34,186 bases of DNA from a virus. The translations under genes were made by a program, and so were the position numbers. Where the stretch lies: IMG/VR virus record IMGVR_UViG_3300025052_000425, positions 1-34,186 of that record; one strand, given 5' to 3'. Below, one piece after another: positions 1 through 34,186 of the stretch. Within the stretch, counting starts at the first letter, position 1. Each line of letters begins with the position of its first letter. The notes below the pieces were generated by a model. The model saw only the letters and a program-made list of their open reading frames with translations, was not told the origin of the DNA and made no database searches.

Positions 1-849
1 ATGGCACCACGTCAACCTGAAACTAAAGAGCAAGCCCTTCATTATCTGTTAGAGGATATTGTTGAGGGTTATCTTGTAAATCAAAGAGGTATTGCAAGTG
101 TAAGTAGTTTTGTACTGAAAGGATTTTTAAAGAGGGCGGAAGAAAACAAAGAAGGTGGACTTGATGCCTACTATCTTGCGAAAGCTATGATTAACGTGTT
201 ACAAGGTCGATTGAACGCTGCAGAAGCAGAGTTCAAAAAAGCTATTCGTATATCGCCTAATGACCCTATTATTTTAACTAATTATTCGGTAGCTTTAAGA
301 CTTTTGAATAAGAACGCTGAATCTAGTGAGCTCTTAATTAAAGTAATCAAGAGTTTCGGGTTTGTCGATAAAACTATGCTAAACAATATTTTATTCAACT
401 CAATTCCTAATCTAGAACCAACATATCTTCAAGAGGCTGCTGAATACCTACAAACAGACGAAATGAATGATGATATAGATAATTTAATTTTGTTAAAAAA
501 GGATTTACAACGAATTGATGTCTCATTGTTAGAGTTTCAGGAAATTATGGGGTTGTTGCGACCTATGGTTAATAAACGAACTAGACAGCAATTCATACCT
601 AGATTTAGTATAGAAAATGGATTAGATAAGTATCTAAAGATAGAAATTTTTCTGAACGTAAATACGGAAGAAGCCTCTGAATTAAATTCAGAGTTTTTTG
701 ATATACTTATGGACTATGTTTTTGAAAATGATCGTCATAACTTACTTGGGAAGTTTTCTGTAGTACTCAAACAGTTAGAAAGTAGGTATGATGGTACTGA
801 AAACCCAGAGGCCTTATACCTAGGTGTGAATGAAGAGCTGGTGGCTTAG
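1..849 (+). CDS. TPR-repeat protein of unknown function
   Basis: A 282-residue soluble protein. Residues about 56-120 show two degenerate tetratricopeptide helical pairs (AKAMINVLQGRLNAAEAEF, then an SPNDP turn), so it is probably a protein-protein interaction scaffold. The rest is acidic and helical with no catalytic motif I recognise. The frame begins with ATG at the first base of the window, so an upstream start cannot be excluded. It abuts the next gene with no spacer (TAG then ATG), which implies cotranscription and perhaps a complex with the HEPN-like partner. Codon use is AT-richer than in the phage structural genes. Its biological role is unknown. Confidence 0.75.
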   Translation: MAPRQPETKEQALHYLLEDIVEGYLVNQRGIASVSSFVLKGFLKRAEENKEGGLDAYYLAKAMINVLQGRLNAAEAEFKKAIRISPNDPIILTNYSVALRLLNKNAESSELLIKVIKSFGFVDKTMLNNILFNSIPNLEPTYLQEAAEYLQTDEMNDDIDNLILLKKDLQRIDVSLLEFQEIMGLLRPMVNKRTRQQFIPRFSIENGLDKYLKIEIFLNVNTEEASELNSEFFDILMDYVFENDRHNLLGKFSVVLKQLESRYDGTENPEALYLGVNEELVA

Positions 850-1353
850 ATGGCTGTAGAGGTTGAAGATATTTATAAGCAAAAGTTTGCACTAGACAGT
901 ATTAGTTTTGAACCCATAGAGTCTTATGAAAGACTAAAAATTACTCGTGGCTATTACGCAGCGTTTCTATATGCCAGACAATTACTTAATACTGATGACT
1001 CATTAGAGTGGCACTCATGCCATCCAAACTCTAAAGACCCTCAAAAAGATAGGTATGGTTCTCATCAAAAAGTTTATATGAGTTTGATTCATTCGAAAAT
1101 TAGAGTTTTATCTGAGATTGGGCAGACATTATTGCTTTACCACGAACTAAGAAAAAAATCAGATTATAATCTTCATCTTAATATTACTCCTGATGATATA
1201 TCCAACGCGGAGATTTACTTTAATTCATGCAAAGAACGTATAGAGTTCTATATGAAGAATGGAGATCAGCACTTCACTAAGGCTAAAAAAGTTATTAATG
1301 CGACAGTAGGTCGTAATGGTGTCAAAACTAGTGGTTTGAAGTTATTAAAGTAA
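850..1353 (+). CDS. HEPN-like (UPF0332-type) protein
   Basis: A 167-residue helical protein with the pattern of UPF0332-type HEPN proteins: a helix with RGYYAAFLYARQLL at residues 33-46, and the later LRKKSDYNL signature at about 100-108, where family members usually carry R-x-x-A-D-Y. HEPN proteins are often RNases or toxins using R-x4-6-H. Here the nearest arrangement is R101...H109 (R-x7-H), so the canonical catalytic motif is not intact and activity is uncertain. It starts directly after the TPR gene stop and is followed by a terminator, so the two form a closed two-gene unit. No MNT nucleotidyltransferase partner is present. The function as a toxin, RNA-binding or defence factor is inference. 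Confidence 0.6.
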   Translation: MAVEVEDIYKQKFALDSISFEPIESYERLKITRGYYAAFLYARQLLNTDDSLEWHSCHPNSKDPQKDRYGSHQKVYMSLIHSKIRVLSEIGQTLLLYHELRKKSDYNLHLNITPDDISNAEIYFNSCKERIEFYMKNGDQHFTKAKKVINATVGRNGVKTSGLKLLK

Positions 1354-1376
1354 ATAATGGTCTTATCGGATACAAT

Positions 1377-1416
1377 AAAAAAGGTATTGTGGTTCATTTA
1401 TGCAATACCTTTTTTG
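1377..1416 (+). terminator. Bidirectional rho-independent terminator
   Basis: A 13-bp arm (A-rich, ending GGTATTG) at 1377-1389 pairs with CAATACCTTTTTT at 1403-1415 across a 13-base loop. Both strands end in a T run, so it can serve the HEPN gene from the left and the convergent minus-strand gene ending at 1445. Confidence 0.85.
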
Positions 1417-1444
1417 TTTCTATTAGTTTTGCTTATTAAAGAAT

Positions 1445-1843
1445 CTAAGTTTCTCTATACATCTTATTACATGCCTTTAACCCAACCTCTATAGCCTCAC
1501 TCAAGTCGGCACCTTTCTTAATGCTATAAGGCACGTTTGGAGTCATGTCATCACGCTTCAGAGATTTAGCAGCTGCCTTGTTAAGAGGGGTACCAATGGA
1601 TGAGTCTTCACTATAGCCTGCAGGTTCAAAATATACCTCAGTGCCAAACTCTGGATAATAGACACAAGAGATCTCACCCGATGTCGTAAACGGGTAGGGT
1701 GTATCATGATCAACGGCCCAGAACACTTCATGCACCGCAACATCGCCAGAAACAAACTTATGGCTATCATCTTGAGCAGGAGAGCATGCAATCAAAGGTA
1801 AGACAAAGATGCTAATTAACCACCTGGGCATATCGATTCGCAT
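1445..1843 (-). CDS. Lipoprotein, DUF2511 (YebY)-like
   Basis: A 132-residue predicted lipoprotein: positively charged N-terminus, hydrophobic segment and lipobox LIAC at about residues 17-20. The mature part has a WAVD....YPFTTSGEISC segment and a later PLNKAAAKSL segment, the layout of DUF2511/YebY-type small envelope proteins, which have no established biochemical activity. The ATG at 1843 is preferred because AAGGA lies about 10 bases upstream; a second in-frame ATG at 1831 has no good ribosome site. It overlaps the upstream Excalibur gene by 28 bases, consistent with an operon of secreted proteins. It may be lysogenic-conversion cargo or host flank; the sequence does not decide. Confidence 0.6.
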   Translation of the reverse strand: MRIDMPRWLISIFVLPLIACSPAQDDSHKFVSGDVAVHEVFWAVDHDTPYPFTTSGEISCVYYPEFGTEVYFEPAGYSEDSSIGTPLNKAAAKSLKRDDMTPNVPYSIKKGADLSEAIEVGLKACNKMYRET

Positions 1844-2109
1844 GGCACACCATCCTTGTCACGATCTAGTCGCTTATTACCACACTTCAATGCCTGCTTA
1901 GCTTGCTCACAGTTAACCATTTGGCCACAAGTGCTAGGTAAGCCTTTGCACTGCGAACCACCAGAGCCTTTTGCAAATAATGGATGATCTACTTCGACAG
2001 GCTCTTTTAAAACGGTGTTGCTTTTGAAGGGGTTATCGATTGTAGTGACGGCAGCATTGGATGACATCGCAAATATAGAGAGCGATGTGGCCAGTATTAG
2101 TTTATGCAT
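1816..2109 (-). CDS. Secreted Excalibur calcium-binding domain protein
   Basis: A small exported protein. The start at 2109 (MHKLILATSL...) gives a standard signal peptide ending near SSNA and has AAGAG about 8 bases upstream; an ATG at 2127 would add six residues. The C-terminal third is a recognisable Excalibur domain: NCEQAKQALKCGN followed by LDRDKDGVPCE, with the D-x-D-x-DG calcium loop and conserved Cys-Glu. Excalibur domains occur on extracytoplasmic proteins and often on secreted nucleases, but here there is no nuclease domain. Six cysteines lie in the mature region, so it is probably disulfide-bonded in the periplasm. It lies within a run of four minus-strand envelope genes. Confidence 0.75.
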   Translation of the reverse strand: MHKLILATSLSIFAMSSNAAVTTIDNPFKSNTVLKEPVEVDHPLFAKGSGGSQCKGLPSTCGQMVNCEQAKQALKCGNKRLDRDKDGVPCESICPGG

Positions 2110-2130
2110 AGTTGAAGCTCTTTTCATTAG

Positions 2131-2352
2131 TTATTCATTCCATAAATCGCCATAGGTTCCACAATTTCTTTCTATCGCATTCATAGTTTCTTCTGTTTCA
2201 TATTGACCAGCACGCCACGCATCCACGCTGACTTGGATGTATGCCTTACAATTAGCAGGTAAACCCGAATCGCCATATTTAGGCTCGCTATTAGGATCAT
2301 TGCTACATGCCAAGATAGGTAGTGCCAACATGACGAGGAATAGTATCTTCAT
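2131..2352 (-). CDS. Small predicted lipoprotein
   Basis: A 73-residue protein. The ATG at 2352 is chosen because the protein then starts with a typical lipoprotein signal (MKILFLVMLALPILACS, lipobox ILAC), GGAAGG lies 7-8 bases upstream, and the gene begins 4 bases after the previous stop. A longer frame from 2391 would add 13 residues and overlap the upstream gene. The mature part is about 57 residues with two further cysteines (NCKAYI and RNCGTYGD) and no known fold. It is probably a periplasm-facing lipoprotein cotranscribed with its neighbours. Confidence 0.6.
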   Translation of the reverse strand: MKILFLVMLALPILACSNDPNSEPKYGDSGLPANCKAYIQVSVDAWRAGQYETEETMNAIERNCGTYGDLWNE

Positions 2353-2356
2353 AAAG

Positions 2357-2662
2357 CTACCTTCCCAAAGAGCCTTCAAACTCTTCATCATCTATAACTA
2401 CTTTGTAGTCGTTGTATTGAACATGCTTCAATATATAGACATCCGGATTATAGCTATAATGATAATTATATTCTGAACACTTGAACTTCATTCCATTATC
2501 GAACGCAATTACTTTGCCATGCTCGCAGCCATTAAAGCTGTTATCTGTCACAGATGTTTCATCTATAACACCGTAACCATCTTTAGCTAAATCTTCTAAA
2601 TCTGACGCCGAAGCGCTAAGAGAGATCATTCCAAATAACAAAATAGCAGATATTTTTTTCAT
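2357..2662 (-). CDS. Small secreted hypothetical protein
   Basis: A 101-residue protein with a clear Sec signal peptide (MKKISAILLFGMISLSASA, cleavage after SASA). The mature part has two cysteines (GCEHGK, KCSEYNY) and an acidic, tyrosine-rich C-terminal half. AGGA lies about 9 bases upstream of the ATG (aaataaggactttt). Small periplasmic proteins of this style are common in prophages of Moraxellaceae, but I cannot name a family. It is the first gene of the minus-strand envelope cluster, so the promoter should lie in 2670-2760; no strong -35/-10 pair stands out there. Confidence 0.6.
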   Translation of the reverse strand: MKKISAILLFGMISLSASASDLEDLAKDGYGVIDETSVTDNSFNGCEHGKVIAFDNGMKFKCSEYNYHYSYNPDVYILKHVQYNDYKVVIDDEEFEGSLGR

Positions 2663-3007
2663 AAAAGTCCTTATTTAATCCCAATCCAAAGCTTTGCGAT
2701 ACATGTACCAATCCAGTTGCTGTATCTTCAAGTACACTTAGTCATTGAATCTAAAATAAAACTGATAATCATTAGTCTTTCATGATGACACAGTAAAAAA
2801 ATGTTCATCAAATTTAACCGATTAGTAGGATTTTAGCAACATTAATAAGCACCTATAATTTGCGATAACCTCTTAAGTATAGTTGCATAAATGCTAATTA
2901 TAGGAATTTTCGTAAAATCCAGGATAGCATTTGAAATGCGAACCTATGAAATTAATGCAGTAGAATGAAAGGCTTTTTGTTTAATATGATCGGCTGGCAA
3001 GAACATG
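2663..3007. other. Gene-free region, candidate attL/attP side of integrase
   Basis: 345 AT-rich bases between the integrase stop and the envelope gene cluster. No ORF or tRNA is apparent. The right half is packed with inverted repeats (see 2852-2932), as often seen in attachment regions where integrase and excisionase bind. A core site cannot be named because the matching attR is not in the window. Confidence 0.4.
2852..2932. repeat. Nested inverted repeats downstream of integrase
   Basis: CCTATAATT at 2852-2860 is repeated inverted as AATTATAGG at 2896-2904. Overlapping it, AAATGCTA at 2889-2896 pairs with TAGCATTT at 2925-2932 and encloses a GGAATTTT-cg-TAAAATCC hairpin. There is no poly-T tail, so it is not a simple terminator. 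Integrase/Xis binding arms are a plausible reading, not proven. Confidence 0.5.
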
Positions 3008-4162
3008 TCAGTCGGTTGTTAGTTTGGATATCTCAAGCTTGTTCTGATCACCATGCAGCCAACGACCGTATCGCTTAATAAGCATCTGTAAGCTATGACC
3101 CAATTGGTTGGCAACAAATACTGGGTTCACGTCTGACATGAGCAGCATTGTGGCATAGGTGTGCCTAGCATTATATGCTGGGCGATGTCTTACCCTCGTA
3201 GACTTCATTGCTTCAATCAATCTCATGCGGGCAGGCTTTTCATTGTAGAAAGGCTCATTCGTTTCTGGACATATCATCACATAGTCATCACTCAGCTTCA
3301 TAGCGTCCAGTGCTTCAAATGCACGCTTCGAGCGGTCATTCAAATATACTTCACGCGCTGTATGAGTTTTGGTGACTTGCTTCTCAACGCCGCGCACACG
3401 GCTTTTATTAATGATCACTGAGCCGTTGAACCAGTCAACATCCTTCCATCTTAGAGCGTTCAGCTCACTAGGACGACATCCAGTCCAAAACGCTACTTCA
3501 AAATACCAATAATAAAAATGGTCCTTATCTGCCAAGTTCTTATCCAACCAATTTAGTAAGGCATTCATTTCATCACGGGTAAATGGGTCGGGTAGTCCTG
3601 ACTGTACCTTTTTATTCTTAATCATGGCCATGGGGTTTTCTGCAGGCGTGATTAATCGAAGCTCAATGGCTTTTTCAAAGACACCGCGCAGTGGTACTAG
3701 GCAATTATTAAAGGTCTTGTCAGACTTGAAGTTAATGTCAGAGATGATGTCACGTATTAGATCAGACGTTATTTCGTGAATCGGTATCAGTGCCATTTCA
3801 GGCATCCAGTGCTTATTCAATGCACTCACGTAGTCTTTTTTAGAGTCAGTATTGGCTTCACAGTGCTTCAGATACTTTTGGGCGATTTCTTGGAATAGGG
3901 CGCCATCACCAACGATAACGCTATCATCATTAATCATTTCGCCTTTAGCGCTGGCGAGGTCTGCCTCTGTGAGCACACCCCACTCAGCCTTTGTGATTAG
4001 GTCACGTCTAATTTTAGCAGCTGCCTTGATGCCTTCCGCAGTGACTGGGTGTGGGAGCGTGACGTGATAGGACTTACCGTCTCTGCTAAAGTAGATCTGA
4101 ATGCGTCCCGATCTAAGCCGCACGCCTTGCGGTAACGTATGTCTGCTTGCTGTGTCATCCAC
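3008..4162 (-). CDS. int: Tyrosine-recombinase phage integrase
   Basis: A 384-residue site-specific recombinase that integrates and excises the phage. The N-terminus (about 10-60, LPQGVRLRSGRIQIYF) is an arm-binding domain of the DUF3596 kind; a SAM-like core-binding domain follows at about 88-175. The catalytic domain shows R230 (TGCRPSELNALRW), K265, R333 in YNARHTYAT (first box-II His replaced by Tyr330, as in several phage integrases), H356 (LGHS) and nucleophile Y365 (RYGRW). The start is GTG with AGAGGA about 8 bases upstream, inside the 3' part of the excisionase gene. It is the last gene of the leftward operon driven by the promoter at 5461-5489. Confidence 0.97.
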   Translation of the reverse strand: MDDTASRHTLPQGVRLRSGRIQIYFSRDGKSYHVTLPHPVTAEGIKAAAKIRRDLITKAEWGVLTEADLASAKGEMINDDSVIVGDGALFQEIAQKYLKHCEANTDSKKDYVSALNKHWMPEMALIPIHEITSDLIRDIISDINFKSDKTFNNCLVPLRGVFEKAIELRLITPAENPMAMIKNKKVQSGLPDPFTRDEMNALLNWLDKNLADKDHFYYWYFEVAFWTGCRPSELNALRWKDVDWFNGSVIINKSRVRGVEKQVTKTHTAREVYLNDRSKRAFEALDAMKLSDDYVMICPETNEPFYNEKPARMRLIEAMKSTRVRHRPAYNARHTYATMLLMSDVNPVFVANQLGHSLQMLIKRYGRWLHGDQNKLEISKLTTD

Positions 4163-4356
4163 TTGTTATATCCTCTTATTGAGTAATATATATTATTACT
4201 TTCTCGCGTCCAAACAACGTTTTCTGGCCAGTGTTGCTTACGGTGAGGCAGTTTCTGCTCAGCAATGCCTGTTAATTTAGAGAACTGCTTGGCGTCCACC
4301 CAATCAAGGGGCGTTAGGCCCATTTGATGGAGTAGCTTTAAAATATCTTTATCCAT
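3997..4356 (-). CDS. xis: Excisionase-like protein overlapping int
   Basis: A 119-residue protein. The ATG at 4356 is chosen because GGAG lies 7 bases upstream and the gene follows the TraR-like gene by 2 bases. Residues about 15-70 match the phage excisionase winged-helix pattern: WVDAKQFSKLTGI, then WPENVVWTRESNNIYYSIRGYNKWM. This DNA-bending factor should direct Int toward excision. The last 55 codons run out of frame through the first 166 bases of int, an overlap much longer than usual, so the C-terminal tail is probably not conserved functionally. Int therefore initiates inside xis, which suggests translational coupling. Confidence 0.75.
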   Translation of the reverse strand: MDKDILKLLHQMGLTPLDWVDAKQFSKLTGIAEQKLPHRKQHWPENVVWTRESNNIYYSIRGYNKWMTQQADIRYRKACGLDRDAFRSTLAETVSPITSRSHTQSLRKASRQLLKLDVT

Positions 4357-4358
4357 AA

Positions 4359-4556
4359 TTATCTCCGTCCTTCGAAATGGTTCTGACAATCAACGCACCG
4401 TTTGACACCACCAATAGCACGTCTCTTGCTTGGGATTTCTTCACCGCAGTCCTGGCATTCATCCAGCGATTCAGTATCAAATGTTGGTAGTACACGCAGC
4501 CGAGCTTGCATTTCAGCGTCTATGCGCTCACTAGCTAAGTCGATATCATCAGCCAT
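4359..4556 (-). CDS. TraR/DksA-family C4 zinc-finger protein
   Basis: A 65-residue protein with the short TraR/DksA layout: acidic N-terminal helix MADDIDLASERIDAEMQ, then CQDCG at about 34-38, IPSKRRA, and CVDCQ near the C-terminus, giving a four-cysteine zinc site. Proteins of this size (phage TraR, YbiI, lambda Orf73-like) bind in the RNA polymerase secondary channel and can mimic DksA plus ppGpp. The ATG at 4556 has GGAGAG about 8 bases upstream; a longer frame from 4583 would overlap the preceding small gene. It sits in the leftward early operon between a 41-residue ORF and xis. Confidence 0.85.
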   Translation of the reverse strand: MADDIDLASERIDAEMQARLRVLPTFDTESLDECQDCGEEIPSKRRAIGGVKRCVDCQNHFEGRR

Positions 4557-4557
4557 C

Positions 4558-4683
4558 TTAATTACTCTCCACGTTGCTGCCACAGATAGGGCAGGTCTTT
4601 GCTGGCATGTCTAGGTTTAAATCAATAGCCAATAACTCAGCGGCTAAGGCTTCCATTTCTTGCGGGGATTTATAGTCTGGCAT
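4558..4683 (-). CDS. 41-residue protein with a CPICG knuckle
   Basis: This short frame begins with ATG at 4683 (MPDYKSPQEMEALAAELLAI) and stops at 4558, one base before the TraR-like ATG. AGGGA lies 5 bases upstream, and it starts 8 bases after the previous gene ends, so it fits the tight operon. An N-terminal amphipathic helix is followed by a single CPICG zinc-knuckle half-site near the C-terminus. Two cysteines alone cannot complete a C4 site, so it may dimerise or bind metal with a partner. No family is recognised. Confidence 0.6.
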   Translation of the reverse strand: MPDYKSPQEMEALAAELLAIDLNLDMPAKTCPICGSNVESN

Positions 4684-4691
4684 GTGTATCC

Positions 4692-5138
4692 CTAAAACGT
4701 ATCGGTGATGAAGTTGCGAATACCAAGCATTTCAGCATTTTGCTTTAGATTGGTGGTTTCGATGTAAGGGCGATTTAACCTATACTTACTGCATTCAATG
4801 TAGGCAGTGGCGGCTTCATGCGTGAAGCAAGCAGTAACGAATTTTGGTACAAGCATTACTGTCAGCTTGATGTACTCATCATCATTAACTTTTACCTCGT
4901 TAGCTCCGTCAGCAATCTCTTCTAGTGCAGTGAATCGGTCTTCCCAATCCTCGTAAGTGTCACCCTCACCGTCGTCAAGCAGCCAAATATCTTCGGTTTT
5001 ATAAAAACTGCTGAAACGACCTTCTTCATTGGCGCATACAAGGTCAATCTCATATACGCAAAACAACTGCCGATAAGAGCTAACATCATTAAGGCGTTTA
5101 AGCTCGGTTGCTGTCTCAGTTAAATTAACTAGGCTCAT
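4692..5138 (-). CDS. Hypothetical phage early protein
   Basis: A 148-residue acidic protein with no recognised catalytic motif. The ATG at 5138 overlaps the upstream stop (ATGA) and GGGAG lies about 7 bases upstream; a GTG directly before it at 5141 is less well placed. The C-terminal third (ACFTHEAATAYIECSKYRL then IRNFI) resembles a helical module common in unnamed phage early proteins. It lies in the leftward operon with xis and int, so it is expected to be made after prophage induction. Its function is unknown. Confidence 0.65.
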   Translation of the reverse strand: MSLVNLTETATELKRLNDVSSYRQLFCVYEIDLVCANEEGRFSSFYKTEDIWLLDDGEGDTYEDWEDRFTALEEIADGANEVKVNDDEYIKLTVMLVPKFVTACFTHEAATAYIECSKYRLNRPYIETTNLKQNAEMLGIRNFITDTF

Positions 5139-5428
5139 CACTCTCTCCCGTAAGCATTAGAAATAAACAGATTGGCATGACTCGCTGTCTTGGCTTGCTC
5201 AGATGCCTCGTATACTTCATCGTCAAACCCATTCATAGGGTCTGTGACGTAGTTGTCATCGTCTTGCGCTAGATACGCCTTATGTTCGGCAATCATCGCG
5301 TCTTGCCCTGCTTCCTGACGCTCAAAAGCCTGATTGATATACTGCACGCCAGCCGTTGCTGCTGTCATACCAAGAACCAATAATGCGATAACGCCAATGC
5401 TGGCTAGAAAGTCTTTGATTGAGTTCAT
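5138..5428 (-). CDS. Small single-span membrane protein
   Basis: A 96-residue protein with one N-terminal hydrophobic span (about residues 8-29, LASIGVIALLVLGMTAATAG), followed by an acidic, helical soluble part. It is the first gene behind the leftward promoter, whose leader is only about 25 bases long. A weak ribosome site (AGAG) precedes the ATG. Small membrane proteins at the head of a leftward early operon can act in host takeover, but nothing in this sequence shows a mechanism. The four-base ATGA overlap with the next gene implies coupling. Confidence 0.6.
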   Translation of the reverse strand: MNSIKDFLASIGVIALLVLGMTAATAGVQYINQAFERQEAGQDAMIAEHKAYLAQDDDNYVTDPMNGFDDEVYEASEQAKTASHANLFISNAYGRE

Positions 5429-5453
5429 AATGGTTACTCTGTGTCGATGTGAT
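5426..5453. repeat. 28-bp element, copy A (leader of leftward operon)
   Basis: This stretch matches 24051-24078 at 25 of 28 positions, in the same orientation (core ACTCTGTGTCG-TGTGAT). Here it spans the leader and start codon of the first leftward gene, just downstream of the promoter -10. It contains TGTG-N4-TGTG. It may be a regulatory or antitermination site; the function is not known. Confidence 0.6.
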
Positions 5454-5460
5454 GTATATA

Positions 5461-5489
5461 ATAATAACCATAGTTATAATAACTGTCAA
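5461..5489 (-). promoter_or_regulatory. PL-like sigma-70 promoter
   Basis: On the minus strand, TTGACA (5489-5484), a 17-base spacer and TATTAT (5466-5461) form a near-consensus promoter for the integrase/excisionase operon. An operator-like palindrome (5464-5477) covers the spacer and part of the -10, so repressor binding would occlude it. Confidence 0.85.
5464..5477. promoter_or_regulatory. OL1-like operator
   Basis: ATAAC-CATA-GTTAT, a perfect match to the palindrome found in the cI-cro interval, positioned within the leftward promoter. It is inferred to bind the CI-like repressor and/or Cro. Confidence 0.7.
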
Positions 5490-5502
5490 TAACCAAAGTA
5501 AT
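5489..5502. promoter_or_regulatory. OL2-like operator
   Basis: ATAAC-CAAA-GTAAT has one mismatch to the operator palindrome. It starts 25 bases from OL1 and touches the -35 of the leftward promoter, which suggests cooperative repressor binding. Confidence 0.5.
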
Positions 5503-5613
5503 TAAATGCTAAAACAGTTATTTTTTTATTACTATAAGACTAATATTTATTACTTTAAGAACTATAACGGTCATGACTAAACTGTAAATAATTGTTAAAA
5601 CGAAATTTTAGGC

Positions 5614-5642
5614 ACAAAAAAACCGCCCATATAGGACGGTTA
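5614..5642 (-). terminator. Terminator of the immunity operon
   Basis: Read on the minus strand, a hairpin with AACCG/CGGTT arms and an inner CC/GG step (5621-5641) is followed by TTTTTTTG. It closes the cI - HIRAN - Cas2-like transcript. Confidence 0.8.
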
Positions 5643-5673
5643 TTAGTAGATTCTAAGAAAGAAAATTTATGAT

Positions 5674-5943
5674 TTAGCTTTTTAGCCAGTCGATAGCGCT
5701 TTTTTGGACGTTATATGAGTGCCAATTACCTATATCTACCTTTATGACGAACAAGATATCATCATGATCAATGTAATTTAACAAAAAATCTCTAACTTGC
5801 TCAGATGTCTTTTCAGAACGTATTATCCACTGGGATGCTGTTGGTTTAGCCCAATAGTCATTAGAAATATTTTTAATACCACGTGCTATCTTTTCATAAT
5901 CTCTGTTCCTAACTAAATCATAGGTTATAGAGTAAAAAGCCAT
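5674..5943 (-). CDS. Cas2/SinR-like small protein
   Basis: An 89-residue protein with the ferredoxin-like pattern of Cas2/SinR-type proteins: first strand MAFYSITYDL with Asp9 at the place of the Cas2 catalytic Asp, a central SQWIIRSEKTSEQVRDFL strand-helix, then DHDDILFVIKVDIGNWHSY and a terminal helix AIDWLKS. Stand-alone members outside CRISPR loci are usually unexplained; VapD-type relatives are RNases. There is no cas1 and no repeat array nearby, so a CRISPR role is not supported. GAGGTG lies 5 bases upstream of the ATG. It is the last gene of the cI operon and so should be expressed in the lysogen, where it might act in exclusion or RNA metabolism (inference). Confidence 0.65.
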   Translation of the reverse strand: MAFYSITYDLVRNRDYEKIARGIKNISNDYWAKPTASQWIIRSEKTSEQVRDFLLNYIDHDDILFVIKVDIGNWHSYNVQKSAIDWLKS

Positions 5944-6007
5944 TTTTTCACCTCATGCTATCGCCAGTCTCAAGCGTGCTGACGCTGACGCCTATTTACT
6001 ATTAGTT

Positions 6008-6505
6008 TTAAAAGACTATTGAAAAAACAAAAAACAATATTAGCGCGCCTACGACAATCGTTGTCATCGATATTTTTTGTTTAGGGCTTTCCGGAATGGG
6101 TGGGGGTGTAGGCTGGCTCGGAGTATCGTTATATTTTCTTAAACTTTGCGGCGATTCAGCTAAATCCTCAAGGTTCAAATCAACCCAAGCGCCGTACATA
6201 GGATGATCTCCTCTATATATCTTGCATCTTACAGACAGAGTATCTCTATTGCCTTCGCATAGGTGGCGATAACGAATAGCGTCTTGCTTGGATAAATACC
6301 CCAATGTCTCATAAGAAGAAACAACAGCTACTGCATTTTTGTCGTAAGGGTTATTTGGCTCATATACTAATTCGACATCAACAAAAGCAGATGCGCCTTT
6401 CTTAAGAGAATTAGGGTTTTTGTAGTTTTTGTCTAAAGCAGGTTGATAGTTCGATTCACCCACAATTGGGGTGTTGAACTCATACCCAAAATGCCAGTCC
6501 GTCAT
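6008..6505 (-). CDS. HIRAN-domain protein with C-terminal membrane anchor
   Basis: A 165-residue protein. Residues about 10-115 look like a HIRAN domain: IVGESNYQPAL, then VELVYEPNNPYDKNAVAVV, then LGYLSKQDAIRYRHLC. HIRAN domains bind DNA ends or stalled forks and usually accompany helicase or nuclease domains. Here the domain is instead followed by a proline-rich linker (TPSQPTPPPIPESP) and a final hydrophobic span (TTIVVGALILFFVFSIVF), which would tether it to the inner membrane with the domain in the cytoplasm. The ATG at 6505 is preferred (AAGGA upstream) over a TTG at 6511. It starts 16 bases after cI and should be expressed from PRM in the lysogen. Confidence 0.75.
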   Translation of the reverse strand: MTDWHFGYEFNTPIVGESNYQPALDKNYKNPNSLKKGASAFVDVELVYEPNNPYDKNAVAVVSSYETLGYLSKQDAIRYRHLCEGNRDTLSVRCKIYRGDHPMYGAWVDLNLEDLAESPQSLRKYNDTPSQPTPPPIPESPKQKISMTTIVVGALILFFVFSIVF

Positions 6506-6521
6506 CTGCAAAATCCTTTTA

Positions 6522-7283
6522 TTAATGCTTTAAGAATGAATATCGCACCCGTCCAAATAGCGCGAACTGATTAAACGTATCACGAGTAATTAACTGATCT
6601 GGGTAGGTGTCTTTGTCAGTATTATCTGATTTTAATATCACCGTGCCATCTAAATTTTTAATGGTGCGCTTACACATCATTTCGCCATCAGCATTAAACA
6701 CGTAAATCTTATTATTAATAAAGTTATCGTATTCGCTTTCATTGGTGTTTACCAGCATTAGAGTGCCATGCGGTATGGTATTACCCATGCTGTCACTACA
6801 AGCGTGCATCAGCACCAATCCATTGCCATCAATGGGTAGGTCGTTATCTCTTAGAAATTCAACGGTAAACGCTTGGGTATGAGAATCAGGATGTTCAAGA
6901 TTGACGTATCCATTTCCACAGCTGGCTTTGATATCCAAATATTTAATATCAACCAATCCATAATCTGTACGACCGCCAATAATAATATGATCTGAATTCT
7001 TGGCATCCTTTGAGTAGTCCCTGTCTTTTTCGTTAGACAGCGATGACTTAGTCACGCTTCCTATGGCGCCTTGATCAAGCATCTCTCCAATGCCATTTGC
7101 CAGCCAATCAATATTAACCTCAAACACCTTGGCTAGCTCGCTTATATAAGTAGTCCGCTTTGTAAGCCCTTTTTCTATCTTGTAATAACTTGGCTGAGAC
7201 ATACCAGTGGCATCTGCCACATCTTGTTGAGATAGATTCAACCTGTCTCTAGCCAGCTTAACCCTCTCTGCTAATGTGCTCAT
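6522..7283 (-). CDS. cI: CI-like repressor, HTH plus S24 peptidase
   Basis: A 253-residue lysogeny repressor. An XRE helix-turn-helix is at about 4-62 (LNLSQQDVADATGMSQPSYYKIEKG). The C-terminal LexA/CI-type S24 domain spans about 115-250, with probable self-cleavage site Cys122-Gly123 (ASCGNG), catalytic Ser165 (CSDSMG) and Lys205 (MMCKRTIK). SOS/RecA-triggered autocleavage and prophage induction are expected from the family. GGAGG lies 7 bases upstream of the ATG. It is divergent from the cro-like gene across an operator region and heads an operon with two cargo genes. Confidence 0.95.
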   Translation of the reverse strand: MSTLAERVKLARDRLNLSQQDVADATGMSQPSYYKIEKGLTKRTTYISELAKVFEVNIDWLANGIGEMLDQGAIGSVTKSSLSNEKDRDYSKDAKNSDHIIIGGRTDYGLVDIKYLDIKASCGNGYVNLEHPDSHTQAFTVEFLRDNDLPIDGNGLVLMHACSDSMGNTIPHGTLMLVNTNESEYDNFINNKIYVFNADGEMMCKRTIKNLDGTVILKSDNTDKDTYPDQLITRDTFNQFALFGRVRYSFLKH

Positions 7284-7285
7284 TA

Positions 7286-7300
7286 ATAACCTCCAGTTAT
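7286..7300. promoter_or_regulatory. Operator-like site over the cI ribosome site
   Basis: ATAAC-CTCCA-GTTAT has the same arms as the operators but a 5-base spacer, and it overlaps the cI Shine-Dalgarno sequence. It may be a weak autoregulatory site or chance. Confidence 0.3.
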
Positions 7301-7307
7301 TACAGTT

Positions 7308-7336
7308 ATTTTAATAACCTAGGTTATCAATGTAAA
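7308..7336 (-). promoter_or_regulatory. PRM-like promoter for cI
   Basis: On the minus strand, TTTACA (7336-7331), a 17-base spacer and TAAAAT (7313-7308) give a good sigma-70 promoter. Operator 7314-7327 fills the spacer. The transcript would begin near 7301, leaving a short leader with GGAGG before the cI ATG. Confidence 0.75.
7314..7327. promoter_or_regulatory. OR-like operator in PRM spacer
   Basis: ATAACCTAGGTTAT is a perfect 14-base palindrome lying wholly within the spacer of the promoter for cI. It is probably the site through which repressor or Cro shuts off cI. Confidence 0.75.
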
Positions 7337-7350
7337 ATGCTTAAAGTTAT
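7337..7350. promoter_or_regulatory. OR2-like half-site operator
   Basis: Only the TAAA-GTTAT half matches the operator palindrome. However, it sits exactly midway, 23 bases from each perfect site, just upstream of both -35 elements, where an activating repressor would bind. Confidence 0.45.
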
Positions 7351-7378
7351 TGATTTATAATAACTAAAGTTATATTAT
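7350..7378 (+). promoter_or_regulatory. PR-like promoter for cro
   Basis: TTGATT (7350-7355), a 17-base spacer and TATTAT (7373-7378) face the cro-like gene. Operator 7360-7373 fills most of the spacer and touches the -10, the same geometry as in the leftward promoter. Confidence 0.75.
7360..7373. promoter_or_regulatory. OR1-like operator in PR spacer
   Basis: ATAAC-TAAA-GTTAT is a perfect-arm palindrome located between the -35 and -10 of the rightward promoter. It is inferred to be the main repressor site that blocks early transcription. Confidence 0.75.
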
Positions 7379-7408
7379 TAAGGGGTAATTATACCTAGGG
7401 TAATAAAA

Positions 7409-7630
7409 ATGAATCCCAACAATCCTTATAAAGCTCTCGTCAGCTATTTCGGCAACCAGCATAAAACAGCTAAAGCCTTGGGCTGTAGCCAGCCTGGTGT
7501 ATGGAAATGGGTTCGAGGCAAATCTAATATGTCAGCTGCTTTGGCACTAAAGGCAGAACGAGTAACTAATGGTGAGTTCAAGGCCGTCGATCTTTGCCCT
7601 GCACTAGCATCGCCTGAAGCCACTGATTAA
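7409..7630 (+). CDS. cro: Cro/YdaS-like HTH protein
   Basis: A 73-residue DNA-binding protein. The helix-turn-helix lies at about 7-40 (ALVSYFGNQHKTAKALGCSQ then GVWKWVRGKSN), typical of YdaS/Cro-type phage regulators. It is the first gene of the rightward operon, divergent from cI, with AGGG 8 bases upstream of the ATG. Position and size support a Cro role: repression of cI and of the early promoters through the shared operators. Operator specificity is inferred from location only. Confidence 0.85.
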   Translation: MNPNNPYKALVSYFGNQHKTAKALGCSQPGVWKWVRGKSNMSAALALKAERVTNGEFKAVDLCPALASPEATD

Positions 7631-7685
7631 ATACTACAACCAACCCTTAATCAATAACACGTTTTTATAAAGAGGAAGGACACGC

Positions 7686-8135
7686 ATGGACGTTATCGAC
7701 GCAGCACACAAGACGGTACACAACCCATCACACGGCGGTTCAACAGCTATTGCTGCACGTATGGGTATGTCTAACACCGTACTCAACAACAAAGTAAGCC
7801 CAACTTGCAACACACATCATTTGCGTCTGGATGAGGCGGTCACGATCATGGAGTACACAGGCGACACTAGCATCATTCAAGCGATGGCTCACCGTCTTGG
7901 TGGTGTGTTCTGTACGGTTGAAGGTGAGGCGACGCAGGCAAGCATACTTATGACAGCACTATCTACATCTGCATGCCAGGGTGACGTTATGTCTGAGATG
8001 CACAAGGCGCTAGAAGACGGTCGCATTGATTGCAATGAACGTGATGCGCTACAAACCAAAATTCAAGACACGATGAAGATGCTACGCACACTCAGCGTCC
8101 AAATCACAAATCATTGTGAGGGTAATCATGCATAA
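7686..8135 (+). CDS. CII-like regulator, CP76 family
   Basis: A 149-residue protein matching the phage CII/CP76 regulatory family. The N-terminal half reads as a DNA-binding helical domain (GGSTAIAARMGMSNTVLNNKVSP then LRLDEAVTIMEYTGD), and the C-terminal helices (SEMHKALEDGRIDCNERDALQTKI) form the usual tail. Family members influence the lysis-lysogeny decision as transcription activators. AGGAAGG precedes the ATG at good spacing. It follows cro after 55 bases with no gene, and its end overlaps the next small gene by 8 bases. Confidence 0.85.
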   Translation: MDVIDAAHKTVHNPSHGGSTAIAARMGMSNTVLNNKVSPTCNTHHLRLDEAVTIMEYTGDTSIIQAMAHRLGGVFCTVEGEATQASILMTALSTSACQGDVMSEMHKALEDGRIDCNERDALQTKIQDTMKMLRTLSVQITNHCEGNHA

Positions 8136-8316
8136 GATTGATCAGTGTAAAGCTAGCCAGCTAAGAACAGCTTTAGTTGTGACAGGTAATGATGCAGACA
8201 TCAAACGTGAGTTTGAACGTATCGAACGTGCTTGCCAGCACAAACAAGGGTGGGAGCTTAAACACAAAGCAGACGCCCAAACAAAAACCCCATCAGTTGG
8301 AGCTGATGGGGTTTAG
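8128..8316 (+). CDS. Small basic phage protein
   Basis: A 62-residue protein. The ATG at 8128 is chosen (MHKIDQCKASQLRTALVV) because GAGGG lies 4-8 bases upstream; a GTG at 8116 would give a longer overlap with the previous gene. It is hydrophilic and helical with a Lys-rich C-terminal half and no recognised domain. The last codons and the stop lie inside a 12-bp hairpin (8285-8314), so the end of translation and an RNA hairpin coincide. It is cotranscribed with the CII-like gene. Confidence 0.55.
   Translation: MHKIDQCKASQLRTALVVTGNDADIKREFERIERACQHKQGWELKHKADAQTKTPSVGADGV
8285..8314. terminator. 12-bp perfect hairpin at end of small gene
   Basis: AAACCCCATCAG and CTGATGGGGTTT pair perfectly around a 6-base loop. 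On the plus strand the T tract is weak (GTTTAGGCGTTTCTTT); on the minus strand it is TTTTTG. It may be a leaky intra-operon terminator like lambda tR1. Confidence 0.6.
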
Positions 8317-8358
8317 GCGTTTCTTTAATACTTAAAACTCGATGAAGGAAATATTACT

Positions 8359-9057
8359 ATGAATATTCAGACTTTGCAAACAAATAATCAAACAATGAGC
8401 AGTCGAGAAATCGCAGAGCTTTGCGACAAGAACCATTTTCACGTCAAGCGCGATATCGAAACGATGTGCCAACAAATCGAAATAGATGTATCCAAATTTG
8501 GTGGTATCTATTTCGATGCATCAAACCGCCAACAGACTGAGTACCTGCTCGATAGAGATTTAACCATTACTTTGGTATCAGGTTATAACGCAAAGCTACG
8601 CTACCGCATTGTAAAGCGCTGGCAAGAACTAGAAGCGCAAGCAAGTGCACCAGTTATTCCACAAACCTTGTCACAGGCGCTACGATTAGCTGCTGATCAA
8701 GCTGATTTAATCGATAAGCAGAATGAGCGCTTAGCGCTTACTGAGCCTAAAGCTGCAGCATTGGATGTTATCGACTGCGCTATGGGCAGTCTAAACGTTC
8801 GAGATACTGCCAAGGCGCTAGGTATTCCACAAAACAAGTTTGTTAATTGGTGCCTAGGTCATGATTGGATGTACCGCGACAAGCGCAACAAGCTAAAGAT
8901 GAGTAGTATCCGCATGAAGCAAGGCTTTATGGAAGAGCGGGCAGTGACGTATCAAGGCAACAGCAACGAGCGAGTCGCAACCACTCAGCCGCTATTCACG
9001 CCAAAGGGCCTTACGCACCTTGCTAAGACTTTTGCCATCGTTCATGAGGTGGCCTAA
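8359..9057 (+). CDS. Rha-family regulator with KilAC domain
   Basis: A 232-residue two-domain phage regulator. Residues about 13-92 are a Rha domain (SSREIAELCDKNHFHVKRDI, then YLLDRDLTITLVSGYNAKLRY and VKRWQELE). Residues about 120-230 match the antirepressor KilAC domain (LALTEPKAAALDVIDCAMGS, then RDTAKALGIPQNKFVNW). Rha of phage P22 interferes with growth in particular hosts, and KilAC proteins often act as antirepressors or DNA-binding regulators. GAAGGA precedes the ATG by about 9 bases. The stop overlaps the next start by one base (TAATG). Confidence 0.9.
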   Translation: MNIQTLQTNNQTMSSREIAELCDKNHFHVKRDIETMCQQIEIDVSKFGGIYFDASNRQQTEYLLDRDLTITLVSGYNAKLRYRIVKRWQELEAQASAPVIPQTLSQALRLAADQADLIDKQNERLALTEPKAAALDVIDCAMGSLNVRDTAKALGIPQNKFVNWCLGHDWMYRDKRNKLKMSSIRMKQGFMEERAVTYQGNSNERVATTQPLFTPKGLTHLAKTFAIVHEVA

Positions 9058-10562
9058 TGCATTTCGTTAATCACAACTTTACTGACCACGACTTTGAAAC
9101 CAAGCATTTGAACCGTATCGAGAAAACCATCTATCTTGATTTGCGTTCTATCTACTTATCAACTGAAAAGCCTATCGATGGCAGTGATATGGACCTTCTG
9201 CAGCGCCGTCTATCTGTCACTGACGACGCTGAACAGCAAGCGCTAGCATTCGTACTAAAAGACAAATTCACCAAGGCTGGCAAGCTATTCAAGCATCCAG
9301 TATGGGACAAGATAATCAAAGATTATAAGTTTCAGCAGATCTCTATTGCACTTGGTGATATGACTAAGCGACTTAGAGCAGCTGGCGTAACTGTCGAAGC
9401 GAATGCTGGCATGTCAGCTATTAGAGAGCTATACATTCAACGCTTTGGTGGCGACAAGCTAACACGAATCACGAATAACGCTAATGTCATGACGAATGAA
9501 GCGAATGTGAAAGCGAATAAGGCGAATGTCATGACGAATGATGGCGAATACAAGCTAACTTCTAATGACGAACGTAAATTTATGGTTGATAGCTTAAAAG
9601 GTGTTGGCGAATCAGTCACGCTAAAGACTTCTATAGCAACGCTTAGAGAGCTTTATACCAAGCGCTTTAATAGTGATAGCAAAACAGATGCTACTAACGC
9701 TATCCATCAAGCGAATGGCATGACGAACACTAACGCCAATCCAATGACGAATGCAGCGAATGCAATCACGAATGAAATTAACGCGGAAAATGACACCATA
9801 ACTACGAACCATGAACCAGAAACCAATAACCAGAAACCAGTTAGTGAGGACGCACACACAAACACAGGCGAGGTGATTGTGGATAAGTTTAACCATGGTT
9901 CTGTGGATAACTCTACTGATGACAATCAACCATCAGACAGCCAACCAGTACCAGTTGAACCAGTAGCATCTCAGTCATCAGCCAACCAGCCAGCAACCAA
10001 AGCTGACCAGATACGTGACCAACGTGCTGATGATATTGAGAATTGGGAAGCACCAACCATTGATGAAATGCGCGGTGAGTTATTCAAAGCAGGCAAGATG
10101 ATACAGCTGACCGATGATCAGTATCAGTTTGAAATCTCAGCATTCAAAGGTCATTACGCTGAGCAAGCGCTCAAAGGCAATCCACTGATCACAGAGTCTT
10201 ATCGCAAAGTAAAGCTAATCAAATGGATGATGCGTGAAGCAAACAATCAAAAAGCCGATCAAGCACGTCAGGAAAAAGCTAAGGGCCGTTTCTCTACAGA
10301 TAACGAGGATTGGGGAACCACGGGTAACAAAGGCGATTCAAACTTTGATAGCGACTTACCGCCTGTCTACCATCCAAGCCACAGCCCAGGACAGCCTACT
10401 GATGAGTATGCGCCACTGTTCTTGAATGGCTGCAAGCGTCCACCTTTACTGGGCATGACTAGTGCTGAGACGGAGGCGCATGTAGATAGATATGTTCAGT
10501 CTGGTGAAGCTCGAGTAGCAGCTTATGATCGTTTATCAAGAGAAATGAAGGAGGCGGTATGA
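9057..10562 (+). CDS. Replication protein: DUF1376 N-terminus, DnaT-like C-terminus
   Basis: A 501-residue protein. The N-terminus (about 1-110; HFVNHNFTDHDFETKHLNRIE, YLDLRSIYLSTEKPI) matches DUF1376, common in phage replication initiators. Residues about 325-398 (WEAPTIDEMRGELFKAGKMI, then FEISAFKGHYAEQ and KWMMREA) resemble the DnaT ssDNA-binding, primosome-loading domain. Between them is a 200-residue Asn/Thr/Gln-rich linker with ANVMTN-type repeats and two copies of an RELY..RF unit. Its DNA carries iteron-like repeats, as the lambda O gene carries the origin. No helicase gene follows, so it probably recruits host DnaB. GAGGTGG precedes the ATG. Confidence 0.8.
   Translation: MHFVNHNFTDHDFETKHLNRIEKTIYLDLRSIYLSTEKPIDGSDMDLLQRRLSVTDDAEQQALAFVLKDKFTKAGKLFKHPVWDKIIKDYKFQQISIALGDMTKRLRAAGVTVEANAGMSAIRELYIQRFGGDKLTRITNNANVMTNEANVKANKANVMTNDGEYKLTSNDERKFMVDSLKGVGESVTLKTSIATLRELYTKRFNSDSKTDATNAIHQANGMTNTNANPMTNAANAITNEINAENDTITTNHEPETNNQKPVSEDAHTNTGEVIVDKFNHGSVDNSTDDNQPSDSQPVPVEPVASQSSANQPATKADQIRDQRADDIENWEAPTIDEMRGELFKAGKMIQLTDDQYQFEISAFKGHYAEQALKGNPLITESYRKVKLIKWMMREANNQKADQARQEKAKGRFSTDNEDWGTTGNKGDSNFDSDLPPVYHPSHSPGQPTDEYAPLFLNGCKRPPLLGMTSAETEAHVDRYVQSGEARVAAYDRLSREMKEAV
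9468..9542 (+). repeat. Iteron-like repeats, cluster 1 (candidate origin)
   Basis: Three 21-bp tandem units start at 9480, 9501 and 9522 (GCGAATGTCATGACGAATGA and variants), preceded by a related partial unit with ATCACGAATA at 9468. They are in the coding frame (ANVMTNE repeats). An origin within the initiator gene is known for lambdoid phages; here it is an inference. Confidence 0.5.
9711..9782 (+). repeat. Iteron-like repeats, cluster 2
   Basis: Three more units start at 9711, 9735 and 9756 with cores ATGACGAACA, ATGACGAATG and ATCACGAATG, spaced 24 and 21 bases. They are more diverged than cluster 1 and belong to the second copy of the internal duplication. Confidence 0.45.
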
Positions 10563-10780
10563 AGCAATTAACGCAAGAGATATTTAATGGCATGCCTAAA
10601 TGGGTTAAAAGCGCCCGCATAGACAAAAAAGGGAAATTAGTTGTTTACAGTCTAGAGAAATCTTTAGTCACCAGAATTTTAAATAATGAGATTTTATTGC
10701 CATGGAACTGTGGCATATGGGACTCAGGGTACGACACTACGGATTGGCAGAACAGTGCGATAGATCGGGAGGCTGTATGA
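10559..10780 (+). CDS. Small hypothetical phage protein
   Basis: A 73-residue protein starting with an ATGA overlap on the replication gene stop; GGAGG lies 5 bases upstream, a strong ribosome site. It contains Trp-rich segments (MPKWVKSARI and LPWNCGIWDSGYDTTDW) and a basic centre, with no recognised domain. It is tightly packed in the early operon and its own stop overlaps the next ATG. Its function is unknown. Confidence 0.65.
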   Translation: MKQLTQEIFNGMPKWVKSARIDKKGKLVVYSLEKSLVTRILNNEILLPWNCGIWDSGYDTTDWQNSAIDREAV

Positions 10781-11049
10781 GTTATTTCGACGGGTACGCT
10801 CAAGGGCCACTAAATACAAACCAAAGCGTTAAGTTTAATCTAACCAAACGCGGTCAAAAAATACTAGATGACCATAATGCAGAGGTGAGAGCTACCTGCA
10901 AAATGTTGGGTGATTATAGCGCTACGAAGGTGGACGCTGATGGTATGCATGTAATGCAGTTGCATGTAGCTATGAAAGTCTTTGGCGCTGCAAATACTGT
11001 AGGCACGGAGTCACCTTTTGAAAACTGCGTTATGACTATTTTGCGGTAA
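10777..11049 (+). CDS. Small hypothetical phage protein
   Basis: A 90-residue protein. The ATG at 10777 (MSYFDGYAQGPLNTN) is chosen because it overlaps the previous stop as ATGA and has GGGAGG 5 bases upstream; the frame is open from 10702 but that part lies over the previous gene. The middle (KFNLTKRGQKILDDHNAEVRATC) is helical and basic. No family is recognised. Confidence 0.65.
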   Translation: MSYFDGYAQGPLNTNQSVKFNLTKRGQKILDDHNAEVRATCKMLGDYSATKVDADGMHVMQLHVAMKVFGAANTVGTESPFENCVMTILR

Positions 11050-11074
11050 GCAAATCAATCTACTTGGAGGTTGT

Positions 11075-11221
11075 ATGAAGCAACATAGAACAACAGGACT
11101 AAAGGTTATTAGCTCACCACACGTCAAGTCAGATAAGGTCGAAGTTACTTACGAAGATATGAGCAAGAAGACAATGACGCCTGCTGAATTTAAACAAATG
11201 CATAAGGATGTTGAAGCATGA
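11075..11221 (+). CDS. 48-residue hypothetical protein
   Basis: A short frame from ATG 11075 (MKQHRTTGLKVISSPHVKSD) to the TGA at 11219-11221, with TTGGAGG 5 bases upstream. Its stop overlaps the ATG of the RuvC-like gene (ATGA), so it fits the operon. It is strongly basic at the N-terminus with a short C-terminal helix (TPAEFKQMHKDVEA) and no recognised domain. Confidence 0.6.
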   Translation: MKQHRTTGLKVISSPHVKSDKVEVTYEDMSKKTMTPAEFKQMHKDVEA

Positions 11222-11703
11222 TTTTAATTGGGATCGACACAGGCGTTAAGACAGGCTTTGCTCATAGCATTGATGGTGTACTTCAGGAAGTGTCTACTCA
11301 AAGCATTCTTAGTGCACAGGACAAGGTCTTGGATATAAGAAATGAAGCTGCACAGTCAGACGTGAATCTAGTGGTTTGTATTGAAGATGTCCGTAAGCGC
11401 AAATGGGTAGATCCTAGTATTGGTAGTGAACGCTTAAAAGGTGTTGGCTCAGTCACACGAGACTGCAGTATCTGGCAAGAGTTCTGTGAGCGTAACGGCC
11501 TACGTCACATCTTGGTGCCACCAGCTTATATCGACACCAAGCGCAAAGCCAAAGACTTTGAGATGATCACTGGTTGGACTGCTCGCACATCTGAGCACGC
11601 TCGAGACGCTGGCATGATGATTTATAAATACCATCGATTAATTGAAAAGGGTGTGGTCGACGTGCCAGCGCCTAAGCCAATCAAAAAGAAAGGGAGTAAA
11701 TGA
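11218..11703 (+). CDS. RuvC-like Holliday-junction nuclease
   Basis: A 161-residue RNase H-fold protein with the acidic residues expected of RuvC-type nucleases: Asp7 in GIDTGVKTGFAH, Glu56 in VVCIEDVRKRKW, and a C-terminal His127/Asp130 pair (SEHARDAGMMIY). Between them is a Lys/Arg-rich GSERLKGVGSVTRDC segment. Phage RuvC-like enzymes cleave branched DNA during recombination or before packaging. It sits in the early operon after replication genes, the usual place. The Lys-rich tail (PIKKKGSK) probably contacts DNA. Confidence 0.85.
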   Translation: MILIGIDTGVKTGFAHSIDGVLQEVSTQSILSAQDKVLDIRNEAAQSDVNLVVCIEDVRKRKWVDPSIGSERLKGVGSVTRDCSIWQEFCERNGLRHILVPPAYIDTKRKAKDFEMITGWTARTSEHARDAGMMIYKYHRLIEKGVVDVPAPKPIKKKGSK

Positions 11704-11888
11704 TTATGGATTGGAGGTATTGGCCAGAGTGTTTTCATGCGCTATTAGCGATGATTTATAACGTGGTATTAGTATTAGCTGTGTCATTTACTGTGCTTGA
11801 GCTATACAAGCTGTCAGGATCATTATTGGCATTGCTTGGGTTCGTAGCGCTGCTAATGGTTGCAAAGGTTGGTTTTAAACGTGATTGA
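11700..11888 (+). CDS. Small two-span membrane protein
   Basis: A 62-residue protein with two hydrophobic spans (about 12-34, ALLAMIYNVVLVLAVSFTVL, and 38-57, SGSLLALLGFVALLMVAK) and a basic C-terminus. The ATG at 11700 overlaps the RuvC-like stop as ATGA; a second in-frame ATG at 11706 has GGAG at slightly longer spacing. It is not near lysis genes and has no holin-like neighbour, so I leave the function open. Confidence 0.6.
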   Translation: MIMDWRYWPECFHALLAMIYNVVLVLAVSFTVLELYKLSGSLLALLGFVALLMVAKVGFKRD

Positions 11889-11898
11889 GGATAGGGCT

Positions 11899-12114
11899 TT
11901 GACTGATTTACCTAGAGTTACCAAAGGCGATTTATGGCGCGACGATAAAGGCGGTATTGGCAAAGTTATCTGCAAGCTACACAAGATAAAGGTTGAGTTA
12001 GAGGATGGCGAAATAGTGAAGTTGAATTATCGTCAATTCAGAGAGCGCTTTAAGCCATATGTGTTAATGCGCACAACATTCAACATTGGCTACCATGAGG
12101 CAGGTGAAAGATGA
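11899..12114 (+). CDS. Small hypothetical protein, probable TTG start
   Basis: A 71-residue protein (MTDLPRVTKGDLWRDDKGG...). The TTG at 11899 is preferred because GAGG lies 8 bases upstream and the protein then starts naturally. A GTG at 11881 and a TTG at 11860 are in frame but poorly placed inside the previous gene. The sequence is beta-rich (GIGKVICKLHKIKVELEDGE), like a small SH3/KOW-type barrel, though no family is certain. Its stop overlaps the next ATG. Confidence 0.55.
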   Translation: MTDLPRVTKGDLWRDDKGGIGKVICKLHKIKVELEDGEIVKLNYRQFRERFKPYVLMRTTFNIGYHEAGER

Positions 12115-12944
12115 CTGATATCGAAATCAAGACCGAATGGATCGATAAGGCAGGCGAGGCAATGGAAGTGCTGCATGTCGATTATGATAAAGGCGAACTT
12201 AGGTTTAAGTGGCTTAACAATCCAAATCGTACAAGAGAAAGAGTTATATCTATTGATAAGTTCCTCCGTTACGCTGTGCCAGTTGTCCGAGCGCAAGAAG
12301 TGTCAGATAAGCCTGAGCCAGCAAAGGAAAAGTCTAAGCATGGTCAGTTTACCTGTGCATGGATTGATGAGTTGCCTAATAACTTTGGCCAGTCTCCAAA
12401 CTTACAGTTATCAAACCAAGATTGGCTCGAACAAGGAATGCATGCCAAGACTGTTAAGTTTAATATTGGTGCCGGTGGATTACCGCCAGAAGTAAACTGG
12501 GAAGACCATTGCGCTGCCATTGCCATGATTGACGACAAGCCAGCCAAGGCGCTGGCAAGTATATTGCTATGGGGTAGCGACACTAACTGGAATTGGTCAC
12601 GTCATTTCGATGAGGTTGTGCAGTATCTAGCAGACAATATGATTGAGCGCTGCAATAAAGATAAGCGTGCTGCACCGCAGGCATGTACTCATAGCCTGCC
12701 TGAGCTGGCACGATTGATGGCACGTATGGTGCTGCATTTTGAATTGTACGAGCTGTGGGATATATACACAGTGAAAGGTCGGTTGCAGTTCTCAGGAATA
12801 GAAGTAAAGGCTAGTTCTTATACAACATTATGGGTACGGTACCAGCGTCAAATAATGGATGATCTCATTGATATGGTATGCACGGCTGATCAGTATATCA
12901 GTAGCTATCGCGGGCAGCTTAACAGAGTAGATGATAACGCTTGA
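12111..12944 (+). CDS. Hypothetical protein, last gene of early operon
   Basis: A 277-residue protein. The N-terminus (about 1-60) is a short beta-rich segment reminiscent of the preceding gene product (VLHVDYDKGELRFKWL). The centre is polar. The C-terminal 120 residues are helical (LPELARLMARMVLHFELYEL, then YTTLWVRYQRQIMDDLIDM). Its position just before a terminator and ahead of the packaging genes is where late regulators such as Q are found, but I see no motif that proves this. The ATG overlaps the previous stop (ATGA). Confidence 0.6.
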   Translation: MTDIEIKTEWIDKAGEAMEVLHVDYDKGELRFKWLNNPNRTRERVISIDKFLRYAVPVVRAQEVSDKPEPAKEKSKHGQFTCAWIDELPNNFGQSPNLQLSNQDWLEQGMHAKTVKFNIGAGGLPPEVNWEDHCAAIAMIDDKPAKALASILLWGSDTNWNWSRHFDEVVQYLADNMIERCNKDKRAAPQACTHSLPELARLMARMVLHFELYELWDIYTVKGRLQFSGIEVKASSYTTLWVRYQRQIMDDLIDMVCTADQYISSYRGQLNRVDDNA

Positions 12945-13011
12945 CGCACCGTGCCAGATTAGGGTAGTATTTGTCATACTGCTAAATGGTAACAGATAAA
13001 GCAGAATATAA

Positions 13012-13044
13012 AAGACGACAGCTTAATTGCTCTCGTCTTTTTTT
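13012..13044 (+). terminator. Terminator of the early operon
   Basis: AAGACGA at 13012-13018 pairs with TCGTCTT at 13033-13039, with an inner AGC/GCT extension, followed by a T run to 13044. It closes the rightward early transcript unless antiterminated. Confidence 0.85.
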
Positions 13045-13190
13045 ATGCCTGATTGATTTAGCCGCAGTCAGCACATGCCATAGAGATACCCGCTAGCAGG
13101 TGGCACTGCAAACCAAATCGAAGTCTCCACTGACTGATGCACGTTGCATGTGGCGTGTAGTCATCATGATGTGTTGGCGAACTTCTTATC

Positions 13191-13266
13191 CCGACGGTAG
13201 CTCAGCAGGTAGAGCGCATTACACTGATGTATGAGGTCGCAGGTTCGAGTCCTGCCCAACGGGCCA
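13191..13266 (+). tRNA. Degenerate tRNA-like element (anticodon position CTG)
   Basis: The 76-base spacing of a tRNA is intact. The D arm is GCTC...GAGC, the 5-base variable loop is AGGTC, the T arm GCAGG-TTCGAGT-CCTGC is perfect, and a CCA end is encoded. By position the anticodon is CTG (Gln). However, base 33 is A rather than T, the anticodon stem pairs only 3 of 5, and the acceptor stem (CCGACGG/CCAACGG) pairs 5 of 7. It is therefore a decayed tRNA or a tRNA mimic rather than a confident functional tRNA. Terminators flank it on both sides. Confidence 0.5.
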
Positions 13267-13311
13267 AAGCATTCTGGTACCCTCATTCATGACGGTACCA
13301 AATATTCCTTA

Positions 13312-13340
13312 CCCACGTTAGCAATAGCGTGGGCTTTTTT
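13312..13340 (+). terminator. Terminator after tRNA-like element
   Basis: CCCACG at 13312-13317 pairs with CGTGGG at 13328-13333 and is followed by CTTTTTT. With the terminator at 13012 it isolates the tRNA-like element as a possible separate transcript. Confidence 0.8.
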
Positions 13341-13371
13341 ATGTCTAACGTTTGGTAGCGAGGCTGTTGTT

Positions 13372-13590
13372 ATGCGATACGAGTGCACAAGCGAAACGTT
13401 GTACAACAACTACCGAACAGGCGAGACGCTAGAGTATAGAGGCTCAAACCTAAAGCTACTTACTGCTAGAGCCAACAACGGTAACAGCGATGCTAAGAAG
13501 TGCATGGCTTTGATTGAGCCAGATAACAAAAAATGGAAGCCAAAGTCATGCCGTCCACACCTTGCCGTCAATACCGATGCCCGAACTTAG
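13372..13590 (+). CDS. Small hypothetical protein upstream of HNH gene
   Basis: A 72-residue basic protein from ATG 13372 (MRYECTSETLYNNYRTGETL), with GAGG 8 bases upstream. The frame is open further upstream, through the terminator and into the tRNA-like element, but that part is not credible coding sequence. It overlaps the HNH gene start by 43 bases in another frame. No domain is recognised; the high content of Asn, Lys and Arg suggests nucleic-acid contact, which is speculative. Confidence 0.5.
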   Translation: MRYECTSETLYNNYRTGETLEYRGSNLKLLTARANNGNSDAKKCMALIEPDNKKWKPKSCRPHLAVNTDART

Positions 13591-13892
13591 TTAAACGAAA
13601 AGACAAAGGATACTGTGATGAGCATGCAGACCAAAGAAGCAACTGGACCAAGCGACCAGACAGAGCAGGCAGCACAACCAAGCGAGGTTATGGACATGCT
13701 TGGCGTAAGCTTCGTGCGCAGGTACTTGATCGTGATGGTCATCTTTGCATGGCTTGTAAGCAAGCAGGTAGGTTCGTGCCAGCAACCGACGTCGACCACA
13801 TAATTAACAAAGCAAACGGCGGTACCGACGAGCTTGAAAACCTACAATCGCTCTGTAAAAAGTGTCACCGAACCAAAACGGCCAACGAATAA
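13548..13892 (+). CDS. HNH endonuclease, packaging-associated
   Basis: A 114-residue HNH nuclease. The ATG at 13548 (MPSTPCRQYRCPNLVKRKDK) is chosen from GGAAG 8 bases upstream and the typical family start. An N-terminal CxxxxC...C zinc site is followed by a basic linker, the HNH core VDHIINKANGGTDELENLQS and C-x-x-C pairs (CMAC, CKKCH). Genes of this type next to terminase (HK97 gp74-like) are needed with the terminase for specific DNA cleavage at cos in several phages. The candidate cos region follows directly. Confidence 0.92.
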   Translation: MPSTPCRQYRCPNLVKRKDKGYCDEHADQRSNWTKRPDRAGSTTKRGYGHAWRKLRAQVLDRDGHLCMACKQAGRFVPATDVDHIINKANGGTDELENLQSLCKKCHRTKTANE

Positions 13893-14010
13893 AGGGGGAG
13901 GGTGGGTAAATTGTTCAGCCGGAAGCCCGACGTGACCGCCCCCTAAAGTACATTTTTACGCGCGTTTAATTAAAAGTTTAGCCCATTGACTAAGCTAAGG
14001 AATTTGTGAT
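13893..14010. other. Candidate cos / packaging region
   Basis: This is a short non-coding interval between the HNH and terS genes. It has a G-rich run (GGGGGAGGGTGGG from 13894), AGGGGG at 13893-13898 inverted as CCCCCT at 13939-13944, then ATTTTTACGCGCGT with the palindrome ACGCGCGT at 13958-13965. HNH-cos-terS order with GC-rich inverted elements is usual in HK97-type cos phages. The cleavage position cannot be read from sequence alone. Confidence 0.5.
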
Positions 14011-14475
14011 ATGGGAGGTTTGGCAGCGGTACCAGGTCGAGGTCGCAAGCCGGACCCGAAAAAATCTAAAGGCAAAAATATCAACGTTCCAGAATTTAGT
14101 AATGTGACTGATATTGACCCGCCCGATTATATGGACGGCCTAGAGTTTGCGCCGATGATTTGGCGCTCGATAGTACCTGAGCTCTTAGAAAACGAGCTGC
14201 TAAAAATTACCGATATGCATAACGTCGAAGTTTTCTGTATGGCCTATGATAACTATCGTGAGTGCCAAAAAGAGATTGCTTTAAACGGTATAACTTTAGC
14301 CACTGAAGGTGGAAGCACAATCAAGAACCCAGCATTAACAGCACTTAATGAAGCAGTAAGACAAATGGCGACTTTTGGTAGTTTGCTTGGCCTTGACCCA
14401 TCTTCCCGTCAGCGCTTAACTGGCGTTGGCAATAAAGAACAAACAAACCCATTTTCAGGTGTCCTTAATATGTAG
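14011..14475 (+). CDS. terS: Terminase small subunit, P27 family
   Basis: A 154-residue DNA-recognition subunit of the packaging motor. It has the P27-family features: an N-terminal GRGRKPDPKK basic segment, a helical body (FAPMIWRSIVPELLENELL, then EVFCMAYDNYRECQKEI), and a C-terminal GGSTIKNPALTALNEAVRQM followed by LGLDPSSRQRL. It should bind the cos region immediately upstream and hand DNA to TerL. It ends with TAG directly abutting the TerL frame. Confidence 0.93.
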   Translation: MGGLAAVPGRGRKPDPKKSKGKNINVPEFSNVTDIDPPDYMDGLEFAPMIWRSIVPELLENELLKITDMHNVEVFCMAYDNYRECQKEIALNGITLATEGGSTIKNPALTALNEAVRQMATFGSLLGLDPSSRQRLTGVGNKEQTNPFSGVLNM

Positions 14476-14493
14476 ATGCTCAAGCGAGATACT

Positions 14494-16218
14494 ATGGCCG
14501 ATTATCCTAATGTTGATATCGCCAATAAGTGGGCAAGGGCAGTTGCTAAAGGCAAAGTTCCAGCGTGCAAATGGGTTGTTCTGGCTTGCCAACGCCACTT
14601 GGACGACTTAAAAGCGTCAAAAAAACGCAACTATCCATATAAATTTGACCCAAAAGCTGCCGAAAAAAAGATACTGTTCGTTGAATTGCTACCTCATACG
14701 AAAGGTGAGTGGGCCTTAAAACGATTAAAAATTCAGCTTGAGCCATGGCAAAAATTTGGCATCGCAGTCACGTTCGGTTGGATGCGTAAAAAAGACGGCT
14801 TCAGACGATTTCGAGAATCCTATTGGGAGGTACCGCGTAAGAATGGTAAGTCTGCAATCGCAGCGGGCGTCGCTCTTAATATGTTTGCGAATGATGGTGA
14901 GTTTGGTAGTGAGGTTTATTCAGGCGCGACAACAGAGAAGCAAGCGTGGGAGGTCTTTAAACCAGCGCGTTTAATGGTCATGCGTTCGCCCGATCTAATA
15001 GCGGCCACTGGCATACAGATTAACGCGGCAAGCCTTGAGCGTCCTGATGACGGCTCATTATTTGAACCTATTATTGGTGACCCGCCAGATGGCCAGTCGC
15101 CGCATTGCGCTATTGTCGATGAGTACCACGAGCATCCTGATAGCCGTCTGTATGACACAATGCAAACGGGTATGGGCGCGCGCCGCCAGCCGATGATATT
15201 TGTTATCACGACAGCCGGTCATAATATCGAGGGCCCTTGCTACGAGCTGCGCAGCCGTGTGCAAGACATGCTATTAGGTAACGTGCCAGATGATGAGTTG
15301 TTTGGCTGGATTTGGAGTATTGACGAAGGCGATGATTGGACCGACCCAAAAGTGCTGATCAAAGCCAATCCTAATTATGACGTCTCTGTCTATGCTGACT
15401 TCTTAGAGTCCCAACAAACCAAGGCGATTAACAACGCCAGCCGTCAAAACTCTTTTAAGACCAAGCATCTAAATGTTTGGGTATCTGCAAAATCTGCATT
15501 TTTCAATATGGAACATTGGCGGGCGTGTGCTGATGACAGTTTAAGCCTTGATGATTTTTCAACCACGCCTTGTGTGATGCCAATTGACTTGGCGTCAAAA
15601 ATCGATATTGCGGCACGTATTAATCTGTTTTATCGCTATGAGGACGATGGCAAGCTTCATTACTACTGCTTGGCACCATGGTTTTATTTACCAGAAGACA
15701 CGGTTTATAAGGGTGATGAGAAACAAGCGGTTGAGCGGTACCAGAAATGGATGAATCAAGGTTTACTTGAAGTGCATGATGGTGCTGAAAATGACCTGAA
15801 TGCCATCGCTGAAGATTTGGTTTCTGATGCAGGTAGCTTTCCATTAACCGAAGTGCCTTACGATGAATGGGGTGGCTTCCAAGTCGCCGCCACTATTGAA
15901 GCCGCAGGGTATGACGCCGTAAAGATTCCTAAGACGGTCAAGTCTTTCTCTCCTGCTATGCGTGAACTAGAAGCAGCTATGAAAGGCGGGCGGTTCCATC
16001 ACGATGGCCACCCAGTCCTATCTTGGATGATTGGCAATGTCGTATCACGAGAGGATGCAAACAATAACGTATTCCCGCGTAAAGAAACAAACTACAAGAA
16101 GATTGATGGCGCTGTTGCTCTGTTAATGGGTATCAGCCGTGCAATGGTGCTGGCAGGTGATGGTGCCGCAAATAGCTTGGACAATTTTACAAACAATCCA
16201 ATTATGGTGGGTTTATGA
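14494..16218 (+). CDS. terL: Terminase large subunit
   Basis: A packaging ATPase/nuclease of 574 residues from ATG 14494 (MADYPNVDIANKW), preferred because GCGAGA precedes it and family members begin here. An ATG at 14476 would add 6 residues. The ATPase domain has the Walker-A-like VPRKNGKSAIA (residues about 113-122) and Walker B AIVDEYHEH (about 206-214). The RNase H-like nuclease begins near MPIDLASKIDIAA with Asp365. Length and motif order fit HK97-type TerL. The stop overlaps the portal ATG. Confidence 0.97.
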   Translation: MADYPNVDIANKWARAVAKGKVPACKWVVLACQRHLDDLKASKKRNYPYKFDPKAAEKKILFVELLPHTKGEWALKRLKIQLEPWQKFGIAVTFGWMRKKDGFRRFRESYWEVPRKNGKSAIAAGVALNMFANDGEFGSEVYSGATTEKQAWEVFKPARLMVMRSPDLIAATGIQINAASLERPDDGSLFEPIIGDPPDGQSPHCAIVDEYHEHPDSRLYDTMQTGMGARRQPMIFVITTAGHNIEGPCYELRSRVQDMLLGNVPDDELFGWIWSIDEGDDWTDPKVLIKANPNYDVSVYADFLESQQTKAINNASRQNSFKTKHLNVWVSAKSAFFNMEHWRACADDSLSLDDFSTTPCVMPIDLASKIDIAARINLFYRYEDDGKLHYYCLAPWFYLPEDTVYKGDEKQAVERYQKWMNQGLLEVHDGAENDLNAIAEDLVSDAGSFPLTEVPYDEWGGFQVAATIEAAGYDAVKIPKTVKSFSPAMRELEAAMKGGRFHHDGHPVLSWMIGNVVSREDANNNVFPRKETNYKKIDGAVALLMGISRAMVLAGDGAANSLDNFTNNPIMVGL

Positions 16219-17474
16219 AGAAGCAGATAGGCCCTATTAGAGCCGCGATATTGGAATGGATGGGTGTTCCACATCAAATAACAGATTTAACTAGCGGTCA
16301 AATTCTTGACTTGATGGGTGGTAATAGTACATCAAGTGGGAAGCATGTGACTGTGGATAGCGCATTACAGTTATCGACGGTATGGGCATGTACGCGCTTA
16401 CTGAGTGAAACGATATCGACGCTGCCTATTAAGGTTTATCAAAACAATAAGGACGGTAGCCGAACAGTAGCTAAGACTCACCCACTGCATAAACTGCTTT
16501 CGCAAAAGCCAAACGCTGAGTATACGCCTAGCCGTTTTATGTTGATGATCATTGCAAGCATCTGCTTATGGGGAAACGCCTATGTTGAAAAGGTTTATTT
16601 CGGTACTCGCTTGGTGTCTCTTGACATTCTGCTGCCTCAAACAGTACGTCAAAAGAGATTAGAGAATGGCGCCCTTGAATACAAAGTAGTTAAAAATGGT
16701 AAAGAGCGAATCATACCTGAAGATGCAATGATGCATATTCGTGGTTTTGGTATTGATGGACTAGCAGGTTTATCCCCAGTAAAGCAAGGTCGTGAGACCG
16801 TTGGTAGCGCAACAGCTGCCGATCAATCTGCTGGTAAGTTCTTTAAAAAAGGCATGCAGCCGTCAGGGTTTTTAAGTACTGATGTGTCGCTTAAAAGTGA
16901 ACAGCGTGAGCAGATTAGAGACAATGTTACCAAGTATGCTTCAAGTGAAAATGCTGGTCGTATCATGGTTCTTGAGTCTGGGATGAAGTATCAGAACATT
17001 ACGATGAATCCAGAAGCGGCGCAGCTGCTACAAACGCGCAGTTTTAATGTTGAAGAGATATGCCGCTTGTTTCGTGTTCCGCCATTCATGATTGGTCATA
17101 TGGATAAATCATCGAGCTGGGCATCATCAGTTGATGGCCAATGGCTCCAGTTTTTAACTAATACATTGCGTCCGATACTAGTCAATATTGAGCAAGAGAT
17201 ACGCCGGTGCTTATTAAGTCCTCTTGACGCTGACAACATTACAGTCGAATTTTCGGTTGAAGGACTGTTAAGAGCCGATAGTGCTGGACGCTCTGCTTAC
17301 TATAACTCGGCATTAAATAATGGATGGATGAGCCGTAACGAAGTACGACGTCTTGAGAATTTACCGCCTATTGAGGGCGGTGATAAATATACAGTGCAGT
17401 CTGCTTTGATTGGTATTGACCAAGTGGGCACAAATTACGGAGCAAAAGATGAACCGACGCAGTCAACTACCTAA
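16215..17474 (+). CDS. Portal protein, HK97 family
   Basis: A 419-residue portal protein that forms the dodecameric DNA channel at one capsid vertex. It has the HK97-portal signature ALQLSTVWACTRLLSETIST, then LPIKVYQN, the KPNAEYTPSRFML segment, the FFKKGMQPSGFL wing, and RLFRVPPFMIGH followed by SSWAS. The ATG overlaps the TerL stop (ATGA), and the C-terminal coding end overlaps the protease start by 26 bases. The order terminase-portal-protease-capsid is standard. Confidence 0.97.
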   Translation: MKKQIGPIRAAILEWMGVPHQITDLTSGQILDLMGGNSTSSGKHVTVDSALQLSTVWACTRLLSETISTLPIKVYQNNKDGSRTVAKTHPLHKLLSQKPNAEYTPSRFMLMIIASICLWGNAYVEKVYFGTRLVSLDILLPQTVRQKRLENGALEYKVVKNGKERIIPEDAMMHIRGFGIDGLAGLSPVKQGRETVGSATAADQSAGKFFKKGMQPSGFLSTDVSLKSEQREQIRDNVTKYASSENAGRIMVLESGMKYQNITMNPEAAQLLQTRSFNVEEICRLFRVPPFMIGHMDKSSSWASSVDGQWLQFLTNTLRPILVNIEQEIRRCLLSPLDADNITVEFSVEGLLRADSAGRSAYYNSALNNGWMSRNEVRRLENLPPIEGGDKYTVQSALIGIDQVGTNYGAKDEPTQSTT

Positions 17475-18315
17475 AGCGCCAGAGAAGAAACATCGTGCGC
17501 AGGCTCATACAGATGTTACACCCAAAGCGCTTGAGCTATGGGACGGCACTATTAAAGCTGCAGATACAAGTGAAGATGATAATGTCATCAATATCTTAGA
17601 TACCATCGGCTATGACTGGTGGACTGACAGTGGTACCACGGCACAGCGAATCAATGCTGCTTTGCGTAGTATTGGCCGAAACAGTGATGTCATCGTAAAT
17701 ATTAATTCACCAGGCGGTGATGTCTTTGAAGGCTTGGCGATCTATAACTTATTGCGTGAACACAAAGGTCACGTGACCGTTCGAGTGCTTGGAGTAGCAG
17801 CTTCAGCTGCATCATTTATTGCGATGGCTGCTGATGAATTGCAGATTGCACGTGCTGGCTTTTTTATGATTCACAATAGTTGGACTATCGCTGGCGGGAA
17901 CCGCAACGACTTACGCGATATCGCGGACTTCTTAGAGCAAATTGATACTACGATCGCTGATGTTTATCACGTTCGCAGCGGTGTTGATGCAGATGAGCTG
18001 TCCGCCCAAATGGATGCTGAAACATGGATCGGCGGTAAGAAGGCTGTTGAAATGGGGTTTGCTGACGGTTATCTGGATTCGGATGTTATTACCAACGATA
18101 TAGATAATAAGCACACTTCAAATGCTGTCCGTAAGATGGACCGCTTGATGGCTATGCAAGGTATTCCACGAAGTGAACGCCGTGAATTATTCGCAGAATT
18201 AAAACAGAGTACGCCAGACGCTACTCAAAACAGTACGCATGACGCTGCTGACATTAAAGACTTGGTCGAAGGTTTGCGCGCTCTTGCCGCTAATCCCTAC
18301 CAATTGAAAGATTGA
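17449..18315 (+). CDS. Head maturation protease, ClpP-like
   Basis: A 288-residue S14/ClpP-type prohead protease. The ATG at 17449 (MNRRSQLPKAPEKK) has GGAG 7 bases upstream; the frame is open to 17410 but only inside portal. Motifs are NSPGGDVFEGLAIY, catalytic Ser119 in GVAASAASFIAMAADE and His142 in FFMIHNSW. It trims the capsid protein N-terminal delta domain during head maturation. The acidic C-terminal 50 residues are probably flexible and removed with the protease. Confidence 0.95.
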   Translation: MNRRSQLPKAPEKKHRAQAHTDVTPKALELWDGTIKAADTSEDDNVINILDTIGYDWWTDSGTTAQRINAALRSIGRNSDVIVNINSPGGDVFEGLAIYNLLREHKGHVTVRVLGVAASAASFIAMAADELQIARAGFFMIHNSWTIAGGNRNDLRDIADFLEQIDTTIADVYHVRSGVDADELSAQMDAETWIGGKKAVEMGFADGYLDSDVITNDIDNKHTSNAVRKMDRLMAMQGIPRSERRELFAELKQSTPDATQNSTHDAADIKDLVEGLRALAANPYQLKD

Positions 18316-18351
18316 CGCTATTCAAACCTAATTTAATTATTACCCCATATT

Positions 18352-18370
18352 CCACCGTCTGGTGGTTTTT
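18352..18370 (+). terminator. Short terminator/attenuator before capsid gene
   Basis: CCACC-gtct-GGTGG followed by TTTTT lies 20-38 bases upstream of the capsid ATG. The short stem suggests partial termination or RNA-end stabilisation rather than a full stop. Confidence 0.6.
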
Positions 18371-18389
18371 CTGTTTTTGGAGACAAACA

Positions 18390-19616
18390 ATGTCAGATTT
18401 AAATATTAAAGCGGAACTCGAAGCTGTCAATAAGCAGCTAAAAACTGCTAATGAAGTGCTGCTGCCACAAGCTGAAAAAGCTTTGAAAGAAGCGCGTGAG
18501 CATGGCGAAGTTAGTGCAGCTACTAAGGAGGCTGCTGATAAAGCCTTGACTCTTGCGAACTCGTTAGAAGTTAAGCAAAACGCTCTTGAGGCTCAGCTTG
18601 GCGAGGCTGAGCAGTTGTTCAAGCGTAATGAAAACAATGCTGGTCGTCCATCTGCTAAAACGATTGGCCAAACGGTTGCAAGTTTTGAGGGTTTGGCAGA
18701 GTTTGCTAAAAACCTACAACATGGCGAAAAGTTACGTATTCCAATACAAGATGCGTTAACAACCGCTGATGTGCCTGGTGTTATTGAACCTATGCGATTG
18801 CCTGGTATTGATCAGCAGCCTAAACAGCGTTTATTTATTCGTGACCTTATCGCGCCTGGTACTACCGAAAGTAATGCTTTGTTTTGGGTGCAGCAGACAG
18901 GCTTTACTAATAGAGCTGCCATTGTACCAGAAGGCACTAAGAAGCCTTACAGCGACATTGAGTTTGCAACTAAAATGACGCAAGTTGGTACTATCGCTCA
19001 TATGTTTAAAGCGTCTAAGCAGATCCTTGATGATATGAGCCAGCTAATGTCAACGATCGATGCTGAAATGCGCTTTGGCCTTAAGCAAGAAGAAGAGCGC
19101 CAATTGTTATTTGGAAACGGTACCGGTAGTAATTTGACTGGTATTGTGCCACAAGCAACCGCATTCTCGTCTCCATTCGATCCTGAAGCACCTGTTACTA
19201 ATATCGACATCGTTCGCTTGGCAATGTTACAGGCACGTCTTGCTCGTTTACCAGCAACTGCCACAGTTATGGATTTCTTAGAATGGGCAAAAATTGAGCT
19301 CACTAAGAATAGTCTTGGTAATTATATTATGGCCAATCCAATGAATCTGGTCGGTAATACGCTGTGGAGTTTGCCAGTAGTAGATACGGACGAGCCTGAT
19401 TTCCGTGGTAAGTTCTTGACTGGTGCATTCGCAAGTGCTGCCCAAATCTTTGACCGTGAAGAAGCCAACGTTATTATCAGTACTGAAAACGATACTGACT
19501 TTGAAGACAACATGGTTTCTATACGTTGCGAAGAACGACTTGGATTAGTCGTTAAGCGTCCTGAGTCGTTCATTTTTGGCGACTTCGCTGCAGCTAAGAC
19601 TTTACTGAACGCTTAA
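18390..19616 (+). CDS. Major capsid protein, HK97 fold
   Basis: A 408-residue capsid subunit. The ATG at 18390 (MSDLNIKAELEAVNKQLKTA) has GGAG 7 bases upstream; the longer frame from 18312 crosses the attenuator hairpin. Residues about 1-75 form a charged coiled coil, the delta (scaffold) domain removed by the ClpP-like protease. The HK97-fold core follows, with LPGIDQQPKQRLFIRDLIA, a GFTNRAAIVPEGTKKPYSD E-loop-like segment and LNTGxG-type GNGTGSNLTGIV. The cleavage point is probably near residue 90-110 but is not determinable here. Confidence 0.97.
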   Translation: MSDLNIKAELEAVNKQLKTANEVLLPQAEKALKEAREHGEVSAATKEAADKALTLANSLEVKQNALEAQLGEAEQLFKRNENNAGRPSAKTIGQTVASFEGLAEFAKNLQHGEKLRIPIQDALTTADVPGVIEPMRLPGIDQQPKQRLFIRDLIAPGTTESNALFWVQQTGFTNRAAIVPEGTKKPYSDIEFATKMTQVGTIAHMFKASKQILDDMSQLMSTIDAEMRFGLKQEEERQLLFGNGTGSNLTGIVPQATAFSSPFDPEAPVTNIDIVRLAMLQARLARLPATATVMDFLEWAKIELTKNSLGNYIMANPMNLVGNTLWSLPVVDTDEPDFRGKFLTGAFASAAQIFDREEANVIISTENDTDFEDNMVSIRCEERLGLVVKRPESFIFGDFAAAKTLLNA

Positions 19617-19651
19617 CTACTTAACGAAACTTTATTTTCAAAAAATACAAT

Positions 19652-19684
19652 AAACGAAACTCGTCTAACGGGTTTCGTTTTTTT
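19652..19684 (+). terminator. Terminator after capsid gene
   Basis: AAACGAAAC at 19652-19660 pairs with GTTTCGTTT at 19672-19680, followed by TTTT. It is a strong 9-bp stem inside the late operon, likely to set a high capsid-to-downstream mRNA ratio. Confidence 0.85.
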
Positions 19685-19742
19685 ATTAATCCAAAGTTAA
19701 TTATTTCAGTTAGCTTTGCATTAACAAAAAGGAGTAGTAGCT

Positions 19743-20042
19743 ATGTTTATTCGTACATTGAAATACATGATGGTAGGTCGTACTACTGTCGCAAGTGGTA
19801 AAACAGTAAAGGTCAATGCTGTAGAAGGCAAAGAGCTTGTTGCCAAAGGCTATGCTGTCGAAGTTGATAAGCTTGATAAAGAAGAAGTTGATGCCAACGC
19901 TGAAAAATTAAGCAAGGCTGAATTGGCAAAAATTGCCAAGTCTGAAAAGGCAGCCAAAGCTAAAGCTGATAAGGAAGCAGAAGAGCGTGCTATCGCTGCT
20001 GAAGAGGCTAAAGCAGAAGCTGATAAAGCTACCAAAGAGTAA
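19743..20042 (+). CDS. Small head-region protein with Ala/Lys/Glu-rich tail
   Basis: A 99-residue protein. Residues 1-45 are a compact beta segment (MFIRTLKYMMVGRTTVASGK, then GKELVAKGYAVEVD) seen in short phage proteins located after the capsid gene. Residues 50-99 are an extended charged Ala/Lys/Glu helix. AAGGAG lies at good spacing before the ATG. Its place between the capsid and gp6-like connector suggests a head accessory or decoration role, which is not shown by any motif. Confidence 0.7.
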   Translation: MFIRTLKYMMVGRTTVASGKTVKVNAVEGKELVAKGYAVEVDKLDKEEVDANAEKLSKAELAKIAKSEKAAKAKADKEAEERAIAAEEAKAEADKATKE

Positions 20043-20069
20043 CCTAAGACTACTAAGGGTAAATAACCA

Positions 20070-20378
20070 ATGGTGACACTTGAGCAGGTGAAATTTCAAT
20101 GCCGCATCGAGCACGATGATGAAGATGCGCTGCTGGCTGGATATATGGCAGCTGCTCGTGATCATATCCAACAGCATCTTGACCGAACCATTTATGAATC
20201 GGCGGTACCAGATGATGATGAGTATGGTGTTATCGACAATGCTTCCATTGATCAGGCGACTTTGCTAATGATTGGCCACTGGTATGCCCATCGTGAAGCT
20301 GTGTCTGAGTCATCTATGAATGAGATGCCGATGGGTACTTATTGTCTGCTACAGCCTTACCGCCGAATGGGAATCTAA
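20070..20378 (+). CDS. Head-tail connector, HK97 gp6-like
   Basis: A 102-residue helical adaptor of the gp6/Phage_connect_1 type: MVTLEQVKFQCRIEHDDEDA, LLAGYMAAARDHIQQHLDRTI and QATLLMIGHWYAHREAV. The final MPMGTYCLLQPYRRMGI matches the conserved C-terminal end of this family. It forms a ring under the portal and joins head to tail. It is followed by two small overlapping frames and the head-closure gene. Confidence 0.92.
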   Translation: MVTLEQVKFQCRIEHDDEDALLAGYMAAARDHIQQHLDRTIYESAVPDDDEYGVIDNASIDQATLLMIGHWYAHREAVSESSMNEMPMGTYCLLQPYRRMGI

Positions 20379-20382
20379 TATT

Positions 20383-20511
20383 ATGTCATGTAAAGGATGC
20401 GAGGCACGCCGTGAGTGGATTAAACGAAGAGCCGATGAAGCAAGAGATCGCGCAAAGCGACTCATTGCCAAGCTTAATAGCGCTAGCGACAAAGATAGTC
20501 GAACAAAATAA
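20383..20511 (+). CDS. 42-residue Cys-containing basic protein
   Basis: A short frame from ATG 20383 (MSCKGCEARREWIKRRADEA), 4 bases after the connector stop. A CxxC pair begins a strongly basic amphipathic helix rich in Arg/Lys. Similar tiny CxxC-helix proteins occur at this place in head gene clusters of other siphophages, from memory. It overlaps the next frame (20411-20650) by 101 bases in a different reading frame, so at least one of the two may be non-coding; both have plausible composition. Confidence 0.5.
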   Translation: MSCKGCEARREWIKRRADEARDRAKRLIAKLNSASDKDSRTK

Positions 20512-20650
20512 CGTACTAATCCAGCAGTCTAGTGAGAAAGAAAAAATCATATTGCGACTGCTTGATCAGCACGATGAGATATTAAATGAGCTCGTTGATC
20601 AACAAGATGACGACGATGAGCAGACGGGCTCAACCTTTTTAGATGGGTGA
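20411..20650 (+). CDS. Acidic coiled-coil protein, probable GTG start
   Basis: A 79-residue frame. The GTG at 20411 has GAGG 6 bases upstream; an ATG at 20435 is an alternative 8 codons later. It is helical with heptad-like SLPSLIALATKIVEQNNVLI and LLDQHDEILNELVDQQDDDDE, a strongly acidic C-terminus. Its stop lies 5 bases before the head-closure ATG, which supports real translation. It overlaps the CxxC frame out of register. No function is assigned. Confidence 0.5.
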   Translation: MSGLNEEPMKQEIAQSDSLPSLIALATKIVEQNNVLIQQSSEKEKIILRLLDQHDEILNELVDQQDDDDEQTGSTFLDG

Positions 20651-20655
20651 ATGAT

Positions 20656-21012
20656 ATGGCAATCAAGGCAGGCGAGTTAAGACATCGTGTCACTATCCAA
20701 AGCTACGTTAAAGGCGGCCGCGATGATGATGGGTATGAATTGCCATCAGAATGGATTTTCTACAAAAAAGCGTATGCCAAAATCACGCCGCTCTCTACTA
20801 AAGATTTACTTAGCGCACAAGCTGCAGACTCTGAAATAACGGCTCGAATGAAAGTCCGGTATAGCACTGGTCTTGATATCGATACCACTATGCGCGTTGT
20901 TTGGAAAGGCCGGTTATATGCAATAGATAGCCAAGGTCTTGATGATAGCGATAGTGGCTTGGAATATACAACGTTCACTTTGTCAGGCGGTATTGAGCAA
21001 TTTAAGGATTAA
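20656..21012 (+). CDS. Head closure protein (SPP1 gp16 / HK97 gp7-type)
   Basis: A 118-residue beta-barrel stopper protein: MAIKAGELRHRVTIQSYVKG, the usual DGYELPSEW stretch, then AYAKITPLSTKDLLSAQAAD and MRVVWKGRLYAI, matching the phage head-tail joining family. The ATG at 20656 gives the canonical N-terminus; a GTG at 20647 is in frame but unlikely. It seals the connector after packaging. It stands between gp6-like and gp10-like genes as in HK97. Confidence 0.92.
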   Translation: MAIKAGELRHRVTIQSYVKGGRDDDGYELPSEWIFYKKAYAKITPLSTKDLLSAQAADSEITARMKVRYSTGLDIDTTMRVVWKGRLYAIDSQGLDDSDSGLEYTTFTLSGGIEQFKD

Positions 21013-21015
21013 GCC

Positions 21016-21519
21016 ATGGCTAACGAAATCACTGGGCTTGATGGAGTGCAAGCCAAACTACGTCAGCTGGGCAATCAACGTAAAGCAAAGAACGCTGCTG
21101 TGCGTTCATCACGCAAAGCAATGAACATCGTTAAAAAAGCGGCTGTAGTCAACGCTAAAGCGTTTGATGACAAAGACAGCCCCGAAAAGATTTGGAAAAA
21201 CATTGTTACCAAAGCTGGTAAAACCAAGGGTGTTGATAATGTCGTGATGAAGGTCGGCGTAAAAGGCGGCGCAAAAAATTATGGCACTAATGCAGACAAC
21301 AGACGTGCAAACCGAATAGGACGCACTTATCAGACGCAAGGAGATAAGAAAAACCCCGGCGGTGACACTTGGTACTGGCGCTTTAAAGAGTTCGGCAGTG
21401 CAACTAATAGTGCAGATCCTTTTTTACGATCGGCGCTAAATAACAATATGGATGCAGTACAAGTTGAATTTTCCAGAGCATATAAAGAAGAGCTCGACAA
21501 GGAGATTGCCAAGCTATGA
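21016..21519 (+). CDS. Tail completion/neck protein, HK97 gp10-like
   Basis: A 167-residue protein with the HK97-gp10 pattern: GLDGVQAKLRQLGNQRKAKN, basic helix RSSRKAMNIVKKAA, then a flexible YGTNADNRRANRIG region, WYWRFKEFGSATNSADPFLR and the terminal helix. It terminates the tail tube at the head-proximal end. Its stop overlaps the following ATG (ATGA). Confidence 0.92.
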   Translation: MANEITGLDGVQAKLRQLGNQRKAKNAAVRSSRKAMNIVKKAAVVNAKAFDDKDSPEKIWKNIVTKAGKTKGVDNVVMKVGVKGGAKNYGTNADNRRANRIGRTYQTQGDKKNPGGDTWYWRFKEFGSATNSADPFLRSALNNNMDAVQVEFSRAYKEELDKEIAKL

Positions 21520-21875
21520 GTTTACCAATCTATCGAGCTTTAAAAGCTGATGCGGCGCTCGCCTTATTAATTGATGTAGAAGCAAAATTACATGAAGACG
21601 TAGCGCCACACGGCACAGCCCCGCCTTATATCGTCTGGCAAGCAATCTCAGGCCAAGCAAACAATCATTTGGACGAACCCGCTAATTTTGATGATACGCA
21701 GTATCAAGTCATGGTCTACGCAACCGATGCTAAATCTGCTTATGCGATACGCAACGCTGTGCGTACAGTGCTTGAGCAAAAATCTTGGATATCAAACCCT
21801 TCAATTAATCAGTATGACAGCAAGGCTAAGCTATACGGTCGCGGCTTCGATGCGAACTGGATATTAGCGCGTTAA
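21516..21875 (+). CDS. Tail terminator, DUF3168 family
   Basis: A 119-residue DUF3168/gp17-type protein: MSLPIYRALKADAALALLID, then VAPHGTAPPYIVWQAISGQA, and DDTQYQVMVYATDAKSAYAI. The conserved PYIVW and central helix following VYA are characteristic. It caps the growing tail tube before head attachment. It overlaps the gp10-like gene and precedes the tail tube gene after 29 bases. Confidence 0.93.
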   Translation: MSLPIYRALKADAALALLIDVEAKLHEDVAPHGTAPPYIVWQAISGQANNHLDEPANFDDTQYQVMVYATDAKSAYAIRNAVRTVLEQKSWISNPSINQYDSKAKLYGRGFDANWILAR

Positions 21876-21904
21876 CTATTTACCAACCACACTAGGAGCC
21901 GATC

Positions 21905-22402
21905 ATGGCTAAGAAAGAAAAAGGTGTACTTGCGCAGGGCACCAAAGTTTGGATTAAACACGGCGACGAGGCTGCGCCAACTCTCACTCGTATGGACTGT
22001 ATTACTGGCATTGTAGTTGGTGATGACAGCCCTACTGAGATTGATGACACATGCCTTGATGAGCCAGATTCTTCTACATCAACATATGGTCTGAATAAGC
22101 CTGGCGAAGGTTCGATCACTATCAATACCGATCCTGAAAATGCTACGCATATGACGTTGCTACAATTAGCAGAAGATAAAGAGCTGGTGGAAGTGTTTGT
22201 AGGCTGGTCAGACGGCAAAGGCATTGAGCCTTCAATGGAAGCGACAGAAGTTACACTGCCCGAGACGCGTACATGGACTTCATTTGTCACACGATTGAGA
22301 GCGAGTCCTCCAACGTTTGACCCTGATTCACTGGTTAAGCATTCGGTCGGAATGAAGCGCCAGACTAAAGCGGTCACTGCGTACAAGCTACCCACGCCAT
22401 AA
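21905..22402 (+). CDS. Major tail tube protein
   Basis: A 165-residue tail tube subunit similar in layout to lambda gpV-type tube proteins: AQGTKVWIKHGDEAAPTLTR, CITGIVVGDDSPTEIDDTCLDE, GLNKPGEGSITINTD, and LVEVFVGWSDGKGIEPS. These are tube-forming beta strands with a D-rich linker. No C-terminal Ig-like domain is present, so it is the compact form. The gene is isolated by a hairpin downstream (22428-22448). Confidence 0.9.
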   Translation: MAKKEKGVLAQGTKVWIKHGDEAAPTLTRMDCITGIVVGDDSPTEIDDTCLDEPDSSTSTYGLNKPGEGSITINTDPENATHMTLLQLAEDKELVEVFVGWSDGKGIEPSMEATEVTLPETRTWTSFVTRLRASPPTFDPDSLVKHSVGMKRQTKAVTAYKLPTP

Positions 22403-22427
22403 ACCAGTGACAATATGAACGAAAAAT

Positions 22428-22448
22428 AGGCCCCTTAATTGGGGTCTA
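22428..22448 (+). terminator. Hairpin after tail tube gene
   Basis: TAGGCCCC-ttaatt-GGGGTCTA forms 8 pairs with one G-T wobble. A loose T stretch (ACTATTTTT) follows. It probably acts as an attenuator that lowers chaperone expression relative to tube protein. Confidence 0.55.
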
Positions 22449-22469
22449 ACTATTTTTAGGATATGAATT

Positions 22470-22820
22470 ATGAAAAAGCTACAACTAACAGATATAAAAT
22501 CAGGTTTGTTGGTGTCGCGCATCCGAGAAGAACGGATTGAGTTTATCCATGAAGGTGAAGAGTATGAAGTTGATGTCTTAATTAAGACGCTACCATTTAT
22601 TGAAACCGAATCGCTACAAAAGCGTATGAACAATAAAGAAGAAGTGGCATCAGAGTGGATTGCTAAGTCATTAGTTGATGAAGAGGGTAAGCCGCAATTT
22701 ACCAAAGCGCAGATTGATAAGAATTTTGTGCAACCGCTTGCCAGTGCTGTTTTTGATAAAGTATGGGGTGTTGATGACGTAAAAAAGATTCTGGAGAAGC
22801 AGAAGAACAAAAAGGAGTAA
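22470..22820 (+). CDS. Tail assembly chaperone, gpG-like
   Basis: A 116-residue helical protein with the composition of tail assembly chaperones (MKKLQLTDIKSGLLVSRIRE, then EYEVDVLIKTLPFIETESLQ, and AVFDKVWGVDDVKKILEKQK). It works with the tape measure protein and tube subunit during tail assembly. AGGATAT precedes the ATG. The last codons are AAC-AAA-AAG-GAG-TAA, where C-AAA-AAG can act as a slippery sequence feeding the -1 frame that continues to 23110, as in the lambda G-GT pair. Confidence 0.88.
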   Translation: MKKLQLTDIKSGLLVSRIREERIEFIHEGEEYEVDVLIKTLPFIETESLQKRMNNKEEVASEWIAKSLVDEEGKPQFTKAQIDKNFVQPLASAVFDKVWGVDDVKKILEKQKNKKE

Positions 22821-23110
22821 TCGCTGGCGAGGATGAATTACTATTTGAACTGGCGCTAGCAGGTATCGGCGGTAACACGGTACATGAAGTTAAATGCAAC
22901 CTAACATTATTTGAGCTTCGTCAATGGGCAGAGTATAGATCACGGCGTGGTAGTCTTAATATTGGTAGGCGTGTCGAGCAAGCCGCGGCTAATATTATTG
23001 CAATGAATATCAACAAAGGTCTTAAGAGTGAGGACTGGGTGGAGCCGCTTGATTTTATGCCGCATGAGGATGATGTGGTTGAAAGTTTTGAGAGTCAGAT
23101 TAAAGATTAA
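22814..23110 (+). CDS. gpT-like extension made by -1 frameshift
   Basis: A 98-codon open frame, -1 relative to the chaperone gene, begins at the slippery site 22808-22814 and runs to the TAA at 23108. It encodes GVIAGEDELLFELALAGIGG and the conserved LFELRQWAEYRSRRGSLNIG segment typical of the T part of G-T proteins. There is no usable start codon near its beginning, so it should be made only as a fusion (22470-23110) by a minority of ribosomes. The fusion bridges tape measure and tube protein during assembly in lambda. Confidence 0.8.
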   Translation, partial: GVIAGEDELLFELALAGIGGNTVHEVKCNLTLFELRQWAEYRSRRGSLNIGRRVEQAAANIIAMNINKGLKSEDWVEPLDFMPHEDDVVESFESQIKD

Positions 23111-23181
23111 TCTGACAAATGTTGCTGAATAATTGCTGATGATTTATAGTTGGTGCTTATTAATAAGATATAGGTTTAATA

Positions 23182-23730
23182 ATGAAACGTTTATTTTTAT
23201 GTGCGGCTTTATCGCTAGGTATTTTGGGATGTGCGACATCATCAGGGTTAAACCCTACAACCTCAAAAAGTGAATTTGATAATACAAAAACAATTGATAT
23301 CAAACCGCATGGGTTAAGCTGTAAAAACACTGGGGTGTATTGTCCTACACTTGGATTTAGATGGGAAGATAACAGCCCATCTACTGCAGCAATCCGCTTG
23401 GTTATACTTGACTTATATAGCGCTCAATCAATTGGCGGTGACTATGTAAGAATAGGCGACTTGCGATTAAAAATTGATGGGGAATTGGTGGCTTTAAGTC
23501 CAGTTGGTAGCGGGTTAACAAGTTATAATTACGATAAAATAACGGGCAGAACATCAACGCAAGCCTATGTTGTACCTAAAAGCCTACTAAATAAAATATA
23601 TTCTTCAAAAGAGACTTTAGTGCAAATTGTGACCGACAAAGGGGATATTGAGGATTATATAGTTAAGCCTAATGCAGATACTAAGGCGTATCACGCGTTG
23701 AATCGATTTTTAGAAGCAATACCAAATTAA
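23182..23730 (+). CDS. Prophage lipoprotein in tail cluster
   Basis: A 182-residue predicted lipoprotein with a signal of about 17 residues and lipobox LGCA (MKRLFLCAALSLGILGCATS). The mature part is beta-rich (GFRWEDNSPSTAAIRLVILD, then YVRIGDLRLKIDGELVAL) with two cysteines (LSCKNTGVYC) that could form a disulfide. It interrupts the conserved order chaperone to tape measure and is AT-richer than its neighbours, so it looks like inserted cargo. Phage lipoproteins can block receptor or DNA entry of related phages; that role here is inference. Confidence 0.75.
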   Translation: MKRLFLCAALSLGILGCATSSGLNPTTSKSEFDNTKTIDIKPHGLSCKNTGVYCPTLGFRWEDNSPSTAAIRLVILDLYSAQSIGGDYVRIGDLRLKIDGELVALSPVGSGLTSYNYDKITGRTSTQAYVVPKSLLNKIYSSKETLVQIVTDKGDIEDYIVKPNADTKAYHALNRFLEAIPN

Positions 23731-23741
23731 TATAGAAAATT

Positions 23742-23891
23742 ATGCGATACTCACCACGCCGCAAACTACCCGTCCAGCAATTAAATTGGGCGCAAATATG
23801 GGTAAATAACCTAATTGAGCATAGCCATTGGTTGCTAGTTGATTCGATACCCACTGGTTATTATGTGTATCTATATTTAGATGATGAATAG
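23742..23891 (+). CDS. 49-residue hypothetical protein
   Basis: A short frame from ATG 23742 (MRYSPRRKLPVQQLNWAQIW) to TAG 23889-23891. It is basic at the start and rich in Trp/Tyr and hydrophobics at the end (TGYYVYLYLDDE). It follows the lipoprotein stop by 11 bases and ends 2 bases before a strong terminator, which supports it as the last gene of the lipoprotein unit. No good Shine-Dalgarno sequence is visible, so it may be translated through coupling. No family is recognised. Confidence 0.45.
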   Translation: MRYSPRRKLPVQQLNWAQIWVNNLIEHSHWLLVDSIPTGYYVYLYLDDE

Positions 23892-23893
23892 AT

Positions 23894-23919
23894 AAAAGCT
23901 CACTTCGGTGGGCTTTTAT
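23894..23919 (+). terminator. UUCG-tetraloop terminator
   Basis: AAAAGCTCAC-ttcg-GTGGGCTTTT gives a 10-bp stem with one wobble and a stable UUCG loop, ending in TTTT. It separates the lipoprotein unit from the antirepressor unit. Confidence 0.9.
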
Positions 23920-24095
23920 TTTGAATAGTGTTTGCAACGAGTATGGTAATACAGTATATTTGCATTTGAGGCGTCGAAACCTCCTAATCAACTAGCGCAA
24001 CCCACAAGCGTAATCGTGGTTTTTTTATGCCTATCTAAAAGGCAAACTCTCATAATAGTGACTCTGTGTCGTTGTGATAAACCACATGTTTCTAT
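23920..24095. other. Non-coding leader before C4-like RNA
   Basis: No convincing gene is present. It contains a weak hairpin CCAC...GTGG followed by TTTTTTT (about 24001-24027), then the 28-bp element also found at the leftward promoter leader (24051-24078). A promoter for the antirepressor unit probably lies here, but I cannot name a -35/-10 pair with confidence. Confidence 0.4.
24051..24078. repeat. 28-bp element, copy B (upstream of antirepressor)
   Basis: This copy is 25 of 28 identical to 5426-5453 and in the same orientation. It lies 18 bases before the C4-like RNA. Its presence at two regulatory loci 18.6 kb apart argues for a shared trans-acting factor or processing signal. Confidence 0.6.
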
Positions 24096-24190
24096 GTCGA
24101 GAGGGCGGCAGCCATACAATACCTTTCGTGGGGAAAACTGCCCGCCGTTCTAGTTGACGGTTTCGAACCTCTCGGCGCCCTTTATTGGGC
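24096..24190 (+). ncRNA. C4-like antisense RNA candidate
   Basis: A branched structure directly upstream of the antirepressor. The outer stem GTCGAGAGG (24096-24104) pairs with CCTCTCGGC (24168-24176; one G-U). Inside are stem GCGGCAG/CTGCCCGC (24105-24111 with 24138-24145, one bulge) and hairpin CCGT-TCTAGTTG-ACGG (24145-24160). The bases TTCTAGTTG (24148-24156) in that hairpin are complementary over 9 positions (one G-U) to CAACTAGGA at 24204-24212, which covers the antirepressor Shine-Dalgarno sequence AGGAG. In phages P1, P7 and N15, C4/CA RNAs cut from the ant transcript block ant translation in this manner. The family assignment is from structure and context, not from a covariance search. 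Confidence 0.65.
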
Positions 24191-24219
24191 AAATTCGAAG
24201 AAACAACTAGGAGTTCATC

Positions 24220-24948
24220 ATGAACGCACTTACCTTTAATGGCACCACCCTTACCACTATCAATCAAGATGACCAAGTCTGGCTAACTTCTAGCGACTTG
24301 GCAATTGCGCTTGGGTATAAGCACATCAAATCTTTAAATAGGATTTATAATTCAAACGCTGACGAATTTACTGAAGCTATGACTAAAGTCATCGAGAGCA
24401 CCGAATCGGTGGTCTCGGCGAAAACAAAGGGATTGACGGCAAAAATACGTATATTTTCATTACGTGGTTGTCATTTGCTGGCCATGTTCGCCCGTACCGA
24501 TATAGCCAAGGCTTTTAGAGTTTGGGTGCTGGATATATTAGAGCGCGAAACCAAGACTACCTCACATCAACGCACACCACTGAGAAAAGCATGTGATCGC
24601 CTAGCAGTGGGAAATATGCTCATCAGTGATGCCTATAAGGTGGTCACCAATCACTATGATGTAGAGCATATTGACCAAATACCAGAGTCGAAACTGCCTG
24701 AAGCGGTCGCCTTCGTCTATGATGTGATACTGGCACGGCAAGCAAGCAATGCTAATAATGCAAAATATATTGATGATATGCACGGTATTGGCTCAAAGAA
24801 GGTTGAAGAGACCCGTCATGCAATCAGTGTGATTCAAAAAGCGCTGGCGTCATTGGATTGTGGCATCGAAGTCATCAAACAGAATAACGAGAAGCAGGCT
24901 AGCGTGTTTGAGAGTTTGAAAAGCCAAACCGCTAGAGTAGTAAAATGA
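24220..24948 (+). CDS. ant: BRO-N domain antirepressor
   Basis: A 242-residue protein. Residues about 1-110 are a BRO-N DNA-binding domain (MNALTFNGTTLTTINQDDQV, WLTSSDLAIALGYKHIKSLN, then FSLRGCHLLAMFARTDIAKA followed by FRVWVLDILE). The C-terminal half is helical with QRTPLRKACDRLAVGNMLIS and a terminal coiled coil. Antirepressors of this type inactivate the CI-type repressor and promote lytic growth. AGGAG lies 6 bases before the ATG and is the predicted target of the upstream C4-like RNA. Its place inside the tail cluster, far from cI, is unusual compared with lambda. A terminator follows. Confidence 0.88.
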   Translation: MNALTFNGTTLTTINQDDQVWLTSSDLAIALGYKHIKSLNRIYNSNADEFTEAMTKVIESTESVVSAKTKGLTAKIRIFSLRGCHLLAMFARTDIAKAFRVWVLDILERETKTTSHQRTPLRKACDRLAVGNMLISDAYKVVTNHYDVEHIDQIPESKLPEAVAFVYDVILARQASNANNAKYIDDMHGIGSKKVEETRHAISVIQKALASLDCGIEVIKQNNEKQASVFESLKSQTARVVK

Positions 24949-24967
24949 TTTAAAAAACTAAAATATT

Positions 24968-25000
24968 AAAAACCTCAGTCAGCAATGATTGGGGTTTTTT
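24968..25000 (+). terminator. Terminator after antirepressor gene
   Basis: AAAAACCTCAG pairs with TTGGGGTTTTT (wobbles at two positions) and ends in a T run at 25000. It keeps antirepressor transcription separate from the tape measure gene 27 bases later. Confidence 0.8.
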
Positions 25001-25026
25001 ATTGTCCAAAATAAGGATTTACCAAA

Positions 25027-28000
25027 ATGGCAACGACCTCGCTAGGTAGACTCACTCTAGATCTTGCTGTCCGCTTGTCTGAATTTAGTGAGGGCCTATC
25101 ACGTGCTGAACGTGAGACTCAAGAGAGAACGCGGCAAATGGGTGAGTCAGTAAGCAATTTCCGTCAACGCGTAATGGATGAGTTAGGAGGCACGCAAATT
25201 GGCGGTGTTATTGATAGCCTAAATGAACGATTTGGTGCGCTATCAGGCGGTGGGCTTGCTGCTGGTGGCGCCATAGCAGGAATGGCTGTCGGTGGTATCG
25301 CTGTCGCTGCTGGTGCGCTGACGGCTATGGCTTTAGAAACAGCAAAAGCGGACGTCGAACTACAGATCATGGCTAATACTGCTAACACTGGGCTAAAAAG
25401 TTTTCAGGTTCTCACTTATGCCTCAGCGCAATTGGGTGTAGAACAGGATGCTTTGGCTGGTATTTTAGCCGATACTCAAGAAAAGCTTGGTGAATTCTCA
25501 GCTACTGGCGGGGGCGGCGCAGCTGACTTTTTTGAAGCGCTGCAGAATAATACTGAAATGACAGACGAGCAAATACGTGAGCTTGGCAAGACGCTACAAG
25601 GAAAGGATGGTGCTGAAGCCATCCAATTAGTCAAAGATAAAATGGATGCACTTGGAGCGACATCGCAAGAACAGCGATTTGTTTTTGAAAGCCTAGCGGG
25701 TGATCTTGGCAATCTTATGCCGCTTTTTGCTAATGGAGGTGCAATACTCAATGAGTATGGCAAAGAGCTTGAGGACGCTGGTGTTATCAAAACCAAAGAG
25801 TCTATTGAGCAATCACGACGGTTGACCGCGCAAACTCAGGCAATACAAACTCGCTTTGAAGGCTTTAAGACACAGCTGTCAGTCCAGATGATGCCTGTAC
25901 TGAACAGTCTTATTGGTTACTTTGTTAGTGGCGACAGCAAAGGTAGTAAGTTCGGCTCAACAATGGAGTCTGTAGGTTTTATCGCTAAATCTGTTGGGGC
26001 GGGAATAATTGCAGTTGCTACGGGTGTCAAATTACTTGTCAGAATGATACAAGCGTTTGGCGAGCAAGTGGCTAATATCGGTATTACATCTGACAATTTC
26101 TTGAACGCTGAAGGTTTTATGGCCAAGGCTCGTGCATTAAAAGCAGGTGCAAGCTCTGTTTACGATATAAATGCTCGATTAGGCGTTGAAACGGTCGGCA
26201 TTCTATCAGATGCAAAAGCTGCTATGGCTGGTATGTTTGAGCCTGCCACAAAGGAACTTACTGGATTAGCTGGCGCATTGTACAAAACCAATGGTGAGCT
26301 TGATAGATCGACAACTGGCTTGCGAACTAATACTGTTGAAGCTGAGGCCAACGCTAAGGCTATAGAGGCTAGAGAAAAAGCACTGGCGAAAGCTCAGAAA
26401 ACAGCAGGTTCGGCAAGCCTGAAGCCAAACGCTAAAGCTCTAGCTAACGCTGAGAATTATGGTTTCGCAAATTATGAGGCACAATACGGCTTACCACAAG
26501 GATTGATGACTGGCATACACATGCAGGAATCGCACGGTAACACTAAAGCGACTGGTCCAAATACAAAATACGGCACAGCTAAGGGTGGATTTCAGCTTAT
26601 CGATGCTACTGCTGAACGCTTTAAGGTAGATAATGCTTATAACATGGAGCAAGCAACAGAGGGCGCGGCCAAGTATTTGAGTTATCTCTATAAACGATTT
26701 GATGGTGACCTCGTTAAAACTATTGCTGCTTACAATACAGGTGAGGGTAATGTAGATAAAAATCCAATGTCATTAATTCTCTCAGATCGTTGGGCTAGAA
26801 ATAAAAAGACGGGAATCGGTCAAACCAAAGAGTACACCAAAAATGTACTTGCTTATATGAAGTCAGCCACAACCGATACTAGCAAACTAGTTTACGACAC
26901 AGTTACAAAGCAGGCTCAGGATGCGCAAAAATTGCAAGAAGAAACTCTGCGTCGTCAGCAGTCTATACAATCAAAATACGCCAATGAGCGTGAAAAACTA
27001 GACCGAGATTATATTGCTGACATTGCTGAAATTGAATCTCTATATGCTGAGGGTTCGATTGAGCGCACTAAATTACTAGGTAGAGCTAAAACCGAGTATG
27101 AAGAAAAGCGCCAAGCCAAAGCAAAGTCTATCCTTGAAAGTTATATGTCTGACGAAGTCAAGCTGGCTTATGAGCATAATAAAAAGATTGATGCTATCAA
27201 TATTGAGTTTGCACATGATGACACCACACGCGAAATGCTCATTGATTTGCAAAAAGCCGCCTATGAAGAAGACTTGGCTAACTTTAAATTTACAGCCGAA
27301 GCCAAGGCGCGCGCCCAAGACAAGATGTATCAGTCGATTGCTAATAGCGCCCGTGCAGGTAGTGCGAATGCGTTTAGTACTGGCAAAGACAGTATGATGC
27401 AGCGCACATTGAGTGATGAAGACTACCAGCAATGGCGCTTGAATCAAGATTATGTTGAAGGCTTTACTTCAATCAATAACGATTACAAGAATCGTGAGGA
27501 AGAAATAAATGCAGTCGATGAGCGCGGCAACGATGCATTTCCTGAACTTGAACGGTTTGAGTTATTGGAGATCGCAAAGCAAGAGCACCTAGATAAGATG
27601 TGGGCGCTTGAGCAGGAGTATGCTTTAAAAGACCAGACGTTAGCAGAGCAGCAGACATCGCAACGAATCGCTATGTATCAAAGCTTGTTCAGTGGTATCT
27701 CAGGACTTGCTAAAGCTTTTGCTGGCGAGCAATCTGCAGCTTACCGTGTTAGCTTCGCGATTGAAAAGGGCTTTGCTATTGCTCAGTCTGTGATGGCGAT
27801 TCAGCAGGCTGTTGCCAAAGCCATGGCTGTAGGTTTTCCAGCCAATATACCCTTGATTGCTCAGTCAGTAGCGCAAGGGGCGCAGGTAATTAGCTCTATT
27901 AAAAGTGTCCAAGCTCCAGCAGTCGCCGGCATTGCCCACGGCGGGCTAGAAAACGTGCCAGAGGAAGCGACTTACTTACTTCAAAAAGATGAGCGTGTGT

Positions 28001-28248
28001 TGTCACCTAAGCAGAATAAAGATCTGGTTAAGTTTATGGCCAACAGTCAAAAGGCGAGTGCCGGCAACATTACTATCAACAACAACTCAAAGGCTGAAGT
28101 TAGTGCCAGACAAAATCCTGATGGCACGGTAACGGTCGATATGGTAGACAAGATGATTGAAAAGTCATTCAAACGTATTGGCCGCGCCAACTCAATCGAA
28201 AGCAAGAGCATACAGCGTGGCACAACAGCAAGGGTGAATCGCCGATGA
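25027..28248 (+). CDS. Tape measure protein with SLT lysozyme domain
   Basis: A 1073-residue tail length ruler. The N-terminus begins LGRLTLDLAVRLSEFSEGL and is helical; hydrophobic stretches lie at about 75-108 and 318-343. An embedded lytic transglycosylase (SLT) domain at about 475-620 shows LPQGLMTGIHMQESHG with catalytic Glu501, KGGFQLIDATAERF and TIAAYNTGEG, which would cut peptidoglycan during DNA entry. Long coiled coils follow, then a Gly/Ala-rich membrane-like region and GIAHGGLENVPEEATYLLQK near the C-terminus, a common tape-measure end. By the usual 0.15 nm per residue, a tail near 160 nm is expected. Confidence 0.96.
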   Translation: MATTSLGRLTLDLAVRLSEFSEGLSRAERETQERTRQMGESVSNFRQRVMDELGGTQIGGVIDSLNERFGALSGGGLAAGGAIAGMAVGGIAVAAGALTAMALETAKADVELQIMANTANTGLKSFQVLTYASAQLGVEQDALAGILADTQEKLGEFSATGGGGAADFFEALQNNTEMTDEQIRELGKTLQGKDGAEAIQLVKDKMDALGATSQEQRFVFESLAGDLGNLMPLFANGGAILNEYGKELEDAGVIKTKESIEQSRRLTAQTQAIQTRFEGFKTQLSVQMMPVLNSLIGYFVSGDSKGSKFGSTMESVGFIAKSVGAGIIAVATGVKLLVRMIQAFGEQVANIGITSDNFLNAEGFMAKARALKAGASSVYDINARLGVETVGILSDAKAAMAGMFEPATKELTGLAGALYKTNGELDRSTTGLRTNTVEAEANAKAIEAREKALAKAQKTAGSASLKPNAKALANAENYGFANYEAQYGLPQGLMTGIHMQESHGNTKATGPNTKYGTAKGGFQLIDATAERFKVDNAYNMEQATEGAAKYLSYLYKRFDGDLVKTIAAYNTGEGNVDKNPMSLILSDRWARNKKTGIGQTKEYTKNVLAYMKSATTDTSKLVYDTVTKQAQDAQKLQEETLRRQQSIQSKYANEREKLDRDYIADIAEIESLYAEGSIERTKLLGRAKTEYEEKRQAKAKSILESYMSDEVKLAYEHNKKIDAINIEFAHDDTTREMLIDLQKAAYEEDLANFKFTAEAKARAQDKMYQSIANSARAGSANAFSTGKDSMMQRTLSDEDYQQWRLNQDYVEGFTSINNDYKNREEEINAVDERGNDAFPELERFELLEIAKQEHLDKMWALEQEYALKDQTLAEQQTSQRIAMYQSLFSGISGLAKAFAGEQSAAYRVSFAIEKGFAIAQSVMAIQQAVAKAMAVGFPANIPLIAQSVAQGAQVISSIKSVQAPAVAGIAHGGLENVPEEATYLLQKDERVLSPKQNKDLVKFMANSQKASAGNITINNNSKAEVSARQNPDGTVTVDMVDKMIEKSFKRIGRANSIESKSIQRGTTARVNRR

Positions 28249-28721
28249 ATAACTTTGCGCTATGCCCACTGCAGCGGGGCTATGCACCTGAAGTAGCGAA
28301 CAATATATTAGAGCAAGAGCTGATGGGTGGTTTTGCTCGTCAGCGTGTTCAGTTTATCAATAATGTACATACCGTTACCGCATCGGTCATGCTTGACGAC
28401 AAAGGTAAGCAGCAATATTGGTGGGCATTTTGGCGTAGTCATCAAGAAAATCCTCGTCCTTTTCTATGGCGCTTGATTGTCGATGATACTGAGATGACTA
28501 CCTACGTTTGCCAGTTTGTCGCTGGCTCGCTACGGATCAATGAGCGTGACGGTAAGGTTTATAGCGTATCGTTTGGTTTGCGCTTAAAGCCAAATAATAC
28601 CGGCACAGATTTTGATGAAACTATCATTGGCCTATGGGAATCAGGCGACCCACGCAAATTGCTCAACTTGCTAGAAAAATTGGTCAATGAAGATTTGCCG
28701 GATGCGTTGGGAGGTTTGTAA
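28245..28721 (+). CDS. Minor tail protein
   Basis: A 158-residue protein whose ATG overlaps the tape measure stop (ATGA). The sequence has MNNFALCPLQRGYAPEVANN, then NVHTVTASVMLDDKGKQQYW, FWRSHQENPRPFLWRLIVDD and VSFGLRLKP. This beta-rich layout is shared by tail-tip proteins located directly after the tape measure gene in many siphophages (role comparable to lambda gpM/L or distal tail). The exact family is not certain from sequence reading alone. Confidence 0.8.
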   Translation: MNNFALCPLQRGYAPEVANNILEQELMGGFARQRVQFINNVHTVTASVMLDDKGKQQYWWAFWRSHQENPRPFLWRLIVDDTEMTTYVCQFVAGSLRINERDGKVYSVSFGLRLKPNNTGTDFDETIIGLWESGDPRKLLNLLEKLVNEDLPDALGGL

Positions 28722-29248
28722 TGGCAGTAACGATTGATGATATCAAAGATTTACATCTTGATAGCTCACCTAGCATTGCCCCACTTGAGACACTGGAAGT
28801 TAGTCACAGTTTATGGCATACGCCGATTCGCATTGTGACCAATCATGCTGATGGGGTTAATGCGATGCTCGAGACTGGTGAGACGGTATATTTTGAGTTT
28901 GCCCCATTACTGATTAATCGCGGCAAGACCTCTGATGATCTTGATCAGAGCTTCAACATCACGCTTGGCGACTTGGGTGAGATTGTACCGCCACTGATTA
29001 AGCAAATAAGAGCATCGGACAGCGATGAATATCCACAAGTTATTTATCGTCAATATGCCTACGACGCTTCATCAATGACGTTTGCCAAAGACAAGCCTAT
29101 TGATATTGCAAAGGGTTTGTTCGTTGAGCAGATGAGCCGCGACCACCAAGCAACGACGTTTGATGCAAAAACCCCAGATAAGAACACCGTTGCCACAGGT
29201 AGGCCGTACTCGCCTGATTACTATGTTGATTTAAAGGGTCTGTTATGA
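28721..29248 (+). CDS. Tail-tip protein, DUF1833 family
   Basis: A 175-residue DUF1833 protein: the segment LETLEVSHSLWHTPIRIVTN followed by FEFAPLLINRGKTSDDLDQS and LGDLGEIVPPLIKQIR is diagnostic of that family, and MSRDHQATTFDAKTPDKNTV near the end fits. DUF1833 proteins sit in the baseplate hub region with NlpC-type and J-like proteins. The ATG shares one base with the previous TAA, and its own stop overlaps the next start. Confidence 0.93.
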   Translation: MAVTIDDIKDLHLDSSPSIAPLETLEVSHSLWHTPIRIVTNHADGVNAMLETGETVYFEFAPLLINRGKTSDDLDQSFNITLGDLGEIVPPLIKQIRASDSDEYPQVIYRQYAYDASSMTFAKDKPIDIAKGLFVEQMSRDHQATTFDAKTPDKNTVATGRPYSPDYYVDLKGLL

Positions 29249-29625
29249 AAAGCATCGATTCTTTGCTTAACCGTAAGTTCGACCGTGACAATTATCATTG
29301 TGTGCATCTACTGATAGATGCGGGTAAGCACTTGTTTGACTATGACTTTAGTCACTGTTTCTTAGGATTAACTGGCTCACTAGACAACAAATTAGAACCA
29401 ACCAAGCAAAGTATGAAGCAAGGCGAATTAGTTGCCAAGCCTAGTACCGGCACTATCGTTTTGATGATGACACTTGATAATCGGCATCACGTTGGCTTGT
29501 ACTATTGCGGTAGAATCTTACATTTATCAGAACTTGGTACACGTTACGAGACGTTGCGCACCATCAAACGCCAATATAAAAAGGTACGGTTTTATGACGT
29601 TAAAGATTTTCCACAACGAGCTTGA
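29245..29625 (+). CDS. NlpC/P60-like tail peptidase
   Basis: A 126-residue protein with a papain-like NlpC/P60 arrangement: Cys19 in DNYHCVHLLIDAG and His82 in NRHHVGLYYCGRILHL, separated by a loop carrying PSTGTIVLMM. Tail-tip proteins of this kind (lambda gpK-like) cut peptide cross-links of the cell wall during infection. The protein is short for the family and the third catalytic residue is not obvious. The ATG overlaps the DUF1833 stop as ATGA. It overlaps the J-like gene start by 32 bases. Confidence 0.85.
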   Translation: MKSIDSLLNRKFDRDNYHCVHLLIDAGKHLFDYDFSHCFLGLTGSLDNKLEPTKQSMKQGELVAKPSTGTIVLMMTLDNRHHVGLYYCGRILHLSELGTRYETLRTIKRQYKKVRFYDVKDFPQRA

Positions 29626-32470
29626 TGCTACTGAATGCACAGAGCGTAGTTTCGACTGTCTTTTGACGGAATGGTTGGCAATACGTGAGGAATATCCTGC
29701 GTCACGACTGTACAAAAGCCCTATATGTGTGCAGAACGACATCACACCAAAGACCAAGCTTGAGGCGTGGGCACTCAAAGACGTGACTGGTGATTATCAG
29801 GTTCTGTGTCATGCAGCAGATCCAGTAACACTAGGTATCATCGCAGCGGTTATCTCAGTAGGTGTGGCGGTATACACATATGCCAATATGCCAGACATGA
29901 GCGCTACGAATGATGTGGCAGGCTCACCGAATAATAGTCTTGCACAGCGCCAAAACAAACACCGCGTCAATGAGCGCGTACCTGATATTTATGGCCGCCG
30001 TAAATCCATACCTGATTTAATATCGTCTGTTTGGCGGCACTACGAAGACAACATACAAGTAGAAGAGTGCTTGCTATCTATAGGTACTGGTTACTTCGAG
30101 ATTGACGAAGATACAATTAACGAAGGCGAAACGCCGATCAATACGATTGAAGGGGCATCAATAAGTATCTACGAGCCTGAACAGTCCCTTATTGATGAAG
30201 CCCCACAAATTCAGATAGGCAAAGTGTTTGACGAGTTGCCATTGGTCACTAAGCAAGTTAGTGGTATTGATGGTAAGCAAGTATTAAAAACGTCAGCATC
30301 AGGGAGTATTGCTTTCACTGATTTTACGATCGAAGATGGAAACAAGTTGGTCGGAAATACTGAATATACTACATATGAACACACCTATTGGTACTGGCGC
30401 GGCGGTGACCATAACGGTTACTGGAAAACAGAAACGCGCTCAAACTATTTAAGATTTACCCGGACATTCGAGCAAGGCGACTCTATCAAGATTGAGAACG
30501 CAGTATTTGGTTCGGTGGCAGATGCGCAAATATCAGGCAATACGGATGTGGGTGTGGATGGTATTTTAACTATTGCTTCATCAAAAGAGCTTGTTAACCC
30601 TAGTGAATACCGCCGCATTAGAATAGCAGCTCTAAATGTAGCTGATAACACAAATGGCGATCTGACGCTGGCAGGTGAGTATCAGGTAGATAGTATTGTT
30701 AAATCGGGTAGCGCAAGCGCTTGGTTTTATGAAGTGACACTATCAGCAGGCTATAAAGACGTAAATCCAAATTTTTACTTGCTGACCGCTGATGCAGCAG
30801 GTATTACATCGGCTGTATTAACTGCCAATACAAACAATATCGATTTGTCAGGTGTCTATACGATTGCGAGCTTGACTGATACTACAATCAGCCTAGTAAA
30901 CCCTGCAGGTGTGAATGCTGACTGGTCTAAGCTGGATGGCGCAACGCCAGAGCAAGTAGCATCATTTAGACAGCGCACCATACGATTTACTGGTACTGGT
31001 AGTAATTTTACTGGTTGGAAGTATTCTGGGTCAAAGGACACGACAGGCTTTATTCTGAACTTTTTGGCTAGTAACGGTATCTATGAAGGAGATAAAGCAA
31101 AGCAGGTATCAATAGAAGTGGAGTATCAGATGGTAGGTGATGATGGTGTCCCTTATGGGCCCATCATGCGCCATGGCGATACTATGGAAGGTCAGGCCAA
31201 TAACCGCTCACCAGTGGGTATGACCATCAAAAAAGAGTTGCCAGAAGCGGGTAAGGTGCGCTTTAGAGTTAATCGCCTTAATGATAATGGTAATAGCGCA
31301 CAGTTAATCGATGACGTGGTATTTGAAAGCGCCTACAGCTATTACGAGACTAAAAAATCAGTCTATGAGCACGATACGGTTATTCGATTGCGCCGTATGG
31401 CCATTGGTTCTGGCACAAACGCAAGTGAGCTAAATGCAATCGTGCATCGTAAGCTGAATACTATTGGTGGTTTTCTACCTACCAGCGACTTTGCTGACAT
31501 ATCAATTGCTATGGCGCTTGATCCTTACATTGGCCGGATGGATGAAACTGAGGTTGATGTCGATTCCTTTTATGACTTGAGTGACGAGATAGCAACTTAT
31601 TTCGGTACCGATAAAGCGACTGAGTTTAACTACACGTTTGATGATAAATACAGCAGCTATCAAGAGATGATCTTTACGGTTGCTGAAGCTGTGTTTTGTA
31701 CTGCAAGACGAGAAGGCGGTCTGCATTATTTTAACTTTGAACGCGAAACGCCCAATAGCTTGGTGTTGTTTAATCATCGTAATATTCGCCCAGAGAGCAT
31801 GGTTGTCACTGAATTTTTTGGTATCCAAGATAATTACGATGGCGTAGAGCTGAAATGGCGCGACCCATTTGACAACTATAGTGAAGCTGTCATCAGACTG
31901 CCTGACGAGCTTCGAACCAACTATAAGAAGATTGATACCCAAGGTGTGACCAATTACGCACAGGCGCATTTCTTGGCGCATAGGGCGTGGAATAAGCTGA
32001 GATATAACCGTAAGGCGATAGAGTTTACAGCTTACGGGGAGGGCGATTTGGTGACTCGTATGGATAGAATTGCAGTTGTTGACTCGACTGTGCCGATATT
32101 ATGCAGCGGGCAAGTGGATCTTCAAGAGAATACGATACTGACCTTGGACTATCCAGTTGATTTGGATGAAGACAAGAGCTATGTCGTTCATCTGCAGATT
32201 AAAAACTGCACCGTTGATGTGATTGAGATTATTGACCAAGTTGGTCACTATCAAATTGAGCTGGCACGCATACCAATGATGCCTCTGGTGACCAGTGGTG
32301 TGGCTCATTCAGCATTTAGTATTACTGAAGCTGTGGATATTGAAGCTGAGGCGTATTTGATCAATGAAAAGTCTGGTAAGGGAGTGTTTGAGTCGACGAT
32401 AAGTGCAATGGCCTATGACAGCAGGTACTATCCAAACGATAAAGATCATATAAACGGCCTAATAGCCTAA
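29594..32470 (+). CDS. Tail tip / host-specificity protein, J-like
   Basis: A 958-residue central tail fibre. The ATG at 29594 (MTLKIFHNELDATECTERSF) is chosen because the family begins with this small beta-grasp region (1-75); the frame is open to 29474 but only within the preceding gene. A hydrophobic helix at about 77-98 (GIIAAVISVGVAVYTYA) is followed by the conserved RVNERVPDIYGRRKSIPDLI motif. Large beta-rich hub domains follow, with inserted immunoglobulin-like parts at about 200-480. The C-terminal part (VVDSTVPILCSGQVDLQENT and later) matches J-type fibre domains, which select the host surface receptor. A strong terminator follows. Confidence 0.93.
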   Translation: MTLKIFHNELDATECTERSFDCLLTEWLAIREEYPASRLYKSPICVQNDITPKTKLEAWALKDVTGDYQVLCHAADPVTLGIIAAVISVGVAVYTYANMPDMSATNDVAGSPNNSLAQRQNKHRVNERVPDIYGRRKSIPDLISSVWRHYEDNIQVEECLLSIGTGYFEIDEDTINEGETPINTIEGASISIYEPEQSLIDEAPQIQIGKVFDELPLVTKQVSGIDGKQVLKTSASGSIAFTDFTIEDGNKLVGNTEYTTYEHTYWYWRGGDHNGYWKTETRSNYLRFTRTFEQGDSIKIENAVFGSVADAQISGNTDVGVDGILTIASSKELVNPSEYRRIRIAALNVADNTNGDLTLAGEYQVDSIVKSGSASAWFYEVTLSAGYKDVNPNFYLLTADAAGITSAVLTANTNNIDLSGVYTIASLTDTTISLVNPAGVNADWSKLDGATPEQVASFRQRTIRFTGTGSNFTGWKYSGSKDTTGFILNFLASNGIYEGDKAKQVSIEVEYQMVGDDGVPYGPIMRHGDTMEGQANNRSPVGMTIKKELPEAGKVRFRVNRLNDNGNSAQLIDDVVFESAYSYYETKKSVYEHDTVIRLRRMAIGSGTNASELNAIVHRKLNTIGGFLPTSDFADISIAMALDPYIGRMDETEVDVDSFYDLSDEIATYFGTDKATEFNYTFDDKYSSYQEMIFTVAEAVFCTARREGGLHYFNFERETPNSLVLFNHRNIRPESMVVTEFFGIQDNYDGVELKWRDPFDNYSEAVIRLPDELRTNYKKIDTQGVTNYAQAHFLAHRAWNKLRYNRKAIEFTAYGEGDLVTRMDRIAVVDSTVPILCSGQVDLQENTILTLDYPVDLDEDKSYVVHLQIKNCTVDVIEIIDQVGHYQIELARIPMMPLVTSGVAHSAFSITEAVDIEAEAYLINEKSGKGVFESTISAMAYDSRYYPNDKDHINGLIA

Positions 32471-32487
32471 AATTAAATTAAACATAC

Positions 32488-32511
32488 GCCCTCTTAGTTG
32501 AGGGCTTTTTT
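32488..32511 (+). terminator. Terminator between J-like and fibre genes
   Basis: GCCCTC-ttagtt-GAGGGC is a perfect 6-bp stem followed by TTTTTT. It lies 14 bases before the tail fibre ATG, so the fibre gene must rely on read-through or its own promoter. Confidence 0.9.
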
Positions 32512-32524
32512 GTGGGGAAAAGAA

Positions 32525-34066
32525 ATGTCAGAGATTATGACCACACAGGATTTTGTAGACGGACGTTTAGACACGCAGACACTAAAAGAAGCTGTGAACG
32601 AAGATAAGATGATCACAGCACGATTAGGTAAAGAGTACGCTTCAATACCCATGGCATCAAGATTATTAGTTGAGAACGGATTGCTTGGTGCAACGCCTTT
32701 TAGCACTTACGCAAAAATGACAGCGCCGGATGTTGATCCTCCATTAGTTGACGGTGATTACGCAATTGTTACTAATGATCCTATTAAAGATAATGGCGTT
32801 TATCAAAAAATCAACGGTGCTTGGGTTTATATTAAATATAATTTATCCAATGCTATAACAACCATCAAGGCGGACGTGCAATCAATAAAGCAACTGTCAG
32901 AATTACAACAACTCAAAGTAGATTTATCGAATCCACTGTACAGTGTGCAAATTCGATTAATTGGCGACTCAATCACATGGGGCGTGGGCAGTAGCGGCAC
33001 ATCGTCAGATGTAGGACGTAATCACACGCTAAACGATCCACGTAATAATTTGACAAACGGTAGTTGGGCTAACTTATTGCGCAAGTGGCTAGGTAAAACC
33101 TATTTTGACGAAGCCGCTTTGGTTGCCGAACCCCTAGTAAGTGGGCTATCTAGTGGCAGCGGTTATTATTCCAAGGCTTTTTATATTGACGCCATTGACC
33201 CTGTATCAGGTATTGAGTTTATCAATGACTTTGACGGCACAAAAATATCACTAGATAGCATCATAGTTAAACAGCGAGTTGATGCATTTTTTATGCATCA
33301 TATCGACTTAGCTTACTACACAAACGCAAATAAACCTCTTTACAACTACAACGCTCGCGTTGAATTTGAAATGATTGGTGATAATTTTACTGTTGTGCAT
33401 GCGGGCAATGGTACGGGTACAAATGGATTTGTAGACGTTTATGATAACAACGTAAAAATTGGTGAGTTTGACTACTCTGCTCCTACCGCTTGGAGTCTTG
33501 AAAAACCATTTACTGTACCATACGGCTCACATCGTATCAGCCTGCGAAACAGGTCAAGAGATGGCGGCTTGTTTAGATTCGAAGCTATCAAAGTCAATCA
33601 AAAAATAAGAGTCGCTAACGATGGCATATCAGGATCTTGGACGCAAGAATGGTTGCCTAACGGGGGGTTGCTACAACCAAGCAAGCCTGATGACTATGTA
33701 TTTATTATGCTCGGCACTAATGACAGATCTCAATTAGTAAAACCTCTTACAGCTCAAAAGACAAAAGACAATCTGCGTATTATCGCAAATGCATTAATAG
33801 CGACAGGTAAGCGAGTTATCTTAATGTCAGCAAATGCAGCAAGCACTAGTGACGAAGCTAAAGATAGAAAATATAACCAGGGCGACGTTGCTCGTGTCAC
33901 TCAAGACTTAGCAGCAGAATTGGGTGTTGATTTTATTAGTAACTACGCGGCCACCGTACAAGCAAAGATTGATGGGATTGCTTACACAAGCGATGGGTTA
34001 CATCCAAATGATTTAGGCCACAGAATTATTTTTGATAATATACGCAATACCATTATAAACGCGTAA
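32525..34066 (+). CDS. Tail fibre/spike with SGNH hydrolase domain
   Basis: A 513-residue receptor-binding or depolymerase protein. The ATG at 32525 (MSEIMTTQDFVDGRLDTQTL) is chosen for the GGGG-rich site upstream; the longer frame from 32498 runs through the terminator. The N-terminus (1-135) is an attachment and linker region. Residues about 140-510 are an SGNH hydrolase: block I IRLIGDSITWG with Ser149, block III MLGTND, and block V DGLHPNDLGH with Asp490 and His493. An inserted beta-sandwich (about 250-370) could bind sugars. SGNH enzymes on phage fibres deacetylate surface polysaccharide; the substrate here is unknown. Confidence 0.9.
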   Translation: MSEIMTTQDFVDGRLDTQTLKEAVNEDKMITARLGKEYASIPMASRLLVENGLLGATPFSTYAKMTAPDVDPPLVDGDYAIVTNDPIKDNGVYQKINGAWVYIKYNLSNAITTIKADVQSIKQLSELQQLKVDLSNPLYSVQIRLIGDSITWGVGSSGTSSDVGRNHTLNDPRNNLTNGSWANLLRKWLGKTYFDEAALVAEPLVSGLSSGSGYYSKAFYIDAIDPVSGIEFINDFDGTKISLDSIIVKQRVDAFFMHHIDLAYYTNANKPLYNYNARVEFEMIGDNFTVVHAGNGTGTNGFVDVYDNNVKIGEFDYSAPTAWSLEKPFTVPYGSHRISLRNRSRDGGLFRFEAIKVNQKIRVANDGISGSWTQEWLPNGGLLQPSKPDDYVFIMLGTNDRSQLVKPLTAQKTKDNLRIIANALIATGKRVILMSANAASTSDEAKDRKYNQGDVARVTQDLAAELGVDFISNYAATVQAKIDGIAYTSDGLHPNDLGHRIIFDNIRNTIINA

Positions 34067-34113
34067 GAGTAATCTAGCAGACTTTGCTATACTTGTGATA
34101 TTGAAAGTGGTGT

Positions 34114-34146
34114 AAAAGGCTGATAGTTGTTGGCCTTTTATTTTTG
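34114..34146 (+). terminator. Terminator after tail fibre gene
   Basis: AAAAGGC at 34114-34120 pairs with GCCTTTT at 34133-34139, followed by ATTTTT. It ends the fibre transcript. Confidence 0.75.
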
Positions 34147-34168
34147 GATAATAATAATAGGCAATAAT

Positions 34169-34186
34169 ATGCAAGGTTTTAAAGAA
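34169..34186 (+). CDS. Start of a gene cut by the window edge
   Basis: ATG at 34169 opens the frame MQGFKE to the end of the window. A weak AGG ribosome site lies 8 bases upstream. Nothing can be said about the product; lysis genes or a fibre chaperone would be usual at this position. Confidence 0.3.

Follow-up and report, generated by a model that had tools for sequence, protein, structure and literature searches.

An sRNA-Xcc1-family RNA upstream of a phage antirepressor gene as a probable C4-type antisense switch

What does the branched RNA just upstream of a phage antirepressor gene do, and is it a C4 RNA? The question arises in the window, the whole 34,186-nt stretch of viral DNA analysed here, for which a sequence-only reading had proposed an antisense RNA of C4-like type, directed against the Shine-Dalgarno (SD) sequence of the antirepressor gene, ant. 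The parts of that proposal were recovered where they had been placed, namely a 9-bp closing stem, two internal hairpins and a loop facing the SD, and the open reading frame downstream, on the same + strand as the RNA, does match antirepressor profiles (Table 1). The nine-base complementarity described between loop and SD is also there: b2 faces TTCTAGTTG with seven Watson-Crick pairs, one G-U and one A-U.

The family is a different one from that expected. The RNA is a member of sRNA-Xcc1 (RF02221), not of C4 (RF01695): the RF02221 covariance model aligns over its full length (model positions 1-87) with 61.6 bits against a gathering threshold of 53 (E 6e-9). A search with the Rfam C4 model, which the sequence-only reading had recommended, gave no match in the window at E<=10 and none in 12 further RF02221 loci at E<=0.5, and our own covariance model built from RF02221-type RNAs gave no match to the C4 RNA of phage P1 at E<=1. 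The predicted branched fold rests on family covariation, not on single-sequence thermodynamics. Plain folding of the window RNA returns another structure at -32.5 kcal/mol, against -29.4 kcal/mol when P1, P2 and P3 are imposed, so the fold as first described stands on the RF02221 match and on the covariation of its relatives. In the family alignment, stems P1, P2-inner and P3 have a covariation score of 0.60 (0.19 when shuffled, at most 0.13 when slid), with two-sided changes in 16/16 pairs and 96.9% of cells paired; P2 was scored for its inner 3 bp alone, as the outer P2 stem varies in length (RNAalifold loses it on the seed alignment). The P2 internal loop of the family consensus, AUACAAnACC...GGRRAA, is present in the window RNA. 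Across the family this loop (AAUACAAnACC ... GGRRAAUA) contains the invariant bases, and C4 has no such loop. No pairing target was found for it, and it may be a binding site for a protein or an RNase.

Table 1. Coordinates of the RNA, its flanking target sites and the regulated gene in the window
Feature	Position	Strand	Evidence or remark
Sigma-70-like leader promoter, TTGCAA, 17 nt, TATATT	23932-23960	+	consensus scan only; weak evidence
a1 hairpin, GAGG-CGTCGAAA-CCTC	23968-23983	+	presents a1
a1, TCGAAACC	23974-23981	+	exact complement of a' (24159-24166)
b1 target, TCAACTAG	23988-23995	+	8 Watson-Crick pairs with b' loop
Terminator-like element immediately after b1, with CCAC/GTGG stem and T7	24000-24026	+	position after b1; stem and T7 at 24002-24026
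sRNA-Xcc1-family antisense RNA, C4-like	24096-24184	+	RF02221 match
Stem P1 (closing, 9 bp), GTCGAGAGG with CCTCTCGGC	24096-24104 with 24168-24176	+	covariation
Hairpin P2, conserved internal loop AUACAAUACC ... GGGGAA	24107-24142	+	invariant columns in family alignment
Hairpin P3, b' loop TCTAGTTG at 24149-24156	24144-24161	+	own-versus-swapped pairing, covariation
a' segment, GGTTTCGA, 3' side of P3 and junction to stem P1	24159-24166	+	complementary to a1, a2
a2 target, TTCGAAG	24194-24200	+	6 Watson-Crick pairs and one G-U with a'
b2 target, CAACTAGGA, overlapping SD AGGAG of ant	24204-24212	+	pairing with b'
ant, Bro-N antirepressor, 242 aa, regulated gene	24220-24948	+	PF02498 E 3e-10; phrog_2127 'anti-repressor' E 1e-46

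RF02221 was sought in whole genomes of the class and the family of a Psychrobacter with a near-identical locus and around two further genomes, and further matches were retrieved. DNA patterns and relatives of the antirepressor brought in viral contigs as well; the sampling follows Rfam's model and the Gammaproteobacteria. A covariance model (R1) from 36 RNAs served to locate P3, b' and a', which it did in 161 matches, of which 147 are distinct. The main test used 98 distinct b' loops for which a downstream start could be identified; the start caller required an open reading frame of at least 35 aa. Each loop, with one flanking base per side, was scored by its longest Watson-Crick run against positions -32 to +10 of the start, and all swapped combinations of loop and target, in which the SD is retained, served as control. 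At least seven consecutive Watson-Crick pairs between b' and b2 were found for 70% of own combinations and 1.7% of swapped ones (permutation z 28.5), and the mean run was 6.70 against 4.03. The duplex mostly lies 10-17 nt before the start codon, and in a minority of loci it adjoins or covers the start codon (L083, L085, L087, L129, L132, L157:3772 and L171 have loops that pair over or beside it and not with the SD). Just 5' of b2, a' and a2 share at least six Watson-Crick pairs in 62% of own and 11% of swapped combinations (z 11.8).

There is a second pair of target sites, which the sequence-only reading did not mention. In the window, a1 and b1 (23974-23995) lie about 100 nt upstream of the RNA and are followed by a terminator-like element. 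Among the relatives, b' matches a b1 site in the upstream 260 nt with at least seven Watson-Crick pairs in 83/97 own combinations (86%) against 5.6% of swapped ones (z 24), and a1, just 5' of b1, matches a' with at least eight in 46% against 3.3% (z 14). Both b1 and b2 are matched with at least six Watson-Crick pairs in 80/97 loci. About 17% of loci have fewer than six at the SD, some of these with gapped or shorter matches and others, for instance L121 and L122, with no convincing target.

To allow for the non-independence of relatives, RNAs with bodies at least 80% identical but different loops were also compared in disjoint sister pairs. At the downstream site the own combination was better in 31 of the 33 pairs and the swapped one in none, with two ties (sign test 9e-10); at the upstream site the count was 31 to 0. 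The compensatory changes of loop and SD that the sequence-only reading had asked of related prophages are present, and they support its central claim, a C4-like antisense RNA directed at the antirepressor SD. The same can be seen by eye in the nearest relatives of the window, where the RNA bodies are almost identical and loop, b1 and b2 differ together. The loop CTAGTTG is accompanied by CAACTAG at both b1 and b2, CTGTTTG (L008) by CAAACAG at both, CTTCTTG by CAAGAAG at both and CTACTTG by CAAGTAG at both, while CTTGTTG has CAACAAG upstream and CGACAAG (one G-U) downstream. In these near-identical cassettes three sites spread over about 240 nt (23974-24212 in the window) change in concert. The fold and the four pairings b'/b2, a'/a2, b'/b1 and a'/a1, changing in concert among relatives, are what comparison of the sequences demonstrates. 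Antisense control of the downstream gene through pairing of loop and SD is the reading that we favour, with a probability of roughly 0.9. A block of the ribosome would fit the predicted energies, since the b'/b2 duplex comes out at -10.8 kcal/mol and the SD/anti-SD duplex at -6.8.

The whole is best explained as a bipartite antisense switch of the C4 (P1) or CI (P4) kind on an sRNA-Xcc1 scaffold. One transcript would run from the leader, with a1 hairpin, b1 and terminator-like element, through the 89-nt RNA into ant. The RNA would be excised, and RNase P is the probable enzyme, cutting at the base of stem P1, because R-C-C directly follows the stem, as in RNase P substrates (it does so in 80% of the 147 RNAs), and because C4 offers a precedent (PMC5320573). 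Its b' loop and a' junction would then bind a2-b2 and mask the SD of ant, so that no antirepressor is made and lysogeny is kept. The same two segments would also bind a1-b1 in the leader, most likely causing premature termination and shutting down the operon. Ant would antagonise the CI-like repressor, whose gene lies at 6522-7283 on the - strand. The RNA presumably acts in trans, and the loop sequence would set the specificity, silencing an incoming phage of the same loop type and not one of another. The multi-copy genome G418, with eight RNAs, is suggestive here: for seven of them the own target is the best partner, and for the last one it shares first place with another target. Such near-orthogonal loops hint at action in trans and at (hetero)immunity.

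The leader step is the less secure part, and we lean only somewhat towards termination at a1-b1, which is proposed because P4 CI with seqA and seqC is a precedent (PMC4825925). In most loci a T-run starts 24-30 nt past b1, and one is found within 70 nt in 80/89 loci against 42% in the control; it is typically preceded by GCGG...CCGC...GCGG. In the window leader the terminator-like stem is weak and is absent from the output of the terminator scan. A scan for sigma-70-like promoters found 4 against 3.4 expected in shuffles, and 37/89 loci have a -10-like hexamer upstream of b1 where about 20% would be expected, a weak enrichment. A different role for the same leader would be that of a decoy: a terminated a1-b1 leader could titrate the antisense RNA and so favour antirepressor synthesis. 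With the terminator-like element behind it, a1-b1 would yield a short transcript able to pair with a' and b', and the related short RNA IsrK, called a structural homologue of P4 SeqA, activates downstream translation (PMC4825925). In P4, however, pairing of CI with seqA and seqC causes termination (PMC4825925), and we consider the decoy rather unlikely as the account of the leader step, noting that both roles can coexist.

It is also conceivable that everything happens in cis, with b' and a' pairing to a2-b2 of the same mRNA in a leader pseudoknot that hides the SD and with no free small RNA. All the pairing data are compatible with one transcript, and the RNA has its target nearby on the same strand. 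However, family members are discrete and abundant RNAs with defined ends. As an example, an 88-nt RNA with mapped ends is reported from Xanthomonas (Xcc) (PMC2996969), and in E. coli EDL933 the 89-nt sRNA-Xcc1 has 40,293 transcriptome reads and a ribosome coverage of 0.02 (PMC5331693). C4 itself is cut by RNase P (PMC5320573); the P1 RNA is processed to about 77 nt and is active when free, according to the part of PMC5320573 that cites Hartmann 1995. The R-C-C after stem P1 fits processing of this type, and the second matched site, 40-160 nt upstream, is not readily explained by a cis pseudoknot, which we judge improbable.

The literature suggests yet another role. sRNA-Xcc1 has been treated as Xcc-specific, integron-borne or virulence-linked, and plant targets were sought as late as 2025 (PMC12189769). 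RNAs of this family could in that case be general trans-acting regulators with many chromosomal or even plant targets, for which one can point to control by HrpG/HrpX (Chen 2011, as cited in PMC12444791 and PMC12189769, which report it at second hand) and to the many targets computed (PMC2996969, PMC12189769). It is very hard to reconcile this with the finding that the most variable parts of the RNAs are complementary to their own flanks and change with them, or with the best-defined groups having an antirepressor or SymE gene downstream; side targets beside the flanking sites are possible. As for the loop/SD match being a by-product of shared ancestry, chance or general SD complementarity, most loops do hold a CU able to meet the AG of an SD such as AGGAG, yet this is ruled out by swapped partners that keep the SD and reach seven pairs in only 1.7%, by the sister pairs, in which similar bodies go with joint differences in loop and target (31 to 0), and by a matching b1 that has no SD role.

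The genes downstream of the RNAs are informative in their own right. One antirepressor cluster accounts for 37/98 loci, and representatives include Bro-N, P22_AR_N, AntA and Phage_pRha proteins (Pfam), while most other representatives have no Pfam match. In L054 the downstream gene is SymE (PF08845, E 3e-10), and SymE-like toxin genes directly follow RF02221 RNAs in L054, L052, L077, L078, L119 and L120, the Pfam search having been made for L054. The loop matches the SD in 4/6 of these loci and more weakly in L052 and L119. In L077 the RNA and its symE-like gene are bracketed by attC-like sites, i.e. they form an integron cassette, and the loop GCCTTTTG matches the SD region TTGCAAAAGGAG. Integron cassettes of this kind have been reported in Xanthomonas (PMC12444791), and the match suggests that SymE in integrons may be silenced by a C4-type RNA, which would offer an answer to how integron-cassette SymE is kept silent, left open in that paper. 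Other arrangements exist as well: in L094:1168-2540 and L141, cassettes of one RNA and one small ORF stand four in a row within 1.5 kb, and three of the four have a checked loop/target pair of their own. In L098, L137, L092 and L062 short hydrophobic ORFs like type I toxins stand behind the RNAs.

In named phages, which played no part in setting up the test, the same layout recurs. This set comprises 12 RNAs in 11 records, including one Azospirillum plasmid, and at least six Watson-Crick pairs were found for b2 in 11/12 and for b1 in 11/12 RNAs. The RF02221 layout stands upstream of annotated antirepressors in Escherichia phages Rac-SA53 and phi296, Bordetella phage IFTN1, and the Aggregatibacter Aaphi23, Acinetobacter 4316 and Pasteurella Pmp3 phages; one of the antirepressors downstream of such RNAs is annotated KilA-N. 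In Rac-SA53 the top-scoring b1 match differs from the b1 after the a1 hairpin, and IFTN1 has no convincing b1. Annotation can mislead here. In Smp131 (L182:2317-2889, NC_023588.1 24168-24740) the annotated 'anti-repressor' CDS spans the RNA; this annotation looks wrong, and the real gene start probably lies after the b2 site of the RNA. Escherichia phage PPwrbA_EH2201 (L191:963-1050 and 1501-1586) carries two RNA-antirepressor cassettes about 540 nt apart with different loops, and DNA similar to the first is found in 348/5,426 complete E. coli genomes.

The host of the window phage is probably a Psychrobacter, judging by near-identical loci. The phage itself has two candidate antirepressors, ant and a gene at 8359-9057 of antirepressor type, with Rha and KilAC domains, which lies near the CI-like repressor gene. 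At 13191-13263, just upstream of the packaging genes, there is a match to a tRNA gene (44 bits) whose acceptor end is unusual. The placement of the switch inside the tail cluster, to which the sequence-only reading had drawn attention, does occur and is not special, as tail genes likewise flank this cassette in Moraxella phage Mcat14. In P22, ant lies among late genes. An empty site was sought via relatives of the neighbouring genes, and only contigs already seen with the cassette turned up.

Taken further, we think it fairly probable that C4-type phage immunity RNAs come in a second class of distinct structure, made up of the entire sRNA-Xcc1 family with the integron symE cassettes and the virulence-linked RNAs of plant pathogens among its members. 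In this class a three-site code (b1, loop, b2) would set heteroimmunity groups, and the class would have been reused in integrons as a SymE antitoxin. In the literature naming sRNA-Xcc1, from which subscription papers were mostly absent so that an earlier remark is possible, no link to antirepressors or phage immunity was found, and C4 appears beside it in one paper, as a separate annotation. With targets on both flanks, a simple rule of target prediction follows for any member, and the loop rule predicts immunity groups among polylysogenic prophages. The switch is amenable to testing in E. coli, and the concerted change of three sites across some 240 nt raises an evolutionary question.

Several known systems can be set beside this one. 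In P22, sar is an antisense RNA encoded on the strand opposite to ant. Like the proposed switch, it is a small RNA that stops antirepressor translation (PMC12197685), whereas the window RNA lies upstream of ant on the same strand and uses short complementary segments. SymR likewise is an RNA controlling SymE, and several RF02221 RNAs stand directly upstream of symE with matching loops; SymR of E. coli is cis-encoded (PMC12444791), while the RF02221 RNA is upstream on the same strand and has a C4-type loop. P4 CI with seqA/seqC and Gifsy-1 IsrK / STnc1160 share with the window the upstream and downstream complementary sites in one operon (PMC4825925). As regards P4, the window has a complementary site on either side of the RNA as well as a terminator-like element, termination being a feature of P4 and putative here. 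The isrK (RF01394) and c4-a1b1 (RF03163) models match neither the window leader nor 12 further RF02221 loci.

The closest parallel is C4 of P1 and P7 (RF01695, with c4-a1b1 RF03163), which has the same closing stem and two hairpins, with b' in the second loop and a' in the junction. In the antirepressor operon of P1, a2-b2 lies at the downstream SD, and a1-b1 lies upstream with a GCGG...T-run terminator behind it. Run on this locus (L179) as a positive control, our script returned b2 GTTAGTGA downstream and b1 GTTAGTG upstream, each with TTGACAG as the accompanying site (a2 and a1, respectively); CGGACAACCGC...GCGGTATTTTT comes after b1. The differences are those of a separate family: there is no covariance-model match in either direction, stem P1 has about 9 bp in the window RNA and about 17 in the C4 consensus, the conserved P2 internal loop is specific to the former, and Rfam places C4 in clan CL00128 and sRNA-Xcc1 in no clan ('-'). 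Unlike in phage P1, the antirepressor itself is targeted in the window, with no icd-like gene first. Because of the upstream a1/b1 sites and the terminator-like element, the match to P1 C4 and P4 CI is much closer than the downstream pairing alone had suggested, and the element would work like C4, with the operon layout of C4, outside the C4 RNA family.
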